Positions 1 to 59,798 of a stretch of 59,798 bases of DNA are shown in pieces. This DNA is from an uncultured Verrucomicrobia subdivision 3 bacterium. GTDB taxonomy: Bacteria; Verrucomicrobiota; Verrucomicrobiia; Limisphaerales; UBA11358. The notes under the pieces were generated by a model. That model saw only the letters and a program-made list of their open reading frames with translations, ran no database searches and was not told the DNA's origin. Every line of letters begins with the position of its first letter. Within the stretch, counting starts at the first letter, position 1. The stretch covers positions 1 through 59,798 of the forward strand of contig CAIPKV010000064.1 of NCBI GenBank assembly GCA_903865745.1. The letters run 5' to 3'. The position numbers and the translations under genes were made by a program.

Positions 1-145
1 AGTCGCTGAAAATAGGGGGGCAACGACTTTTGCGATGGGGGCAACGGTCCGGAAATTGGGGGCAGGTCTTAAAAATAAGGGGGCGGTCGTTGGTAAAACG
101 GGGGCGACGCTTTGTAATGGGGGGCAAGGCTTGGAAAATTGAGGG
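1..145. repeat. Degenerate 21-nt tandem repeat array at left window edge
   Basis: About seven units, each ending in a run of five or six G followed by C, as in GGGGGCAAC. Unit boundaries fall at 21, 42, 63, 84, 105 and 125, so the period is 21 nt except for one 20-nt unit at 105-124. The half containing the G-run is conserved and the other half varies. The array continues off the left edge, so its full length is unknown. It has the same period as the arrays at 15824, 23415 and 41612 but a different sequence. No partner gene is visible to its right; a partner would have to lie to the left on the minus strand. Confidence 0.8.
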
Positions 146-397
146 ACAGGCGTCAGCCGGTGGGTCTGGGGCATAAAACTTCCGCGGTCAGGGCGGGAAC
201 TAATCGCGCAGTGGCTGGCAAAGAGACGACCGACGGAGCCGAGCTTCCTCATGGGGTACGCACTGACCTTTTAGTAAAAGCGGTGAGGGGTCAACTGTAT
301 TCGAAAACTAATTCAGAGGCCGAACGCTTTGCGTTGGGCAAAGTCCGGTGCGCACTTCCGTCTTTTTTATTATTACGATTTGGTTTTTAATGAGGGC
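146..397. other. Gene-free leader before purB
   Basis: No convincing gene. A short open frame at 139-390 begins inside the array, has no recognisable content, and ends just before purB. The purB promoter presumably lies here, but I could not fix a -10/-35 pair with confidence. Confidence 0.5.
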
Positions 398-1732
398 ATG
401 ATTACGCGCTATTCGCGCCCCGAGATGCGGGCGATTTGGACGGATGAAAATAAGCTGAAGATCTGGTTGCAAATCGAGCTGCTCGCCAGTGAGGCGCTGG
501 TGAAGGAGAAAATTGTTCCCGCCAAGGATTTCGCCAAAATCAAAGCCGGTTGCGATAAATGGTTCGCCGATCTGCCCGGCCTCGTCGCCCGCCAAAAGGA
601 ATTGGAAAAGGTTTTGAACCACGATGTCATTGGCTTTACCACCGCGGTGGCCGAGGCGATCAATAATGACGCGAGCCGCTGGTTCCATTTCGGCCTGACG
701 AGCAGTGACGTGGGCGATACCTGCTACGCGGTGCAGATGGCGCAGAGTGCGGATATCCTCATCGCGGACGTGAAGAAGCTGCTGCCGGTCATCGCGCGCC
801 GCGCCCGGGAACATAAATTCACGCCGTGCATCGGGCGCAGTCACGGCATCCACGGCGAGCCGACGACGTTTGGTCTGAAACTCGCGCTGATGCATGACGA
901 ATTCGGTCGCGCCTTGCGTCGGCTCGAAACGGTGCGCGCGGTGGTCGCCATCGGCAAGCTGTCCGGTGCGGTGGGCACGAGCGCGCATCTGTCGCCGCGC
1001 GTGGAGGCGTTTGTGTGCAAGCAACTGGGCTTGCAACCCGCGCCGATTGCCACGCAGGTGGTGCAGCGCGACATTCATGCGGAGTTTCAACTGGCGATGG
1101 CGCTGGTCGGCGCGAGTATTGAACGCTGGGCGGTGGAGTTTCGCCATTTGCAACGCACGGAAGTGTTGGAAGCGGAAGAGCCGTTCACGAAGGGGCAGAA
1201 AGGTTCGAGCGCGATGCCGCATAAGCGGAATCCGATTACGTGGGAACGGCTCACCGGCCTCGCCCGTGTGCTGCGCGGCAATGCCATGGCGTCGCTGGAG
1301 AACGTTGCGCTGTGGCATGAGCGCGATATTTCGCACTCGAGCGTGGAGCGAATCATCTTCCCGGATAGTTGTACGCTGTTGGATTACATGTTTGGTCTGC
1401 TGACCCGGCTGATGGATGGCATCGTGGTCTATCCGGCGAACATGAAGAAGAATCTGGGGTTGAGTCTGGGCATGTGGAACAGCCAGACCGTCCTGCTGGC
1501 GCTCATCAAGAAAGGTCTGACGCGCGAGGCGGCTTACAAGCTCGTGCAGGATGCCGCGATGAAGACGTGGGAAGTGAAGCACGCCGGCCGTGATGACGCG
1601 GATTTCGTGGAGCAGCTCAAGGCTGACCCCGAGGTGGCGAAACATTTCAAGAAGGGCGAACTCGAAGCGCTCTGCTCGCTGGACTTCCATTTCAAGGAAG
1701 TGAATAACCGGTTTAAGAAGCTGGGGCTTTAG
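398..1732 (+). CDS. purB: Adenylosuccinate lyase
   Basis: Predicted to cleave SAICAR to AICAR plus fumarate, and adenylosuccinate to AMP plus fumarate, in purine synthesis; a soluble homotetramer in known members. The fumarase/aspartase-superfamily signature GSSAMPHKRNP is at residues 269-279, carrying the catalytic-loop serine. Other landmarks are TSSDVGDT near residue 92 and RSHGIHGEPTT near residue 146. The 444-aa length fits the short bacterial class. The ATG at 398 (MITRYSRPEM) is preferred over a TTG at 329, because family members begin with this segment and a GAGGG lies just upstream, though unusually close. The stop codon TAG runs directly into an ACAGGATTAACAGGATG repeat. It stands alone here, without other purine genes. 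Confidence 0.96.
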   Translation: MITRYSRPEMRAIWTDENKLKIWLQIELLASEALVKEKIVPAKDFAKIKAGCDKWFADLPGLVARQKELEKVLNHDVIGFTTAVAEAINNDASRWFHFGLTSSDVGDTCYAVQMAQSADILIADVKKLLPVIARRAREHKFTPCIGRSHGIHGEPTTFGLKLALMHDEFGRALRRLETVRAVVAIGKLSGAVGTSAHLSPRVEAFVCKQLGLQPAPIATQVVQRDIHAEFQLAMALVGASIERWAVEFRHLQRTEVLEAEEPFTKGQKGSSAMPHKRNPITWERLTGLARVLRGNAMASLENVALWHERDISHSSVERIIFPDSCTLLDYMFGLLTRLMDGIVVYPANMKKNLGLSLGMWNSQTVLLALIKKGLTREAAYKLVQDAAMKTWEVKHAGRDDADFVEQLKADPEVAKHFKKGELEALCSLDFHFKEVNNRFKKLGL

Positions 1733-1758
1733 ACAGGATTAACAGGATGCACAGGATG
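1732..1758. repeat. ACAGGATTAACAGGATG-type intergenic repeat
   Basis: Short-period repeat made of ACAGGAT-type words and beginning on the last base of the purB stop codon. The same family recurs at 2225-2252 (direct), 2318-2345 (inverted) and, in a CCGGAT variant, at 28267-28330. Confidence 0.8.
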
Positions 1759-1833
1759 AAGCATGGGGCCGGCTTACAATTAATTGATCCGGCATATCTG
1801 GTTAGCCCGGTCTAAAACATTTCGCGCTAAAAT

Positions 1834-2226
1834 ATGGAACACGCCGAACTTACGGAGAGTATCATCGGCTGTGCCATGAAGGTGCATCGTATGCTGGGGC
1901 CGGGTTTTCTGGAGTCGGTCTACCAAAACGCGCTGGCGCATGAGCTGCGTAAAGCTGGTCTGTCGGTCGAGTGCGAGCGGGCGATTCAGGTGACTTACGA
2001 CGGCGTGAGCGTGGGCGAATTTTCTGCGGATATGCTGGTTGCGAAGGTTATCATGATTGAGAACAAGGCGGCGCAGGCCTTGCATCCTGCGCATGAAGTT
2101 CAACTGGTCAATTATCTGACGGCCACCGGGGTGGATATTGGGCTGCTATTTAATTTCGGAGCGGAGAAGCTTGAGTTTAAGCGCAAGCACCGGACCTATC
2201 ATCCAAGGAAGACGGGTGAAATTTGA
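1834..2226 (+). CDS. GxxExxY family protein (PDDEXK_3-like)
   Basis: 130-aa protein of the GxxExxY family, named after its motif, seen here as G24-F-L-E27-S-V-Y30. The family is related to PDDEXK nucleases. The conserved acidic and lysine positions appear as FSADMLV followed by IENKAAQAL, and the family's usual HxxQLxNYL segment appears as HEVQLVNYL. The biological role is not established in the family. These genes are typically scattered as single genes in environmental bacteria and surrounded by short repeats, exactly as here: ACAGGATTAACAGGATG repeats flank it on both sides. The TGA stop overlaps the first base of the downstream repeat. Confidence 0.9.
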   Translation: MEHAELTESIIGCAMKVHRMLGPGFLESVYQNALAHELRKAGLSVECERAIQVTYDGVSVGEFSADMLVAKVIMIENKAAQALHPAHEVQLVNYLTATGVDIGLLFNFGAEKLEFKRKHRTYHPRKTGEI

Positions 2227-2345
2227 CAGGATTAACAGGATGGATAGGATTAAACTTTTGAAGATGGCGACGTCGGGTGGGTTTTATTTTCTTTCAAAGA
2301 CCGCGCTGTTTTTTTCCTAATCCTGTCTATCCTGTTAATCCTGTC
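2225..2345. repeat. 28-bp inverted repeat (stem-loop) of the ACAGGATTAACAGGATG family
   Basis: The left arm (2225-2252) and right arm (2318-2345) are inverted copies matching at about 26 of 28 positions, around a loop of about 65 nt. The left arm overlaps the TGA stop of the GxxExxY gene. The right arm contains the minus-strand TAA stop of the MFS gene. It could act as a bidirectional transcription end between these convergent genes (inference). Confidence 0.8.
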
Positions 2346-3543
2346 TAAATCTCCGCAAGTCGCGTTCGCGAAAGGCGAAGAGGAAATACGCCAACACTAT
2401 GGCCACGCTGGCGGATAACATTCCCCAGAACAATCGCCAGTCGGTGTGGCCGGTCGCGGTGCAGGTGTTAAACCACCAGCCGGTGCCGAGATAGCCGATG
2501 AGATTGCCGATGCCACCGTTCATCAGTGTGAGCAGTGCCTGCGCGCGGGTGCGCCACGCGGGGTCAATCTGTTGTTCGAGAAAAATCTGCGCGGTGATGA
2601 ATACCAGTACGAACGAAGCGCCGTGCAAGGTCACGCCCAGGAGCAGGGAGGGTTGTGTATCCATGGCGCTGAACGCGAACCGCGCGACCCCGAACGCAAG
2701 CCCGCAAGCGAAGATCCATTTCAGCCGCCAATTAACGAGCAGCCATGCCAGACCGAACATCGCGATGATCTCTGTGACTTGCCCCAGGCTCATCAACGCG
2801 CTGGTGTGGGTCAGGCCGAGGTCGTGCAGGTGCGTCGGCGCATACGGATAAAACGCGGCGATGGGGATGTTGAAGAGGGTGGTCACGATGAAGACGACGC
2901 GGGTGTCGCGATCTTTCAAGAGGGTCAGCGCATCGAGGCCGAGGCGTTCGTGCCAGGAAAGTTGGACGACGGATTTGGGAATTTCCAGCTTCGGCAGAAA
3001 TCGGGTGAACACCGCGACCAACAGCCAGAGGGTGGCTCCGAGATAACCGGCGTAGGCGGAACGGTCGAGGCTCAACACGCTGATGAGAATGGCCCCGGCC
3101 ATCCAGCCAAGGGTCGCCAAGGCGCGGATGGGCCCGTATTCCTTTTTCGCATCCGCCAGCCGCGCGAATACCAGAGCGGTGGAGATGCTGAACATTGGGG
3201 CATAGGCGACGTAAAAGATTTGTATCAACAGCAGGATGAGCCACGGATTCCAGTGATCACGCATGGCCGTACTGACAATGGTCATAAGCGCGGCGGTGGC
3301 CAGCGCGAGCCAGCGTAAGACGGTGGCGGGTGGTACATGGCGGTCCGCCATGGCGCCAAAGGCGAGGGGCGAGATAAAAGCGGCGAGCGCGGAGGCGGCG
3401 AAGGCGTACGGCTTAATATTGTGCAGACCGTGTGCATCGAGAATGGGGCCGAGCGGTACAAACCAGATGGCCATGGCGGCTGCCTGGATGAAAAACAAGA
3501 TCATCAGTTCGGCATACTCGGCTTGGCGCAGGGTCCTTAACAC
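2335..3543 (-). CDS. MFS transporter, nucleoside:H+ symporter-like
   Basis: 402-aa integral membrane protein with about 12 hydrophobic segments, starting MLRTLRQAEYAELMILFF. The overall pattern, including a long first helix with an FVPLGPIL-type turn and a loop of the GAMADRHVPPATVL type after helix 2, resembles the nucleoside:proton symporter (NupG-like) branch of the major facilitator superfamily. The central cytoplasmic loop is around residues 195-215. The substrate cannot be fixed from sequence; nucleosides or sugars are possible. Its last codons lie inside the downstream inverted repeat, which provides the stop codon. It is convergent with the GxxExxY gene and about 55 nt downstream of the co-directional glycosidase gene, so the two may be co-transcribed. 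Confidence 0.8.
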   Translation of the reverse strand: MLRTLRQAEYAELMILFFIQAAAMAIWFVPLGPILDAHGLHNIKPYAFAASALAAFISPLAFGAMADRHVPPATVLRWLALATAALMTIVSTAMRDHWNPWLILLLIQIFYVAYAPMFSISTALVFARLADAKKEYGPIRALATLGWMAGAILISVLSLDRSAYAGYLGATLWLLVAVFTRFLPKLEIPKSVVQLSWHERLGLDALTLLKDRDTRVVFIVTTLFNIPIAAFYPYAPTHLHDLGLTHTSALMSLGQVTEIIAMFGLAWLLVNWRLKWIFACGLAFGVARFAFSAMDTQPSLLLGVTLHGASFVLVFITAQIFLEQQIDPAWRTRAQALLTLMNGGIGNLIGYLGTGWWFNTCTATGHTDWRLFWGMLSASVAIVLAYFLFAFRERDLRRFRQD

Positions 3544-3597
3544 GGGCGCGGAGAATAACCAAACGCGGGCGGAAATTAAAGGACGCAGCCGGGGTGG

Positions 3598-5337
3598 TTA
3601 TTTAACCCGCTGATAGACGCGCACCCAGTCAATCTCGTAGCGCACGGGGAACTTGGTGTGAGAAGGATCCCCGCCGGAGTCGCCGCCGATGGCTTGGTTC
3701 AGGATAAAATAAACCGGACTGTGGAATGGGTTACCGTGATCGGCGTTATTGGCGTTGGCGAGGTCGAGATGATTCATCGGGTGGCCGTCGAGCTGGAGGT
3801 CAATCTGGTTTTCATCCCATAGCATCGTCCAGACATGAAATTTTTTTGACCACGTATCGCCGCCGAGTTCGGTCAGTGGTTTGCGGACGGCCGACCAGCT
3901 GGTTTCATTATTGAGACTGTAGCCGATGTTGGCCAGGACGTTGCGCTTGTAATACTCCATGATGTCCACCTCGCCGCACGCGGGCCAGCCGATGTCCGGG
4001 GTCGCGCCAAGGGTCCAGAAAGCGGGCCAGCTTCCGCTCCGTGTGTCAATGCGCGCCCGCATCTCGAACTTGCCGTAGGTAAATTCATGCAGTCCGCTGG
4101 TGGTGAGACTGGCGGAGGTGCAATCAATCCACTCGCGTGACTTTTCCCAGTCGGTGCTACCGGCGACGAAATCGGGATTGCGCCGGTGTTCCGTCCGCGC
4201 CTCGATGACGAGCAGGCCGTTGGTGCAATAGGCATTTTCCGGCTGATACCATTGCAACTCGTGGTTGCGTTGAAAGCCATGTTCGAAGTTCCAATTAGCC
4301 GGATTGGGTGGGCCGTTGGTGTCGAATTCATCATGCCAGACTAGTTTCCAATCATTCGTGGCGTCATTCACCGGCACCGGCCAACCGTCGGACCAGTCAA
4401 TGGTTCCAATCGCCAGCCGCGAGTGTCCCCGCGAAGCAGCATCATAGTAATGATAGCTGAAACGGGTCGGGCCGTTGGTGTTGTCATCCGCCACGATGCC
4501 GATGTGACCGGGGCCGATGAAGCGTCCGTTGCTTTGCAAGAACGGTGAGCCGCCGCCGGCGGCGAGGTTTTTACCATCGCGGTCGAGATACGGGCCGGTG
4601 ACGTTTTCTGCGCGGCCAACGCGGACTTCGTAGGTGCTGTTGGTGCCTTTACAGCAAGCGCCCCAGTTGATGAAGAGATAATAATATTTTTCATGCCGGG
4701 TCAGGCACGCGGCCTCAATCGAGTTGTTCCAGGCGAGGTGAAACAGCGGGGAGTTGGTGCCAAGGCGCAACCCGGTCTGCGGGTCGAGTTCGGTCAGGAA
4801 AATGCCTTGCCAATAAGAGCCAAACGCAAGCCAGAGTTTGCCATCGTCATCGAGAAATGCACTTGGGTCGATGGCATTGAAGCCGTAGCCATTGGTGGAG
4901 GTAATGACTGGCCCGCAATCGGTCCACAGATAGTTGGTCGCCGCCTGGTTGAGCGTCGGGCTGGTGGCGAGGCCGATGGCGGAGACGGGTTTTTGCCAGG
5001 TGGACGCAGCGTAATAGAGCAGAAACTTTCCGTTCACATGGATGATGTCCGGTGCCCAGAAGTATTCTCCGAAGGAGGGGACGAAATGATTGACCCAAGC
5101 TGGCGGGTCGCGGAAGACCGGTCGGCCGGCCTCCCATTGAATAAAGTCAGGCGAAGATTTGGTCCGGATGCCCGGTCCAGTGCCGAAGACATAATAGCGG
5201 TTACCGTCCTTGACGACGGTCGATGGGTCGTGAATAAACGTCTGCCCGGATAGGGGTAGCGGAGAGAAGCCGTTTTCGGCGCAACCGTCGACCAGCGTGG
5301 CTAGCGCCACTAAAATAGAAAATAAAATTACCCGCAC
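3598..5337 (-). CDS. Two-domain glycoside hydrolase lipoprotein, GH43 fused to GH16
   Basis: 579 aa. Residues 1-19 form a signal peptide ending VDGC; Asp at -2 makes the lipobox atypical, but Cys19 could be lipidated. Residues about 25-335 form a GH43 five-blade propeller of the endo-arabinanase type. Its likely catalytic triad is D37 (IHDPSTV), D157 (AIDPSAF) and E208 (NSIEAAC). Residues about 345-579 form a GH16 beta-jelly roll with the catalytic motif E456-V-D458-I-M-E461 (family pattern ExDxxE), which hydrolyses beta-1,3 or beta-1,4 glucan or galactan. Both active sites look intact. The predicted role is extracellular or outer-membrane breakdown of plant or algal polysaccharide. The MFS gene follows at 55 nt and could import products. 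I do not know this GH43-GH16 order as a common architecture. Confidence 0.88.
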   Translation of the reverse strand: MRVILFSILVALATLVDGCAENGFSPLPLSGQTFIHDPSTVVKDGNRYYVFGTGPGIRTKSSPDFIQWEAGRPVFRDPPAWVNHFVPSFGEYFWAPDIIHVNGKFLLYYAASTWQKPVSAIGLATSPTLNQAATNYLWTDCGPVITSTNGYGFNAIDPSAFLDDDGKLWLAFGSYWQGIFLTELDPQTGLRLGTNSPLFHLAWNNSIEAACLTRHEKYYYLFINWGACCKGTNSTYEVRVGRAENVTGPYLDRDGKNLAAGGGSPFLQSNGRFIGPGHIGIVADDNTNGPTRFSYHYYDAASRGHSRLAIGTIDWSDGWPVPVNDATNDWKLVWHDEFDTNGPPNPANWNFEHGFQRNHELQWYQPENAYCTNGLLVIEARTEHRRNPDFVAGSTDWEKSREWIDCTSASLTTSGLHEFTYGKFEMRARIDTRSGSWPAFWTLGATPDIGWPACGEVDIMEYYKRNVLANIGYSLNNETSWSAVRKPLTELGGDTWSKKFHVWTMLWDENQIDLQLDGHPMNHLDLANANNADHGNPFHSPVYFILNQAIGGDSGGDPSHTKFPVRYEIDWVRVYQRVK

Positions 5338-5390
5338 AAGCGGTTATTAAGCCACAGCGTGCGGGTAAAGGAAATTCCGAAAAGCGGCGA

Positions 5391-5669
5391 TTACTTCTTG
5401 GCGGCGGGTTGCGCGGCCTTGATGTAGATGGCGAGGCGGGATTTCTTGCGATTGGCGGTGGGGCGCGAGACGGCACCGACCTTTACAGCCTTGTCAAAAG
5501 CAGAGTGGACGCCGGGGAGCAGCTTGATGGCTTCCTCGGTCTTGCCGGCGACGACGGCGGCGCGGAATTCTTTTTCGGTGCGGCGCAGCTTTGACTTGAC
5601 GCGGCTGTTCTGAAGGTTTTTGCGCTGGCTGTTACGCATCCGGCGCTCGGCTGACTTAGTATTCGGCAT
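5391..5669 (-). CDS. rpsT: 30S ribosomal protein S20
   Basis: 92-aa basic protein. The N-terminus MPNTKSAERRMRNSQRKN matches S20, which binds the 5' domain of 16S rRNA. The helical body and Lys/Ala-rich tail (AAQPAAKK) are as expected, and the length is normal. The start is an ATG. As in most bacteria it is a stand-alone gene, divergent from the histidine kinase gene, with a 162-nt intergenic region that must hold both promoters. Confidence 0.97.
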   Translation of the reverse strand: MPNTKSAERRMRNSQRKNLQNSRVKSKLRRTEKEFRAAVVAGKTEEAIKLLPGVHSAFDKAVKVGAVSRPTANRKKSRLAIYIKAAQPAAKK

Positions 5670-5831
5670 AATTTATTAATCAATCAATCGTTTTTCCAAA
5701 GAGCCGGAAAGACTAATGAAATATGCCGTCTTGTCAATGGCGAAAAAGGATTTATCTGGGTGCATCATCCCGCTTTACTTTTGAACGGCGTGGTGTTTGC
5801 TTGTGCGGATTAATTTCGTGTCTGGCCGCCC

Positions 5832-8800
5832 ATGAATCAACCGCTCCGCATCCTACATCTGGAAGACAATCCGGCTGACTCACAATTAGTGCGCGACCAG
5901 TTGGCGCATGAAGGTGTAGACGCAGCCATATCCCTAGCCACCGGGCGAGAGGATTTCCTCAAGCTGCTAGGCCTGGAGAAATGGGATTTGATTCTGGCAG
6001 ATTTCCGGCTGCCGAACTTCACTGGCATTGAGGCGCTCAGAATTGTGCGCGATAGACTGCCTCACACGCCCTTCATCCTGCTTTCCGGCACCATCGGCGA
6101 ACTTGCCGCGATTGAAAGTCTCAAAGCTGGTGCGACCGACTACGTGCTTAAGCAGAACCGGGAACGGTTGCCATCGTCCATCCTACGTGCTGTGGCCGAG
6201 ACTGAGTTGCGCCAGAGCGAGAAGCAGTATCGTCTACTTTTTCAGGGGAACCCGCATCCTATGTGGGTGTTCGATTTGGAGATGCTGACCATTCTCGAAG
6301 CCAACGAGGCAGCGATCCAGCATTACGGGTTTAGCCGTGAAGAGTTTTTGGCAATGACTCTGAATAATCTGCGGCTGCCCGACCGCGACCGGCATGATAA
6401 TAATTCCCTTTGGGATGCCGAGAGTCAGGGTGTGATCTGGCGTCATCGCCACAAGAGCGGTCGGGCGATGGATATGGAGGTCATCTGGACGCCGCTAGCT
6501 TTCCGCGGGCGGTTGTGCGCGCTGGCCATGGCCACCGATGTAACGGATCGGCGACGGGCTGCCCACCACAACGCGGTGTTTGGAAAGCTGAGCCACCAAT
6601 TGAGCGCCATCACCATTGCCTCCTCGGCGGCGATGTTTATTTGCGAGGCGGCGGACGAGCTGTTCCATTGGGATGATTTCGCGCTCGATTTGTTTGATGC
6701 AGAAAAGGACGAGGTGGTATCGCTGCTCACCATCACCACTATTGATGGTCAGCGCGTGCAGATACCCGCCTCGCCGCAACCCAAGACTGCCAATGCGCTG
6801 GTGCAACGCGTAATCGCTCGTGGGGCGGAACTTATTTCTGCCGACGAGACGGGCGATAAAGAGGGTATCACGATGATTGCCCCCATCCGGAAAGGCGAAA
6901 ATGTCATCGGCGTCCTGTTTATCCAAAGTCGGATGTCGGGCAGCTATACGCCTGCAGATTTAAATACTCTGCAGACACTGGCAGATCAATGCAGCGGTTC
7001 ATTGGAACGGGTGCGCGCTGAGGAAGAGCTACGCCATAGCCAGCGTCGATTCCGTGAGCTATTTGAAAATTCTCCCGATGCCATCTTTGTTGAAGACATG
7101 CTGGGTACTGTCCTGGACGCGAACCGTGCCGCCTGCCAATTGCACGGTGTGGAGCGTGAGTGGCTGCTCAATAAGAATTCAATTGAGGATTTGGTCCCGG
7201 TCGAACGACGGGAACAGGCGAGAGCCGAATTTAATCAGCTTGTTAATGGTCAGGTATCCTCAATCGAGAGCGAAAGCCGCCGTGCTGACGGGCGTGTAGT
7301 GCCGGTGGAAATTCGGGTGGTGCGCGTGCAATTCGAGGGTGAGCCAGCGCTGCTTTTTCACGTCCGCGACATCACGGAGCGACTCGCTGTCGAGACGGCG
7401 CGGCGCAGCTCGGAAACCTTGTTCCGTTCCGTTTGGGACAATTCCGCCGATGGCATGCGGCTGACGGATGAAAATGGCATCATCGTCGCCGTCAATGAGG
7501 CGTTCAGTCAACTCGTTGGTCTGCCAACCCGGCAACTCGAAGGCCGTCCGCTCACCGTCATTTACGACGCCCGGGCGGATTGGGAGAAAATGCTCGAAGG
7601 TCACCGGGAGAGCTTCAAATCCGGTAAACATCAAGGTAAGCGCGCGAAGGATTACCTGCTTCACGATGGCCGCTCGGTGGTCTTTGAAATCACTGATTCG
7701 TATGTGGAACTTGGCGGCAAGCCGCGTTTGCTCTTAAGTCTGTTCCGCAACGTCACCGAGCAGAAGAAGTTGGAGGAACAATTACGCCAGTCGCAGAAGA
7801 TGGAAGCCATTGGCCAGCTTGCTGGCGGTATTGCGCACGATTTCAACAACATCCTTACCGTCATCCTCGGCCACGCCACGCTGCTTACGATGCAGCCATT
7901 AGATTCGAAGGCGCTGATCTCCGCGCAACAGATTAAGCAAGCCTCCGAACGCGCCGCCGGTCTTACGCGGCAGCTGCTAGCTTTCGGTCGCAAGCAGGTT
8001 GCCAGCCCGCGACCAATTGATCTTAACCAGCTGGTCAACGGGATGTCCGAAATGCTCGGCCGCTTGTTGGGCGAAGATGTTTCGCTCCAGATTAATTTCT
8101 GCGGCGAGCCCGCCGTAGTCGAGGCCGACCCGGGCATGATGGAGCAGATTTTACTGAATCTCTCGGTCAATTCCCGTGATGCCATGCCGCACGGCGGTCT
8201 CCTCACACTTCGCGTGACTCAACGAGATGTTGACGCGGCTTATGTGGATCGGGTCATGGACGCACGCCCCGGCCGATACGTATGTTTTAGCCACACGGAC
8301 ACGGGCTGCGGGATTCCGCCGGAAAACCTCACGCGCATTTTTGAACCTTTCTTCACCACCAAGGAGCTTGGCAAGGGCACCGGCCTAGGCCTAGCAACGG
8401 TTTTTGGCATCGTCAAACAACATCAGGGATGGATTCAGGTGGAAAGTGAGTTAGGCAAAGGGACGACGTTCCATATTTTCCTGCCGGCGAGTCGTGAGCC
8501 GGTGGTCTCGCAGGAAACCGCCGATACGAACTTCCGCCAGCGCGGTGGCAACGAAACCATCCTCGTTGTCGAGGATGAACGCGACCTGCGCGATTTCGTC
8601 GCCCGCGAACTGCGCCGCCACGGCTACCGGATATTCGAGGCGGTTGATGGCCCGAGCGCTTTGCAAATCTGGGCGGAATATAAAAACCAGATCAACCTTG
8701 TATTTACCGACGTCATCATGGTTGGTGGCATGAATGGCCGCGAAGTCGCCGAACACATCTGGCGCGAAAATCCCAAGATGAAAGTCATTTTCTCCAGCGG

Positions 8801-8927
8801 TTATGGCGCGGATATGTTGGGCAAGGATTTCAAGCTCGATCCCGGCATCGTCTATCTTCAGAAGCCCTATTTACCTCAGGTTCTCACCAAGACCGTCCGC
8901 GCTTGTCTTGACGCACCCGCTAAATAA
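5832..8927 (+). CDS. Hybrid sensor histidine kinase (REC-PAS-GAF-PAS-PAS-HisKA-HATPase-REC)
   Basis: 1031-aa protein with no obvious membrane segment, so probably cytoplasmic. Order of domains: receiver at about 5-125 (phospho-acceptor D57 in LILADFRL); PAS at about 135-245; GAF at about 255-395; PAS at about 400-515; PAS at about 520-645; HisKA with H669 in [12 protein letters not shown]; HATPase with the DTGCGIP box at about 823 and [12 protein letters not shown] after it; C-terminal receiver at about 915-1028 with D960 in LVFTDVIM. The HDFNN form of the H-box is typical of this hybrid kinase class. With a receiver at each end it probably relays phosphate within itself and on to a separate partner. 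No output regulator is adjacent, so its pathway is unknown. Confidence 0.93.
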
Positions 8928-8978
8928 TTTTTTAGTTTTAAGTTTCTGCGTGCCCAACTTAAATTGATAACCACTTAA

Positions 8979-9665
8979 ATGATCATTGCGCCGTCATTGC
9001 TCGCTGCAGATTTTACCAGCCTTGGCAAAGAAGCTGCCCGCGCCGAACGCGCCGGGGCCGATTGGCTGCATCTCGATATCATGGACGGCCAGTTCGTGCC
9101 GAACATCTCCTTTGGTCCGGCGGTCGTCGCCGCGGTCCGTCCGCACGCCAAGAAACTTTTCTTCGACGTCCATTTGATGTGCGGCAAGCCCGAGATTCTG
9201 CTCGAGCCATTCGCGGCGGCTGGTGCGGACGAGATTATTGTCCACGTCGAACTCGGTGAGAAGATTCCGCAACTCCTTTGGAAAATCCGCGCACTCGGCA
9301 AGCGGGTTGGCCTCGCCATCAATCCGCCCACGGCCATTAACGAAGTGCAGCCGTATCTCGATAAGATCGATTTGCTCCTCGTGATGACCGTGAATCCTGG
9401 CTTTGGCGGACAAACTTTTATCCACGAGTGCCTCCCGAAAATCCAGCAGGCCGCTGCTTGGCGCCACGACCGGAAATTATCTTACCGCGTCGAAGTGGAT
9501 GGCGGCATCAATAACGAGACCGTTGCTGAATGTGCGCGCGCGGGGGCGGATACCTTTGTGGCGGGAACCAGTTTGTTTGGCGCGCGCAGCCTGAAAGGCG
9601 CCATCACCAAGATGCGGAAGATTGCCTATGACAACGATCCCGCGCTGGCCGACCTGAAGGTTTGA
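8979..9665 (+). CDS. rpe: Ribulose-phosphate 3-epimerase
   Basis: 228-aa TIM-barrel enzyme interconverting ribulose-5-phosphate and xylulose-5-phosphate in the pentose phosphate pathway. Family landmarks: IIAPSLLAADF at the N-terminus, WLHLDIMDGQFVPNISFGP with metal-binding His and Asp, DVHLM with the second His, VNPGFGGQ, and EVDGGIN with the last Asp. The length is normal. The ATG at 8979 leaves about 50 nt after the histidine kinase stop, so co-transcription is possible but no functional link is implied. Confidence 0.97.
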   Translation: MIIAPSLLAADFTSLGKEAARAERAGADWLHLDIMDGQFVPNISFGPAVVAAVRPHAKKLFFDVHLMCGKPEILLEPFAAAGADEIIVHVELGEKIPQLLWKIRALGKRVGLAINPPTAINEVQPYLDKIDLLLVMTVNPGFGGQTFIHECLPKIQQAAAWRHDRKLSYRVEVDGGINNETVAECARAGADTFVAGTSLFGARSLKGAITKMRKIAYDNDPALADLKV

Positions 9666-9680
9666 CCGGCGGCGGACGGT

Positions 9681-10046
9681 TTACTTGTCCGAAGTTTTAG
9701 CGGTCTCGATGAGTTCCCAGAACTTGGGATTACCCTGCAACGCCTCGTCTTCGCCCACCTTGATACCCGAGCGGAAGAAGAAATCCTTAAGCGTGTGCCG
9801 GCTCATCACGCGATGCACCAGCACGCCGAGTTGGTGCCGCTCAAAATACACGCGATAGTCGCCGAGGCGGAAGCGGTGCAGGATGTGGCCGTCGCTTTCC
9901 AGCTTGCCGAAATCCTCCAATTCGCTGCCGACCACCTGTTGCGGCAGGCCGCGAAAATCGCCGAGAATCTGCAACTGCAGTTCCTTCGGCATGCGCGCGA
10001 GTTCGGACGCGGCGGTGGGGGTGAAGATGATTTGAAACGCGCTCAT
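9681..10046 (-). CDS. RelE/ParE-type toxin-like protein, no antitoxin seen
   Basis: 121 aa. The pattern FTPTAASELARMPKELQLQIL, then HRFRLGDYRVYFER and HRVMSRHTLKDFFFR is that of RelE/ParE-fold proteins. In known toxins the RxxxGDYRVxY strand and a late basic residue are important. The C-terminal extension (about residues 95-121) is longer than in minimal RelE. No small antitoxin gene is visible immediately upstream or downstream: 10047-10109 is too short, and the next gene is a membrane protein. It may be an orphan toxin, a non-toxic family member, or paired with an antitoxin elsewhere. Whether it is active cannot be read from the sequence. Confidence 0.7.
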   Translation of the reverse strand: MSAFQIIFTPTAASELARMPKELQLQILGDFRGLPQQVVGSELEDFGKLESDGHILHRFRLGDYRVYFERHQLGVLVHRVMSRHTLKDFFFRSGIKVGEDEALQGNPKFWELIETAKTSDK

Positions 10047-10109
10047 GCAATTATGTCAGCCAATTATAGAGCCGGAGAACAACGGAGTTCAACCCTTCAT
10101 TCGGCCGCG

Positions 10110-11276
10110 TCACCCGATTAAACCCTTCTTCAGAAAGTAGCCATACGCCACCACCAGCGCGAGACCGACGATGCGCGGCAAGCGTCCGAACAGCGCCACG
10201 CAAACCATGTGCACCGCCGTCGCGCCCAGCAACAGATACATGGCCATCTGGAAATACGCCGGCATGAACATCGTGTGAAACAGCGCGTACACGCCCAGGC
10301 ATAGCGGGATCGAGATGTGCGCATCACCGACCTGCGAGGCGTACACGACCGCCGGCTGTTTGCGCCAGCCGTAGTAAAACGCCAGCAGCGCATTCGGCAG
10401 CACATCCAGCCAGCCGCTCAGCCAGCCAATGTGTTTGGCGCTGATAAAACCGCTGTGGATGTGCGAAACCCAATTGACCAGCCAGTCCGTGCTGAGATAA
10501 ATGCCATACGCACCCACGCCCAGCAGCGCGAGATTCACCGGCAGCATCAGGCTGAAATGAGATTTGCCCTGGCGCACGTTGGCCTTGAGCACTTCAAAGA
10601 TGTGAAACATCTGCCAGAACAAGAACAACCCGATCAGCACCAAGCCGTCGTAGAAATTCAAAGTGCCCTTGCGTCCCAGCGCCCAGACCGCGCCCGTGAA
10701 AAACAAGACCGCCGTCAGCGTCAGCAAGAGCGAGAGCCGGTTCAATTCGTGTTCCTTGCCGCCCTTGCCGCCGGTCTTCGCTTCCGCCTTGGCCTCGACC
10801 TTCGCCGCGAGTTTCACCTCGGATTTCTTCTTTTTGCCCGCCGCCGACTTCTTTTGCGGCAACACGTTCATGCCCCAGAGAATGGCGGGCAGGCCGAGCA
10901 CGAGCGTCATGTTCGTGACATTGTTGACCAGCGAATTAGTCATCACCTCCGAACCCGCGCCGCCGGTCTGGCCGATGACGACGGCGAAGATGAGATTGCC
11001 CATGCCCGAGCAATACGGCATGACGAGCGTGCCGAGCACCGTGCCTTCGAAGCCGTCCGCGCTCATCGCCTCCAGCCGCCAAATCATCAGGAACGACGCC
11101 ACCATGAAGAGCGCCACATACAACCACGGCGTCCACACGCCGTGGGCATTCATCCAATGCAGAAACGGATTCAACACGCGCCGGATTTTAAGGGAAATAT
11201 TTTCGCGCGCGACACAAACCTGCGCCCGCGTGGCCCCCGCGCTCGTCAACGCCTCCAACCCCTTTGAATCCGGCAC
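10110..11276 (-). CDS. Sodium/calcium exchanger-like membrane protein (CaCA superfamily)
   Basis: 388-aa frame with about ten hydrophobic segments in two halves. The halves are separated by a cytoplasmic Lys/Ala-rich loop (AAGKKKKSEVKLAAKVEAKA, around residues 145-170). The segment GSEVMTNSLVNNVTNMTLV and a matching region in the second half (PNALLAFYYG...DAHISIPL) look like the two inverted alpha-repeats of cation/Ca2+ antiporters. They depart from the textbook GxSxPE motif, so the transported ion is uncertain. The frame opens with GTG at 11276; an internal ATG at 11153 (MNAHGVWTPWL), just before the first membrane segment, is an equally good start. It diverges from the gene at 11478. Confidence 0.62.
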   Translation of the reverse strand: MPDSKGLEALTSAGATRAQVCVARENISLKIRRVLNPFLHWMNAHGVWTPWLYVALFMVASFLMIWRLEAMSADGFEGTVLGTLVMPYCSGMGNLIFAVVIGQTGGAGSEVMTNSLVNNVTNMTLVLGLPAILWGMNVLPQKKSAAGKKKKSEVKLAAKVEAKAEAKTGGKGGKEHELNRLSLLLTLTAVLFFTGAVWALGRKGTLNFYDGLVLIGLFLFWQMFHIFEVLKANVRQGKSHFSLMLPVNLALLGVGAYGIYLSTDWLVNWVSHIHSGFISAKHIGWLSGWLDVLPNALLAFYYGWRKQPAVVYASQVGDAHISIPLCLGVYALFHTMFMPAYFQMAMYLLLGATAVHMVCVALFGRLPRIVGLALVVAYGYFLKKGLIG

Positions 11277-11344
11277 AGTCTAGCTGATTTTAAATAGTTT
11301 TCTGCGACCCCTGCTGAATGTCCGCCGAGTTTCCCGTGGCTTGA

Positions 11345-11384
11345 AAAATAAACTGTTACTTTTTCCCAGTGGTGGGGATATATC
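11345..11384 (+). promoter_or_regulatory. Sigma-factor-type promoter element, copy 1
   Basis: Begins AAAATAAACTGTTACTTTTT and ends in GGATATATC. It matches the element at 12962-13001 at 35 of 40 positions, including the first 20. A -35-like TGTTAC and a -10-like ATATAT are separated by about 18 nt. It is 94 nt upstream of the gene at 11478. An 18-codon open frame (ATG at 11398, stop at 11452-11454) begins 14 nt after the element, mirroring the position of the sigma-factor start after copy 2. It may be a leader peptide or chance. Confidence 0.55.
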
Positions 11385-11477
11385 ATTGAAAGCTTAAATG
11401 AACATTCAACGTTCTTTGCCGGAAGCAGCCCGGAAAGTTCTCGACGGACCATAAACCCGGAAATAATCTCCAAACCT

Positions 11478-12878
11478 ATGCCAGAAACATCCCTGCAGAA
11501 TAATTATCCTTGGTGGCGGAGGGTAGGCTGGTTCTGGGCAGTCTTTTTTGTTCTGGCAGCTCTGACTGTTTTCGCAGTGTTAGTGGCCGCTTTCTACGCC
11601 GAGGAAAATTGGCGCGGCAAGCAAGCGTGGGAACACTGCCAGCATGAGTTTGAGGCCAAGGGTACGTCGATTAATTGGAATGACTATATCCCGCCCGCAG
11701 TGCCGGATGACCAGAATTTCTTCAAGGCGCCGAAGATGACGGCTTGGTTTGTCAAAAACCAATCAGTTTTATCCAATGAATTGACCGCCAAACTTCAGAG
11801 CAAGGACACAACCACAACCAATCTCGATGAGGCTTTTGCGGTCAAATATTTGGCGTGGAGCGACCAGTTCGCGCCGGATTTTGATTTGATCCGGTCTGCG
11901 GCGCAACGTCCGTATGCGCGCATGGACGGAGATTATTCCATACCTTACCAGATACCGATTCCAAACTTTGTGGCCGTGCGTATCGTTGCCCAGACCCTGG
12001 CTCAACGCGCCAAATGCCAGTTGCGGCTCGGCCAGCCGGCGAAAGCCATGGCGGATTTGACGTTGCTGCACGACCTGCGCCATTTGCTTGAAGCCGCGCC
12101 GACGGGTCGGCCGATGACGCTGGTGGCGGCGATGATTAATGTCGCCATCACCGGGCTTTATGCGAACACCCTTGCCGACGGGCTGCGGGCGCATGCCTGG
12201 CAGGAGCCGCAATTGGTTGAGTTACAAAAACAGCTCGCGGATATAAATTTGAATCTGTACGTATGTCACGCGCTTCAAACCGAACCGGTGGGCGTGTGCC
12301 GGGATTTTGAACTTCAAAGCTGGTCGCTCGACAAGTTCTTCAGCTTCGGCCGCAAACCGAATTGCCGGGACAAACTATATGGCTGGCTCTGGCCGCAGGG
12401 TTGGACGTATCAAAACATGGTGAATGTCGTAAATCTCGAAACGATACCGCTGGCCGGGTTTGATCTGGTGCACGACACCATTGCCCCGCACCAATTCGAC
12501 ACGATGAGTCGCGCGAATGAGGCTTTTTATAACCATATGTCGCCTTATAAACTTTTGGCCGCCTTAGCTGTTCCTAATTTTATTAAAGCGGAACAAACCA
12601 CCGCCTTCAACCAGACGCTCGTGAATCAGGCGCAAATAGTCTGTGCGCTGGAGCGGTACCGTTTGGCGCAGGGTCATTATCCTGAGACGCTGGATACGCT
12701 TGTACCGCAATTCATTCAGAAAATGCCGCATGATCTCATTGGCGGGGAGCCGTTGGTTTATCGGCGCACCAACGACGGTAAATTTCTGCTCTACTCAATT
12801 GGCTGGAATGAAACGGATGACGACGGCAAACCCGGCACCTTGGCGGATGTCAAAACGGGCGATTGGGTCTGGCAGTAG
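11478..12878 (+). CDS. Membrane-anchored protein of unknown function next to sigma factor
   Basis: 466 aa. A short basic N-terminus is followed by one membrane helix at about residues 14-36 (WFWAVFFVLAALTVFAVLV), then a long predicted periplasmic part beginning with YAEENWRGKQAWEHCQHEF. The IPPAVPDDQNFFKAPKM segment and the C-terminal ALERYRLAQGHYPETLDTL...LLYSIGWNETDDDGKPGT segment are typical of a family of unknown function that I associate with Verrucomicrobia, often beside sigma factors like the next gene. The C-terminal part resembles the pseudopilin C-terminal pattern (GYP...L..L). Shared promoter-like elements suggest co-regulation with the sigma factor. The function is unknown; an envelope sensor or assembly factor is a guess. 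Confidence 0.75.
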   Translation: MPETSLQNNYPWWRRVGWFWAVFFVLAALTVFAVLVAAFYAEENWRGKQAWEHCQHEFEAKGTSINWNDYIPPAVPDDQNFFKAPKMTAWFVKNQSVLSNELTAKLQSKDTTTTNLDEAFAVKYLAWSDQFAPDFDLIRSAAQRPYARMDGDYSIPYQIPIPNFVAVRIVAQTLAQRAKCQLRLGQPAKAMADLTLLHDLRHLLEAAPTGRPMTLVAAMINVAITGLYANTLADGLRAHAWQEPQLVELQKQLADINLNLYVCHALQTEPVGVCRDFELQSWSLDKFFSFGRKPNCRDKLYGWLWPQGWTYQNMVNVVNLETIPLAGFDLVHDTIAPHQFDTMSRANEAFYNHMSPYKLLAALAVPNFIKAEQTTAFNQTLVNQAQIVCALERYRLAQGHYPETLDTLVPQFIQKMPHDLIGGEPLVYRRTNDGKFLLYSIGWNETDDDGKPGTLADVKTGDWVWQ

Positions 12879-12961
12879 CCTGTAAATCAATATTTCTCTG
12901 GCGCACCGTCTCCCGAGGTGGCCAAAACGACTTGCCTGGTCCCGCCCCTATTCTTATTCGC

Positions 12962-13001
12962 AAAATAAACTGTTACTTTTTCGCAGTGGCGGCCATATAC
13001 C
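12962..13001 (+). promoter_or_regulatory. Sigma-factor-type promoter element, copy 2
   Basis: Second copy of the element at 11345. TGTTAC and ATATAC are about 18 nt apart, and the sigma-factor ATG is at 13011, only about 10 nt after the -10-like box. Transcription would then start at or next to the ATG, giving a leaderless mRNA. This arrangement suggests autoregulation by the sigma factor (inference). Confidence 0.55.
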
Positions 13002-13010
13002 TGTGAACGC

Positions 13011-15245
13011 ATGAACGACGACCTGACCCTGCTTCGGCAATACGCGGCGACCCAGTCCGAGCCCGCCTTTGCCACGCTGGTGGAACGCCATGTTAATCTG
13101 GTTTATTCCGTGGCCCTCCGACAAGTACGCGATCCGCATCTGGCCGAGGAAGTCACCCAGGCCGTCTTCATTATTCTCGCGCGCAAGGCGGCCAAGCTAT
13201 CCCCGCAAACCGTGCTGCCCGGCTGGCTGTGCCGCACGGCGCGTTACGCCGCCGCCGATGCCCAAAGAAATCTTCAGCGCCGCCAGCAGCGCGAACACGA
13301 GGCGCATATGCAAACCCTTACCAACGAACCGGAGAACAATACTTGGACCCACATCGCGCCGCTGTTAGATGGCGCGATGGCTAAGCTGGGCCAAAAAGAT
13401 CACGATGCGCTGGTGCTGCGATTTTTTGAGAACAAGAACTATGCGGAAGTCGGTGCGGCCTTGGGCGCAAGCGAGGACGCGGCCAAGATGCGCGTACAGC
13501 GGGCGCTGGAAAAGCTGCGCAAGATATTTACAAAACACGGCGTAGTCTCCACCTCAACTATTCTGGCCGGGGCGATTTCCGCGAACTCCGTGCAAGCCGC
13601 GCCCGTGGGCTTGGCAGCGACCATTTCTTCCTCCGCAATGAGCACGGCCATCGGCGCGGGTGCAGGAATAAAGCTGCTGGGGGTCATCGGGAAATTTGTC
13701 CCCATCAAAATTCTCGCCACGATTCTACCAGCAACATTTATTAATTGGCTAAGCCTGCGGCTGGACTTGGGAAATTTCCGGGAACCAGATGGGTTTCGCG
13801 CCCGCCTGTTCCGGCAAAATTCCCGGTGGTGGATGGTATTCATGGCCCTTTGGATGGGGGCCGTTTTCTTCTTCATGCCCCGTTTTGCCCGGAAGTTAGA
13901 TTTCCAAACACTATTTTTGATTCTGGGCTCGGTTTTCCTTTTGGTCTCCGCACTTATGGCGCGTCGGCTGGTCGTCATCCGCAATCGCTTTTTTATTAGT
14001 CTGGTCATCGCTAACAGTTCAATGGCATTTTTTATTCTGGGAATAGGGCAGGGATGGGTTCCGTTTTCATGGATTATCTATGTCATCGTCGGCCTAAACC
14101 TGATGCAAATCTTCACCTATGGCGACCGGCCGCTGCGCTCGGATTACAATCTTTTCCTGCGGGCCACCGAAAAAATCCTCCCGACTACGGCAAATACCAT
14201 TGAAAAGCCGCGACAAGCTTTTCAATGTAATAAAACCGACCTATTCACATTCGCCCGTTTTTTAGGGAATCACTGGCTCGTCAATGACTACCGTCAATCA
14301 CCCGACGGTCTGGTGTTATTCCTGACGCCAGTCAAAGCATCTTTATCGGGTTTAAGCTGGAATCTGTCTTACCTGATTTTCTGGAAGCGCCGTTCCTATC
14401 TCATCTTGCGTACTAATGGGACGGTCTCAGCCAGTCTTCAGGACAAAGAAATGAGGATTCTGGAGCACATGCATCCAGCCCGCATAGCCGATAAAGTGGC
14501 TCTTGAACAAAACGTTGCCACCTCGGTTCAATTAGCCTGGCAACATTTTATCGCTGGCGATGTTTCCGCAGCCGAGCGGGCGTTGGGACAGCAGTCCGAT
14601 GCCGAGGTTTTTTTCATGCCCACCAAACACTCACTGTCCACCCGCTTGCTGCGAGCCATGGTAATTGGAATCTCGGTGTTTCTACTGATTCAAGGCTATT
14701 TTATCAATCACCTGGAAAAAGCCTTGCACCTTTCCATCGGCACCCCGGCGCAAATGGCGCAGCAAAACTATCAACGCGCCATGCACGATTTGGCAACCGC
14801 CAAGACCGAGGAGCAGCGGTTTTATGCGCTCGATAGTGCGGCCAAGGAGAGTTTCGTGGCGGGAAATTATTCGGCAGCGGGACAATATGCCCGCGAGTTG
14901 CAGGCATTGCTGCCCAAATACAAAAAAGATTGGAATTATGGGAACGCCATTCAGGATGCCAACTTGGTTTTGGGTCGGCTGGCCCTGCTAAATGGCAAGC
15001 TAGCTGAGGCGAAACAATATTTGATTGCTGCCGGCAAAAGCCCAGGTTCGCCGCAGATGGACAGCTTTGGCCCGAATATGTCCCTAGCCAATGATTTACT
15101 CGCGAAGGGTGAGCAACAGGTGGTGTTGGAATATTTCCAGCTTTGTCGCAAGTTCTGGAAATTCCATGAGGAAAAATTGGATCAATGGAGCAAAGAAGTT
15201 GAATCCGGTAGCATTCCAGATTTTGGCGCAAACCTGGTTTATTAA
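13011..15245 (+). CDS. Sigma-70 family factor with membrane and TPR-like C-terminal extension
   Basis: 744 aa. Residues 1-175 are an extracytoplasmic-function-type sigma factor: region 2 ([19 protein letters not shown], then [18 protein letters not shown]) and region 4 ([18 protein letters not shown], then [17 protein letters not shown]). Next comes an Ala-rich stretch with [18 protein letters not shown] (around 190-210), recurrent in this sigma class. Several hydrophobic segments follow between about 220 and 370. The C-terminal half has a further membrane helix near 550 and a helical, repeat-rich tail ([29 protein letters not shown]) that looks TPR-like. Predicted to be a membrane-tethered sigma factor controlled by its own C-terminus, without a separate anti-sigma gene. 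The ATG start lies directly after the promoter-like element. Confidence 0.86.
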
Positions 15246-15349
15246 TCACGCAGCAATGGTTTTGGTCGGCGCACGTGTGGATTTACATTGCTATATTTTC
15301 TCGCTGCCCGGACAGTCCCCCTCTCAGCGGACAGGGCACACTGGGGTAT

Positions 15350-15763
15350 ATGGCCAATAAAAAACCAGCAACTAAAACCGGGTGGCATGTAACGTGGGGC
15401 TTGACGATGCCGGAATGTCGGGCGCTGGCGGGCGTCATCCGCCGCCTCCGCGAACAGCGCGGCTGGTCGTTAAGCATGCTCTCCAAGGCGTCCGGGGTTT
15501 CCCGACAAATGCTGGGCGGGGTGGAGGACGACCAGAAAAATCCCTCGCTGGACACCACTTCGCGCATCGCGGCGGCGTTTGGTATGCCCCTCTACCAATT
15601 ACATCTGCTGGCGTTTCGCTGGCTGCAACGGCAGCCGGCGAGCTGTCGTAAGTGCCACTATAGTTGCGTACACCGGGGGCGAGCAATGTGGTTAAATGTA
15701 TCTCGTCAATGCATACGCCCGCTAAAAACTCTTTTAGTCCCGCCCGCAATTCTTCCGGTCTAG
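15350..15763 (+). CDS. Xre-family HTH regulator with C-terminal Cys cluster
   Basis: 137 aa from the ATG at 15350 (MANKKPATK), preceded by GGGG a few bases upstream; an open frame continues 25 codons further up but has no support. Residues about 23-90 are a Xre/Cro-type helix-turn-helix: LRRLREQRGW-like RRLREQRGWSLSMLSKASG, then VSRQMLGGVEDDQKNPSL and IAAAFGMPLYQL. The tail has CRKCHYSCVHRG plus a later Cys, which could bind a metal or reflect disulfides. It lies 60 nt before the 21-nt repeat array and on the same strand as the array-linked gene at 16150, so it may regulate that unit. Its target is unknown. Confidence 0.75.
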   Translation: MANKKPATKTGWHVTWGLTMPECRALAGVIRRLREQRGWSLSMLSKASGVSRQMLGGVEDDQKNPSLDTTSRIAAAFGMPLYQLHLLAFRWLQRQPASCRKCHYSCVHRGRAMWLNVSRQCIRPLKTLLVPPAILPV

Positions 15764-15823
15764 TCCCAGCCCCGCGGTATCACATTGGTCATTGCTGGCC
15801 GCCTCAAAATAGCCCGCGCAGCC

Positions 15824-16117
15824 GTTGCGACAACTTTCTCAGCGGTTCGGACAACTTCCCGAATGGTTCCGCCAACTTCCTGAATGGTTCGGACAACTTT
15901 CCGGAAGTCCGCGGCAACTTCCCGGAAGCTTCAGCCAACTTCCTCGAAGGTCCGGCCAATTGTCCGGAAGTCCCGGCCAATTGGCTGAGGGTTCGAGACA
16001 ACTTCCTGAACGGTTGCGCCAACCTGCCGGGGCGTCCCGCCAATTGTCTGAGAGGCTGCGCCAACTTGCTGAAACATTCAGCCAATTGACAAAACCATTC
16101 CGCCAATTCAAATAAAC
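15824..16117 (+). repeat. 21-nt degenerate tandem repeat array, 14 units
   Basis: Fourteen consecutive 21-nt units with no insertion or deletion, starting at 15824, 15845, 15866 and so on to 16097. Each carries a core of the form CAACTT or CAATTG at the same offset. The rest varies (for example GAATGGTTC in early units, GGAAGTCC in middle units). Because 21 is seven codons, most frames stay open and encode heptads such as QLPEWFG, but no frame has a good start signal. The array ends 32 nt before the ATG of the gene at 16150. Some unit pairs could fold (GGAAGT with ACTTCC; GCCAATTGGC is a palindrome). Confidence 0.9.
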
Positions 16118-16149
16118 ATCAAAACAAACTCTCAAACACACTAAAAATC

Positions 16150-16833
16150 ATGCCAAAATCATATTTCATGCCCAAAAACGAAGCCGGCAAACGTAAATGG
16201 CTCAAAAACTACTCCGGCAAAATGCCCACGTACGCTCCCATCGTGGGGGCAACGAATTTGGAAGTCGCCCAATTGACCGCCGATGATGTCTTTTACAACT
16301 TTGTTTGCGATGCCCATGCTGCGCATACCCGGACGACGCAAGATTGGACGGCCTATAAACATCAAGCCGGCCACGGGACGAACCTCGGTGACATCCCGGT
16401 CACGCCCACACCCGGGACGCCGCCCGCCCTCGTGCCGCCGGATATTTTTGGCCGGGCCAGCAAATTGGCCGTCCGCATTAAAAGACATCCCGCCTGCACC
16501 GACGCCATTGCGCAAGACCTCGGCATCATTGGTGCGGAAATCGTGGTGGACCCGACCACCTACCAGCCCATCCTGAATCTATCGCTCAATGCCGGCCATC
16601 CGCACATCGGCTGGCCGAAGCTAGGCATGGACAGTTTGGAACTCTGGAAAGATTGCGGCGATGGCAAGGGCTCGGTCTTCCTGACCATCACCACGAATCC
16701 CGATTTCGCCGACCCCTCGCCGCTGCCCGCGCCCGGCATCAGCGCCGTCTGGAAATACAAGGGCATTTACCGGTTGACCGACGCCCAAGTCGGCCAGTGG
16801 AGCGACGTCGCAACCATCGGCGTGATCGGTTAA
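16150..16833 (+). CDS. Array-linked two-domain protein, helical N-terminus and Fn3-like C-terminus
   Basis: 227 aa, no signal peptide. Residues about 8-75 look helical (KWLKNYSGKMPTYAPIVG..., DDVFYNFVCDAHAAH, TQDWTAYKHQAG). A Pro/Thr linker (VTPTPGTPPALVPPDIFG) follows. The next segment, RHPACTDAIAQDLGIIG, leads to a beta-rich half ending WKYKGIYRLTDAQVGQWSDV, the pattern of the last strands of a fibronectin type III fold. It is clearly homologous to 40797-41492: LSLNAGHPHIGW against LSINGNRVFIGWGW, and YRLTDAQVGQWS against FRLNNAQVGQYS. Both genes have a 21-nt array immediately upstream. No ribosome-binding site is evident in the A-rich leader. Function unknown. Confidence 0.75.
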   Translation: MPKSYFMPKNEAGKRKWLKNYSGKMPTYAPIVGATNLEVAQLTADDVFYNFVCDAHAAHTRTTQDWTAYKHQAGHGTNLGDIPVTPTPGTPPALVPPDIFGRASKLAVRIKRHPACTDAIAQDLGIIGAEIVVDPTTYQPILNLSLNAGHPHIGWPKLGMDSLELWKDCGDGKGSVFLTITTNPDFADPSPLPAPGISAVWKYKGIYRLTDAQVGQWSDVATIGVIG

Positions 16834-16879
16834 GCCGGAAAGTCCCATTGGCCAATCCCGAAAGGATTGAATCATTCAG

Positions 16880-16914
16880 CCCGGTGTTGCCGTTTGACGG
16901 CTACGCCGGGTTTT
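16880..16914 (+). terminator. Likely intrinsic terminator after the 16150 gene
   Basis: A GC-rich 14-bp stem with a TTG loop (16880-16910) is followed by TTTT at 16911-16914, 46 nt after the stop codon. Confidence 0.5.
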
Positions 16915-17032
16915 CGTTTCAAAAATTCAATCCAACCCTGTCAGGGTTGAACAAAATTATATAGCATCGTTTACCCAGCGTAGCCGTCCAACGGCAACGC
17001 TGGGCTAAATGATATTCATCCTTACAGGATGA
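16880..17032. repeat. Cluster of four hairpin repeats
   Basis: Hairpin 1 (16880-16910) has a 14-bp stem with one mismatch. Hairpin 2 (16933-16949) is CAACCCT...AGGGTTG. Hairpin 3 (16974-17004) is an inverted copy of hairpin 1. Hairpin 4 (17016-17032) is TCATCCT...AGGATGA. This is a dispersed-repeat type seen between genes in this bacterial group. The remainder of 16834-17144 contains no gene. Confidence 0.8.
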
Positions 17033-17144
17033 AGCGGGCGGGGGAAATTATGGCCATTCGTTGAGGGTTGCTTTCAGGCGCACTGCCTGCACCGCCTGCG
17101 CAAACCATTTTACACGTCGCTGGTCCGTTGTATAATGTCCGTCT

Positions 17145-18293
17145 GTGAATTCGCACAAGCGTCAGCGCGTGGTCTGCGGTATGAGCGGGGGAGTTGATTC
17201 CTCGGCGACGGCGGCGCTGTTGATTGAACAAGGCTTCGATGTCATCGGCATTACGCTAAAACTCTGGCCGCAGGATTGCGTGAACCGCGCAGAAGATAAA
17301 TGTTGCGGGCCGCAGGCGGTTACGGACGCGCGGTCGGTCTGTCATAAGCTCGATATCCCGTATTATCTGGTGGATGAATCGGCGGATTTCCAGAAGCACG
17401 TCATTCAATACTTCGCGGATGAATATAAGGCCGGGCGCACGCCGAATCCGTGCGTGATGTGCAATCAGAATTTAAAATTCGGCCGGCTCATTGACCGCGC
17501 GGATCAGCTCGGGGCGGAGTTTATTGCCACCGGACATTTTGCGCGGGTTGAAAAAGCGGGTAGCAGTGGACGTGAGTCCGCTCCATCTTCTCTAACAGAT
17601 AATAATCAGAGCCGACTCACGTCGACTGCTACGCGATATTTATTGAAGCGCGGTAAAGATTTGCGGAAGGATCAAAGTTATTTCCTCTTCTCGCTCCGGC
17701 AGGACCAACTGGCGCGCGTCATTTTTCCGCTGGGTGAAAAAACCAAGAGCGATACCCGCGAAGTGGCGCGGCATTGTAATCTTAAGACGGCTGATAAGGA
17801 GGAGAGCATGGAGATTTGCTTCGTGCCGGATAATAATTACGGCGGCTTTCTGCAGTCGGCTAATCTGGTGCAGAAGCATCGCGGTGAGATTGTGGATTTG
17901 CATGGCCACGTGCTGGGCCAGCATGACGGCATCGAATTTTACACCATCGGCCAGCGCAAGGGGCTGGGCATCACCACCGCCAAGCCGGTTTATGTGGTGG
18001 AGTTGGATGCGGAAAATAACCGCGTGGTCGTGGGCGACGACTCGGCGCTGGACCGCGATGAATTTGTGGCTGACCGGTGCAACTGGCATCCGTTTGAAAC
18101 CTTGACGGAGCCCATCGAAGTGTTGGCGAAAATCCGTTACAACCATCCCGGCACCCCGGCAACGGTGACGCCGCTGGAAAATAATACGGTGCGGGTGAAG
18201 CTGCATGTGCCGCAGCGCGCCATCACGCCCGGGCAGGCGGCGGTTTTCTATCAGGACGATCTGGTCGTCGGCGGCGGGTGGATCAGGCGGTAA
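17145..18293 (+). CDS. mnmA: tRNA-specific 2-thiouridylase
   Basis: 382 aa. Installs sulfur at C2 of the wobble uridine (s2U34) in Lys, Glu and Gln tRNAs. The ATP-pyrophosphatase loop is G12-M-S-G-G-V-D-S-S20. The two catalytic cysteines are C103 (TPNPCVMC) and C225 (MEICFVPDN). The start is a GTG at 17145; the preceding region is gene-free. Residues about 138-162 (AGSSGRESAP...TSTAT) are not family sequence: they are encoded by a 73-bp near-perfect palindromic repeat lying in frame between ATGHFARVE and the KDQSYFLF motif. The frame is preserved, so the enzyme may still work with a surface insertion. It ends 11 nt inside the convergent aldo/keto reductase gene. Confidence 0.95.
   Translation: MNSHKRQRVVCGMSGGVDSSATAALLIEQGFDVIGITLKLWPQDCVNRAEDKCCGPQAVTDARSVCHKLDIPYYLVDESADFQKHVIQYFADEYKAGRTPNPCVMCNQNLKFGRLIDRADQLGAEFIATGHFARVEKAGSSGRESAPSSLTDNNQSRLTSTATRYLLKRGKDLRKDQSYFLFSLRQDQLARVIFPLGEKTKSDTREVARHCNLKTADKEESMEICFVPDNNYGGFLQSANLVQKHRGEIVDLHGHVLGQHDGIEFYTIGQRKGLGITTAKPVYVVELDAENNRVVVGDDSALDRDEFVADRCNWHPFETLTEPIEVLAKIRYNHPGTPATVTPLENNTVRVKLHVPQRAITPGQAAVFYQDDLVVGGGWIRR
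17560..17632. repeat. Palindromic REP-like element inside mnmA
   Basis: Arms 17560-17583 and 17609-17632 are inverted copies matching at 22 of 24 positions (outer end GTAGCAGTGGACGTGAGTCC), with a 25-nt loop. Such GTAGCAG...CTGCTAC palindromes normally sit between genes; here the element is read through in frame as part of mnmA. Confidence 0.85.
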
Positions 18294-19197
18294 CCAGCGT
18301 CGCGGCCCGGGCGTTGGACCGGACTTGGTCGGGATTTTTACAGCCGCAGATGACGGAGGAGACAATGGGGTTTTGCAGGCACCAGGCGATGGCCCAATTC
18401 GCCATGGAGACGCCAGCCGGTACTTCCTCGGTTTGCAGGCGCGCGACTTCGGCCAGATCACGTTTTAGCTTAGCTTCATCCATTTTGGAGCGCACATCAT
18501 TGGCGGCGAAGGTGGCACCCGCTTTATATTTGCCGGTGAGCAATCCGCTGGCGAGCGGCACGCGGCCGATGATGCCCAGATTTTTTTGCTGGGCGTGAGG
18601 GAAGAATAATTGTTCCGGGCGGCGGTCAAGCCGGTTGTAAAAAACTTGGAGCGCCTCCGCGCCGAACTGGGCCGCTGCGCGCGCCTGAAGTTCACTGCCC
18701 TTCTGCATGATTGAAACACCGAGGTGGCGGATTTTGCCGGTGCGTTTTTGTTCGGCGAGAAAACTCCAGAGCTTTTCGTTCTGAAATAATTCATCGGAGC
18801 CGGAATGAAATTGATAGAGATCAATGGTGTCGACGCGCAGCGCCTTGAGCGAGGCTTCAAGCTGGGCTTGCACGCCAGTCACGGAAAAGTCGTCGTCACG
18901 GTTCAGGAAGCTGTTGAAGCGATGGCCGAATTTGGTGGCAACAATCCATTGCGAGCGGTCCCGGCGCGACAAATAATCGCCCACTAATTTTTCCGAGAGA
19001 TGATCTGGCCCGTAGCATTCGGCCGTGTCGATGAGGTTGAGGCCGGCGGCGGTGGCGGTGTCGAGAATGGCGTCCACTTCAGGCTGCGAAAAATTTACGC
19101 CCCATTCACCGCCGAATTGCCAGGTACCAAGGCCGATGACGGACGGGCGGAGGCCGGTCTGGCCGAGAGGACGATAGCGCATGTAGCGATGTTGCAA
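18283..19197 (-). CDS. Aldo/keto reductase
   Basis: 304 aa, TIM-barrel NADPH-dependent oxidoreductase. The catalytic tetrad is visible as D57 (LIDTAECYG), Y62, K89 (IVATKFG) and H131 (LYQFHSGS). The C-terminal SVICGCKNPDQVRSN matches the cofactor-binding helix that contacts the 2'-phosphate of NADPH. Closest in style to the general bacterial aldo/keto reductases with broad carbonyl substrates; the physiological substrate cannot be inferred. Start MQHRYMRYRPLGQTG; MRYRPLGQTG at codon 6 is an alternative. It converges with mnmA and overlaps it by 11 nt. Confidence 0.9.
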   Translation of the reverse strand: MQHRYMRYRPLGQTGLRPSVIGLGTWQFGGEWGVNFSQPEVDAILDTATAAGLNLIDTAECYGPDHLSEKLVGDYLSRRDRSQWIVATKFGHRFNSFLNRDDDFSVTGVQAQLEASLKALRVDTIDLYQFHSGSDELFQNEKLWSFLAEQKRTGKIRHLGVSIMQKGSELQARAAAQFGAEALQVFYNRLDRRPEQLFFPHAQQKNLGIIGRVPLASGLLTGKYKAGATFAANDVRSKMDEAKLKRDLAEVARLQTEEVPAGVSMANWAIAWCLQNPIVSSVICGCKNPDQVRSNARAATLVTA

Positions 19198-19328
19198 AAT
19201 GGCGTTGCGGTTGTCGCGCAGATTCCGCTTGCACGAGGCGGGGTGGTTGTTACGATTTTGTCACGTTCATCTGCCAAGTCCGGCGGGTTTTCTTTTTTAA
19301 CCTTTAAACGGCACTAATCATTTTACCT

Positions 19329-20273
19329 GTGAAAATTTTCAGCGGCACCGCTAACCAACCCCTCGCCACGGCCATCTGCAAATCCATCGGGTGTGAAGTC
19401 GGCAAATGCACCATCTCGCCATTTCCTGATGGGGAGACGTTTGTGAAGATTGAGGAGAACGTGCGCGGCGAGGATATCTTCATCATCCAGCCGACGTCGC
19501 CGCCGACGAATCATAATTTGATGGAGCTGTTCATCATGATGGATGCGTTGCGCCGCGCGAGTGCGAAGCGGATCACGGCGGTCATGCCGTTCTACGGCTA
19601 TGCGCGCCAGGACCGCAAAGATCAGCCGCGCGTACCCATCACGGCCAAGCTCGTAGCCAACCTGCTCGTGGCCGCCGGCGCGAACCGAGTGCTGACGATG
19701 GATTTGCATGCGCAGCAGATTCAGGGCTTCTTCGACATTCCCGTGGATCATCTGTATGCCGCGCCGGTGATGTATGATTATTTGAAGAAAAAGAATCTGA
19801 CGAACCTCGTGGTGGTGAGTCCGGACGCGGGTGGCATCAAGATGGCGCACGCGTATTCGCAGACGATGGAGGCGGAACTGGCCATTGTCGCCAAGCGCCG
19901 CAAGAGCGCCACGGAGGTGGAGAGCATGGCCGTGATTGGTGAAATTGACGGGAAAAATGTTCTGCTCGTGGACGATTTAACTGAGACGGCGGGCACGCTG
20001 ACCTCGGCGGCGGCGGTTTTGAAGACCAAAGGGGCCAAAAACATCCTGGCCTGTGTTTCACATGCCTTGCTGAATGACACAGGCATCCAAAGATTGCGCA
20101 ATTCTGCTATTGACGAATTAATAACTACTGATACAGTCCAACGCCCTGCGATTGACGGAGTGAAGATAACCACCCTGTCCGTGGCGGGGCTTTTGGGCGA
20201 AGCCATCAAGCGGATTCATAGTAATTCGTCGGTGAACTCCCTGTTTGAATTTAAAGGTGGGCGCACTAGTTAA
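19329..20273 (+). CDS. prs: Ribose-phosphate pyrophosphokinase
   Basis: 314 aa. Makes PRPP from ribose-5-phosphate and ATP, feeding nucleotide, His and Trp synthesis. Landmarks: KIFSGTANQPLA at the N-terminus, PFPDGETFVKI, PFYGYARQDRKD with ATP-binding residues, MDLHAQQIQGFFDIPVDHL, VSPDAGG, and the PRPP-binding loop VDDLTETAGT. Here that loop has E where many enzymes have D-T (VDDxxDTxGT), a mild variation. The start is a GTG at 19329. It is the first gene of a run prs-rplY-pth-rpsF-ssb-rplI, all plus strand with short gaps (12-51 nt), ending in the terminator at 23142. Confidence 0.97.
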   Translation: MKIFSGTANQPLATAICKSIGCEVGKCTISPFPDGETFVKIEENVRGEDIFIIQPTSPPTNHNLMELFIMMDALRRASAKRITAVMPFYGYARQDRKDQPRVPITAKLVANLLVAAGANRVLTMDLHAQQIQGFFDIPVDHLYAAPVMYDYLKKKNLTNLVVVSPDAGGIKMAHAYSQTMEAELAIVAKRRKSATEVESMAVIGEIDGKNVLLVDDLTETAGTLTSAAAVLKTKGAKNILACVSHALLNDTGIQRLRNSAIDELITTDTVQRPAIDGVKITTLSVAGLLGEAIKRIHSNSSVNSLFEFKGGRTS

Positions 20274-20303
20274 GCGTCCGCCGGAAACAATTTTACAATT
20301 AAA

Positions 20304-21059
20304 ATGAAATCTGTCGCATTGAAAGCCTATCCGCGTTCGCAAGTGCAGCGCGCCGAAGTCACCAAGCTCCGCGCCGCCGGTCGCGTGCCCGCCACCATTT
20401 ATGGTCGTCAGGCCGCGCCGCAAAACCTCGAGGTTAACTCGAAGGAAATTGCTGATTTGTTGAACCACTCGGCCTCCGAAAATCTGCTCGTGGATTTGAC
20501 GGTTGAGAAGGACGCCCGCTCCAAGCGCCTCGCGCTGGTGCAGGAAATCCAGCATCACCCGATCAATGGCAAGGTGATGCACGTGGATTTTCACGAAGTG
20601 GCCGAAACCGAAACGGTGACCATTTTTGTTCCGGTTGAAACGACTGGGGAACCGGCTGGGGTCAAGAACGGTGGCGGTACCTTGGAGCACATTTTGCACA
20701 AGCTCAAGATTCGCAGCCTGCCGAAGGATTTGCCGGAGCAGATCACCTTGGATGTGACCGCGCTGGAAATTGGCAAGTCCATTCATATTGCCGACATCGT
20801 TTTGCCGGTGGGTGTGGAAATCGTTGGTGACAAGACGCGCACCGTCGTGGCGGTGGCCGCACCGCGCGCCGAAGAAGAAGCGGCGACCACCGGTGCTCCG
20901 GCGGCTGGCGACGTCGAAATGACGAAGGAGAAGAAGGAAGAAGGCGCCGAGGGTGCTGGCGCCAAGGCTGGCGAAAAAGCTCCGGCCAAAGCCGACGCGA
21001 AAGCGGCTGCGGGCGGCGACAAGAAGGCCGAGGCCAAGCCCGAAGCCAAGAAGAAATAA
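20304..21059 (+). CDS. rplY: 50S ribosomal protein L25 (CTC form)
   Basis: 251 aa. Binds 5S rRNA. The N-terminal L25 domain (about 5-90) contains RAAGRVPATIYGR and a DFHEV segment. The second, TL5/CTC-type beta domain follows to about residue 190 (VPVETTGEPAGVKNGGG, LPKDLPEQITLDVTALEIG). The last 60 residues are a low-complexity Ala/Lys/Glu tail (EKKEEGAEGAGAKAGEKAPA), an extension common in this lineage. The pairing with prs upstream and pth downstream is widely conserved. The start is an ATG 30 nt after prs. Confidence 0.96.
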   Translation: MKSVALKAYPRSQVQRAEVTKLRAAGRVPATIYGRQAAPQNLEVNSKEIADLLNHSASENLLVDLTVEKDARSKRLALVQEIQHHPINGKVMHVDFHEVAETETVTIFVPVETTGEPAGVKNGGGTLEHILHKLKIRSLPKDLPEQITLDVTALEIGKSIHIADIVLPVGVEIVGDKTRTVVAVAAPRAEEEAATTGAPAAGDVEMTKEKKEEGAEGAGAKAGEKAPAKADAKAAAGGDKKAEAKPEAKKK

Positions 21060-21086
21060 TTTACGCGGCTCAAGCCGCTACCGCGC

Positions 21087-21665
21087 ATGGAGCCGATGCA
21101 CCTTATTGTGGGGCTGGGCAACCCCGGCGCGGAATACGCGAAGACCCGCCACAACGCCGGGTTTTTGCTGGTCGAAAAGCTGGCGGAACAGTGGAAAGCC
21201 AGTTGGGCGAACGAACGGAAGTTTTTGGCGCGGGTGGTGCGGGCGGATTGCGCCGGGCAAAAGGTTTTGCTGGCGGAGCCGCAGACGTTCATGAATTTGA
21301 GCGGCGAAGCCGTCGGGGCATTGATGAAGTTTTATCAGTTGCCGTTGGAAAAAATTTTAGTAGTGGTGGACGATGCGGATTTGCCGTTGGGCGAAATCCG
21401 GTTGCGGCCCGGCGGTGGGACCGGCGGGCATCATGGATTGGAATCCGTGACGCAGCATCTCGGCTCGAAGGCATTCGCTCGGTTGCGAATCGGCATCGGG
21501 CGCAAGAATGAGGCGCGGGAAATCACTGGTCATGTGCTGGGTAAGTTTGGCGCGGATGAAGCGGCGTTGCTGGATAAAGTTTTGAAACGGGCGGCGGACC
21601 AGTTGGAATGCTGGGTGACCGCCGGATTGCAAAAAGCAATGAATCAATTTAACGGAGTCGTTTGA
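21087..21665 (+). CDS. pth: Peptidyl-tRNA hydrolase
   Basis: 192 aa. Releases peptides from dropped-off peptidyl-tRNA. The active-site set is present: N12 in GLGNPG, H22 in KTRHNAG, the TFMNLSG segment with the conserved Asn, and the Asp in VVVDDADLPLG. The GGGTGGHHGLES loop is also typical. The length is normal. Start at 21087 (MEPMHLIVGLGN); the ATG at codon 4 is an alternative. It lies 27 nt after rplY and 18 nt before rpsF in the translation-linked operon. Confidence 0.97.
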   Translation: MEPMHLIVGLGNPGAEYAKTRHNAGFLLVEKLAEQWKASWANERKFLARVVRADCAGQKVLLAEPQTFMNLSGEAVGALMKFYQLPLEKILVVVDDADLPLGEIRLRPGGGTGGHHGLESVTQHLGSKAFARLRIGIGRKNEAREITGHVLGKFGADEAALLDKVLKRAADQLECWVTAGLQKAMNQFNGVV

Positions 21666-21683
21666 CTCCACGAACGAAGAAAA

Positions 21684-21989
21684 ATGAAAAAATACGAAGG
21701 TTTGTTCATCCTGAACTTGAACGGCAAGGAAGAAGGCGTGCAGGACGCCATCACCAAGATTTCCGCCGACATTACCGCCACGGGCGGCAAGATCGAAACA
21801 GTGCAGAAAATGGAGCGCAAGGCGTTTGCCCGCATCGCCGACAAGCGCCACAGCGCCGGCTTCTATGCCAATATCATTTTTGATGCGACGCCTAACGTCA
21901 TTGCGCAGTTGCAGAAGAAATTCTCGCTCAACGAGGACATCTTTCGCGTCCTGTTCACGCTCGCGCCCGCGCCCAAAGCCGCGAAGTAA
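21684..21989 (+). CDS. rpsF: 30S ribosomal protein S6
   Basis: 101 aa. MKKYEGLFILNLNGKEEG matches S6, with the ferredoxin-like body ending FSLNEDIFRVLFTLAPAPKAAK. In the ribosome S6 pairs with S18. It is followed 12 nt later by ssb. The rpsR (S18) gene that usually sits between ssb and rplI is not present here. Confidence 0.95.
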   Translation: MKKYEGLFILNLNGKEEGVQDAITKISADITATGGKIETVQKMERKAFARIADKRHSAGFYANIIFDATPNVIAQLQKKFSLNEDIFRVLFTLAPAPKAAK

Positions 21990-22001
21990 TTCGCCCCTAA
22001 T

Positions 22002-22463
22002 ATGGCCAGCTTCAACAAAGTCATCCTGATGGGCAACCTGACGCGCGATCCCGAATTGCGCTACACGCCCAAGGGGACGGCCATTGCCAAGATTGGCCTC
22101 GCGGTCAACCGCGTTTGGACGAATGAAGCCGGCGAAAAGAAGGAAGAAGTGACCTTTGTGGACGTAGATGTGTTTGGCCGCACCGCTGAAAATGTCGGTC
22201 AATATATGCGCAAAGGCCGGCCGATCATGGTGGAAGGTCGCCTCAAGCTGGACCAGTGGGATGATAAAGCCACCGGTGCCAAGCGCAGCAAGCTCGGCGT
22301 GATTGCCGAAACCGTTCAATTTCTGGGTGGCGCTCCCGGTGCTGGCGAAGGCGCCGCTCCCGCCGCCCCGCGTGCCGCCCGCCCGGCGCCCGCGCATAAT
22401 GCTCCCGCTGCCGAGCCGGTCGAAGGCGACGGCCCGCCCGAAAGCGACGACGTCCCGTTCTGA
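22002..22463 (+). CDS. ssb: Single-stranded DNA-binding protein
   Basis: 153 aa. The OB-fold runs over residues 1-105 (MASFNKVILMGNLTRDPELR, then YMRKGRPIMVEGRLKLDQW). A disordered Ala/Pro-rich linker follows. The C-terminal tip ESDDVPF corresponds to the acidic DDxPF tail that recruits replication and repair partners. The start is an ATG at 22002. It sits in the rpsF-ssb-rplI run. Confidence 0.96.
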   Translation: MASFNKVILMGNLTRDPELRYTPKGTAIAKIGLAVNRVWTNEAGEKKEEVTFVDVDVFGRTAENVGQYMRKGRPIMVEGRLKLDQWDDKATGAKRSKLGVIAETVQFLGGAPGAGEGAAPAAPRAARPAPAHNAPAAEPVEGDGPPESDDVPF

Positions 22464-22480
22464 TTTTGGGGCCTTTCCCT

Positions 22481-22507
22481 CAACAAATAACTTTCAACTA
22501 TCAACTC
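22481..22507. repeat. CAACTTTCAACTATCAACTC-type short-period repeat
   Basis: Words CAAC-AAATAACTTT-CAACTATCAACT just upstream of rplI and ending 7 nt before its ATG at 22515. One of several boundary repeat families in this window. Confidence 0.5.
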
Positions 22508-22514
22508 ATTTCGT

Positions 22515-23114
22515 ATGGCAAAAACTGAAGTCATCCTCACGCAACACATCATCGGTCTCGGTGGTGAATCCGACAACGTCCGCGTCGCCGCCGGCTACGC
22601 GCGCAACTACCTTTTCCCGCAGCGCCTGGCCGTGCCCGTCACGGCGGCGAACAAGCGGCAGATCGAGTCGCTCAAGCAGAAGCGCGCCGAGCGCGAAGCC
22701 AACGAGCTGAACCACATGAACGACCTCGCGAAGGCGTTGCATAAACTGGTTTGCATCATCAAGGTCAAGACCGGCGAGGACGGCAAGCTGTTCGGCTCCG
22801 TCACCAGCGGCACCATTGCCGATGAGCTCAAGCATCAGTTCGACATCGCGCTCGACAAGAAGAAAATCAAGCTGGAACACGCGATCCGCGCGGTGGGCGA
22901 TTTTGATGTGGAATTGAATTTGCACGCCGACGTCAAAGGCTCTCTGAAAGTGCGCGTGGAAAGCACCACGCCCATCGTCGCGCCCGTCGCTGCCGCCGTC
23001 GAAGAGAAGCCCCGCACCGAGAAGCGCGGACATCGTGGCGACATCATCGCCCCGACCGAAGCCGAACTGAAGGCCAAGGCGGAAAAGAAGGCCAAGACTG
23101 AGAAGAAGGACTAG
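22515..23114 (+). CDS. rplI: 50S ribosomal protein L9
   Basis: 199 aa. The N-terminal L9 domain (MAKTEVILTQHIIGLGGES, GYARNYLFPQRLAVP) is followed by the long connecting helix (RQIESLKQKRAEREANEL). The C-terminal domain (VKTGEDGKLFGSVTSGTIAD, KIKLEHAIRAVGDF) is complete by about residue 150. A charged extension of about 50 residues, rich in Ala, Glu and Lys, follows; most L9 proteins stop near 150. Last gene of the operon, followed by a strong terminator. Confidence 0.96.
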   Translation: MAKTEVILTQHIIGLGGESDNVRVAAGYARNYLFPQRLAVPVTAANKRQIESLKQKRAEREANELNHMNDLAKALHKLVCIIKVKTGEDGKLFGSVTSGTIADELKHQFDIALDKKKIKLEHAIRAVGDFDVELNLHADVKGSLKVRVESTTPIVAPVAAAVEEKPRTEKRGHRGDIIAPTEAELKAKAEKKAKTEKKD

Positions 23115-23141
23115 GACGAATAAAAGTATTTTGACTTCCAA

Positions 23142-23170
23142 GCCGTCCGGCAATCGCCGGACGGCTTTTT
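23142..23170 (+). terminator. Intrinsic terminator after rplI
   Basis: A perfect 10-bp stem, GCCGTCCGGC / GCCGGACGGC (23142-23151 and 23156-23165), has an AATC loop and is followed by TTTTT. It is 27 nt after the rplI stop. The rest of 23171-23318 has no gene that I can support. Confidence 0.93.
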
Positions 23171-23318
23171 GTTTTCTGCGAACTGGTTAAGCTCCGACTT
23201 GTTCCCCCGGACGGTTGCTCCGGCTGCCCGCGTCCGCGCCCATCCGGAAAAATCATTTGCAATTGACCCTTGACTCGGCTTCGGCCCGGCTCAATGCTTC
23301 GCAGTCCCCCGGGTCTTT

Positions 23319-23681
23319 ATGGGCAGCACCACTCTACTTCGCAATTTCGTCATCGTGACGGATGGATTGGGAAAACTGTTGCCTACAGTCGGTGCTCAGA
23401 CCCGCGCCGACAATGCCTTAACTTCTGCGGTAAACGCACTATCCGATGCTGTTGGCGGTCTAACTTTCGATGTTGAAGCCTTAACTTCCGATGTCGGCGC
23501 ACTAACTTCTGATGTTGACGTGCTAACCGGTGATGTTGACGTGCTAACTTTTGATGTAAATGCACTAACTTTTGATGTTGGCGGCTTAACTTTTGATGTT
23601 GAAGCCCTAACTTTTGATATTTTTGGCCAAGAAATCAATGGCAATGCCCTGTTTGGAAACACTTTATGCAAAAAAACATGA
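23319..23681 (+). CDS. Possible heptad-repeat ORF spanning the 21-nt array
   Basis: 120-codon frame from ATG 23319, starting MGSTTLLRNFVIVTDGLG. It reads through the whole array as heptads of the form ALTFDVG/VLTSDVD and ends FGQEINGNALFGNTL. Leu and Val are spaced 4 then 3, a classic coiled-coil pattern, and hydrophobicity is regular. Against it: no ribosome-binding site, and any indel-free 21-nt array gives an open frame by construction. In the other arrays the frames encode unrelated heptads. Listed as possible only. Confidence 0.3.
   Translation: MGSTTLLRNFVIVTDGLGKLLPTVGAQTRADNALTSAVNALSDAVGGLTFDVEALTSDVGALTSDVDVLTGDVDVLTFDVNALTFDVGGLTFDVEALTFDIFGQEINGNALFGNTLCKKT
23415..23624 (+). repeat. 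21-nt degenerate tandem repeat array, 10 units
   Basis: Ten 21-nt units without indels, starting at 23415, 23436, 23457 and so on to 23604. The conserved core is CTAACTTTTGATGTT, with variable ends such as GAAGCC, GACGTG and GGCGGC. Weaker units may extend to about 23666. The array ends 81 nt before the ATG of the gene at 23706. The leader before that ATG ends GAAATTATG, as does the leader of the minus-strand array gene at 41492. Confidence 0.9.
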
Positions 23682-23705
23682 AAACACCCCTAACCAACTG
23701 AAATT

Positions 23706-24449
23706 ATGACTGACCCCACACCTCCGCCCGTCCCGCCGCCCACCCCCAAGACCAAACGCCCGCGCAGCACCGTCAACCGGGCGCACCTTGATGAGATCAA
23801 AAACTCCCGGACCGTGGCCAAAGCCGCCCTCGACCCGGCCAACACCGCCATGCTTGCCGGCGTGGAATTTGATGTCACCGTGCCGGCGCATATCAATACC
23901 CTGGCCGACAGCACCGAACACTCCATTGGCCAGCTCACCGGCACCCGCGTTCAGAAAAAGGATTTGACCGCCGCCGAAGCCCTTGCGCGCGATGCCCTGA
24001 TGGCTGTTATATTACCCATCCAAGCCGCCGCCAAACGCAAATACGGTGGCGATCACGACACCTTGCGGCACGCCTATTTTGTGGGCGATCACCTGCAGAA
24101 CGACACCCTGCTGGAAGTCCAGACCGCCAGCATCGCCATTCGCGACCGGCTCGTAATCATCCCGCCCGCCTTGGTGCCGCTGGACTTTTTGCCCGGCATC
24201 AAGGCCACGCAGATTACGGCGCTCTCCGCCGCCATCACCACCTACGCCACAGGCGTCATCGCGCCCGCCGAGCAGTTGAATCAAAACATGGGCGCGCTCA
24301 ACGACATCGTGGATAACGTCGCCGAGTTGGCGGGCCTGCGGCATCAGGTGCAACTCGCCGTCGAGCAGGCCATCCCGTGGCGCACGCCCGGCGTGGCGGC
24401 CACGCGCCTCGCCTTCCTGCTCCCTGCGGACCGGCCGATGGTGGGGTGA
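23706..24449 (+). CDS. Array-linked helical protein of unknown function
   Basis: 247 aa, no signal peptide. A Pro-rich, then basic N-terminus (PPPVPPPTPKTKRPRST) is followed by an almost entirely alpha-helical body with Ala-rich heptads (TAAEALARDALMAVILPIQAA, IAPAEQLNQNMGALNDIVDN). It ends ATRLAFLLPADRPMVG. A C-terminal F-x-LPAxRP-type ending recurs in unknown proteins that I associate with Verrucomicrobia. It shares no visible similarity with the Fn3-like array proteins, but occupies the same position directly 3' of a 21-nt array. A terminator follows at 24472. Function unknown. Confidence 0.7.
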   Translation: MTDPTPPPVPPPTPKTKRPRSTVNRAHLDEIKNSRTVAKAALDPANTAMLAGVEFDVTVPAHINTLADSTEHSIGQLTGTRVQKKDLTAAEALARDALMAVILPIQAAAKRKYGGDHDTLRHAYFVGDHLQNDTLLEVQTASIAIRDRLVIIPPALVPLDFLPGIKATQITALSAAITTYATGVIAPAEQLNQNMGALNDIVDNVAELAGLRHQVQLAVEQAIPWRTPGVAATRLAFLLPADRPMVG

Positions 24450-24471
24450 GCTAACTAAATAAAACGCTGGC

Positions 24472-24504
24472 GGCCTCTGGCAACGGAGGCCGTCTTTTTT
24501 TTTG
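24472..24504 (+). terminator. Intrinsic terminator after the 23706 gene
   Basis: A CGGCCTC...GAGGCCG stem with a short loop is followed by a run of nine T, 23 nt after the stop codon. Confidence 0.85.
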
Positions 24505-24590
24505 GGGGGGTGTTAGAAAATAGCCCAGCCATTCATGGCTGGGAACAACCCAAACTAAAATTAAAAGTCCCGCGAAGAACGGCAGAAAAC

Positions 24591-24661
24591 GTGGTGGCCG
24601 TGGCGCCATGGTGGCCGTCCGCAAGGACTCAATGGCAGTGTGGGGTGGACGAACGGGGCAA
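24591..24661. repeat. Mosaic repeat, partial copy
   Basis: Partial copy of the unit also found at 25282-25350 and 25532-25590. It shares GTGGCCGTGGCGCCATGGTG and TGGGGTGGACGAACGG. It lies just upstream of the antitoxin-like gene. Confidence 0.8.
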
Positions 24662-24701
24662 TCCGGCTTGCCAAAAACAAATACTGCCGGATACTAAAAC
24701 C

Positions 24702-24878
24702 ATGAGCGTTCAGGAAATGTTGATTGAAGAAATCAAGCACCAGCCGGAAACGGTGGTGCGCGAAGTCCTGCATTACTTGAAATTCCTTGAACGCCAGCGC
24801 GCCCAGGAAAATTGGGACGACGTGCTGCCCTCGCGCGAAGTCGAACAGGAAAAGCTGGATCTCCTCGACGGCAAATGA
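24702..24878 (+). CDS. Putative antitoxin of a MazEF-like pair
   Basis: 58 aa from the ATG at 24702 (MSVQEMLIEEIKHQPE). A longer open frame upstream crosses the mosaic repeat and is not credible. The protein is helical and acidic, with the pattern PETVVREVLHYLKFLERQ common to small antitoxins paired with PemK/MazF-type toxins, and an acidic tail (SREVEQEKLDLLDGK) that would wrap the toxin. Its last codons overlap the toxin start (ATGA), indicating translational coupling. No DNA-binding AbrB or RHH motif is obvious, so autoregulation is uncertain. Confidence 0.72.
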   Translation: MSVQEMLIEEIKHQPETVVREVLHYLKFLERQRAQENWDDVLPSREVEQEKLDLLDGK

Positions 24879-25192
24879 ACCCGCGCCACGGCGAAGTCTG
24901 GCTGGTGGACATGGGCATGGTAGCCAAGACCCGTCCCGCCGTCGTTCTCATCGCTGATCATCTCGACGCCCCGCGCTCGCTCATCATCCACATCCCCATC
25001 ACGCGGCAGAATCGCGGGAGCGAACTCGAAGTGCCGCTCGGCCATCTGCCGTTCCTCGACCCCGAATCCGTCGCCAACGTGCAGGGCATCGGCTCGCTGC
25101 CGTCCGTGCGGTTTGAAAAGCGGCTCGGCCTCGTGCCGGAAACGGATTTGAAAAAAGTCAAAGCCGCGCTGCTCAAGGCCTGCGCTTTGTAA
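24875..25192 (+). CDS. MazF/PemK-type endoribonuclease toxin
   Basis: 105 aa. N-terminal PRHGEVWLVDMGM followed by KTRPAVVLIAD is the hallmark of the MazF/PemK fold. The conserved Arg (KTRP) and the later Thr/Ser strand (HIPITRQN) are the positions used in mRNA cleavage in known members. It overlaps the antitoxin gene by 4 nt and is followed 9 nt later by a terminator, so the two genes form a compact cassette. The cassette is bracketed by mosaic repeats, suggesting mobility. Confidence 0.88.
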   Translation: MNPRHGEVWLVDMGMVAKTRPAVVLIADHLDAPRSLIIHIPITRQNRGSELEVPLGHLPFLDPESVANVQGIGSLPSVRFEKRLGLVPETDLKKVKAALLKACAL

Positions 25193-25201
25193 AATAATTT
25201 G

Positions 25202-25226
25202 CGTTTCCGCTTTGGAAACGGTTTTT
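25202..25226 (+). terminator. Intrinsic terminator after mazF-like gene
   Basis: A CGTTTCC/GGAAACG stem with loop GCTTT is followed by G and TTTTT. Confidence 0.8.
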
Positions 25227-25229
25227 GGT

Positions 25230-25350
25230 GCGACGGCGGAAACGGCCACCGGGACGAGCGCGCTCCCCGGCAAAGTCCCAATGGTGGCCGTGGCGCCATG
25301 GTGGCTGTCTGCAAAGACCCAATGGCAGTTTGGGGTGGACGAACGGAACA
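25230..25350. repeat. Mosaic repeat, full copy 1
   Basis: Begins GCGACGGCGGAAACGGCCAC and ends GGGGTGGACGAACGGAACA. It is closely matched by 25481-25590, which lacks a short internal part. The region 25193-25612 contains only the terminator and these repeats; no gene is supported. Confidence 0.8.
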
Positions 25351-25352
25351 TT

Positions 25353-25476
25353 GGTAGGGACATTGCGCTGCGATGTCCCCGCTGGCGCTTTCCCGTTTTT
25401 GGCCAGCGGAATTTCTGCCGGCCCGCCGGGGACAGGAAAGCGCGGGCCGGCGGACGGCGCAGGCGCCATCCCTACC
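25353..25476. repeat. MITE-like element between the two mosaic repeat copies
   Basis: 124 bp with terminal inverted repeats GGTAGGGA (25353-25360) and TCCCTACC (25469-25476). It has several internal GC-rich pairings (GCTGGC/GCCAGC; CCGGCCCGC/GCGGGCCGG). It has no coding capacity and sits exactly between copies 1 and 2 of the mosaic repeat. Confidence 0.65.
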
Positions 25477-25480
25477 ACGG

Positions 25481-25590
25481 CGCGACGCCGGAAACAGCAA
25501 CCGGGACGGGCGCGCTCCCCGGCAATGTCCCAGTTGGTGGCCGTGCGCAAGCACCGGCCAATGGCAGTTTGGGGTGGACGAACGGGGCAA
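25481..25590. repeat. Mosaic repeat, copy 2
   Basis: Second copy of the 25230-25350 unit. The left two thirds match closely (GGGACGGGCGCGCTCCCCGG), then a short internal deletion, then ATGGCAGTTTGGGGTGGACG. Confidence 0.8.
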
Positions 25591-25612
25591 AAGGGTTTTG
25601 AATCTCAAGAAT

Positions 25613-25831
25613 ATGCCAACAACACTAAAATTAAAATTCGTGGGTGACGGAACGGTTTCCAATTCTTACCGAGCTTGGATTGTTTTAGGCGACCATGCCA
25701 TTGACAATGGAAAACACCTTTTATCAGCAGACTGTGCAACTGTGGCAGAAGTTGAAGAAGCAGCGCAAAGCCTGAAAAAACAGTTGGATGAAATCGTTAG
25801 CAGCGCAAAAAGGAAGTTTGGTCAGAAATAG
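25613..25831 (+). CDS. Small protein of unknown function
   Basis: 72 aa from the ATG at 25613 (MPTTLKLKFVG); the open frame above it runs through the mosaic repeat and is not used. A beta-strand-like N-terminus is followed by a helical C-terminus (TVAEVEEAAQSLKKQLDEIV). It is the first of four tightly spaced plus-strand genes (gaps 9-15 nt) with distinctly lower GC than the surroundings, likely acquired together. Not recognised. Confidence 0.6.
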   Translation: MPTTLKLKFVGDGTVSNSYRAWIVLGDHAIDNGKHLLSADCATVAEVEEAAQSLKKQLDEIVSSAKRKFGQK

Positions 25832-25846
25832 GGAGTCTCAAGAGAA

Positions 25847-26110
25847 ATGAATACAGCGAGCAAAAACCTATACCAGATTTGCTTTGGGGCACACCAAAAG
25901 CAAGATTTTGCAACGCAAGACGCGCTTGTTGCTTGGATTTATGACCAAATGTGCGAACAAGTTCCGCATAAAATCAGACCGCTCGACCGCATCGAAAGCA
26001 TAAAACTTGGTGGCAAAGTGGTGGCTGCACGAACTGTGCTCCATATATGGCGAATGGTTGAACGGCGACGAGACCAAGAAAAGAATAAACAAGCGCCGAG
26101 TTCATGCTAA
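25847..26110 (+). CDS. Small protein of unknown function
   Basis: 87 aa, start MNTASKNLYQICFG. A helical middle (TQDALVAWIYDQMCEQVP) is followed by a basic, charged C-terminus (HIWRMVERRRDQEKNKQ). Lower GC than the housekeeping genes. It is 15 nt after the 25613 gene and 9 nt before the next, so probably one transcript. Not recognised. Confidence 0.6.
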   Translation: MNTASKNLYQICFGAHQKQDFATQDALVAWIYDQMCEQVPHKIRPLDRIESIKLGGKVVAARTVLHIWRMVERRRDQEKNKQAPSSC

Positions 26111-26119
26111 AAACTACCC

Positions 26120-26518
26120 ATGTTTAATATTTTCAAGAAAAAAGAAAAAAACGCTGACCTGATAGCGGCGGCGCGTGGAATGATGGCGAATGATGCGTTC
26201 ATTGATCATCAGCCAAAAACAACTTCAACATTGTCGTTTCAAGAAATCCATAGACATAGATTCATTCGGAAATATGTGTCCGTTCAAGAGGTGGAAAATG
26301 AAAATATGGTCACTGATTCTCGCTTGGGTGATGCACCAGTGCCATTCGGCTTTAACAATCATCAATGGGGCGAATTGCTTGCCGAAATGCGAGATGGCGA
26401 CGAGTTGTGGACATTTTCAACGAGTGATGAAAGCTGGGAAAATGGGTGCGGACGGGCTGGCATATCGCTTGTTCGCAATGGCAAAGAGGTTAATTGCATA
26501 ATTTGCAAAATGAATTAG
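26120..26518 (+). CDS. Protein of unknown function
   Basis: 132 aa. An N-terminal basic stretch (MFNIFKKKEKN) precedes a small alpha/beta domain. The segment GELLAEMRDGDELWTFSTSDESW followed by GRAGISLVRNGKEV is a pattern I have seen in stand-alone unknown proteins of many bacteria; the end is VNCIICKMN. No catalytic motif is visible. Part of the AT-richer block, 12 nt before the receiver-Sel1 gene. Confidence 0.65.
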   Translation: MFNIFKKKEKNADLIAAARGMMANDAFIDHQPKTTSTLSFQEIHRHRFIRKYVSVQEVENENMVTDSRLGDAPVPFGFNNHQWGELLAEMRDGDELWTFSTSDESWENGCGRAGISLVRNGKEVNCIICKMN

Positions 26519-26530
26519 GGCGCATTTACT

Positions 26531-27790
26531 ATGAGTATTTTACTTGGAGCAAACCTCGCGCTTTTGGCGCAGGGTTATGACGACACTGGTGCAGCTAGTC
26601 GTTCCTCAATAATTATTGGGATTCTGGCTTTTCCCTGCCTAGTGGTTATTGCTGTAATCTGGCAAAAATTAAAAAATGCGAAAGAGAGTGACAAGCACAT
26701 TGAACGACTTGAAAAGAAAATTACAGAATTAGAAAAATCAAACGGAACAAATCAGCCATCTAGCCCATCCACGAGGTTGGAAGAAACAGAGCGGCCAATT
26801 AGGCTTATTCATGTAGATGACGAAGAATGGACGTTAGGACTGGTAAAGAATCTAATCACCACGCATTTCAAAAATGTTTCAATCCAGTCTTTTCAGAATA
26901 GTAACGATGCGTGGAATGAGTTGTCCAGAACAGCGCCAGACATTCTTATTACGGATGACAAAATGCAAGATTTGTCCGGTGAAGATATAGTTAGCCAACT
27001 GATGACAAGAAATGTTAGTTATCCAATAATAGTGACATCTGGCCTGTCTGAAACAGAGAATTGGGTCAATAAAATGACTTCCATAAACTCAAAGATCACC
27101 TTTCTCCGAATTCCATTTGAACACTGGCGGCTCATCGAACAAATATGTCAGCATTTAGGAAATAAATTAAAACCCAACGGAATTATAGCTCAAACATTAA
27201 GTGCTAAAAATACAGGGAGACCAGACTACCGAGAAGCAAAATACTTTTATGAGGCAGCCAAAAATGGAGACGCGGAATCTCAATTCCGTCTTGGTATTGC
27301 TTATGAAAATGGCTTTGGCGTGCCGAGAAGCGATGCCGATGCCGTTAAATGGTATCTCAAATCTGCCGAACAGGGCAATGTCGAGGCACAATCCACGATG
27401 GGCTTGAATTATCAATTTGGTATGGGTGTCAAAAAAGATGTTAATGAAGCAAGGCAATGGTATCAGAAAGCCGCCGCACAAGGAGATGAAGCGGCAATAG
27501 AGCAATTGGAGACCAAGGAGATGAAGCTAGAAAACATTGGCTTGGACATTGCACCAAAACCATTGGTTAGTTCAATTAAGCACGACCCCCAAGAAGAAGA
27601 CCCTAAACTAAAGGCAATGATTGATGCAGCACGGGAAGAAGCCCGCGCCAAGTTAGCTGCCGAAGGGTTTCACAGGAAAATAGGATACTGCCATTTGTTG
27701 TGGGGGGCACAAAAGGAAATCTTGTTAGAAAAATATGGGATAGATTGGAAGTCCCCAAGTGAAATGAATAGAAATGCGTTTTTTGATTAG
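26531..27790 (+). CDS. Membrane-anchored receiver domain protein with Sel1 repeats
   Basis: 419 aa. A hydrophobic segment at about 30-48 (IIIGILAFPCLVVIAVIW), then a short coiled coil (HIERLEKKITELEKS). A response-regulator receiver domain occupies about 92-215: acidic pair in HVDDEEW, probable phospho-acceptor Asp in ILITDDKM, Ser in IVTSG. At least two Sel1-type TPR repeats follow at about 235-325 (AAKNGDAESQFRLGIAYENG, SAEQGNVEAQSTMGL). The tail EGFHRKIGYCHLLWGAQKEI is unique to me. No kinase is adjacent. Sel1 repeats bind proteins, so this may be a phospho-controlled scaffold. Codon use is clearly AT-rich, suggesting transfer. Confidence 0.8.
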   Translation: MSILLGANLALLAQGYDDTGAASRSSIIIGILAFPCLVVIAVIWQKLKNAKESDKHIERLEKKITELEKSNGTNQPSSPSTRLEETERPIRLIHVDDEEWTLGLVKNLITTHFKNVSIQSFQNSNDAWNELSRTAPDILITDDKMQDLSGEDIVSQLMTRNVSYPIIVTSGLSETENWVNKMTSINSKITFLRIPFEHWRLIEQICQHLGNKLKPNGIIAQTLSAKNTGRPDYREAKYFYEAAKNGDAESQFRLGIAYENGFGVPRSDADAVKWYLKSAEQGNVEAQSTMGLNYQFGMGVKKDVNEARQWYQKAAAQGDEAAIEQLETKEMKLENIGLDIAPKPLVSSIKHDPQEEDPKLKAMIDAAREEARAKLAAEGFHRKIGYCHLLWGAQKEILLEKYGIDWKSPSEMNRNAFFD

Positions 27791-27824
27791 CGAACTTCAA
27801 GGGGGCAGTCCCCAATATTGGTAA

Positions 27825-28125
27825 ATGGCCGCACCGGCACGGTGTTTCATCACGGACGATGGTTATTTGATTTCCAATGATCACGTCGTCAAGGGTGCGG
27901 CCAAAGTGCGCTTGCTCACGGGCCTTCGCCGCGACGAAGTGGCTACGGCCACGCAGGCGGGCGCAGGCTTGGTTGACGCGTCGGTGGTGAAGGTGGATGC
28001 GGCGAATGATCTGGCTTTACTCAAAGCAAATGCAGAAGGAAGAATGCAGAATGCAGAAACTTTTTAGCCATTACCCATCGCCGCCAGTCGGACGGTGAAA
28101 CTGGGCGGGACGGTGGCCATGAGAC
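27825..28125 (+). pseudogene. Fragment of a trypsin-like serine protease, interrupted by repeats
   Basis: FITDDGYLISNDHVVKGAAK followed by VDASVVKVDAANDLALLKA is the His/Asp part of a trypsin_2-type (HtrA-like) protease: H in NDHVV, D in NDLALL. The frame is then broken at 28028 by a GAATGCAGAATGCAG-type repeat. Protease sequence resumes as SRTVKLGGTVAM at about 28088-28123 and is cut again at 28126 by an inverted repeat of the same family. The serine-containing part is absent. It is not functional as a protease. The 27791-28430 stretch holds only this remnant and repeats. Confidence 0.82.
28028..28059. repeat. GAATGCAGAATGCAGAA-type repeat inserted in protease remnant
   Basis: Short-period repeat splitting the protease sequence after DLALLKA and introducing a stop codon. 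Confidence 0.8.
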
Positions 28126-28213
28126 GAATGCAGAAGTATGAATGATGAATGTTGAAACATGGCGGCAACCGGCTCCTACCGACTGGCACTTCATCATTCA
28201 TCCTTCTGCATTC
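28126..28213. repeat. Inverted repeat of the GAATGCAGAAG family
   Basis: Arms 28126-28148 and 28191-28213 match at 22 of 23 positions, with a 42-nt loop. It follows directly after the protease motif KLGGTVAM. Confidence 0.85.
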
Positions 28214-28266
28214 CCCCGTCGCCGGCACAGGGGGCGGCGGTGCTGGTGCTGGTTTATTAAAATTCC

Positions 28267-28330
28267 GACAGGATTTACCGGATTTACCGGATGGTTTGAA
28301 TTGAATCCGGTTCATCCGGTTAATCCTGTC
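28267..28330. repeat. Inverted repeat, GACAGGATTTACCGGAT variant
   Basis: 26-nt arms (28267-28292 and 28305-28330) match at about 23 of 26 positions around a 12-nt loop. A variant of the ACAGGATTAACAGGATG family. Confidence 0.8.
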
Positions 28331-28430
28331 AGAAACCGGCGGCGGTGCGGGCGCGGCAAGCGGATTGGCGAGGTGATAAATCTTGCCTTTAGCGGATGAT
28401 TTCTTAAAGTGTTCGACCGTTTTTCAATTT

Positions 28431-28778
28431 ATGCACATTAACTCGTTCTCTGCGCTGCTCGCTCTGGCCGCACCGCCCGCTACCAGTCAGGGTGGCCCGC
28501 CGCCCAACCCCATCATGTCGTTCCTGCCGATGATTTTGCTGGTGGTGGTGTTCTATTTTCTGCTCATCCGTCCGCAGCAACAGCGCGCCAAACAACAGCG
28601 CAAGCTGCTCGAAGGCCTGAAATCGGGCGACGAAGTGGTGACGGCCGCCGGCCTGGTCGCCACGGTCATCACGGTCAAGGACAGCACCGTGACTCTGCGC
28701 TCCGGCGATTCCAAATTGGAAGTCACCAAGGCTTCCATCACTGAAATCACCAACGGCGGTTCGGTGACCAAAGCGTAA
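28431..28778 (+). CDS. yajC: Preprotein translocase subunit YajC
   Basis: 115 aa from the ATG at 28431 (MHINSFSALLALAAPP); a longer frame upstream starts in an unlikely region. One membrane helix (FLPMILLVVVFYFLLIRPQQ) and the family motif IRPQQQRAKQQRKLLEGLKSGDEVVT are present. YajC associates with SecDF and the SecYEG channel in the inner membrane. The gene lies 6 nt before secDF, the standard order. Confidence 0.95.
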   Translation: MHINSFSALLALAAPPATSQGGPPPNPIMSFLPMILLVVVFYFLLIRPQQQRAKQQRKLLEGLKSGDEVVTAAGLVATVITVKDSTVTLRSGDSKLEVTKASITEITNGGSVTKA

Positions 28779-28784
28779 TTTGAC

Positions 28785-31298
28785 ATGAATAAGAACAATA
28801 ACTTAGGGCGGTTCCTGCTGGTCGTCGCCATTATCCTGTGGGCGCTGTTTGAGGTGTATCCGCCGACCTCGCGCGATTTGCTGCAGCAATTTTCTGCCCG
28901 CGCGCAGAATCAGGATGATGCGTTCAAGGGCATCCTTGCGCAGGCCACCACGATGACATCGGCGGGCACGAACGAATTCGCCGCCCTCCAACTCGCAACG
29001 GGCACGAATGATCTGCAAAAGTATTTTCCATTCATTGGTGCACAGAATCAGGTTCACCCAAATCTGTTTATTTTGAACCGGCTCCAGCGTGACGCGGCGG
29101 GCAAGATCAAGCTCGGCTTGGATTTGCAGGGCGGCACGTCCTTCCTCGTGGAGATGGACACCAGCGGGTTGGCTAACACGAACGAGGCGAGCAGCGCCCT
29201 TTCGCAGGCCATTGAAGTATTGCGCAAGCGGATTGATAAATTTGGGGTGGCGGAACCGATTATCCAGTCCGCTGGCGGCAACCGTATTCTCATCCAATTG
29301 CCCGGCCTCTCGCAGGCGGACAAGGACAGCGCGAAGGCGACCATCCAGAAGACGGCGTTCCTCGAATTCCGCATGGTGAAGGATGACAGCGACGACATCA
29401 TCAAGAACGGCGACCCGATTCCCTACGGCTATGTGCTGCTCAAGCACGCGGACCAGCAGGCGAATGGCACGACGCGGCTGGAACAGTTCGTCGTGAGCAA
29501 GAACGCGGAGAATGGCCTGAAAGGCGACATCATCAAGAGCGCGATGGTGGTGCGCGGCAATTTGGGCGAACCGCAGATTGACTTCACGCTGACCGACGAC
29601 GGTGCGAAACGTTTCGGCGACACCACGCGTGAAAATGTTGGTCATCGCCTCGCCATCGTGCTGGACGGTGAACTCTATTCCGCGCCGAACATTCAAAGCC
29701 CGATTGAGACTGGCAATGGCCAGATCACCGGTAGTTACACTATTCAGCAGGCGATGGAGCTGGCGAACGTCTTGCAGAACCCGCTCAAGGCACCACTGAA
29801 AATTGTTTATGCCAGCGACGTAGATCCGACGCTCGGTAAAGATTCCATTCGCAGCGGCATCAAGGCCTCAATCTTTGGCGTGGTGTTCGTGTCCGGCTTC
29901 ATGCTGGTTTATTATTTGTTCGCCGGTCTCGCGGCGAACGTCGCGCTCATCACCAACATCATTATTCTGCTGGGCGTGATGTGCTCGGTCGGCACCACGT
30001 TCACGCTGCCGGGCATTGCGGGCGGCGTGCTGACCGTCGGTATGGCGGTTGACGCGAACGTTTTGATCTATGAACGCATTCGCGAAGAACTCGCGAAGGG
30101 CAAATCCCTGCGCGGCGCGATTGACGCCGGTTATGCCCGCGCGTTTGGCACCATCTTCGATTCGCACGTTACCACGCTGATTTCTTCGATTATTTTGATC
30201 TTCATGGGCACCGGCGAAATCAAGGGCTTCGGTGTGACGCTGACCATTGGTGTGGCAGCGAGCTTGTTCACCGCGCTCGTCGTAACGCGGTTGATCTTCA
30301 ACTTCATGATTGATCGCAGCCTTATCAAGTCGTTGCACATGCTGCATTTGATTCGCAGCACCAAGCTGGATTTCATGAAGATTGCCAAGCCGCTGTTCGT
30401 CGTGACGTGGCTATTCGTCATCGTCTCGCTCGGCTTCGGCATTTCGCGTGGTGGTAAATTATTTGGTGTGGATTTCCTCGGTGGCGATAGCACAACCTAC
30501 AGTTTCACGCAGAAACTGGATGAACAGCAAATCCGTGCCGCGCTCACTGGCGTGGGCGAGAAGGACGCGCAGATTCAGTATCAAAAAGATGTCGGCGCCG
30601 GTACGGAAACACTCCGCCTCACGACCTCCAGCGGTTCGGTGGACAAGGTCAAAACCGCCTTGGCGAATTTGTCTCAGGCGCATTTCCAACTACTCGGCAG
30701 CCAGCAAGTCGGCGCGACGCTCGGTAAGGAAATCCAAGAATCCGCCATCATCGCCTCGCTGCTCTCGCTGTTTGGCATCCTGGTTTACGTCGCGTTCCGC
30801 TACGAATTCTCGTTCGCTGTCGCTGCCGTCGTGGCGGTGCTGCACGACGTGCTGTTTGCCATCGGTGCATATTGCATTGCGAATGCCTTGTCGGGTCGCC
30901 AGTTCAACGCCACAGTGGTCGCGGCGGTGCTGACCATCATCGGCTTCTCGATCAACGACAAAATCGTCATCTTCGACCGTATCCGCGAACAATTGAAACT
31001 TGGCGTGCGCGGCTCGTTTACGGACATCATCAACATGTCGCTAAACCAGACCCTGAGCCGTACAATTATTACCAGCGGCACAGTTTTTCTGGCGACGCTC
31101 TCGCTGTTCATCTGGGGCGGCGGTGTCATAAACGACTTCGCGTTCACCTTCTTGGTCGGCATTATTGTCGGAACTTACTCGTCAATCTACATCGCGAGCG
31201 TCATCGTCTTGTGGTGGCACAAGGGTGAGCGTCCGAACATCGGTGCCTCGCAGGTTACGGTGCAGCAAAACTCCCAGTCGCAAGTGACGAAGGCTTGA
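28785..31298 (+). CDS. secDF: Protein translocase SecDF, fused
   Basis: 837 aa with SecD (about 1-510) and SecF (about 520-830) in one chain. Both are RND-type membrane proteins that use the proton gradient to pull exported proteins through SecYEG. Landmarks: KLGLDLQGGTSFLVEMD (P1 domain of SecD), ITGSYTIQQAMELANVL, GMAVDANVLIYERIREEL in the SecD transmembrane part, FLGGDSTTYSF at the SecF start, and FSINDKIVIFDRIREQL in SecF. The conserved Asp residues of the two TM regions are retained. Twelve membrane segments are expected. Fused SecDF occurs in several phyla. Confidence 0.96.
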   Translation: MNKNNNLGRFLLVVAIILWALFEVYPPTSRDLLQQFSARAQNQDDAFKGILAQATTMTSAGTNEFAALQLATGTNDLQKYFPFIGAQNQVHPNLFILNRLQRDAAGKIKLGLDLQGGTSFLVEMDTSGLANTNEASSALSQAIEVLRKRIDKFGVAEPIIQSAGGNRILIQLPGLSQADKDSAKATIQKTAFLEFRMVKDDSDDIIKNGDPIPYGYVLLKHADQQANGTTRLEQFVVSKNAENGLKGDIIKSAMVVRGNLGEPQIDFTLTDDGAKRFGDTTRENVGHRLAIVLDGELYSAPNIQSPIETGNGQITGSYTIQQAMELANVLQNPLKAPLKIVYASDVDPTLGKDSIRSGIKASIFGVVFVSGFMLVYYLFAGLAANVALITNIIILLGVMCSVGTTFTLPGIAGGVLTVGMAVDANVLIYERIREELAKGKSLRGAIDAGYARAFGTIFDSHVTTLISSIILIFMGTGEIKGFGVTLTIGVAASLFTALVVTRLIFNFMIDRSLIKSLHMLHLIRSTKLDFMKIAKPLFVVTWLFVIVSLGFGISRGGKLFGVDFLGGDSTTYSFTQKLDEQQIRAALTGVGEKDAQIQYQKDVGAGTETLRLTTSSGSVDKVKTALANLSQAHFQLLGSQQVGATLGKEIQESAIIASLLSLFGILVYVAFRYEFSFAVAAVVAVLHDVLFAIGAYCIANALSGRQFNATVVAAVLTIIGFSINDKIVIFDRIREQLKLGVRGSFTDIINMSLNQTLSRTIITSGTVFLATLSLFIWGGGVINDFAFTFLVGIIVGTYSSIYIASVIVLWWHKGERPNIGASQVTVQQNSQSQVTKA

Positions 31299-31317
31299 GG
31301 GGTTCGCGGTGGGCAGT

Positions 31318-31367
31318 TTACGATTGAATTTGCAGTTCGCGCCTAAATCGTAAATTGTAAATCGCAA
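31318..31367. repeat. TTTACGATT...AATCGTAAA inverted repeat before terC
   Basis: Inverted arms at 31318-31326 and 31346-31354, followed by TGTAAATCGCAA directly against the terC ATG at 31368. A similar unpaired word string (CATTCGTAAATCATAAATC) lies before tsaD at about 38999-39017. Confidence 0.6.
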
Positions 31368-32327
31368 ATGACCGTCATCACACCCTGGCATTGGGCGGGC
31401 TTCATCCTGTTCGTGGTTGCTTGCATCGCCGTGGACATGGGCGCTTTTAATAAGCGCGCCCGCAGCGTCAGCTTTCGTGAGGCGCTGGCGTGGACGGCGG
31501 TTTGGTTTTCACTGGCGATGGGGTTTGCGGCACTCCTAGTCAACTTTCGTGGGCACGAAGAGGCTACGGAATTTGTCACCGGCTATCTCATCGAGTTGTC
31601 GCTCTCGCTCGACAACATTCTGGTCATCGCGCTCATTTTCTCCGCTTTCAAGGTTCCACCGGAATATCAGAAGCGCGTGCTCGTCTGGGGTATCCTCGGT
31701 GCGTTGGTCATGCGCGGCGCGATGATTGGTATTGGCGCGGCACTTGTGCAGAATTTCAATTGGGTGCTTTATGTCTTTGGATTCTTCCTGGTTGCGGCGG
31801 GTGTGAAGATGTTATTTGCCAAGAAAACCGCCGTCGAGCCGGAGAAGTATCTAGTCGTCCGTCTTGCGCAAAAATTGTTTCCCATCTCGATAGCGCTAGA
31901 TGGTCAGAAATTCCTGACCCGCCTCAATGGCCGTTGCGTACTCACGCCGCTGGCACTCGTGCTAATCCTGGTTGAGACGACCGACTTGATTTTTGCCGTG
32001 GATTCGGTTCCCGCCGTGTTTGCGGTTACGCAGAAGGCCTTCATTGTTTTCACCTCAAACGTATTTGCCATCCTCGGCCTACGCTCGCTGTATTTTTTAC
32101 TGGCGGGCGCGATTGGGATGTTCCGCTACCTCACTGCCGGTTTGTCGTTAGTATTGATATTTATCGGCGGCAAAATGTTACTCGACCCGCATGACCACGC
32201 GCCGCATTGGTTTCAGATTAAGATTTCCACCGTCACCTCGCTGCTGGTCGTGGCGGCAATTCTCGCCATCGCCATCGCATTATCCGTAACCGCCGCGCGC
32301 CGGGAGAAGAAAATCAACCACGGATAA
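31368..32327 (+). CDS. TerC family integral membrane protein
   Basis: 319 aa with about nine membrane segments. Family signatures: WTAVWFSLAMGFAALL, EFVTGYLIELSLSLDNILV with the acidic residues typical of TerC, and LVLILVETTDLIFAVDSVPA with the second acidic pair. The closest described relatives (Alx/TerC) take part in metal-ion export, particularly manganese, or tellurite resistance; which applies here is unknown. The stop codon TAA lies inside the CACGGATAAACA repeat that follows. Confidence 0.9.
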   Translation: MTVITPWHWAGFILFVVACIAVDMGAFNKRARSVSFREALAWTAVWFSLAMGFAALLVNFRGHEEATEFVTGYLIELSLSLDNILVIALIFSAFKVPPEYQKRVLVWGILGALVMRGAMIGIGAALVQNFNWVLYVFGFFLVAAGVKMLFAKKTAVEPEKYLVVRLAQKLFPISIALDGQKFLTRLNGRCVLTPLALVLILVETTDLIFAVDSVPAVFAVTQKAFIVFTSNVFAILGLRSLYFLLAGAIGMFRYLTAGLSLVLIFIGGKMLLDPHDHAPHWFQIKISTVTSLLVVAAILAIAIALSVTAARREKKINHG

Positions 32328-32382
32328 ACATCGATGGACACAGATAAACATTTCTATCCGTGTTTATCTGTGTGCATCTGTG
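32319..32382. repeat. CACGGATAAACA...TGTTTATCTGTG inverted repeat
   Basis: Short-period palindromic repeat whose left end contains the last three terC codons, including the stop. Its right arm reads ATCCGTGTTTATCTGTGTGC. It ends 11 nt before the recJ ATG at 32394. Confidence 0.8.
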
Positions 32383-32393
32383 ATTAAACATAA

Positions 32394-34112
32394 ATGAAAT
32401 TTCGCTGGTCAATTGCTCCGCCGCAGCCGCTACTGGCGGAGCCACTCGCCGCGCAGTTAAAAATCTCTCCGCTGTTAGGCCAATGCCTCCTCAACCGCAA
32501 CTTGAGCGAGCCGCTTGCAATAGAAACCTTCCTCGCGCCGCGCCTCAAGCATCTCGCCGACCCGTTCCGGCTACCAAACATGAATGCAGCGGTGGAGCGT
32601 CTGCTACTGGCACACGAGCGTGAAGAGCCGCTGGTCATCTTTGGCGATTACGATGTGGATGGTGTTACGAGTACGACGTTGCTACTGGAAGTTTTACGCA
32701 AACTTGGCTGGCGTGCGGACGCATATCTGCCGCACCGCATGGATGAAGGCTACGGCTTAAGTCGCGATGGCGTGGAAAACTGTCTGGCCAAGTTCCCCGT
32801 AAAGTTATTGCTCGCCGTGGACTGCGGTTCGACCGCTGTGGAAACCATTTCATGGCTCCGCGAAAAGTCGGTGGACGTCATTGTCCTTGATCATCATCAA
32901 GTTTCAAACCCGCCGCCCGCCGCCGTGGCGCTGGTGAATCCTCAGCTAACTAATAATTCAGAATCCAAAACTCAAAATTTTACTGAACTGTGTTCCGCCG
33001 GCCTCGCGTTCAAGCTCGCACACGCCTTGCTGAAGCGCGGGCGCGAAACCGGCCTACCCGGTGCGGCTGAGTTCGATTTGAAACCGTTTTTGGATTTGGT
33101 CGCGCTCGGCACGATTGCTGACTTGGTTCCGCTGGTAGGTGAAAACCGGATTCTAGTAACTGCCGGCTTGGAGAGATTAAACACCACGCAACGCCCCGGC
33201 TTGCTCGCGTTGAAGAAAGTAGCGCAGTCGCCGGAGAAGCTCGGTACGCATGATGTCGGTTTCCAACTCGCGCCGCGCCTGAACGCTTCCGGTCGGATGG
33301 AGACCGCCGAAGAATCGTTGCGTCTATTGCTCGCCGATACCTTGGACGAAGCCATGCCACTGGCGCAGAACCTCGACGCGCGAAACCGCGAGCGCCAGAA
33401 AATCGAGCGCGGCATCACGGACGCGGTCGTGGGCATCGTGCGTTCAAAGTTTAATGCCGATCAAGACTTCGTCATCGTCGAGGGGCAGTTGCTCTGGCAC
33501 ATCGGTGTCGTTGGCATTGTAGCGTCGCGCGTGTTGCAGGAATTTTATCGTCCGACGTTTATTCTCGGCGGGGATGCGGAGTTGTGGCGCGGTTCCGGTC
33601 GCAGCGTCGTGGGCTTCGATCTCGCGGCGGCGTTGCGCGAGTGTGATGATTTGTTGGTGAAGCACGGCGGCCATGCCATGGCGGCTGGTGTAACGATTGC
33701 GCCGGACAAGGTGGATTTATTCCGCGTACGCTTAAATGAAATTGCCAAGCGCACGTTGCGTCTGGAAGATTTACAGCCACCTTTGCGTTTGGATGCGGAA
33801 GTTACTTTGAGTCAAATCACTTTGGATTCGTTGGCAGAATTAGAGCAATTGAAGCCGACCGGTCAGGGGAATCCAGCGGTACAGTTCTGCGCGCGTAACC
33901 TCACGCAGAAGAAACCGCCGTTGCGGATGGGTGCGACCAAGCAGCACGTCAAATTGTGGGTGACGGATGGTGTCGTGACGCATGAGGCGGTCTGGTGGAA
34001 TGCCGGCGCGTTGCCAGACGGTCATTTCGATCTCGCCTTCGCACCGAGCATGAATGAGTTCAATGGCCGGACGACCGTCCAATTGAAGGTGCTCGACTGG
34101 CGGACGGGATAA
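32394..34112 (+). CDS. recJ: Single-stranded-DNA-specific exonuclease RecJ
   Basis: 572 aa. 5'-3' ssDNA exonuclease of recombination and mismatch repair. DHH-domain motifs: VIFGDYDVDGVTSTT, HRMDEGYGLS, LLAVDCGSTAVE, and VIVLDHHQVSN with the DHH triad. A DHHA1 domain with GGHAMAAGVTI and a C-terminal OB-like domain complete the usual layout. The 3' part (33975-34105) is duplicated at 35800-35930 on the other side of the glycosyltransferase gene. Confidence 0.96.
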   Translation: MKFRWSIAPPQPLLAEPLAAQLKISPLLGQCLLNRNLSEPLAIETFLAPRLKHLADPFRLPNMNAAVERLLLAHEREEPLVIFGDYDVDGVTSTTLLLEVLRKLGWRADAYLPHRMDEGYGLSRDGVENCLAKFPVKLLLAVDCGSTAVETISWLREKSVDVIVLDHHQVSNPPPAAVALVNPQLTNNSESKTQNFTELCSAGLAFKLAHALLKRGRETGLPGAAEFDLKPFLDLVALGTIADLVPLVGENRILVTAGLERLNTTQRPGLLALKKVAQSPEKLGTHDVGFQLAPRLNASGRMETAEESLRLLLADTLDEAMPLAQNLDARNRERQKIERGITDAVVGIVRSKFNADQDFVIVEGQLLWHIGVVGIVASRVLQEFYRPTFILGGDAELWRGSGRSVVGFDLAAALRECDDLLVKHGGHAMAAGVTIAPDKVDLFRVRLNEIAKRTLRLEDLQPPLRLDAEVTLSQITLDSLAELEQLKPTGQGNPAVQFCARNLTQKKPPLRMGATKQHVKLWVTDGVVTHEAVWWNAGALPDGHFDLAFAPSMNEFNGRTTVQLKVLDWRTG

Positions 34113-34190
34113 CATCCTCCGGAAACACTTTGCGAATCTGCCTGCTGGACGATGGACTCCAAACTGGCAAGTCAGCGTGCGCGAATGAAT

Positions 34191-35714
34191 TCAATGTCTG
34201 GCACTATAGGGAGGGTCGCTAATGTAAAGTTCGTAGCCAGCAAATAAACAATTGGTTTGTACTTTACCTACAGCCTGCTGATAGGAATCGATCAGTTTGT
34301 CCGGCTGATGCAGTTGGTCTCGGCGTGTGACGATCAGGACATCCGGAACAGGGGGGAAGGAATTCGTGCCGATGGATGTCATTTCCTGTTTCCGCATGTC
34401 TTCGTTGAGATAATCCTGTAACGGCGCTTCCTGGTAATTTGGAAATATTTCCCAGGTCTTTACGCGATCCTTGTTGTCTACGAGCCATTTCGCTACCGCC
34501 CGGGCATCCGGCTTACGGTAGTGTGGGCTGTAGAACCATTGCGCGTCCGCCCACAGAGCAATGGCCAGCACCGCAACTATTATCAACTGAACTAACCGCC
34601 GCCGATCCGGCAAGCTCACAACTAAAGCCGCGATTAAAGCAAGGAATCCAAACAGGGAGGGCAGTACGTAGCGAATGTTGTAAAGAAATCCAGATACCAT
34701 CGAGTAGGTGGCCACAATCCCGATTCCAGCTGCCAGCAACGCGGTTTCCTTCGTGAACACCAGCTTGCGCCAGTTGTGTTTGTAGGCCACCACAATTAAA
34801 GCAAGGACCGCGAGCAGCGCGGCGACTTGAAACCAATTCCTCGCCACGGCTGCCAATGGGCCATTATTCTGAATTTCGGTCAACGAAGGACCGAAGGAGT
34901 AACCGCCGAGAAAAGTCATGAAGGTGTAGCCGAACTGGAGGAAGGAACCGGCATGGCGATAACCTTCTGGAGGGGGTGACAACTTGACGAGCATGAGCAA
35001 CAGTACGCCAATCCCTAACGGAATATGTATCAGCAGTTGCTTGACGATTTCAACGACCGGGTTGCCTTGTCGGAAAAGATGTAGTGCATGCCATACAATG
35101 CACAGACCTACAAATACCAGGGCGCAACTGTGAAGAGCTAAAGCTGCCAAGGCGGAAAAGAGATACAAGGTCAGCCATTCGGACCTTTTTGAAAACAGGG
35201 CCAATTCCAGAAACAATATCGCGAGCAGGCCGAAGAACAGCATCAGGCTATAGGCGCGTGCTTCCTGCGAATACCAGATATGCAGCGGGTTGACAGCTAG
35301 TAAAAGCCCGGCCAGCAATGCCGTGCCGATGTGGCGCCGCCAGCAATAAATCACGCCAATAAACACTGGCACCGAAAGGGCACCCGCCAGTGCCGATAGC
35401 AATCGAGCATTATATTCGAGGTTTGTTTTGCTCGCTAAGGCTATTTTCAATAACAGGAAATAGGTCGGCAGCGAGTTGTTTAATTTGCTGTAGTTATAGA
35501 TCTGATTCATGGGAACTACGACTGCGCCCACAGAATAAACCTCATCTATCCAGAGGGACTGGTTGGACAGATGGTAAAGGCGTAAGCCGAAGGCAAGAAT
35601 TGTCAGGGCCAAAACCAGTAGAATCGCTTTCCTATCAAACGAAGTAAAAGGATGCACCGGTGTCTCGACAACACTCGGGCTGTGGTCAACGGTCTCCAAG
35701 TTGCTCGTTGGCAT
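34191..35714 (-). CDS. Glycosyltransferase family 39 (ArnT/PMT-like) membrane protein
   Basis: 507 aa with about eleven hydrophobic segments and a small C-terminal soluble part. The first loop has LSNQSLWIDEVYSVGAVV, where the acidic pair DE corresponds to the catalytic/metal site of GT-C enzymes using polyprenyl-phosphate sugars. HIWYSQEARAYSLMLFFG is the second hallmark. Acceptor (lipid A, protein or polysaccharide) unknown. It is on the minus strand between recJ and a duplicated recJ 3' fragment, so it probably arrived by insertion. Its base composition looks slightly more AT-rich than recJ. Confidence 0.82.
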   Translation of the reverse strand: MPTSNLETVDHSPSVVETPVHPFTSFDRKAILLVLALTILAFGLRLYHLSNQSLWIDEVYSVGAVVVPMNQIYNYSKLNNSLPTYFLLLKIALASKTNLEYNARLLSALAGALSVPVFIGVIYCWRRHIGTALLAGLLLAVNPLHIWYSQEARAYSLMLFFGLLAILFLELALFSKRSEWLTLYLFSALAALALHSCALVFVGLCIVWHALHLFRQGNPVVEIVKQLLIHIPLGIGVLLLMLVKLSPPPEGYRHAGSFLQFGYTFMTFLGGYSFGPSLTEIQNNGPLAAVARNWFQVAALLAVLALIVVAYKHNWRKLVFTKETALLAAGIGIVATYSMVSGFLYNIRYVLPSLFGFLALIAALVVSLPDRRRLVQLIIVAVLAIALWADAQWFYSPHYRKPDARAVAKWLVDNKDRVKTWEIFPNYQEAPLQDYLNEDMRKQEMTSIGTNSFPPVPDVLIVTRRDQLHQPDKLIDSYQQAVGKVQTNCLFAGYELYISDPPYSARH

Positions 35715-35799
35715 TTTTTAATTATAAATTTAGACCTATTCAAGGCAAGCCAGTCTTGCTAACAAAGACTGTATGAGCGCTTAGGTGTCCGATATTGCA

Positions 35800-35930
35800 G
35801 TGACGCATGAGGCGGTCTGGTGGAATGCCGGCGCGTTGCCAGACGGTAAATTCGATCTCGCCTTTGCGCCCAGCATGAATGAGTTCAATGGCCGGACGAC
35901 CATCCAATTGAAGGTGCTGGACTGGCGGGC
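35800..35930 (+). pseudogene. Duplicated 3' end of recJ
   Basis: About 131 bp matching 33975-34105 with roughly 94 % identity. It encodes VTHEAVWWNAGALPDG and FDLAFAPSMNEFNGRTT in the same reading frame as recJ, then ends DWRATIA and a stop. It has no start. The remaining parts of 35715-36110 hold no gene that I can support. Confidence 0.88.
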
Positions 35931-36110
35931 GACAATCGCTTGAAAAGGGCTTGCCAGAAGCAGGTTTCCCGCTAGAATCGGCTTCGTCTGTAAGATAAAT
36001 TGACCTTTCGAGCATGGTGAATCTTCAAGTGAACTTGGTTCAGTGATGATTTGAAACCCGGCAGTTCGGGAACAGACGAAAACGGTTAGTATCGAACAAC
36101 AAATCATTAA

Positions 36111-36494
36111 ATGAGCACGAAATTGTTTGTGGGAAATCTTTCCTTCAACACCACGGAAAATGACCTGCAGGACGCGTTTGCCGCCCATGGACAGGTAGTC
36201 GAAGCCACCCTCATGATGGACCGGATGACCGGCCGTTCACGCGGGTTTGCGTTTGTCACCTACTCCACGCCCGAAGAAGCCCAGAAGGCTATCGCGGCGT
36301 TGAATGGTTCCCAATTGGATGGCCGCGCCTTGACGGTCAACATTGCGCGCCCGAAAGAAGAACGTCCCCCCGGCGGTGGCGGTCGTGATCGCGGTCCGCG
36401 TCGCGAAGGCGGCGGTGGCGGCGGTTATGGCGGCGGCGGTTACGGTGGTGGCGGCAGCCGTGGCGGTGGTGGTGGCGGTCGCGACCGTTACTAA
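36111..36494 (+). CDS. RNA-binding protein, single RRM with Gly-rich tail
   Basis: 127 aa. The RRM runs over residues 3-82: RNP2 is KLFVGNLSF and RNP1 is SRGFAFVTY, both intact. After IARPKEERPPGG comes a low-complexity Gly/Arg/Tyr tail (residues 85-127, GGYGGGGYGGGG). Bacterial proteins of this layout occur in cyanobacteria and many Gram-negatives and are often cold-induced. Possible roles are RNA chaperoning and mRNA binding. A stem-loop terminator follows 19 nt after the stop. Confidence 0.93.
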   Translation: MSTKLFVGNLSFNTTENDLQDAFAAHGQVVEATLMMDRMTGRSRGFAFVTYSTPEEAQKAIAALNGSQLDGRALTVNIARPKEERPPGGGGRDRGPRREGGGGGGYGGGGYGGGGSRGGGGGGRDRY

Positions 36495-36512
36495 TCTTTA
36501 ATTTAATCATTG

Positions 36513-36552
36513 GCTTGGGCAGCATTGTAAAAGGTGTTGCCCAAGCTTTTTT
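36513..36552 (+). terminator. Intrinsic terminator after the RRM gene
   Basis: A GCTTGGGCA / TGCCCAAGC stem (36513-36521 and 36538-36546) is followed by TTTTTT. It lies between the RRM gene and infA. Confidence 0.85.
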
Positions 36553-36566
36553 GCTGGAATAGTTCA

Positions 36567-36779
36567 ATGGAAGAGCACATTGAGATCGAAGGTCGGATAA
36601 CGTCAGTTCTCGCGGGCACCATGTTTCGCGTCGAACTCGATAACAAGCATCAGGTGCTGGCCACCATCTCCGGCAAGATGCGCAAGAAATTCGTCCGCCT
36701 CACCTCGGGCGATCGCGTGAAGATGGAAATGTCCCCCTACGACCTCAACAAAGCGCGCATCGTCTGGCGCATCGGTTGA
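36567..36779 (+). CDS. infA: Translation initiation factor IF-1
   Basis: 70 aa from the ATG at 36567 ([15 protein letters not shown]). The S1-type OB fold is complete: [21 protein letters not shown], then [17 protein letters not shown] and RIVWR. It binds the ribosomal A site during initiation. The ATG is 15 nt after the T-run of the preceding terminator, so the promoter must overlap the terminator region or readthrough supplies transcription. Confidence 0.97.
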
Positions 36780-36793
36780 AATCCTTCTCGGTA

Positions 36794-36866
36794 TAAAGTC
36801 TAAAGTCCAAGGTCAAAAACAAACTCCGGTTTTTGACTTTGGACTTTGGGCTTTGAACTTTAGACT
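36794..36866. repeat. TAAAGTCTAAAGTCC palindromic repeat before ispD
   Basis: The arm AAAGTCCAAGGTCAAAAAC (36802-36820) pairs with GTTTTTGACTTTGGACTTT, matching at about 18 of 19 positions. Outer words AGTCTAAAG and CTTTAGACT extend the symmetry. It ends just before the CCCCCC preceding the ispD ATG at 36873. Confidence 0.8.
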
Positions 36867-36872
36867 CCCCCC

Positions 36873-37550
36873 ATGATTTCCGCCATCATTGTCGCCGCCG
36901 GCAAAGGCACGCGCATGGGCGCGAACGTGGATAAACTTTGGCTCGAAGTCGCCGGCCAGCCAGTCATCGCGCATACCTGGCGCCAATTTAATAACGCGCC
37001 TACCATTGACGAAATCATCCTCGTCGTGCGTGATGGCATGCAGTCCCACTTCATGGAACTTGCGGATAAATTCCAATTTCAAAAACCCTTCCGCCTTGTC
37101 GTGGGTGGAGCGGAGCGGCAGGACTCCGTCTGGAATGGTCTCGCAGCCGTTTCCAACCAAACCGAAATTGTCGCCATCCAGGATGCCGCGCGCCCTTGCA
37201 CGAGTGCGGATTTGATTGCCGCGACCATTGCCGCCGCGCGCGAGACCGGTGCGGCCGTCGCCGCGCAACCGGTGACCGACACCATCAAGGAAACGGTCGA
37301 CGGCAAAATCATCGCCCGCACGGTCGATCGTTCAAAACTTTGGTCTGTGCAGACGCCGCAAACTTTTCGGCTTGCCGTCATCCGCCGCGCGATTTCTGCG
37401 GCCCGCGAGCAAGGTTTAAATCTCACCGACGACACCGCCGCGTGCGAACTCATTGGTCAGCCGGTTCAGCTCGTGAAAGCCGCGACCCCCAATCCGAAGG
37501 TCACCGTCCCCGCCGATCTTCCCTTCATCGAAAACCTGTTGCGCGGATAA
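36873..37550 (+). CDS. ispD: 2-C-methyl-D-erythritol 4-phosphate cytidylyltransferase
   Basis: 225 aa. Third step of the MEP isoprenoid pathway, which also supplies the squalene used by the cyclase at 42288. The nucleotide-binding loop is IIVAAGKGTRMGANVDKLW. GGAERQDSVWNGL, IQDAARPCTS (metal-binding DAARP) and VTDTIKE are all typical. The usual GxGxRMG loop and Lys are intact. No ispF gene is adjacent. The CCCCCC next to the ATG means there is no purine-rich ribosome-binding site. Confidence 0.96.
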   Translation: MISAIIVAAGKGTRMGANVDKLWLEVAGQPVIAHTWRQFNNAPTIDEIILVVRDGMQSHFMELADKFQFQKPFRLVVGGAERQDSVWNGLAAVSNQTEIVAIQDAARPCTSADLIAATIAAARETGAAVAAQPVTDTIKETVDGKIIARTVDRSKLWSVQTPQTFRLAVIRRAISAAREQGLNLTDDTAACELIGQPVQLVKAATPNPKVTVPADLPFIENLLRG

Positions 37551-37667
37551 AGAAATCGTTTAGTCAGGAACATCCCCACACCGGTAAATCCGTTCCCGCT
37601 TTCCTGCCCTCCCTATCTAAATTCTAAGGGTTTGTGAAATAAAACCTTCGTGCTAAATTTCTGCCCG

Positions 37668-38981
37668 ATGAAACGTCGTGTTGTGTTCAGTGTGGTCGTC
37701 ATCGCGTTGCTGCTCAACCTCGCGGTGGGCGCGAAGATTTATCTGACGTCGGATCCAGCCCCCTCCGATGCCGACAACGTTTCGGCGAATCTCAAGATAT
37801 TTGACGACGCTCTCCAGAAAATTCGCGACGAATACGTCGATGGCACCAACCTCACCTATCAAGCCCTCGTCTATGGCGCGCTGAAAGGTGCCGTGGGCAA
37901 ACTCGACCCCCACAGTGAATTTCTAGATGCCGACGATTTCCAGCAATTACAGGACGACACCGAAGGCCAGTTCGGCGGGCTCGGTCTGGTCGTTGCCATG
38001 CGTGACGGACACATCACCGTGATTGTGCCGATGGACGACACACCCGGCGCGCGTGCCGGCATCATGAGCGGCGACTATATTACCGCCGTTGAGGGTAAGA
38101 GCGTGGATGGCGAAGCCTTATCCGATGTCGTCAAAGATTTGCGCGGCGATCCCGGCACCTCCGTCAGTCTCACCGTGTTTCGCCCCGCGACGGGTACTAA
38201 GAAAACCTACACTCTCCAGCGCGCCATCATCCAGATGGAAATGGTCAAGGACATCAACGGCAAAAAAGAATATCCGCTCGATGCCGACGGCATTGGCTAC
38301 GTCCGCATCACTCAATTCGGCGACCACACCGCCGATGATCTCGAAGCCGCGCTTAATAAGCTCAAGGCGCAGGGCTTGAAAGGGCTGATCATTGACTTGC
38401 GCTGGAATCCCGGCGGCCTGCTCGAACAAGCCGTGGACGTATGCCAGAAATTTCTTCCCCGCAACCAACTGGTCGTCTCCACCGAAGGCCGGCGCTCCGT
38501 CGAAAAATATTATGCCGATGGCAGCGGCGATGAGATTAAAAACATTCCCATCGTCGTCCTCGTCAATCTCGGCAGTGCCAGTGCCGCGGAGATTGTCACC
38601 GGCTGCCTGCAGGATTTACATCGCGCCGTCATTCTTGGAGAGAAAACCTTTGGCAAAGGTTCCGTCCAAACCATTTTCCCGCTCGACGACGGCTCCGCGC
38701 TGAAACTTACCGTGGCAAAATATTACACCCCCAGCCACAAAGTCATTCATGAACACGGCATCACGCCCGACATCCTGGTGCCCCTGACCGACGCCGAAGA
38801 AGCGGCCCTCCTCATCAAGCGCGCGCCTGACGGTTTGGATGCCATCCCCGCCGCTGCACACATCAATGTGAACGCCATCCACGACGAACAATTAGATCGC
38901 GCCCAGGATTTGCTCAAGGGCCTCATGCTCTACAACAAGCTCTCCACCGCGCCCAAAACGCGCAAGCTCGCCGCGAAATAA
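37668..38981 (+). CDS. S41 family C-terminal processing peptidase (CtpA-type)
   Basis: 437 aa from the ATG at 37668 (MKRRVVFSVVVIALLLNLAV); a GTG six codons upstream is possible. An N-terminal signal or anchor helix precedes the pre-domain (YVDGTNLTYQALVYGALKGA). A PDZ domain follows at about 95-180 (GLGLVVAMRDGHITVIVPMD, AGIMSGDYITAVEG). The protease core contains GSASAAEIV (catalytic Ser near 303-305) and GEKTFGKGSVQT (general-base Lys about 25 residues later). It acts in the periplasm on protein C-termini. Confidence 0.94.
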   Translation: MKRRVVFSVVVIALLLNLAVGAKIYLTSDPAPSDADNVSANLKIFDDALQKIRDEYVDGTNLTYQALVYGALKGAVGKLDPHSEFLDADDFQQLQDDTEGQFGGLGLVVAMRDGHITVIVPMDDTPGARAGIMSGDYITAVEGKSVDGEALSDVVKDLRGDPGTSVSLTVFRPATGTKKTYTLQRAIIQMEMVKDINGKKEYPLDADGIGYVRITQFGDHTADDLEAALNKLKAQGLKGLIIDLRWNPGGLLEQAVDVCQKFLPRNQLVVSTEGRRSVEKYYADGSGDEIKNIPIVVLVNLGSASAAEIVTGCLQDLHRAVILGEKTFGKGSVQTIFPLDDGSALKLTVAKYYTPSHKVIHEHGITPDILVPLTDAEEAALLIKRAPDGLDAIPAAAHINVNAIHDEQLDRAQDLLKGLMLYNKLSTAPKTRKLAAK

Positions 38982-39020
38982 GCGCGTCGACAATCGTCAT
39001 TCGTAAATCATAAATCCCCG

Positions 39021-40040
39021 ATGACCTTGCTCGCGCTCGAAACTTCCTGCGACGAAACCAGTGCCGCCGTCGTGCGCGATGGCAAAATCCTGGCCAACGT
39101 CGTCTCCTCCCAAATCGAATTGCACGCCGAATACGGCGGCGTCGTCCCGGAACTGGCTGCGCGCGAACACCTCAGGAATCTCCTACCCGTCGCCCACTCC
39201 GCGCTGCGCGAGGCTGGCATATCCATGAACCAACTCGATGCCGTCGCGGCCACGCAAGGACCCGGATTACCCAATGCCCTGCTTGTCGGGCTCAAAGCCG
39301 CACAGGCGGCGGCCTTTGCCTTGAACAAACCTTTCATCGGCATCAACCACCACGAAGCGCACCTGTATTCACCGTGGATAACCGGCACCACCGCCGACTT
39401 CGCCGCGTTTCAGCCGAACATTTCCCTCATCGTCAGCGGCGGGCACACGCTCCTCGTGCTTGTCAGCGGAGACTTAAAACATCGCGTCTTGGGCGGCACC
39501 ATCGACGACGCGGCGGGCGAATGTTTTGACAAGACCGGCAAGCTCATGGGCCTGCCATATCCGGCCGGCCCCGTGATTGACCGGTTGGCCGCCGAGGGCA
39601 ATCCGAAGGCGTACGATTTCCCGCGACCCCTATTGCATGAGGCCAATGACGATTTCAGTTTCAGCGGCTTAAAAACTTCGGTGCGCTATTTCATCCGCGA
39701 CCATCCGACGCTGCTCGACGACCGTCAAAAAGTCTGCGATTTGTGCGCCAGCGTGCAGGCGGCGATTATTGAAGTGTTGGTAAAGAAAACCATCCGGGCG
39801 GCGAAGCGCGAAAATGTCCGGTGCGTGACGGCGTCGGGCGGGGTGACGTGCAACCGGGGCTTGCGGCGGGAATTGGAACGGGCCTGTGCGAATAACGGGT
39901 TCACGTTACGGTTGGCGGATAAAACCCTCTGCACCGACAACGCCGGGATGATAGGTATTTTGGCCGAGCGCAAACTGCTGGCGGGCTTGCCGCAACCCGT
40001 GCTGGACGAAGAAATCAAACCCGGCTGGGCCCTCGCGTAA
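39021..40040 (+). CDS. tsaD: tRNA N6-threonylcarbamoyladenosine transferase TsaD
   Basis: 339 aa. Transfers threonylcarbamoyl to A37 of ANN-decoding tRNAs together with TsaB and TsaE. Landmarks: LALETSCDETSAAVV, the metal site N-H110-H111-E-A-H114 in INHHEAHLYS, SLIVSGGHTLLVLV, GGTIDDAAGECFDK, and CTDNAGMIG with the last Asp. TsaB and TsaE genes are not in this window. The start is an ATG at 39021, immediately after a short-period AT-rich repeat. Confidence 0.97.
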   Translation: MTLLALETSCDETSAAVVRDGKILANVVSSQIELHAEYGGVVPELAAREHLRNLLPVAHSALREAGISMNQLDAVAATQGPGLPNALLVGLKAAQAAAFALNKPFIGINHHEAHLYSPWITGTTADFAAFQPNISLIVSGGHTLLVLVSGDLKHRVLGGTIDDAAGECFDKTGKLMGLPYPAGPVIDRLAAEGNPKAYDFPRPLLHEANDDFSFSGLKTSVRYFIRDHPTLLDDRQKVCDLCASVQAAIIEVLVKKTIRAAKRENVRCVTASGGVTCNRGLRRELERACANNGFTLRLADKTLCTDNAGMIGILAERKLLAGLPQPVLDEEIKPGWALA

Positions 40041-40067
40041 GCGGGAAGGTGGAATTGGATACAAATT

Positions 40068-40742
40068 TTACGAGCGACGACGAAAGGTGAGTACCAAAGT
40101 GCCAAGGACGGTCAGAGCAAATGCGCTGGGTTCGGGAACGGGCGAGGTGGAGAACTGGATGTTGTCTATTAAAGCACGATTATAATAGGGTGCATTAAAG
40201 AGCAACTGGCCGGTTTGCCCCGCAAAAGCAGAAATGTCCGCCGCATATACATTGTAGCTGGCTGTACTTCCAGTGAGTAAATAATCAATCGGTTGACCGT
40301 TGAAAGAAACCTGTAAATTCCCATATTGATAGCTTAAAAAAAACGTGAGCGATTGTGCGGTAATTGGAATAGTTCCTGTCTGCCCTATCGCGGCCCCTGT
40401 TTGCATGCTTTGCGTGTCTCCACCTGATATAAGAATTGAATACTGTCCTTCAATTGCTGGAATAAAATAGTCTGCTCCTTCCAACTCAATTCCGGGGGCA
40501 TCCAATGTCATATTATTGTAAACCAAAGTTGCTCCCCCGGAATAATTGGCGGCATTCCAACCATTATATTCTGTCCACCCCGGCACATTCGCTGTGCCAG
40601 TATTAAAGCCAAATCCAGATGGGCTCGAGCTAACAATAATAGAATTCTCAAAGTCTAGATTTTGAAAAGACCCCTGCGCCCATCCGCTCTGGCAGGGAAG
40701 CAGAGACGTCAGCGCAATGAGGATTTTGAACCCAGTTTTCAC
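40068..40742 (-). CDS. PEP-CTERM sorting domain protein
   Basis: About 224 aa from a GTG at 40742 (VKTGFKILIALTSLLPCQSG as signal peptide). A TTG at 40784 is possible but lies inside a hairpin. The secreted body is beta-rich (NLDFENSIIVSSSPSGFG, VPGWTEYNGWNAAN), the style of choice-of-anchor domains. The end is VPEPSAFALTVLGTLVLTFRRRS: the PEP motif, a membrane helix and an Arg cluster, recognised by the exosortase system. The ligand is unknown. No exosortase gene is nearby, as is usual for scattered PEP-CTERM proteins. Confidence 0.85.
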   Translation of the reverse strand: MKTGFKILIALTSLLPCQSGWAQGSFQNLDFENSIIVSSSPSGFGFNTGTANVPGWTEYNGWNAANYSGGATLVYNNMTLDAPGIELEGADYFIPAIEGQYSILISGGDTQSMQTGAAIGQTGTIPITAQSLTFFLSYQYGNLQVSFNGQPIDYLLTGSTASYNVYAADISAFAGQTGQLLFNAPYYNRALIDNIQFSTSPVPEPSAFALTVLGTLVLTFRRRS

Positions 40743-40765
40743 ATTACTAACAAAATTGTTAAAGG

Positions 40766-40791
40766 ACGGGGCTTGTAAAGACAAGCCCCGT
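40766..40791 (-). terminator. Hairpin terminator for the 40797 gene
   Basis: A perfect 11-bp inverted repeat, ACGGGGCTTGT / ACAAGCCCCGT, with a 4-nt loop lies 5 nt beyond the minus-strand stop codon. There is no long T-run after it, so Rho-independence is uncertain. Confidence 0.6.
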
Positions 40792-40796
40792 TTGAA

Positions 40797-41492
40797 TCAC
40801 ACTCCCACCATGATGCTGACGGGGCTGCTGTATTGGCCGACTTGCGCGTTGTTCAGGCGGAAGATGGCGCGGTAAGTCCATTTGGTCGGCACGGCGGGGA
40901 ACGGCGTGGGGTCGGTGAAACCGGGCGTGGTGCAATAGGTCAGCAGGACGAAGCCTTTGGCATCGTTGCGGTCCACCTGCATTTCGAGTTGGTCCAGGTA
41001 GGCTTGATAATTTTGCCAGCCCCACCCGATGAATACCCGGTTGCCGTTGATGCTCAAAGTGAGCAACGGCATGACCTGGGTTAAATCTGGCGGCGTGATT
41101 TCTACGCCCAAGATGTCCAAGGCTGCGCCAATGGCATCGTTGTAGCCGGGTTTGTTATAACAAGTTTGGATGAAGGCGCGGTGGCGCGCCTCTATGCCCG
41201 GATCAACCGGAGGCACGGAGGTGGGTAGCACCGGTAGGCCCGGCTCCGTCGCCATGCCCACCGCGCCGCCATCGCGCATTAAATCCTTCCATTTGGTGAA
41301 TTGCTGGGCATCCCGGTGCATGATGGCGTTGCATCCGAGCCAGTAGTTGAAGGCCAAGGCATCCGCGGCTTGGGAAGCCACTTCCTCCGGGGTAATTTTG
41401 AGCACGGCCGCGTAGGTGGGGAGGTTGGTTTTGCAGGTGAGCAGCTGGGCGCCAAAGGCCATGTCATTGGGTTTAATTGCGTTCTTTTTCAT
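40797..41492 (-). CDS. Array-linked two-domain protein, helical N-terminus and Fn3-like C-terminus (paralogue)
   Basis: 231 aa, no signal peptide. The helical N-terminal part (EEVASQAADALAFNYWLGCN, DAQQFTKWKDLMRDGG) is followed by a Pro-rich linker (GLPVLPTSVPPVDPG), then HRAFIQTCYNKPGYNDAIGA and a beta-rich part ending YRAIFRLNNAQVGQYSSPVS, fibronectin-III-like. It is homologous to the protein at 16150-16833 across the C-terminal half (for example LLTLSINGNRVFIGWGW and the NAQVGQ strand). It is preceded on its own strand by the 21-nt array at 41591-41989, with a 98-119-nt leader. Function unknown. Confidence 0.75.
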   Translation of the reverse strand: MKKNAIKPNDMAFGAQLLTCKTNLPTYAAVLKITPEEVASQAADALAFNYWLGCNAIMHRDAQQFTKWKDLMRDGGAVGMATEPGLPVLPTSVPPVDPGIEARHRAFIQTCYNKPGYNDAIGAALDILGVEITPPDLTQVMPLLTLSINGNRVFIGWGWQNYQAYLDQLEMQVDRNDAKGFVLLTYCTTPGFTDPTPFPAVPTKWTYRAIFRLNNAQVGQYSSPVSIMVGV

Positions 41493-41590
41493 AATTTCGA
41501 TTTATTACTACTAATTTTCTGTTGTGGAGGTTAACCGTGACCGAAAATGGCCGTTTTTAGCTCCGCGCGGCATATTTAATGATAAAGTGG

Positions 41591-41989
41591 ACATTTCAAA
41601 GCATTCTAGAGGTCGGTAGAATGATTTTAATGGTCCGTAGAACCATTCTACCGGTTGAAATAATGATTCTAACGGTTGGTAGAATGGTTTTGATGGTCGG
41701 AAGAATGATTCTAGCGGTCCGTAGAATGATTGTAACCGTTGGTAGAACCATTCTGATGGTTGGAAGAATGGTTGTAATGGTTCGCAGAATGATTTTGAAG
41801 GTCGGTAGAATCGTTGTAATGGTCGGTAGAATGATTTTGAAGGTCCGTAGAACCATTCTGGTAGTCCGAAGAATGGTTGTAATAGTCCGCAGAATAATTC
41901 TATTAGTCCGTCGCTGGATTCTACCAAACCAAAGAGTCTTTTTAAAAAGCTGGCCAAGGCTTGGAAATGTCCGTGGCTGGATTCTTCGG
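41591..41989 (-). repeat. 21-nt degenerate tandem repeat array, 15 clean units plus weaker edges
   Basis: Units start at 41612, 41633, 41654 and so on to 41906, each 21 nt with no indels. One weak unit precedes at 41591. A unit in phase at 41969-41989 (GTCCGTGGCTGGATTCTTCG) shows that the array extends with decay. The plus-strand core is GTAGAATGATT; in several units AGAATGATTCT or AGAATAATTCT is a perfect palindrome. On the minus strand it encodes heptads such as FYGPLKS and LPEWFYG. The array is upstream of the minus-strand gene 40797-41492. The remaining part of 41990-42287 has no supported gene. Confidence 0.9.
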
Positions 41990-42287
41990 AGCCGTCCAAG
42001 GGTTTGTCGGAACGGTTAAATGATTTGAAAAGTTCGGCGTGGCAATAATCGGAACCGTAGCTGGCCGTAAGATTAAAGGGGCGCGCTGCGGCCAACCCAG
42101 CCGGGGAAAACACTGCACCGCAAAATGTCGCGCTTATCAAGTAGACTGAACTTGTGGGCAGGCGAAAAAATATACCTACCCGAACTTGTCATTTACTTGG
42201 CTTTATTTGTTGCCCTCAAAACCGCCGTGAGCCCCAAATATATTTGAAACGTGCGTTTTAAATCGCGTTTGGTCGCGAACCAGCTCC

Positions 42288-44321
42288 GTGGCGGCGCAGG
42301 AAATTCTTTACTCTTTTTTTGTGAATCCGCAAAGTATGCGCGTGTTGACTAGCAGCGATTCCCGGGTGCCTTCGGCCGCCAGTGCGCCGCTGGCCCCAGC
42401 GCCAGACGAGTTTGTTTCCAAGATGCAGACGGCCTTAAAAAGGTCGCAGGATTTCCTTTTGTCCGAACAAAAACCGGAAGGCTTCTGGGTTGGTGAATTG
42501 CTGGTGGATTCCACGCTGGTCTCAGACATCGTGGTGTATCATCACTGGAACGGCAGCGTGGATAAGGAATGGGAGCGCAAGGCGGTCAACCAAATCTTCT
42601 CCCTGCAGCAGCCGGATGGTGGCTGGAATATCTATCTCAATGGTCCGTCGGAAGTGAACGCGACCATCAAGGCCTATCTCGCGCTCAAGCTGGCCGGTGT
42701 CTCGGTGAAAGATCCCCGCATGTTGAAGGCGCGGGCAGTGGCGCTGGCTTTTGGCGGCGTGCCGCGCATGAATACGTTTTCCAAATTGTATCTCGCGCTC
42801 ATCGGCCTGTTCCCGTGGGAATATGTCCCGACCATTCCCTGCGAGGTGCTGCTCATCGGCAAATGGTTCCATGTGAATTTTTGGGATATGAGCAATTGGT
42901 CGCGCGGCATGCTGGTGCCGCTGGCCATCATCAATCATTTCAAACCCACGCGCCCGGTCAAAGTGACCTTGGACGAACTCTATCCGGAAGGCATCCATGA
43001 ACGTGATTTGGCGCTGGCACCCGACCCGGAAAAGATTTCGTTGCGCAACTTCTTCCTGTGGTTGGACCGCTTGCATAAACTGGCCGAATGGTTTGCGGAA
43101 CATAGTATTCATCCCTTTCGCAAAACCGCGCTGCGCCGTTGCGAGAAATGGATGCTCGAACGCTTTGAAGGCAGCGATGGTCTCGCAGCGATTTTTCCCG
43201 CGATGCTGAATTCGCTGATCGCGCTCAAAGCGCTGGGATATCCCGATGACCATCCGCAGGTCATCCGCGCGGCGCATGAATTAAAAAGACTGGAGCACGA
43301 GGAAAAAGATACGGTCCGGATTGAACCGTGCTTCTCGCCGGTGTGGGATACGGCGATTGTGGCGATCTGTCTGCGTGAATCCGGCGTGCCCGCCGAGCAT
43401 CCGAAATTAAAGCGCTGTGCTGAATGGCTCATGGAGAAGGAGATCCGGTTCGCGGGCGATTGGGTGCACAAGAATCCCGCGAAGGTCGAGCCGAGCGGCT
43501 GGGTGTTCGAATACAATAATAAGTGGAACCCGGACGTGGACGACACTGCGATGGTATTGCTCGCGTTGCGCCTGATTGCCACGGATAACCCGGCGAAACG
43601 CGACGAATGTTTAAAACGCGGTCTCAAGTGGATGATGACCTTCCAGTGCAAAGACGGCGGCTGGGCGGCGTTCGACAAGGATTGCACGAAGAATATTTTG
43701 GAGCAGGTGCCGTTCGCGGATCATAACGCAATGCTTGATCCGGAGTGCGCCGATATCACGGCGCGCATCCTCGAACTGCTTGGCTACGAAGGCTGGAGCG
43801 TGGGCCATCATCAGGTGAAAGATGCGCTCGACTACGTGAAATCGCAGCAAGAAGCGGATGGCTCGTGGTATGGCCGCTGGGGCGTGAATTATATTTACGG
43901 CACGTGGCAGGTCTTGCGCGGCATGCGCGCCTTGCACCTGGACATGAGCGAAGCCTGGTTGCAGCGCGGCAAAGCCTGGCTCGAAAGTGTGCAGCGCGAA
44001 GACGGTGGCTGGGGCGAACGCTGCAATACTTACGATGACCCCGTTTTCAAAGGGCAGGGGCCGAGCACCGCCTCGCAAACCGCGTGGGCCATCATGGGTT
44101 TGTGCGCTTTCGACGATCCGGAAAATCCCGTGCTTAAGCGCGGTATCGAATATCTTTATCGCACGCAAAATGCCGATGGTTCGTGGACGGAAGCTGAAAC
44201 CACCGGCACGGGTTTCCCGAAAGTGTTCTATCTGAAATACGATATGTATCGCAACGCGTGGCCGCTGCTGGCGCTCGGAACTTACCGGCAAATTTGCGAA
44301 CGCGCGGCGGCGAAGAAATAA
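42288..44321 (+). CDS. shc: Squalene-hopene cyclase
   Basis: Up to 677 aa; the frame opens at GTG 42288, and the ATG at 42336 (MRVLTSSDS) is an equally good start. Cyclises squalene to hopene for hopanoid membrane lipids; a monotopic inner-membrane enzyme. The acid motif DxDD is D416-V-D-D419 (numbered from 42288). QW repeats are clear: QQPDGGWNIY, QCKDGGWAAF, QEADGSWYGRWG, QREDGGWGE, QNADGSW. GTGFPKVFYLKYDMYRN near the end is also typical. Other hopanoid genes (hpn cluster, squalene synthase) are not present nearby, so it is a lone gene here. Confidence 0.96.
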   Translation: MAAQEILYSFFVNPQSMRVLTSSDSRVPSAASAPLAPAPDEFVSKMQTALKRSQDFLLSEQKPEGFWVGELLVDSTLVSDIVVYHHWNGSVDKEWERKAVNQIFSLQQPDGGWNIYLNGPSEVNATIKAYLALKLAGVSVKDPRMLKARAVALAFGGVPRMNTFSKLYLALIGLFPWEYVPTIPCEVLLIGKWFHVNFWDMSNWSRGMLVPLAIINHFKPTRPVKVTLDELYPEGIHERDLALAPDPEKISLRNFFLWLDRLHKLAEWFAEHSIHPFRKTALRRCEKWMLERFEGSDGLAAIFPAMLNSLIALKALGYPDDHPQVIRAAHELKRLEHEEKDTVRIEPCFSPVWDTAIVAICLRESGVPAEHPKLKRCAEWLMEKEIRFAGDWVHKNPAKVEPSGWVFEYNNKWNPDVDDTAMVLLALRLIATDNPAKRDECLKRGLKWMMTFQCKDGGWAAFDKDCTKNILEQVPFADHNAMLDPECADITARILELLGYEGWSVGHHQVKDALDYVKSQQEADGSWYGRWGVNYIYGTWQVLRGMRALHLDMSEAWLQRGKAWLESVQREDGGWGERCNTYDDPVFKGQGPSTASQTAWAIMGLCAFDDPENPVLKRGIEYLYRTQNADGSWTEAETTGTGFPKVFYLKYDMYRNAWPLLALGTYRQICERAAAKK

Positions 44322-44327
44322 ATCATT

Positions 44328-45080
44328 TCAATCGTAGCCCGCTGTAAACTCAATAGTCAAAATCCCATCTTTCATCGACTCGTTGAGAACTCGGTATTTG
44401 CCACCGGTGTCGGATTCTTCCCCTGCTTCTAACAAAAGATTTTTGCTGGAACATATCTTGCCGATGTTTTTTAAGACCCAATCGCGAGCATCTAATCCAT
44501 AATCGGAAACATCGACTGATAATGTTCCTTTTCTGGTTGCGTTGTCATATTGGTAATTGACGACTTTAATGGTTGTCAAAGTCGGCTGGGCAGGGTGAGT
44601 GGTTTGGGGTTCTGATGTTGATGCGACAGTGTTAGTTAAATCTGAACTGCTTGTAGCTGCAATAGGACTATTATTTTTTGATAAGGTTACCGAGTAATCG
44701 TGAGGAAGCTTATACATTGCTCCAGTTAGCGGATCTACAATTAGAAATCCAATCAGCCCACCGAATAGCAGGTTGCCGACATACCAGCCGTTCATGCGCG
44801 ATTCAAGCATCCCTTTCTGTTCGGTATAACCGTTTAGTTTAACTGCAACATAATAAGTTTGTGAGGAAAAATAACCATTTCCTGACGGCAAAGTTATAGT
44901 TGCTGGAGTTGTTCCACGCTGGATTTCTTTTCCTTCCTTATTTGATATTATGATTTCCGCGTTGGAAGGATTGCTGTTGAAGGTTACTGGCCAATCCGAA
45001 TGGCTGACAATGCTGGCGCACCCAGTCGTTATTAAAATGATTGTGGCAGTCGCCGATTGAAAAACTCTTTTTATTTGCAT
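44328..45080 (-). CDS. Lipoprotein with PEGA-like domain
   Basis: 250 aa. Lipoprotein signal peptide: QSATATIILITTGC, with lipidated Cys at about residue 21. A PEGA-like beta domain follows (SNPSNAEIIISNKEGKEI, TTPATITLPSGNGYF, YYVAVKLNGY), then a hydrophobic segment (GNLLFGGLIGFLIVDPLTGA) typical of small YgdI-like or PEGA lipoproteins. The Ser/Thr-rich linker leads to a C-terminal domain of unknown type (YDNATRKGTLSVDVSDYG). AT-richer than the neighbours. It is convergent with shc, with only 6 nt between the stops. Function unknown; probably envelope-associated. Confidence 0.7.
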   Translation of the reverse strand: MQIKRVFQSATATIILITTGCASIVSHSDWPVTFNSNPSNAEIIISNKEGKEIQRGTTPATITLPSGNGYFSSQTYYVAVKLNGYTEQKGMLESRMNGWYVGNLLFGGLIGFLIVDPLTGAMYKLPHDYSVTLSKNNSPIAATSSSDLTNTVASTSEPQTTHPAQPTLTTIKVVNYQYDNATRKGTLSVDVSDYGLDARDWVLKNIGKICSSKNLLLEAGEESDTGGKYRVLNESMKDGILTIEFTAGYD

Positions 45081-45208
45081 AGCCCTTTATTTTTGTTTCG
45101 TAACCGAGAAGATAAAGCCTGATTTGCCTGCATAACGCAAGCGGGTTTCAAATAGTTGGGTGGTTTTATAGCCTTTAATCCAAAAAGCAAAATTAGTAGT
45201 CTCAAACA

Positions 45209-46300
45209 ATGGGCTGGCTTCATAAAAAAATCCTGCGTCCGCTGCTCTTTCAACAAGACTCGGAGCGCGCGCACAATTTCGTGGTCACGCAACTCGCGCG
45301 CGCGAGCAAAAATAAATTCACCTGCGATCTCATCGGCAAACTTTACGGTTCGCCGGCCTTGCCGACGGAAGTCTTTGGTTTGAAGTTTCCCAATCCCGTT
45401 GGCCTCGCGGCGGGCATGGATAAACATGCGGCGGCGGTGCCCGGTTGGTCGGCGCTCGGTTTTGGTTTCACCGAACTTGGCGGCGTGACTTGGCACGCGC
45501 AGCCCGGCAATCCCAAGCCGCGAATGTTCCGCGCGATTCCCGATGAAGGCGTCATCAATCGCATGGGGTTCAATAATTCCGGCGCGGAAGCCGTGGCGCA
45601 AAAACTGACGGAATGGAAAAAGTCTGGTCGTTGGCCGTCACATCCCGTCGGCATCAATCTAGGGAAATCTAAAATCACACCGCTGGAAAATGCGGCTGAA
45701 GATTACCTGGACTCGTTCCGCGTGCTCCGCGACTTGGCCGATTTCTTTGTCGTCAATGTCAGTTCGCCCAATACGCCGAATCTCCGACAATTGCAGGATA
45801 AGCTGGCGCTCAATGAAATATTAATCGCGTTGCAGCAGGCCAATATTGCGCGAAAGCCCATCCTCGTAAAAGTAGCGCCCGACTTATCCTTTGAAGCGTT
45901 GGATGAAATTTTAGAACTCGTCGAACCGCGCCAGCTCGCCGGCATGGTCGCGACCAACACCACCATCACGCGCCCGCAAACGGGCGATGCTGCGCTGGCA
46001 AAGATTTATGCCGAGACGGGTGGCTTGAGTGGTCGCCCCTTGCGCGCGCGCAGCACGGAAGTCATCCGCCATCTTTATAAGCAGTCGAGCGGGACGGTGC
46101 CCATCATTGGCGTAGGCGGCATCTTCACGGCCGAGGATGCGTGGGAAAAAATCACGGCCGGCGCGTCGCTGTTGCAGGTTTACACGGGCATGGTCTATGA
46201 AGGGCCGGGAGTCGCCGGCAAGATTGTGCGCGGCCTGATTAAGCGCCTGAAGCGGGAAGGCTTTGGCACCTTAAAGGAAGCGGTCGGCACGGCGCGTTAA
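45209..46300 (+). CDS. pyrD: Dihydroorotate dehydrogenase (quinone), class 2
   Basis: 363 aa. Fourth step of pyrimidine synthesis, passing electrons to the quinone pool. The N-terminal extension LHKKILRPLLFQQDSERAHN is the membrane-associating helix of class 2 enzymes. The barrel has FPNPVGLAAGMDKHAA, the catalytic Ser in VVNVSSPNTPNLRQL, and FMN-binding segments PILVKVAPDLS, VATNTT, GVGGIFTAEDA and YTGMVYEGPG. The length is normal. The ATG start is followed by GWLHKK. Confidence 0.96.
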   Translation: MGWLHKKILRPLLFQQDSERAHNFVVTQLARASKNKFTCDLIGKLYGSPALPTEVFGLKFPNPVGLAAGMDKHAAAVPGWSALGFGFTELGGVTWHAQPGNPKPRMFRAIPDEGVINRMGFNNSGAEAVAQKLTEWKKSGRWPSHPVGINLGKSKITPLENAAEDYLDSFRVLRDLADFFVVNVSSPNTPNLRQLQDKLALNEILIALQQANIARKPILVKVAPDLSFEALDEILELVEPRQLAGMVATNTTITRPQTGDAALAKIYAETGGLSGRPLRARSTEVIRHLYKQSSGTVPIIGVGGIFTAEDAWEKITAGASLLQVYTGMVYEGPGVAGKIVRGLIKRLKREGFGTLKEAVGTAR

Positions 46301-46384
46301 AGCTGCGGCGCGGGTGTCACCGGATTGTAGCGATTTTTTTCCTGACATCCGACGGTTCTCGTTCAAAATGTCCTTTCAATAATT

Positions 46385-46816
46385 ATGCAACCTACCCGTA
46401 TTCTACCCGACCTGCAGTGTTCGCTCGTGTGCGAAGAAGTTCGCCAGGAAGTGAATGGAAACCTTTTTCTCATCGGCGTCATCCAGGCCATTCGCGTGCC
46501 GCAATTGCCCATCGTCGCCGGACGCATCTGCGTCTTCAACCGCTGGGCGGCCGGCATCGGCCAGTTTAGCGAAGTAGTCCGGCTGATTGCGCCCGATCAG
46601 ACCACGGTTCTCAATAAGAGCGAAATGAAGTTCGAATTGCGTGACCCGGCTTTGAGCGCGACGAACGTCACCTTCTTCGGTCAGGTCAAATTCGAGACCG
46701 CAGGCACCTACTATATTGAGGTGCTGGTGGACGACGTCATGAAGTTGCGCTATCCGGTGCCGGTCATTCACGCGCCCATGCCGAATCAGCCGCAGCCGAC
46801 TTCGCCGCCGGCTTAA
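46385..46816 (+). CDS. Conserved protein of unknown function (DUF6941-like)
   Basis: 143 aa, no signal peptide or membrane helix. The opening LPDLQCSLVCEEVRQEVNGNLFLIGVI is typical of a family of small cytoplasmic proteins of unknown function found in many bacteria, which I associate with the label DUF6941. The body is beta-rich (FYGQVKFETAG-like FFGQVKFETAGTYYIEVLVD). The Pro-rich tail is disordered. The gene is alone between pyrD and a membrane protein. Confidence 0.65.
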   Translation: MQPTRILPDLQCSLVCEEVRQEVNGNLFLIGVIQAIRVPQLPIVAGRICVFNRWAAGIGQFSEVVRLIAPDQTTVLNKSEMKFELRDPALSATNVTFFGQVKFETAGTYYIEVLVDDVMKLRYPVPVIHAPMPNQPQPTSPPA

Positions 46817-46933
46817 GGCGTCAACGGGTCCATTAAATTTGTTTTGGCGGGCAGTGCGGCAACGCGCGGCCCGCCAAAACTGTCTCCCTGAATGGGTATT
46901 TCATCTGGGCACAATTGTGGCTAAACTCTGGGT

Positions 46934-47737
46934 GTGAACGCGCTTCGCGAACCGACTTTTGCTTGGGAACCGCTCACGCCGCGCGGCGTGGCGGCGTTCG
47001 CGCGTGCCTCGTTCGAACGACTTTTCCTTGTCCAGGCGATTTTTGCGTTACTCGCCTCGGCTGCCATCGTGTGGTTTTTGTCCGATGGCATTTTCCCCGT
47101 GATTGGCCAAGCCATTGAACAGTTACCCGATACCGGCTCCATTCACGGCGGCAAGCTGGACTGGCGCGACGATTCACCGGTGATGTTGGGCGAAGGAAAA
47201 ATTATTGCGCTCAGCGTGGATGTTGAACATGGCGGCACCCTGCGTTCGCCAGCAGACTTACAATTTGAATTCGGGCGCGACGACATTCGCATCTATTCAT
47301 TATTTGGCCAGGCGTACGTGGATTATCCCGGCGGTTTTATTATTGCCGCCAATCGCACGGACGCGCGGCCCGCGTGGGATGCCTGGTCGCCCAATCTCCT
47401 TGGATTAGTTGCCGTAGGCACATTTTTTGGGCTGATGCTCGGCTGGGCGGTGCTAGCAACGGTGTATAGTCTGCCGGTTTGGCTGCTGTGTTTTTTTGCG
47501 AACCGCGATTTGAATTTCTTTGCCAGCTGGCGGCTCGCCGGAGCCGCGCTCATGCCGGGCGCATTGATAATCTCCGGCGCACTGGTGTTTTATGACTTGG
47601 GCTGGTTCGATCTCGTTCAGCTCTGCTTCGCTGCGGGCATGCACCTCATCATCGGTTGGATTTATCTGTTCGTGAGCCCACTCTTTCTCAATCGCGCTTT
47701 GCCGGCGGAAAAGAAGAATCCTTTCGCTGGGGTATAA
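46934..47737 (+). CDS. Membrane protein of unknown function
   Basis: 267 aa, start GTG at 46934 (MNALREPTFAWEPLTPRG). About four or five membrane helices: LVQAIFALLASAAIVWFLSD near 30-50, then a soluble loop to about 130, then three or four helices (LLGLVAVGTFFGLMLGWAVL, LMPGALIISGALVFYDLGW, LIIGWIYLFVSPLFL). The plan resembles DUF1189/Yip1-like proteins, but I cannot assign a family with confidence. It stands alone between short gaps. Confidence 0.65.
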   Translation: MNALREPTFAWEPLTPRGVAAFARASFERLFLVQAIFALLASAAIVWFLSDGIFPVIGQAIEQLPDTGSIHGGKLDWRDDSPVMLGEGKIIALSVDVEHGGTLRSPADLQFEFGRDDIRIYSLFGQAYVDYPGGFIIAANRTDARPAWDAWSPNLLGLVAVGTFFGLMLGWAVLATVYSLPVWLLCFFANRDLNFFASWRLAGAALMPGALIISGALVFYDLGWFDLVQLCFAAGMHLIIGWIYLFVSPLFLNRALPAEKKNPFAGV

Positions 47738-47794
47738 ACATTGTTTCGCGCGAATCACCTCGGCTTCGCCTTCGCCAACGACTAGGCTGCGCCC

Positions 47795-48160
47795 ATGTTT
47801 TTGGTTACCTCCAATCCCGCCCGGCAATTGCTGTGCTGTAGTTACATTGACACCGTGTTGCCGGATGAACTGGTTCGCAGTCGCGAAGATTTGCAGAAGC
47901 TGGTAGCGGGGCTGGCTCCGGGCTTCCGGCTCCTGGTTAATCTCTCGCAATTGAAAGCCATGAGTGTCGAATGCCTCACTGAAGTTGGCGCAATGATGGA
48001 ACTGTTTGACCGGAGCGGTGTGGGGCAAGTTGTGCGCGTGATTCCGGATGAAAGCAAAGATATCGGGTTCAATATTCTCACCGTCTTTCATTACGCACAT
48101 CTGCCGCAGATTGTCACGTGCCGGACCATGCCGGAGGCGGCACAGGCGCTGGGCTTGTAA
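47795..48160 (+). CDS. STAS-like small protein
   Basis: 121 aa. An alternating strand/helix pattern, with FRLLVNLSQLKAMSVECLTE in the position of the STAS phospho-switch strand and a following helix (VGAMMELFDRSGVGQVVRVI), suggests the SpoIIAA/STAS fold. A clear D-S/T phospho-site is not visible; the likely position reads LKAMSVE. It is not next to an anti-sigma kinase. It could be an anti-anti-sigma-like or spectator STAS protein. Moderate confidence. Confidence 0.5.
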   Translation: MFLVTSNPARQLLCCSYIDTVLPDELVRSREDLQKLVAGLAPGFRLLVNLSQLKAMSVECLTEVGAMMELFDRSGVGQVVRVIPDESKDIGFNILTVFHYAHLPQIVTCRTMPEAAQALGL

Positions 48161-48235
48161 TTTATGCCGGGCAACAAGGAAGATTCTTTGAGCGACGAAA
48201 TTGACAGCGTCGCCTCGCGTCTTTAGCCTTGCACG

Positions 48236-49510
48236 ATGTCTCGATTACCGTTTGAACTGTTCCTGGCGCTGCGTTATCTGCGGCCCAAGCGGACGTTTGT
48301 ATCGGTTATCACCCTCATCTCTATTCTGGGCGTCGCCTTGGGTGTCGCGGTCCTTATTATTGTTATCAGCGTCATGAGCGGATTCGACCGGGACTTGCGC
48401 GATAAGATCTTAGGTTTCAACGCGCACCTCACCGTCTCCCAATCGGGCACCACGATGAAGAACTATGCGGCGGTGGAAAAAGTCGTGGCGCAAAACAAGA
48501 ATGTGCGGGGAGTGTCGCCCTTCGTCTTTGGCCCGGTGCTCGTGGAAACTACTGGCGATACTAATCACGCGTCGTTGCAAGACGCGCCGATGTTGCGCGG
48601 GATTGACCCGGCGACAGAAGGTAAAATCAGCAATCTGCCGAATGACTTGGTGGATGGTAAATTTGACTTGAGCGGACGCGGCCTGATCGTGGGCGTGGAT
48701 TTCGCAAACAACCTGCGGCTGGCGGTTGGTGATCATTTGTCCATTTATTCCGCGCGGGAGATTAAGAAGATGAAGGCCGCGCATGACCGCAAAAATGACG
48801 AAGCGATTTTGCCGGATGATTATGAAGTGCGCGGCATCTTCGATGCCGGCTATTACGAATACAATGCCCGCGTCATCGTCACCTCGCTGGATAATGCCCA
48901 GGATTTGTATGACTTGGATGATTCGGTGCATGGACTCTTCGTGATGCTAAAGGATCCGTATCAGGCTGGTTTGGTGAAAGGCCAGCTCACGAGCGCGCTG
49001 AACGGCGAATATTACGTGTCGACCTGGATGGAACAGAACTCGGGCATTCTCAATGCGCTCCTCGTGGAGAAGAACGTGATGTTTTATTTGCTGTTCTTCA
49101 TCGTGCTCGTGGCGGCCCTGTGCATCCTCAGCGCGCAAATAACTTTTGTGGTGCAGAAGACGCGGGAGATCGGAATGCTCAAGGCGCTGGGGGCGACGAA
49201 CCTGCAAATCTCTGGAATCTTTTTGGGCCAGAGCGGCATCATCGGGATTATTGGGGTGGCGTCCGGTCTCGGGCTGGGAATGCTTGCGCTGGCTTATCGG
49301 AATGAGTTTTTACATTTCATGAATCGAGTGACGGGCTTCGAATTATTTCCGGCGTCGGTCTATGGCTTTGGGGAATTGCCCGCCGTCATCGCGCCGCGGG
49401 ATGTCGCAATCATTTGCGTTAGCTCGTTTATAATTTGCGTGCTGGGTGGCGTGCTGCCGGCGATTCGCGCGGGCAGATTGAAACCGGTGGAGGCGTTGCG
49501 CTATGAATGA
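48236..49510 (+). CDS. Lipoprotein-releasing ABC transporter permease (LolC/LolE family)
   Basis: 424 aa. The N-terminal motif FELFLALRYLRPKRTFVSVI and the first helix, a long periplasmic MacB/Lol-type domain (about 45-270), and three C-terminal helices (VMFYLLFFIVLVAALCILSA, GIIGIIGVASGLGLGM, AIICVSSFIICVLGG) are as in LolC/LolE. It extracts mature lipoproteins from the inner membrane for delivery to LolA. A single permease (LolF-type homodimer) is common outside enterobacteria. It overlaps lolD by 8 nt. Confidence 0.92.
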   Translation: MSRLPFELFLALRYLRPKRTFVSVITLISILGVALGVAVLIIVISVMSGFDRDLRDKILGFNAHLTVSQSGTTMKNYAAVEKVVAQNKNVRGVSPFVFGPVLVETTGDTNHASLQDAPMLRGIDPATEGKISNLPNDLVDGKFDLSGRGLIVGVDFANNLRLAVGDHLSIYSAREIKKMKAAHDRKNDEAILPDDYEVRGIFDAGYYEYNARVIVTSLDNAQDLYDLDDSVHGLFVMLKDPYQAGLVKGQLTSALNGEYYVSTWMEQNSGILNALLVEKNVMFYLLFFIVLVAALCILSAQITFVVQKTREIGMLKALGATNLQISGIFLGQSGIIGIIGVASGLGLGMLALAYRNEFLHFMNRVTGFELFPASVYGFGELPAVIAPRDVAIICVSSFIICVLGGVLPAIRAGRLKPVEALRYE

Positions 49511-50183
49511 ACCGCTCCTGTCCGCACGCGGACTCACCAAAACTTACTACATGGGCAAGCGCTCGCTGGAAGTGTTGCGCGGTGTGGACGTGGATATTGC
49601 GCGCGGCGATTTTCTGGCGTTGCGCGGCGCGTCGGGCGCAGGCAAAAGCACGCTGCTCCATCTTATTGGCGGTCTTGATACACCGAATGCCGGGGAGATT
49701 ATTTTCTGCGGACAGAAGCTATCTGGCTTTGCCGAAAGCAAGCTGACGAATTTCCGGAATCGCAGCGTGGGGTTTGTTTTCCAGTCGTATCATCTTTTGC
49801 CGGAGCTAACGGCACTCGAGAATGTTTGTTTGACCGCCCGGATCGCGCGGATTCCCGCTGAGGTCGCGAAGCAGCGCGCGACGGATTTGCTTGCGCGCGT
49901 TGGCCTCAAAGAACGGCATGACCACAAGCCGTCCGAACTTTCCGGCGGTGAACAGCAGCGCGTCGCCATTGCGCGGGCGCTCATCAACGAGCCGGTACTA
50001 CTGCTGGCCGATGAGCCGACGGGTAATTTGGATTCGCGGACGGGCGGCGAAATCATGGAGCTGCTCCAATCGCTGCGAACGGAGAAACAAACCACGCTGG
50101 TCATTGCCACGCACGATGCAAAGGTCGCCGCCATCGCGCCGCGGGTGATTGAACTGGTGGATGGGCTTATCGCGAGGGCTTAA
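49503..50183 (+). CDS. lolD: Lipoprotein-releasing ABC transporter ATPase
   Basis: 226 aa. Walker A is GASGAGKST; the Q-loop is in [20 protein letters not shown]; the signature [15 protein letters not shown] and Walker [13 protein letters not shown] are followed by the H-loop IATHD. The [17 protein letters not shown] segment and GNLDSRTGG place it in the MacB/LolD subgroup. It overlaps the permease gene by 8 nt, so they are translated together. Confidence 0.95.
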
Positions 50184-50188
50184 ATGTC

Positions 50189-50773
50189 ATGAGCCGCGAT
50201 TACTGGGAGGCCCGTTATCAATCCGGGGATATGCCCTGGGAAAAGGGCGCACCGTCGCCGGGATTGGTAGACTTTCTAGCGGCAAATCCCGATTTAAAAC
50301 GGGGAACCGTTGCGGTTCCCGGTTGTGGTACGGGTTATGACGTGCGCGAGTTTGCCAAGGCCGGCTTTGATGCATACGGTTTTGACCTTGCGCCGAGTGC
50401 GATTGCCCTCGCCGTGGAGAAGACGAAGGCTGTCAGACTTACCGCGAAATTTACACTGACAGATTTCTTACGTGACGCGGCACCGCAGCGGTTTGATTGG
50501 CTTTTTGAACACACCCTGTTCTGCGCCATCCAACCTTCCGAACGTGACGATTATGTTCGCGCGGTGCTGCGCTGGTTGAAGCCGGGCGGAAATTATCTCG
50601 CGGTGAATTATTTTCTGTGCGAGCCGGACGGCCCGCCGTTTCCCACCACCCGCGCAGAACAAGTTGCGAGATTCTCACCACACTTTGAACTCATTGCCGA
50701 CTGGACGCCGCGTTCGTATCCGAATCGAGCGGGTAAAGAACACATGTTTTGGTGGCGACGGAAAGCCGTTTGA
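50189..50773 (+). CDS. SAM-dependent methyltransferase, thiopurine methyltransferase (TPMT) type
   Basis: 194 aa. YWEARYQSGDMPWEKGAPSP is the TPMT-family N-terminus. VAVPGCGTGYDVREFAKAGF is the SAM-binding motif I, and FDLAPSAIALA motif II. FDWLFEHTLFCAIQPSERDDYV and NYLAVNYFLCEPDGPPFPT finish the fold. Bacterial members methylate thiols, iodide, selenium or tellurium compounds; the substrate is not predictable. It begins 5 nt after lolD. Confidence 0.88.
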   Translation: MSRDYWEARYQSGDMPWEKGAPSPGLVDFLAANPDLKRGTVAVPGCGTGYDVREFAKAGFDAYGFDLAPSAIALAVEKTKAVRLTAKFTLTDFLRDAAPQRFDWLFEHTLFCAIQPSERDDYVRAVLRWLKPGGNYLAVNYFLCEPDGPPFPTTRAEQVARFSPHFELIADWTPRSYPNRAGKEHMFWWRRKAV

Positions 50774-50803
50774 TAATTGAAGGTTACCGGTTAAAGTTTT
50801 GCC

Positions 50804-51736
50804 ATGCTCGAAGATCGCGATTACATGAGACAGCCGGAATACCGTGAACCGCGCTGGACTCCGAAATTTAATTTCCAATGGTCATGGACCGTGGCGCTGC
50901 TGGCGGCTTATGCGGCGGTATTCATCACCGGGCTCATTGTTCAACACTTCTCTCCGCGCAACATTTTCTTCTTTAGTCATCCGGTCATAACCAAGGATGG
51001 TCTGGAACTGTTTCCGGGTTATCTGCCGTTGAGCGTGGAGGGACTACAACATGGCTACCTCTGGCAGTTGGTGACGTATCAGTTCATGCACGCCAGCCTG
51101 ATGCATATCGTGCTGAATAGTTGGGTGATTTATATGTTTGGGCGCGAGATGGAGAGCATGCTCGGTGGTAAGAAATTTCTCGCGCTGGTATTTTCTAGTG
51201 GGATTGTTGGCGGGGTGTTTCAAGTGCTCGTGGCGTGGATTTGGCCGCAATACTTTGGCGGCCCCGTGGTTGGTGCGTCCGCGTGCGCGTTCGGGTTGGT
51301 CGCCGCATATGCGATGATGTTCCCCGAACGTGAGCTGACGATGCTGATTTTCTTCGTCATCCCCATCCAGATGCGGGCGAAGATGCTGCTCATCGGTTCG
51401 GCAGTGCTGGCGCTGACGGGTTTTGCTTTTCCGAATATAATAATGCCTGGGGTGGCTCACGCCGCGCATCTTGGCGGTATGGCGATGGGCTGGTTCTTCG
51501 TGCGGAAAATTATGCAAGGCGACTGGTCGCGCTTGGAAGGTGCACTTAGACCGGTAGAAAAAGTTTTGCCGCGACGCCCGAAACTGGAGACCCTGGAGAA
51601 ACAATCACCCGCTGACTTTGTGGCTAGCGAGGTGGATCCCATTCTTGACAAGATTTCCGCGCACGGCATTCAGAGTCTCACGACACGGGAACGCGAAATC
51701 CTCGAAACGGCACGCAAGCACATCCGCCGTTCTTGA
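50804..51736 (+). CDS. Rhomboid-family intramembrane serine protease
   Basis: 310 aa with six or so membrane helices after a short cytoplasmic N-terminus. FMHASLMHIVLNSWVIYMFG holds the conserved HxxxN of helix 2. The catalytic Ser is S159 in VGASACAFG, and the His is in VAHAAHLGG (H219/H222). The GxSx form is normal. A soluble C-terminal tail (residues about 240-310, DKISAHGIQSLTTREREILE) is typical of many bacterial rhomboids. Substrates are unknown. It overlaps the next gene by 4 nt. Confidence 0.93.
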   Translation: MLEDRDYMRQPEYREPRWTPKFNFQWSWTVALLAAYAAVFITGLIVQHFSPRNIFFFSHPVITKDGLELFPGYLPLSVEGLQHGYLWQLVTYQFMHASLMHIVLNSWVIYMFGREMESMLGGKKFLALVFSSGIVGGVFQVLVAWIWPQYFGGPVVGASACAFGLVAAYAMMFPERELTMLIFFVIPIQMRAKMLLIGSAVLALTGFAFPNIIMPGVAHAAHLGGMAMGWFFVRKIMQGDWSRLEGALRPVEKVLPRRPKLETLEKQSPADFVASEVDPILDKISAHGIQSLTTREREILETARKHIRRS

Positions 51737-52722
51737 ATCCAAACTCTGCCACCCCCGCCGGTCAGCGCCGCCGCGCCATGCGGATGCTCGTTTTTTGTAC
51801 GACATTATGGGCGCTAAGTTTTCCCGCGATGAAAGCGCTGGCGCTCACCCAGCAAAAGCTTTTACCACAGACGGGGAGTTGGTTTTTTAGCTCCTTAAGC
51901 GTTACGTATCGATTTGGGGTAGCGGGTTTGTTGCTGTTGCCCTTCGCCTGGCGCGAACTGCGAACCTTGCGACGGCGCGAAGTCGAGCAGGGGCTGGTAC
52001 TCGCACTGTTTGGTGGCGTTGGAATTTTATTTCAGATGGACGGTCTGGCCTACACCTCTGCGTCTACGTCGGCATTTCTCACGCAGGGCTACTGCATATT
52101 TATTCCGCTCTGGCTGGCGTTGGTGCATCGGCAATGGCCATCGGGGAAAACTTTTTTGTGCATCGCGCTCGTCGTGGCGGGAGTTGCGGTGCTGGCGGAA
52201 ATTAATTTTCATTCACTCCGGCTCGGGCGCGGCGAAATCGAGACGCTGCTCGCCTCCTTCCTATTTACGGGCCAGATACTGGGACTCAATCATCCGCGTT
52301 ACGCGGACAACCGCACGCTGGCTTTTACGCTCGTGATGTTACTGGGCACGGCGTTGGTAAGTATCCCGTTTGTGTTGACTACCGCGCCGAATGCGGCGGC
52401 TTTGATTGGCGCGTATGTGTCGCCAGCGGCATGCGGCTTTCAGGCCATCATCACTTTATTTTGCACGCTGGCGGCGTTTTTGGTGATGAACGTCTGGCAG
52501 CGCCACGTCACCGCGACCGAGGCGGGCTTGATTTATTGTGCAGAACCGGTGTTTGCGAGTTTGCTGGCGTTGTTTTTGCCGGGAATCTTTTCAGTCTGGG
52601 CGAACATCAACTATCCGAATGAAACGCTTACTACCAAACTACTCCTTGGTGGCGGCCTGATTACGGCGGCCAACATCCTGTTGCAGTCGCGCTGGCTGGA
52701 AGCGGGGCCTACGAAATCATAG
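51733..52722 (+). CDS. DMT-superfamily (EamA) transporter
   Basis: Up to 329 aa. TTG at 51733 overlaps the rhomboid stop (TTGA), but the ATG at 51778 (MRMLVFCTTLWALSFPAMKA) is an equally good start directly at the first helix. Ten membrane helices in two EamA repeats. FQMDGLAYTSASTSAFLTQG and AGLIYCAEPVFASLLALFLPG are family hallmarks. Probably a drug or metabolite exporter; the substrate is unknown. Confidence 0.87.
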   Translation: MNPNSATPAGQRRRAMRMLVFCTTLWALSFPAMKALALTQQKLLPQTGSWFFSSLSVTYRFGVAGLLLLPFAWRELRTLRRREVEQGLVLALFGGVGILFQMDGLAYTSASTSAFLTQGYCIFIPLWLALVHRQWPSGKTFLCIALVVAGVAVLAEINFHSLRLGRGEIETLLASFLFTGQILGLNHPRYADNRTLAFTLVMLLGTALVSIPFVLTTAPNAAALIGAYVSPAACGFQAIITLFCTLAAFLVMNVWQRHVTATEAGLIYCAEPVFASLLALFLPGIFSVWANINYPNETLTTKLLLGGGLITAANILLQSRWLEAGPTKS

Positions 52723-52891
52723 TCGGTTTAATCTCGATTTATACTTCCAGCAGTCAGTTGTTTGATGGTAATTTCAGATAACTTTTTTTGAACGTTTTTA
52801 CGGTTAAATGTCAAAAAAATCATCAATTCATTAAAATGCTTGGAAACATAGTCGCTTGATAGATTGAGCGTCTTACAGACCTACGGCTGAC

Positions 52892-53833
52892 ATGATAAAA
52901 GTTGAAAACCTGACAAAACAATTTGGAAACAAGCGGGCGGTGGACGGGATTTCTTTCTCGGTAGAGCGTGGCGAAGTACTTGGTTTCCTCGGCCCTAACG
53001 GTGCGGGTAAATCTACTACCATGCGAATGATTACCGGCTATCTGCCCCCGACCAAAGGGAATATCACCGTAGGTGGTTACGACATAGTGGAGCAGCCGAT
53101 TTCTGCCAAGAAGTTGATTGGCTACCTGCCAGAAAACGCTCCCGCCTATACCGACATGACGGTGCATGGCTTTTTGGATTTCGCGGCGGAAATCCGGGGC
53201 TTGCGCGGCGATGCCAAAAAATCCGCCATCAATCGCGTCGTGGACCTGTGCTTCCTTAAGTCCGTGCTGCATCAGAATGTGGACACGCTTTCGAAGGGAT
53301 ATCGCCATCGCACCTGTTTTGCGCAGTCCATCATCCATGACCCGGATGTGCTGGTACTTGACGAGCCGACCGATGGTCTGGACCCGAATCAGAAGCACGA
53401 AATCCGCCAACTCATCCGCAAGATGGGCGAGAAAAAAGCTATCATTTTTTCCACGCATATCCTCGAAGAAGTGGACGCGGTGTGTTCGCGGGCCATCATC
53501 ATTGATCGCGGAGCAATCGTCGCGAACGGCACGCCGGCGGAGTTGCGGCGCAAGTCCGAATGGGCTGGCGCGGTGACGTTACGCTTGAACAACGTGGCGG
53601 AAAATGTGGTGCAGCAAAAGCTGAATCAACTGCGCGCCGCGAAAAGAATCTCCACGGCGACTAATGGTAATCGCGTGACTGTGACCGTATTTCCGCGGAC
53701 GGCAGGAGATGGCGATTTGACGCGCGAAGTCATCGAAGCCACGAACGGCTGGCAGGTGGAGGAATTGCGCACGGAAGAGGGGCGGTTGGATGAAGTCTTC
53801 CGCACCATCACCATGCCGGACACCAAAAGCTGA
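52892..53833 (+). CDS. ABC transporter ATPase, GldA-like
   Basis: 313 aa. Walker A GPNGAGKST; Q-loop region GYLPENAPAYTDMTV; signature degenerated to LSKGYRHRTCFAQSI (usually LSGGQ/LSKGxxQR); Walker B VLVLDEPTDGLDPNQ; H-loop FSTHIL. A C-terminal domain follows (ITVTVFPRTAGDG-like VTVTVFPRTAGDGDLTR). It is the first gene of an operon with an ABC-2 permease, a GldG-like auxiliary protein and a DUF4340 protein. In gliding Bacteroidetes GldA/F/G supports motility; in non-gliders its role is unknown. Confidence 0.9.
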   Translation: MIKVENLTKQFGNKRAVDGISFSVERGEVLGFLGPNGAGKSTTMRMITGYLPPTKGNITVGGYDIVEQPISAKKLIGYLPENAPAYTDMTVHGFLDFAAEIRGLRGDAKKSAINRVVDLCFLKSVLHQNVDTLSKGYRHRTCFAQSIIHDPDVLVLDEPTDGLDPNQKHEIRQLIRKMGEKKAIIFSTHILEEVDAVCSRAIIIDRGAIVANGTPAELRRKSEWAGAVTLRLNNVAENVVQQKLNQLRAAKRISTATNGNRVTVTVFPRTAGDGDLTREVIEATNGWQVEELRTEEGRLDEVFRTITMPDTKS

Positions 53834-53860
53834 TTGCAAATTTCAAACCCTGAATTTCAA
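53834..53860. repeat. TTTCAAA short-period repeat bridging stop and start
   Basis: Words GCAAATTTCAAA, CCTG and AATTTCAA fill the whole gap between the ATPase TGA stop and the permease ATG at 53861. Confidence 0.5.
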
Positions 53861-54613
53861 ATGAATCCATTTGGCAACATCAAGACCATCGCGAAGCGGG
53901 AGCTGCGGGCGTATTTCGCCTCGCCGGTGGCGTATGTCTTCATCGTGATCTTTCTGCTATTGAACGGATTTTTCACGTTCATGGTCGGCGGTTTTTTTGA
54001 GCGCGGCGAGGCGTCGCTGGCAAATTCATTTTTCGTCTGGCATCCCTGGTTTTATTTGTTTCTGGTGCCAGCCGTTGGCATGCGCTTGTGGGCGGATGAA
54101 CGCCGCGTTGGCACGTTGGAACTATTGCTGACGATGCCCATCGCACCGTGGGAAGCCATCGTGGGGAAATTCATCGCGTCGTGGTTGTTTCTCGGACTGG
54201 CGTTGGCGCTCACGTTCCCGGTGGTGCTGACGGTGAACCATCTCGGCAGCCCGGACAACGGCGTCATCTTCGCCGCCTACGTCGGGAGTTGGCTGATGGC
54301 GGGGGCGTATCTCGCGGTGAGTTGCATCACGTCGGCCATCACGCGCAGCCAGGTGGTGAGCTTTATTATCTCCGTGGTGGCGTGCCTGTTTTTGATTCTT
54401 GCGGGCTTCCCGCCGGTCATCAATCTGCTGCAAAACCTGACGCACAACTGGCAATGGCTGGTGGACGTCGTCACGTCGTTCAGCGTCATCACACATTTTG
54501 AAGGCTTTCAAAAAGGCGTGCTGGATTCGCGCGATATCATTTTCTTTCTATCGGTAATCGGATTCTCATTGTTCGCCACCAGCGTGATATTGCGCACACA
54601 CCGTACTAATTAA
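53861..54613 (+). CDS. ABC-2 type permease, GldF-like
   Basis: 250 aa from the ATG at 53861 (MNPFGNIKTIAKRELRAYF); a 9-codon upstream extension through the repeat is unlikely. Six membrane helices: VAYVFIVIFLLLNGFFTFMV, FYLFLVPAVGMRLW with WADERRVGTLELLLTMPI (typical ABC-2 coupling helix), then four more. It pairs with the ATPase 5' of it and with the auxiliary protein 14 nt downstream. Confidence 0.92.
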   Translation: MNPFGNIKTIAKRELRAYFASPVAYVFIVIFLLLNGFFTFMVGGFFERGEASLANSFFVWHPWFYLFLVPAVGMRLWADERRVGTLELLLTMPIAPWEAIVGKFIASWLFLGLALALTFPVVLTVNHLGSPDNGVIFAAYVGSWLMAGAYLAVSCITSAITRSQVVSFIISVVACLFLILAGFPPVINLLQNLTHNWQWLVDVVTSFSVITHFEGFQKGVLDSRDIIFFLSVIGFSLFATSVILRTHRTN

Positions 54614-54626
54614 TTTCGGAGGCCAG

Positions 54627-56525
54627 ATGCAAAAGAAGTCGCTTGAAACCATTTTATATTCGTCGGCCGGCATCGTCCTGATGCTGATTGCCATCGTTGC
54701 CGTCAATGTCATCACGGGCGTGAAGCCGGTGCGCGTGGACATGACGCAGGAAAAGGCCTACACACTATCCCCCGGCACCAAGGCCATCCTGCAGAAGCTC
54801 GATACGCCGGTGAAAATCCGTTTCTACTGCACGCAAAGCGAGACGGCCACGCCGGAAACGGTTTACTTGAAAGATTATGCGCGCAAGGTGGAAGACCTGT
54901 TGCACGAATATAAGCAGGTCGCGGGTAAAAATCTGATTATTGAGAAATTCGATCCGCAGCCGGATTCCGATGCGGAAGATTCGGCGAAGCTTGACGGGTT
55001 GGAGGCGCAACCGTTGCAGGGCGAAGGCGCTTTTTATCTCGGCCTCGCTGTGTCGCTGGCGGACGAACGTGTGGCGTTGCCGTTCCTGCAACCGAATCGC
55101 GAGAAACAATTGGAGTACGATATCACGCGCGCCATCGCCCGCGTCTTTACACCGGAGAAGCCGACGGTGGGCATCATGTCCGCGCTGCCGGTGTTTGGTG
55201 AGCCGGGCAATCCGATGATGATGGAGCAGACGGGGCAGCCAGGTGGTACGCCGGCTTGGACGCTGGTTGATCAGTTGAAGCAGGATTTTAATGTGAAGCA
55301 TGTCGAGCTGACGGCGGATAAAATCGACGATGATGTGAACGTGCTGCTGGTCATTCATCCAAAAGACATTTCCGACAAGGCGCAATTCGCGATTGACCAG
55401 TTCGTGCTGCGCGGCGGCAAGTTGATTGCGTTTCTGGATGCGCAATCCGCCATCACCATGCGTCAGCAAAATCCGATGGCGGGCGGCGAAATGAGCGGGG
55501 CTTCGTCATCGCTCGACAAATTGTTGAAAGCCTGGGGCATGCAATTCGACACCAGCAAAGTGGTGGCAGATTTGAATTTTAAGATGCAGTTGCAAGGGCC
55601 GAATGGCCAGCCCACGGAAGCGCCCGCGTTCCTCGCGCTGACGCCGGATGGCATCAACCGCGACGACATTGTGACCAGCCAGATTGATAATCTTTGGCTG
55701 CCGATGTGCGGTGCGTTCACGGGCGAGCCGGCGGCCGGGCTTAAGGAAACCGTGCTGCTCAACAGCACCAAGGAAGCCGAATTGGTGGACAGCTTTATGG
55801 CCGGCATGGGCGGTGACAGCATTCTGAACGGCTTTAAGCCCACGGGCGTGAATTACAAGCTGGCCATTCGCCTGACGGGTAAGTTCAAGACCGCTTTCCC
55901 GGATGGCGCACCGGTTACGGGCACTAACAGCGTGGCTAAAGCGAATGACGCCTTGAAAGAATCCAAAACGGAAACCTCCGTGGTGCTGTTCGGCGATTCC
56001 GATTTGCTGGCCGATGATTTTTCGCTGCGCAAAACCGAAACGCCGTTTGGCACGATGATCAATCCGATGAATGCCAATCTGGATCTGGCGCAAAATCTGG
56101 TCGAGCAGATGGCGGGCGACAATAATCTCATCGGCGTGCGCAGCCGCGCGAGCATGAGCCGGCCGTTCACGCTGATCAAACAGTTGGAGGCCGAGGCGGA
56201 AGCGCGCGGTCAGGCCAAGATTACCGAGTTGCAACAAAGCCTGCAGGAAACCCAGTCGCATTTGAACGACCTGCAGGCGCAGAAGAAGGATAAGGATCAG
56301 CGGTTCATTCTGTCGCCGGAACAGCAAGCGGAGATTGAGAATTTCCGCCAGAAACAGGCGGAGGTCAGCAAGGAATTGAAACAGGCGCAAAAGGATTTGC
56401 GCAAGGAAGTCGTGTCGCTTGAGACGCGGCTGGAGTGGTTGAACATTTTAGCCATGCCGCTGGGGGTGACCATGGCGGGCATCGGCATTGCAGTGATTAA
56501 ACGGAAAAAGACTTCGGCAAAATGA
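54627..56525 (+). CDS. GldG-like ABC transporter auxiliary protein
   Basis: 632 aa. An N-terminal membrane helix (ILYSSAGIVLMLIAIVAVNV) precedes a large periplasmic part with the GldG/ABC_transp_aux fold (VRVDMTQEKAYTLSPGTKAI, VKIRFYCTQSETATPE, DEDALLVIHPKD-like VNVLLVIHPKDIS). A coiled-coil stretch at about 530-600 (ELQQSLQETQSHLNDLQAQK) leads to a C-terminal helix (MPLGVTMAGIGIAVIK). It overlaps the next gene by 4 nt. Its role is structural or in substrate handling for the GldAF exporter. Confidence 0.9.
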   Translation: MQKKSLETILYSSAGIVLMLIAIVAVNVITGVKPVRVDMTQEKAYTLSPGTKAILQKLDTPVKIRFYCTQSETATPETVYLKDYARKVEDLLHEYKQVAGKNLIIEKFDPQPDSDAEDSAKLDGLEAQPLQGEGAFYLGLAVSLADERVALPFLQPNREKQLEYDITRAIARVFTPEKPTVGIMSALPVFGEPGNPMMMEQTGQPGGTPAWTLVDQLKQDFNVKHVELTADKIDDDVNVLLVIHPKDISDKAQFAIDQFVLRGGKLIAFLDAQSAITMRQQNPMAGGEMSGASSSLDKLLKAWGMQFDTSKVVADLNFKMQLQGPNGQPTEAPAFLALTPDGINRDDIVTSQIDNLWLPMCGAFTGEPAAGLKETVLLNSTKEAELVDSFMAGMGGDSILNGFKPTGVNYKLAIRLTGKFKTAFPDGAPVTGTNSVAKANDALKESKTETSVVLFGDSDLLADDFSLRKTETPFGTMINPMNANLDLAQNLVEQMAGDNNLIGVRSRASMSRPFTLIKQLEAEAEARGQAKITELQQSLQETQSHLNDLQAQKKDKDQRFILSPEQQAEIENFRQKQAEVSKELKQAQKDLRKEVVSLETRLEWLNILAMPLGVTMAGIGIAVIKRKKTSAK

Positions 56526-57679
56526 ATCGGAAACAATTCATCATTCTATTGGTATTCGTAGCGATAATTGGTGCCGCCGGCTGGCTGGTTCATCAGCGCA
56601 ATAATAACTCATGGCAAAGCGATGCCGCGGCGATTGGCCAAAAACTGCTGCCGAATCTGGCGGTCAACGACATCGCGCACATCACCATCAAGGCGGGTGC
56701 GGACGAACTCAATCTCGCCAAGCGCGATAATCTTTGGCGCGTGCATGAGCGCGGGGATTATCCGGCGAACTTCTCCCAAATCAGCGATTTGCTGGTGAAG
56801 CTGGCCGGCTTGAAGGTGGCGCAGAGCGAAGACCTCGGGCCGTCGCAGCTTGGCCGGTTCGAATTGCTGCCGCCCGGTTCGGCGGGGAATACCGGCACGC
56901 TCGTGGAGTTGAGGGATGCCAGCGACAAGCTATTAAGTTCGGTGTTGCTGGGCAAAAAGCATTTGAAGCAGCCGGCTGGCAATTCGCAAATGCCCGGCAT
57001 GGGCGACGAGAGTTGGCCGGATGGCCGCTATGTGATGGTTGGTACCGGCGCGAAAACGGTCGAAGTGATATCTGATCCGTTGGACGCGGTGCAGGCCCAG
57101 CCGGAGCAATGGCTGAGCAAAGATTTTCTCACCATCGAAAAGCCGCGCACGGTAGCCGTGCAATTTCCGGAGGCGACCAATTCGTGGAAGCTCATCCGCG
57201 CGTCGGAAACCAATGACTGGCAGTTGGCGGATGCTGCTACGAATGAGCAGCTCGATGCTACCAAGATAGCGAATGTCACGAGCCCATTCAGTTCGGCGAA
57301 TTTCAGCGATGTCGCGCCGCTCACCGCCAGCAATGCGCCGGTGGGCACGACGCTGACCGTCGAGACCTTTGATGGATTTACCTACATCGCTAAGATTGGT
57401 GCAAACGCGAATGGAAATTATCCGGTGGCCATCACAGTCAACGCCAACCTCGCCACCAGCCGCGTGGCTGCCACGGATGAAAAACCCGCCGACAAAGCGC
57501 GGCTCGACCAGGATTTCAAGGCCCGGCAGCAAACGCTTGCCGATAAGCTGGCCCGGGAGAAGTCAGCTGAGGCGTGGGTGTATTTCCTGCCAAGCTACAC
57601 GTTGGAGCCCCAACTCAAGACGCGGAGCCAGCTTTTGGTGGAAGTGAAGAAAGAAACGCCGCCCGCCGCCGCAAAGTAA
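56522..57679 (+). CDS. DUF4340 domain-containing protein
   Basis: 385 aa. One N-terminal membrane helix (QFIILLVFVAIIGAAGWLV), then a periplasmic beta-rich DUF4340 domain (VNDIAHITIKAGADELNLAK, WRVHERGDYPANFSQISDLL, FLTIEKPRTVAVQFPEATNS). DUF4340 proteins follow gldG-like genes across many phyla. The C-terminal region contains a charged helical stretch (ADKARLDQDFKARQQTLADK). Function unknown; probably part of the same envelope complex. Confidence 0.88.
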   Translation: MNRKQFIILLVFVAIIGAAGWLVHQRNNNSWQSDAAAIGQKLLPNLAVNDIAHITIKAGADELNLAKRDNLWRVHERGDYPANFSQISDLLVKLAGLKVAQSEDLGPSQLGRFELLPPGSAGNTGTLVELRDASDKLLSSVLLGKKHLKQPAGNSQMPGMGDESWPDGRYVMVGTGAKTVEVISDPLDAVQAQPEQWLSKDFLTIEKPRTVAVQFPEATNSWKLIRASETNDWQLADAATNEQLDATKIANVTSPFSSANFSDVAPLTASNAPVGTTLTVETFDGFTYIAKIGANANGNYPVAITVNANLATSRVAATDEKPADKARLDQDFKARQQTLADKLAREKSAEAWVYFLPSYTLEPQLKTRSQLLVEVKKETPPAAAK

Positions 57680-58135
57680 CTTTCCACAGTTAGTCCTAAT
57701 AACTCATTACCGGTACGGAATTTTTGCCAAGGTTTTAAGTAATTACAATCTGTTTAACCTTTCGTTTGCCTTAGTCAACGGCGTCTGTAACCGCATCGGT
57801 GAGGATATCGGGACATGATTGTTCGGCGGTAATATGCTAGCATAAATTTAATAAGGGTTGGAGACATTAGCCGGGGCGGAGGACGGGAATTCAAAGTTGT
57901 CTACTTTCTAGATTATCAATATATGGTCGCAGGTACCGGCTGGCCCGCTTTTCTTCAACCTAGTCTCTTTCATGCCTTCACTATAGTAAAATTGTTGGAT
58001 ATTATTGGTCGCGAATAAGATTGGGTGCGTTTCTGTGAGAAAAAACTTCTTAGCACTTAGCCGCGTTTAAGGTCTTCGTAAGACCACTAAAGCTGTCGGG
58101 TGGTCTAATTCCGAATTGTGGCCGTCCGCTTTGAC
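57680..58135. other. 456-nt gene-free region
   Basis: No coding frame supported on either strand. AT-richer than its surroundings. A perfect 12-bp palindrome TATGCTAGCATA is at 57833-57844, and a hairpin GGTCTT-CGT-AAGACC is at 58071-58085, shortly beyond the pit stop codon. It could hold a small RNA or promoter; I cannot decide. Confidence 0.4.
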
Positions 58136-59317
58136 TTAGAGCCAACTGAAAACGTGGGCGAGTTTTACCAGGGCGTAGCCGACGGCGGCGCTGGCTGGCA
58201 AGGTTAACACCCAAGCCCAGAGGATTCGCTCGACGACGTTTAATTTGAGCGCACTAAAACGTTTCGCACAGCCGACGCCCATGATGGAGGTTGTGATGGC
58301 GTGCGTCGTGGATACGGGCATGCCGAAGTGCGCGGCGGTGAACAGCACGGTGGCGCCCGTGGCTTCGGCGGCGAACCCGTGGACGGGATGGAGCTTGGTC
58401 ATCTTGTGGCCGAGGGTCTTGATGATGCGCCAGCCACCGGCAGCGGTGCCGGCACACATGGTCAGCCCGCACAGCACGGTGATCCAGACGGGAATGAATT
58501 GTGCCTTGGGGTCGAGGGCGGGCGGGGTGTAACCGAATTGCAACCACGCGGGCAGATGCGTGATGACCCACGCGACGGGGGGCAGATAACCGGCGGGCGT
58601 GCCTTCGGGCGTTTGCAGCCACGCGAGCCAGCCGGGCGCGGTGAGCAGAAGGCCGGTCTTGGTGGCGACCACGAGGGCGAGCGTGATGATGCCCATGGTT
58701 TTTTGTGCGTCATTGGTGCCGTGCGCGAAGCCCATGTAACCGGCACTGAACAATTGCAGTTTGTTAAAGGTGCGGTTGACGGTGACGGGCCGCCAGTGGC
58801 GCAGCAGAAAATATAACCAGCCCATGAACAGGTAGCCGCCAACGAAGCCGACGAGGGGCGAGGTGATCATGGGGAAGATGATTTTCCAGAGGATGCCTTT
58901 GCCCTCCCACCAATGGTGCTCGCCGGGGATGGACCAGATGATGGCAGACCATTTACCCGAAGCGGCCAGCACGGCGCCGCATAGGCCGCCGACGAGCGCA
59001 TGCGAGGAACTGGACGGCAGCCCGAACCACCACGTGAGGAGGCTCCACACAATGGCCGCGATGAGGGCGCAACACAGCACGGGCATGGTGGCCACTTGGG
59101 CATCCACCAGGCCGCTCGCGATGGTGGCCGCGACGGCGGTGCCAAAGAAGGCGCCGATGAGGTTGGTGACGGCCGCGAGCATCACGGCTTGGCGCGGCGT
59201 CAGGACTTTCGTGGAGACGACGGTGGCGATGGAGTTGGCCGTGTCGTGAAAGCCGTTGATGTAGGTGAACACCAGCGCGATGAAAATGACGAGCAATATT
59301 AGGAGCATACTCCGCAA
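58136..59317 (-). CDS. Inorganic phosphate transporter, PiT family
   Basis: 393 aa with about ten membrane helices. The two PHO4 signatures are present: FTYINGFHDTANSIATVVST at the N-terminus and FAHGTNDAQKTMGIITLAL in the second half. AHFGMPVSTTHAITTSIMGV is also typical. Low-affinity symport of phosphate or metal-phosphate. The DUF47 protein gene lies 8 nt upstream on the same strand, the usual pairing. Confidence 0.95.
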   Translation of the reverse strand: MRSMLLILLVIFIALVFTYINGFHDTANSIATVVSTKVLTPRQAVMLAAVTNLIGAFFGTAVAATIASGLVDAQVATMPVLCCALIAAIVWSLLTWWFGLPSSSSHALVGGLCGAVLAASGKWSAIIWSIPGEHHWWEGKGILWKIIFPMITSPLVGFVGGYLFMGWLYFLLRHWRPVTVNRTFNKLQLFSAGYMGFAHGTNDAQKTMGIITLALVVATKTGLLLTAPGWLAWLQTPEGTPAGYLPPVAWVITHLPAWLQFGYTPPALDPKAQFIPVWITVLCGLTMCAGTAAGGWRIIKTLGHKMTKLHPVHGFAAEATGATVLFTAAHFGMPVSTTHAITTSIMGVGCAKRFSALKLNVVERILWAWVLTLPASAAVGYALVKLAHVFSWL

Positions 59318-59325
59318 TCCGCACT

Positions 59326-59798
59326 TTAGGAGTTCTTGAGCACGATGTGCATGACGACGTTGCCCGCATCGTGACAGCGGTCCACCACTTTCTCCATCAG
59401 CTCATAAACATCACGGATGACGATGGCGCGGAGGGCGTCGTATTTGCCGCTGTACAGGTCGCGCAACTGGTCGTTCATGTGCCGGTCGGCCTCGACCTCG
59501 ACGAGTTGGAGGCGGTCGTTAAACGTCTTGAGCTTTTCCATGTCTTCCAGGTGGCGCAGTTGCTTGACCATTTCGCGAATGGCGTCGGTGGCCCGGCTCA
59601 TCAGGTCGGCCTGCTTGGTGAAGTCAATGCCGTCCAGATGCGCCCCCGCCATGACGAGGTGTAAACGGCGGTTGAAAAGTGCGGCGGGTGGCGCTCGAAA
59701 AGTGCTGCACCTTCCGGGCAAAGAAGACTGTTTTTTGAGGTTTTCGTCAAGTTGTTGATTCCGCTTCGAGGTAGAAGCAGCAGGAGGGGGAGCTTCGA
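59326..59798 (-). CDS. DUF47/PhoU-like protein, C-terminal half, runs off the right edge
   Basis: The 3' end is clear: KTFNDRLQLVEVEADRHMND, RAIVIRDVYELMEKVVDRC and NVVMHIVLKNS are the C-terminal half of DUF47 phosphate-transport regulators, which pair with PiT. The usual N-terminal half of DUF47 is not visible. Upstream of MAGAHLDGIDFTKQADLMSR (ATG at 59652) the frame stays open to the window edge, encoding a Pro/Ala/Ser-rich, non-DUF47-like stretch (EAPPPAASTSKRNQQLDENL). Either the protein has an unusual N-terminus or the 5' end is rearranged. Confidence 0.75.
   Translation of the reverse strand, partial: EAPPPAASTSKRNQQLDENLKKQSSLPGRCSTFRAPPAALFNRRLHLVMAGAHLDGIDFTKQADLMSRATDAIREMVKQLRHLEDMEKLKTFNDRLQLVEVEADRHMNDQLRDLYSGKYDALRAIVIRDVYELMEKVVDRCHDAGNVVMHIVLKNS

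Follow-up and report, generated by a model that had tools for sequence, protein, structure and literature searches.

Iteron arrays of plasmid origins are direct repeats of about 20-22 bp, spaced by two helical turns and located directly upstream of a rep gene, and co-resident copies need different iteron sequences because of incompatibility. REP and REPIN sequences with their RAYT transposases form extragenic palindromic families in which many copies stand without a gene while some adjoin one (PMC3116915, PMC3733652). In type III toxin-antitoxin systems such as ToxIN, tandem RNA repeats just before the toxin gene neutralise the toxin (PMC8860590, PMC5086642). Here we describe the pairing of a 21-bp repeat array with a small protein gene in a 59,798-nt stretch of DNA (the window) from an uncultured Verrucomicrobia subdivision 3 bacterium, which shares some features with each of these systems and departs from all of them in others.

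The gene at 40797-41492 on the minus strand is an intact open reading frame encoding 231 amino acids. Directly on its 5' side, as the preliminary description had reported, TRF finds a 21-nt array (41603-41902, 14.3 copies, 0% indels), and a laxer lag-21 test widens the periodic region to about 41551-42023, with a clean core at 41603-41910. The lag-21 identity reaches 0.71 (over 105 nt) and the lag-63 identity 0.79, compared with 0.30 at lag 20, 0.36 at lag 22 and at most 0.47 in shuffled sequences (n = 2000). The array of 41551-42023 is also dyad-symmetric (z about 3, p 0.003-0.0075). The leader between the array and the ATG (41493-41550, minus strand) holds TTTTCGGTCACGGTTAAC, the complement of 41530-41547, and nearly the same sequence is present in the paralogues L002 and L010. 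On the far side of the array lies a conserved block (42056-42188, minus strand) whose 133 bp match the paralogous locus on C85 at 92% identity; the two genes of this C64/C85 pair are 82% identical, while the arrays in between are unrelated. Just 3' of the stop codon, a GC-rich inverted repeat (40765-40790, minus strand) looks terminator-like by eye; it was not called by a consensus terminator scan, which demands a T-tract.

A homologous gene (227 aa) lies at 16150-16833 on the plus strand, and the proposed homology holds, with 34% identity between the two proteins (E 2e-32). Its array at 15774-16163 has a lag-21 identity of 0.70 and significant dyad symmetry (p 0.005), and its profile correlates at 0.92 with that of the orthologue's array in genome G014. 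Both arrays had been described as free of indels, which is true of the one at 41603-41902 but not of this one, where TRF at period 21 gives about 7% indels. Similarly, period, position and orientation had been named as the conserved properties of the two pairs; period and the position 5' of the gene are indeed conserved, whereas orientation means little since the units are nearly dyad-symmetric, and symmetry takes its place. Beyond the 15774-16163 array, an ORF at 15275-15763 (plus strand) matches XRE-type HTH profiles of PADLOC (best E 4e-12) and is single-copy in its own genome at the similarity searched. An XRE-type HTH ORF is seen on the far side of some arrays only (L006, L009, where it is upstream of the array, and in decayed form L008), and a search for a general association of such ORFs with arrays gave only one clear match in the genome at that similarity.

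The window contains a third array at 23358-23675 (lag-21 identity 0.75), whose dyad symmetry is not significant (p 0.12). It precedes an unrelated, single-copy gene for a 247-aa protein at 23706-24449 (plus strand) that has no curated family match. An ORF at 23319-23681 spans this array and reads as LTSDVxA heptads whose third-base changes look synonymous. This one array might thus be coding, although its codon periodicity was not significant. A weak, GC-rich 21-nt periodicity at 36342-36518, within the ORF 36111-36494, is probably a glycine-rich coding repeat that lies outside the array class.

The linkage of gene and array is real and far larger in extent than the preliminary description had it. 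Ten copies of the family were found by protein search in the 3.63-Mb genome, and about fifteen matches by profile. All of the first ten copies have a 21- or 42-nt-period array within 600 nt upstream, with a different unit sequence at each, and none has an array downstream. Taking an upstream lag-21/42 identity of at least 0.5 as the criterion, and considering copies with enough upstream sequence, we found an array upstream of 51/52 family copies from this genome and its Verrucomicrobiota relatives, as opposed to 51/775 genes called over 1.1 Mb of the same genome, a background count that takes in the family's own members (Fisher P about 2e-51). The suggestion that the pairing exceeds coincidence, originally based on two loci, is borne out by this comparison; arrays are more frequent upstream of this family than elsewhere, and the link extends to other classes and to Acidobacteriota. 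At 61 further copies, from other Verrucomicrobiota classes and the class of one Acidobacteriota genome, 51 have an array of 21, 42 or 63 nt, which brings the pooled count to 102/113. The roughly 10% of copies that lack a clear 21-fold array are mostly acidobacterial, and the exceptions to the 21-nt rule include periods of 14, 40 and 41 nt; arrays with a 14-nt instead of a 21-nt period occur at L207, L286 and L039. Among the acidobacterial arrays, some come close to perfect repetition (about 90% identity over about 20 units), and some have no significant dyad symmetry. At L017, L021, L023, L024, L025, L038 and L047, a short upstream frame ending in a PSYLLEPGDPGYVPP-like sequence extends almost to the ATG of the family gene and is possibly a coupled small ORF.

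The protein of 40797-41492 is predicted to consist of a helical N-terminal part and a C-terminal FN3 domain. The model, built from a 19-sequence alignment (mean pLDDT 91.5), has helices at residues 10-74 (10-31 and 35-74) and 100-125 (with a helix called at 100-112), followed by strands at 145-229. Residues 136-231 form an FN3 beta sandwich whose structural matches are mostly FN3 domains (Z 10.7-11.6, rmsd 2.0-2.8, about 90 residues aligned). The fold of this C-terminal domain is clearly that of FN3 proteins, but FN3 makes up only the C-terminal part. The N-terminal part modelled alone, without an alignment, gave a poor model (pLDDT 46), and we found no known family that covers it together with an array. 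The full protein has no family assignment in Pfam, NCBIfam, PHROG or PADLOC and no relative in the PDB by sequence, and searches of a plasmid collection and of viral contigs for the family returned no match. In Pfam and NCBIfam, neither an HUH/Y1 transposase nor a Rep or winged-helix family matches it. A ToxN-like endoribonuclease is likewise without a sequence-family match.

A typical array has about 15-18 units of 21 bp, with lengths centred on 315 bp and narrowly spread, and in both phyla almost every array keeps a period of 21 (or 42/63). By permutation of the 21 columns (p<0.05), dyad symmetry is significant in 42/50 family arrays and 37/53 arrays of a genome census described below; AAAGGGGTGCACCCCTTT, GGCTGGCGCCAGCC and GGGACGTCCC are examples of such units. 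At a period of 21, the dyads recur every 10.5 bp, that is, once per helical turn. Because 21 nt also equals seven codons, we considered that the arrays might encode heptad-repeat (coiled-coil) peptides. Open frames do run through many arrays, including the LTSDVxA ORF of 23319-23681 and a hydrophobic heptad ORF at 41579-42019 (plus strand), but a repeating seven-codon unit gives an open frame by expectation, and the frames are inconsistent from array to array. Column variability lacks a period-3 component, with codon periodicity at p<0.05 in only 2/103 arrays (1/53 census, 1/50 family), which indicates that the arrays as a class are not coding. This rules out coding heptads as a general explanation, and we regard the reading as extremely improbable. 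Nor is there support for the idea that an LPEWF heptad, encoded in places by both arrays first noticed in the window, is a trace of their common origin: the arrays lack codon periodicity, one of them contains a single LPEWF and the other two, and their profiles correlate at 0.44, below the null maximum of 0.54. We take the heptad to be a chance occurrence.

The arrays could instead act as RNA. Each would be transcribed, either into a leader rich in hairpins or into a repeat RNA that is then processed, and the RNA would be the functional partner of the downstream protein, much like the antitoxin of a type III toxin-antitoxin system; standalone arrays would then be solitary RNAs. The layout is the same as in ToxIN, with tandem non-coding repeats that vary between families directly 5' of a small protein gene, and the arrays of co-resident paralogues differ, as this reading would have it. 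The folds of array transcripts are also more stable than those of dinucleotide shuffles (mean z about -3.9) and, for family arrays, than those of column-permuted periodic controls (mean z -2.6). However, the two strands fold equally well. An RNA hairpin constraint predicts more G-T than A-C mispairs on the transcribed strand, and the gene strand carries 486 G-T versus 533 A-C mispairs, with 15 arrays each way, indicating no RNA-strand bias. Arms within one unit pair no better than arms of neighbouring units, and arm-to-arm complementarity falls with unit distance exactly as direct identity does, implying that the symmetry belongs to the whole array and not to single hairpins. A local pairing excess seen in a first covariation test was lost under a separation-matched profile, leaving an RNA hairpin constraint unsupported by either wobble bias or local covariation. 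Rfam and PADLOC contain no match, the well-modelled part of the protein is FN3 and no known endoribonuclease fold, and, unlike the ToxIN repeats, the arrays have about 15 short symmetric units and can be free-standing. We therefore consider the RNA reading unlikely, and to judge from these sequence patterns, the array symmetry appears to act at the DNA level. The absence of a pairing advantage within units also means that homogenisation fits the symmetry as well as selection for binding sites does.

The arrays can turn over while the genes that they precede are kept. In paralogue pairs, the flanks are 81-100% identical and array identity drops to chance within one or two units of the edge; in C28/C52, for example, 412 bp of flank are 86% identical and the genes 91%, with unrelated arrays. 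From the coordinates, the flank-to-flank distance differs by 21 nt in both C64/C85 and C28/C52. We also observed a dispersed palindromic repeat resembling GTAGGGAAGGCGCGCTGCGCCGTCC in the 5' flanks of L008 (about 850-1000), L009, L010 and C85:62606. Many cross-species orthologues, in contrast, have arrays with profile correlations of 0.62-0.92, such as L006/L019 (0.92 at 83% protein identity), L022/L039 (0.89), L034/L049 (0.83) and L040/L183 (0.83). Co-resident paralogues reach at most 0.54, with L008/L009 at 0.38 (95% protein identity), L019/L034 at 0.54 (94%), L183/L191 at 0.37 (86%) and L001/L002 at 0.42 (79%). Pooling pairs of at least 60% protein identity, a correlation above 0.6 occurs in 0/7 same-genome and 18/45 cross-genome pairs (P 0.04 one-sided and 0.08 two-sided), in a small set of pairs that are not independent of one another. 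Short-read assembly may hide identical repeats, although pairs as diverged as these should assemble. The quartet L006, L019, L034 and L049 has two array types and, within G014, nearly identical proteins, which suggests that the proteins are homogenised while the arrays stay distinct. Since near-identical family proteins (224/235 residues) adjoin unrelated arrays, the FN3 protein cannot read the array sequence, and it is ruled out as a sequence-specific binder of the array by such 95%-identical pairs.

The arrays form a genome-wide class of palindromic units, many of them without a family gene, which goes beyond the preliminary description. In a census of 1.47 Mb (40% of the genome) we counted 77 arrays, a density of about one every 19 kb. 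Many are standalone and intergenic, lying between ordinary genes, convergent ones included, and some precede other small hypothetical genes (C52 at 33 kb, C85 at 62.6 kb, C64 at 23.4 kb). Contig ends tend to fall inside arrays (L100 1-357, L102 1-152, L117 1-195, L096 1-238), and array counts from short-read assemblies are probably too low. Four relatives that carry the family have four arrays in 277 kb, compared with none in 331 kb of four family-less relatives. Several standalone arrays match, along most of the array, a gene-linked one at an otherwise unrelated locus: C32:112153 and the array of C8 are 83% identical over 269 bp, and C24/C69, C1/C16 and C12/C85 are further such pairs. The arrays at C28:53317 and C85:62606, likewise at unrelated loci, are 88% identical over 284 bp. 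In all these pairs the shared flank amounts to only about 50-130 bp. The C22/C24 pair, identical over 126 bp (100%), is probably one array split by a contig break.

Such dispersed, extragenic palindromic DNA in families, with standalone and gene-linked copies, resembles REP/REPIN sequences, and the arrays might be miniature transposable repeats of that type, mobilised by a tyrosine (Y1) transposase acting in trans, the FN3 gene being a passenger. By eye, a Y1/IS200-like transposase ORF adjoins a 21-bp array at L157 in G017 (18002-18466), but we noticed no Y1 gene beside any other array that we inspected. The linked protein, modelled as helical plus FN3, has no HUH/Y1 match, unlike RAYT, and REPs keep tagged motifs, whereas these arrays are periodic tandem repeats of 21 bp (about 15 units) with free sequence. 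We find this reading very unlikely. No transposase, terminal inverted repeats or target-site duplications of the element were defined, and mobility is consequently deduced from homology alone.

It could also be that the arrays are neutral minisatellites without function, homogenised by slippage and gene conversion and made symmetric by palindrome-prone template switching, with the gene link inherited by hitch-hiking. Homogeneity falls smoothly with unit distance, sequence is unconstrained between paralogues, and many arrays have no special gene beside them, all of which this account would predict. Yet slippage alone does not predict a period of 21 (42/63) across phyla or the narrow array length, a gene linkage of 102/113 between phyla requires selection for persistence, and many orthologues keep the array sequence at 62-88% protein identity. 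We consider this explanation unlikely.

The linkage, period, position, symmetry, non-coding nature, array turnover and gene-less copies are direct observations, and we consider this description of the element strong; the mechanism is what we infer from it. Our preferred explanation, which we hold tentatively and at somewhat less than an even chance, is an element in two parts that is dispersed and probably mobile. Its array would be a DNA platform bound by protein, in the manner of an operator or of iterons, and its gene-less derivatives would be MITE-like. The first part would be the non-coding array, about 15-18 units of 21 bp with dyad symmetry, and the second the helical plus FN3 gene close behind it. 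As 21 bp are two turns of B-DNA, dyads every 10.5 bp would lie on one helix face, and the double-stranded array may act in cis as a platform on which a dimeric DNA-binding factor, encoded elsewhere and distinct from the FN3 protein, loads cooperatively. The loaded factor would control expression or maintenance of the element, gene-less arrays would be non-autonomous derivatives of the same kind of DNA, and co-resident gene-linked arrays would drift apart in sequence, so avoiding competition or recombination. This explanation is favoured by the 102/113 linkage, the lack of codon periodicity, the dyad symmetry, the absence of RNA-strand bias, the fixed period and length, the conserved flanks around unrelated arrays, the standalone copies of gene-linked arrays, the array-free, family-less relatives and the near-identical proteins beside unrelated arrays. 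The XRE-type HTH protein is a candidate array-binding regulator. Against this explanation, the XRE HTH gene adjoins only some arrays, and BLAST found no cognate of the 41551-42023 array elsewhere in its genome, standalone ones included.

As a platform, the array shares with iterons direct repeats near two helical turns (period 21) upstream of a gene. It differs from them in being chromosomal, in reaching up to 15 copies per genome, in occurring as standalone arrays, in having no match in the plasmid collection, in the dyad symmetry of the whole unit and in a linked protein that belongs to no recognised Rep or winged-helix family. We found no described system of this kind in the literature searched, of which full-text coverage was incomplete. 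A further possibility, which we consider decidedly unlikely, is that each array is a private address code by which a gene-linked array recognises its standalone sequence cognates at other chromosomal sites. Recognition would proceed via DNA pairing or an array-derived guide with the FN3 protein as a generic partner, and co-resident codes would have to differ.

For bacteria it is unusual that spacing and symmetry are fixed while the letters are free, and that such a pattern goes with one uncharacterised protein family in two phyla. The pattern implies a reader of array geometry, or of a private sequence copy, and not of a conserved motif. Because it is invisible to motif- and homology-based annotation, the layout may be widespread yet unnoticed. 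That orthologues keep the array while co-resident paralogues do not looks like an incompatibility rule, which is testable in cultured carriers. If the address-code reading were true, the element would represent a new kind of sequence-addressed chromosomal system.
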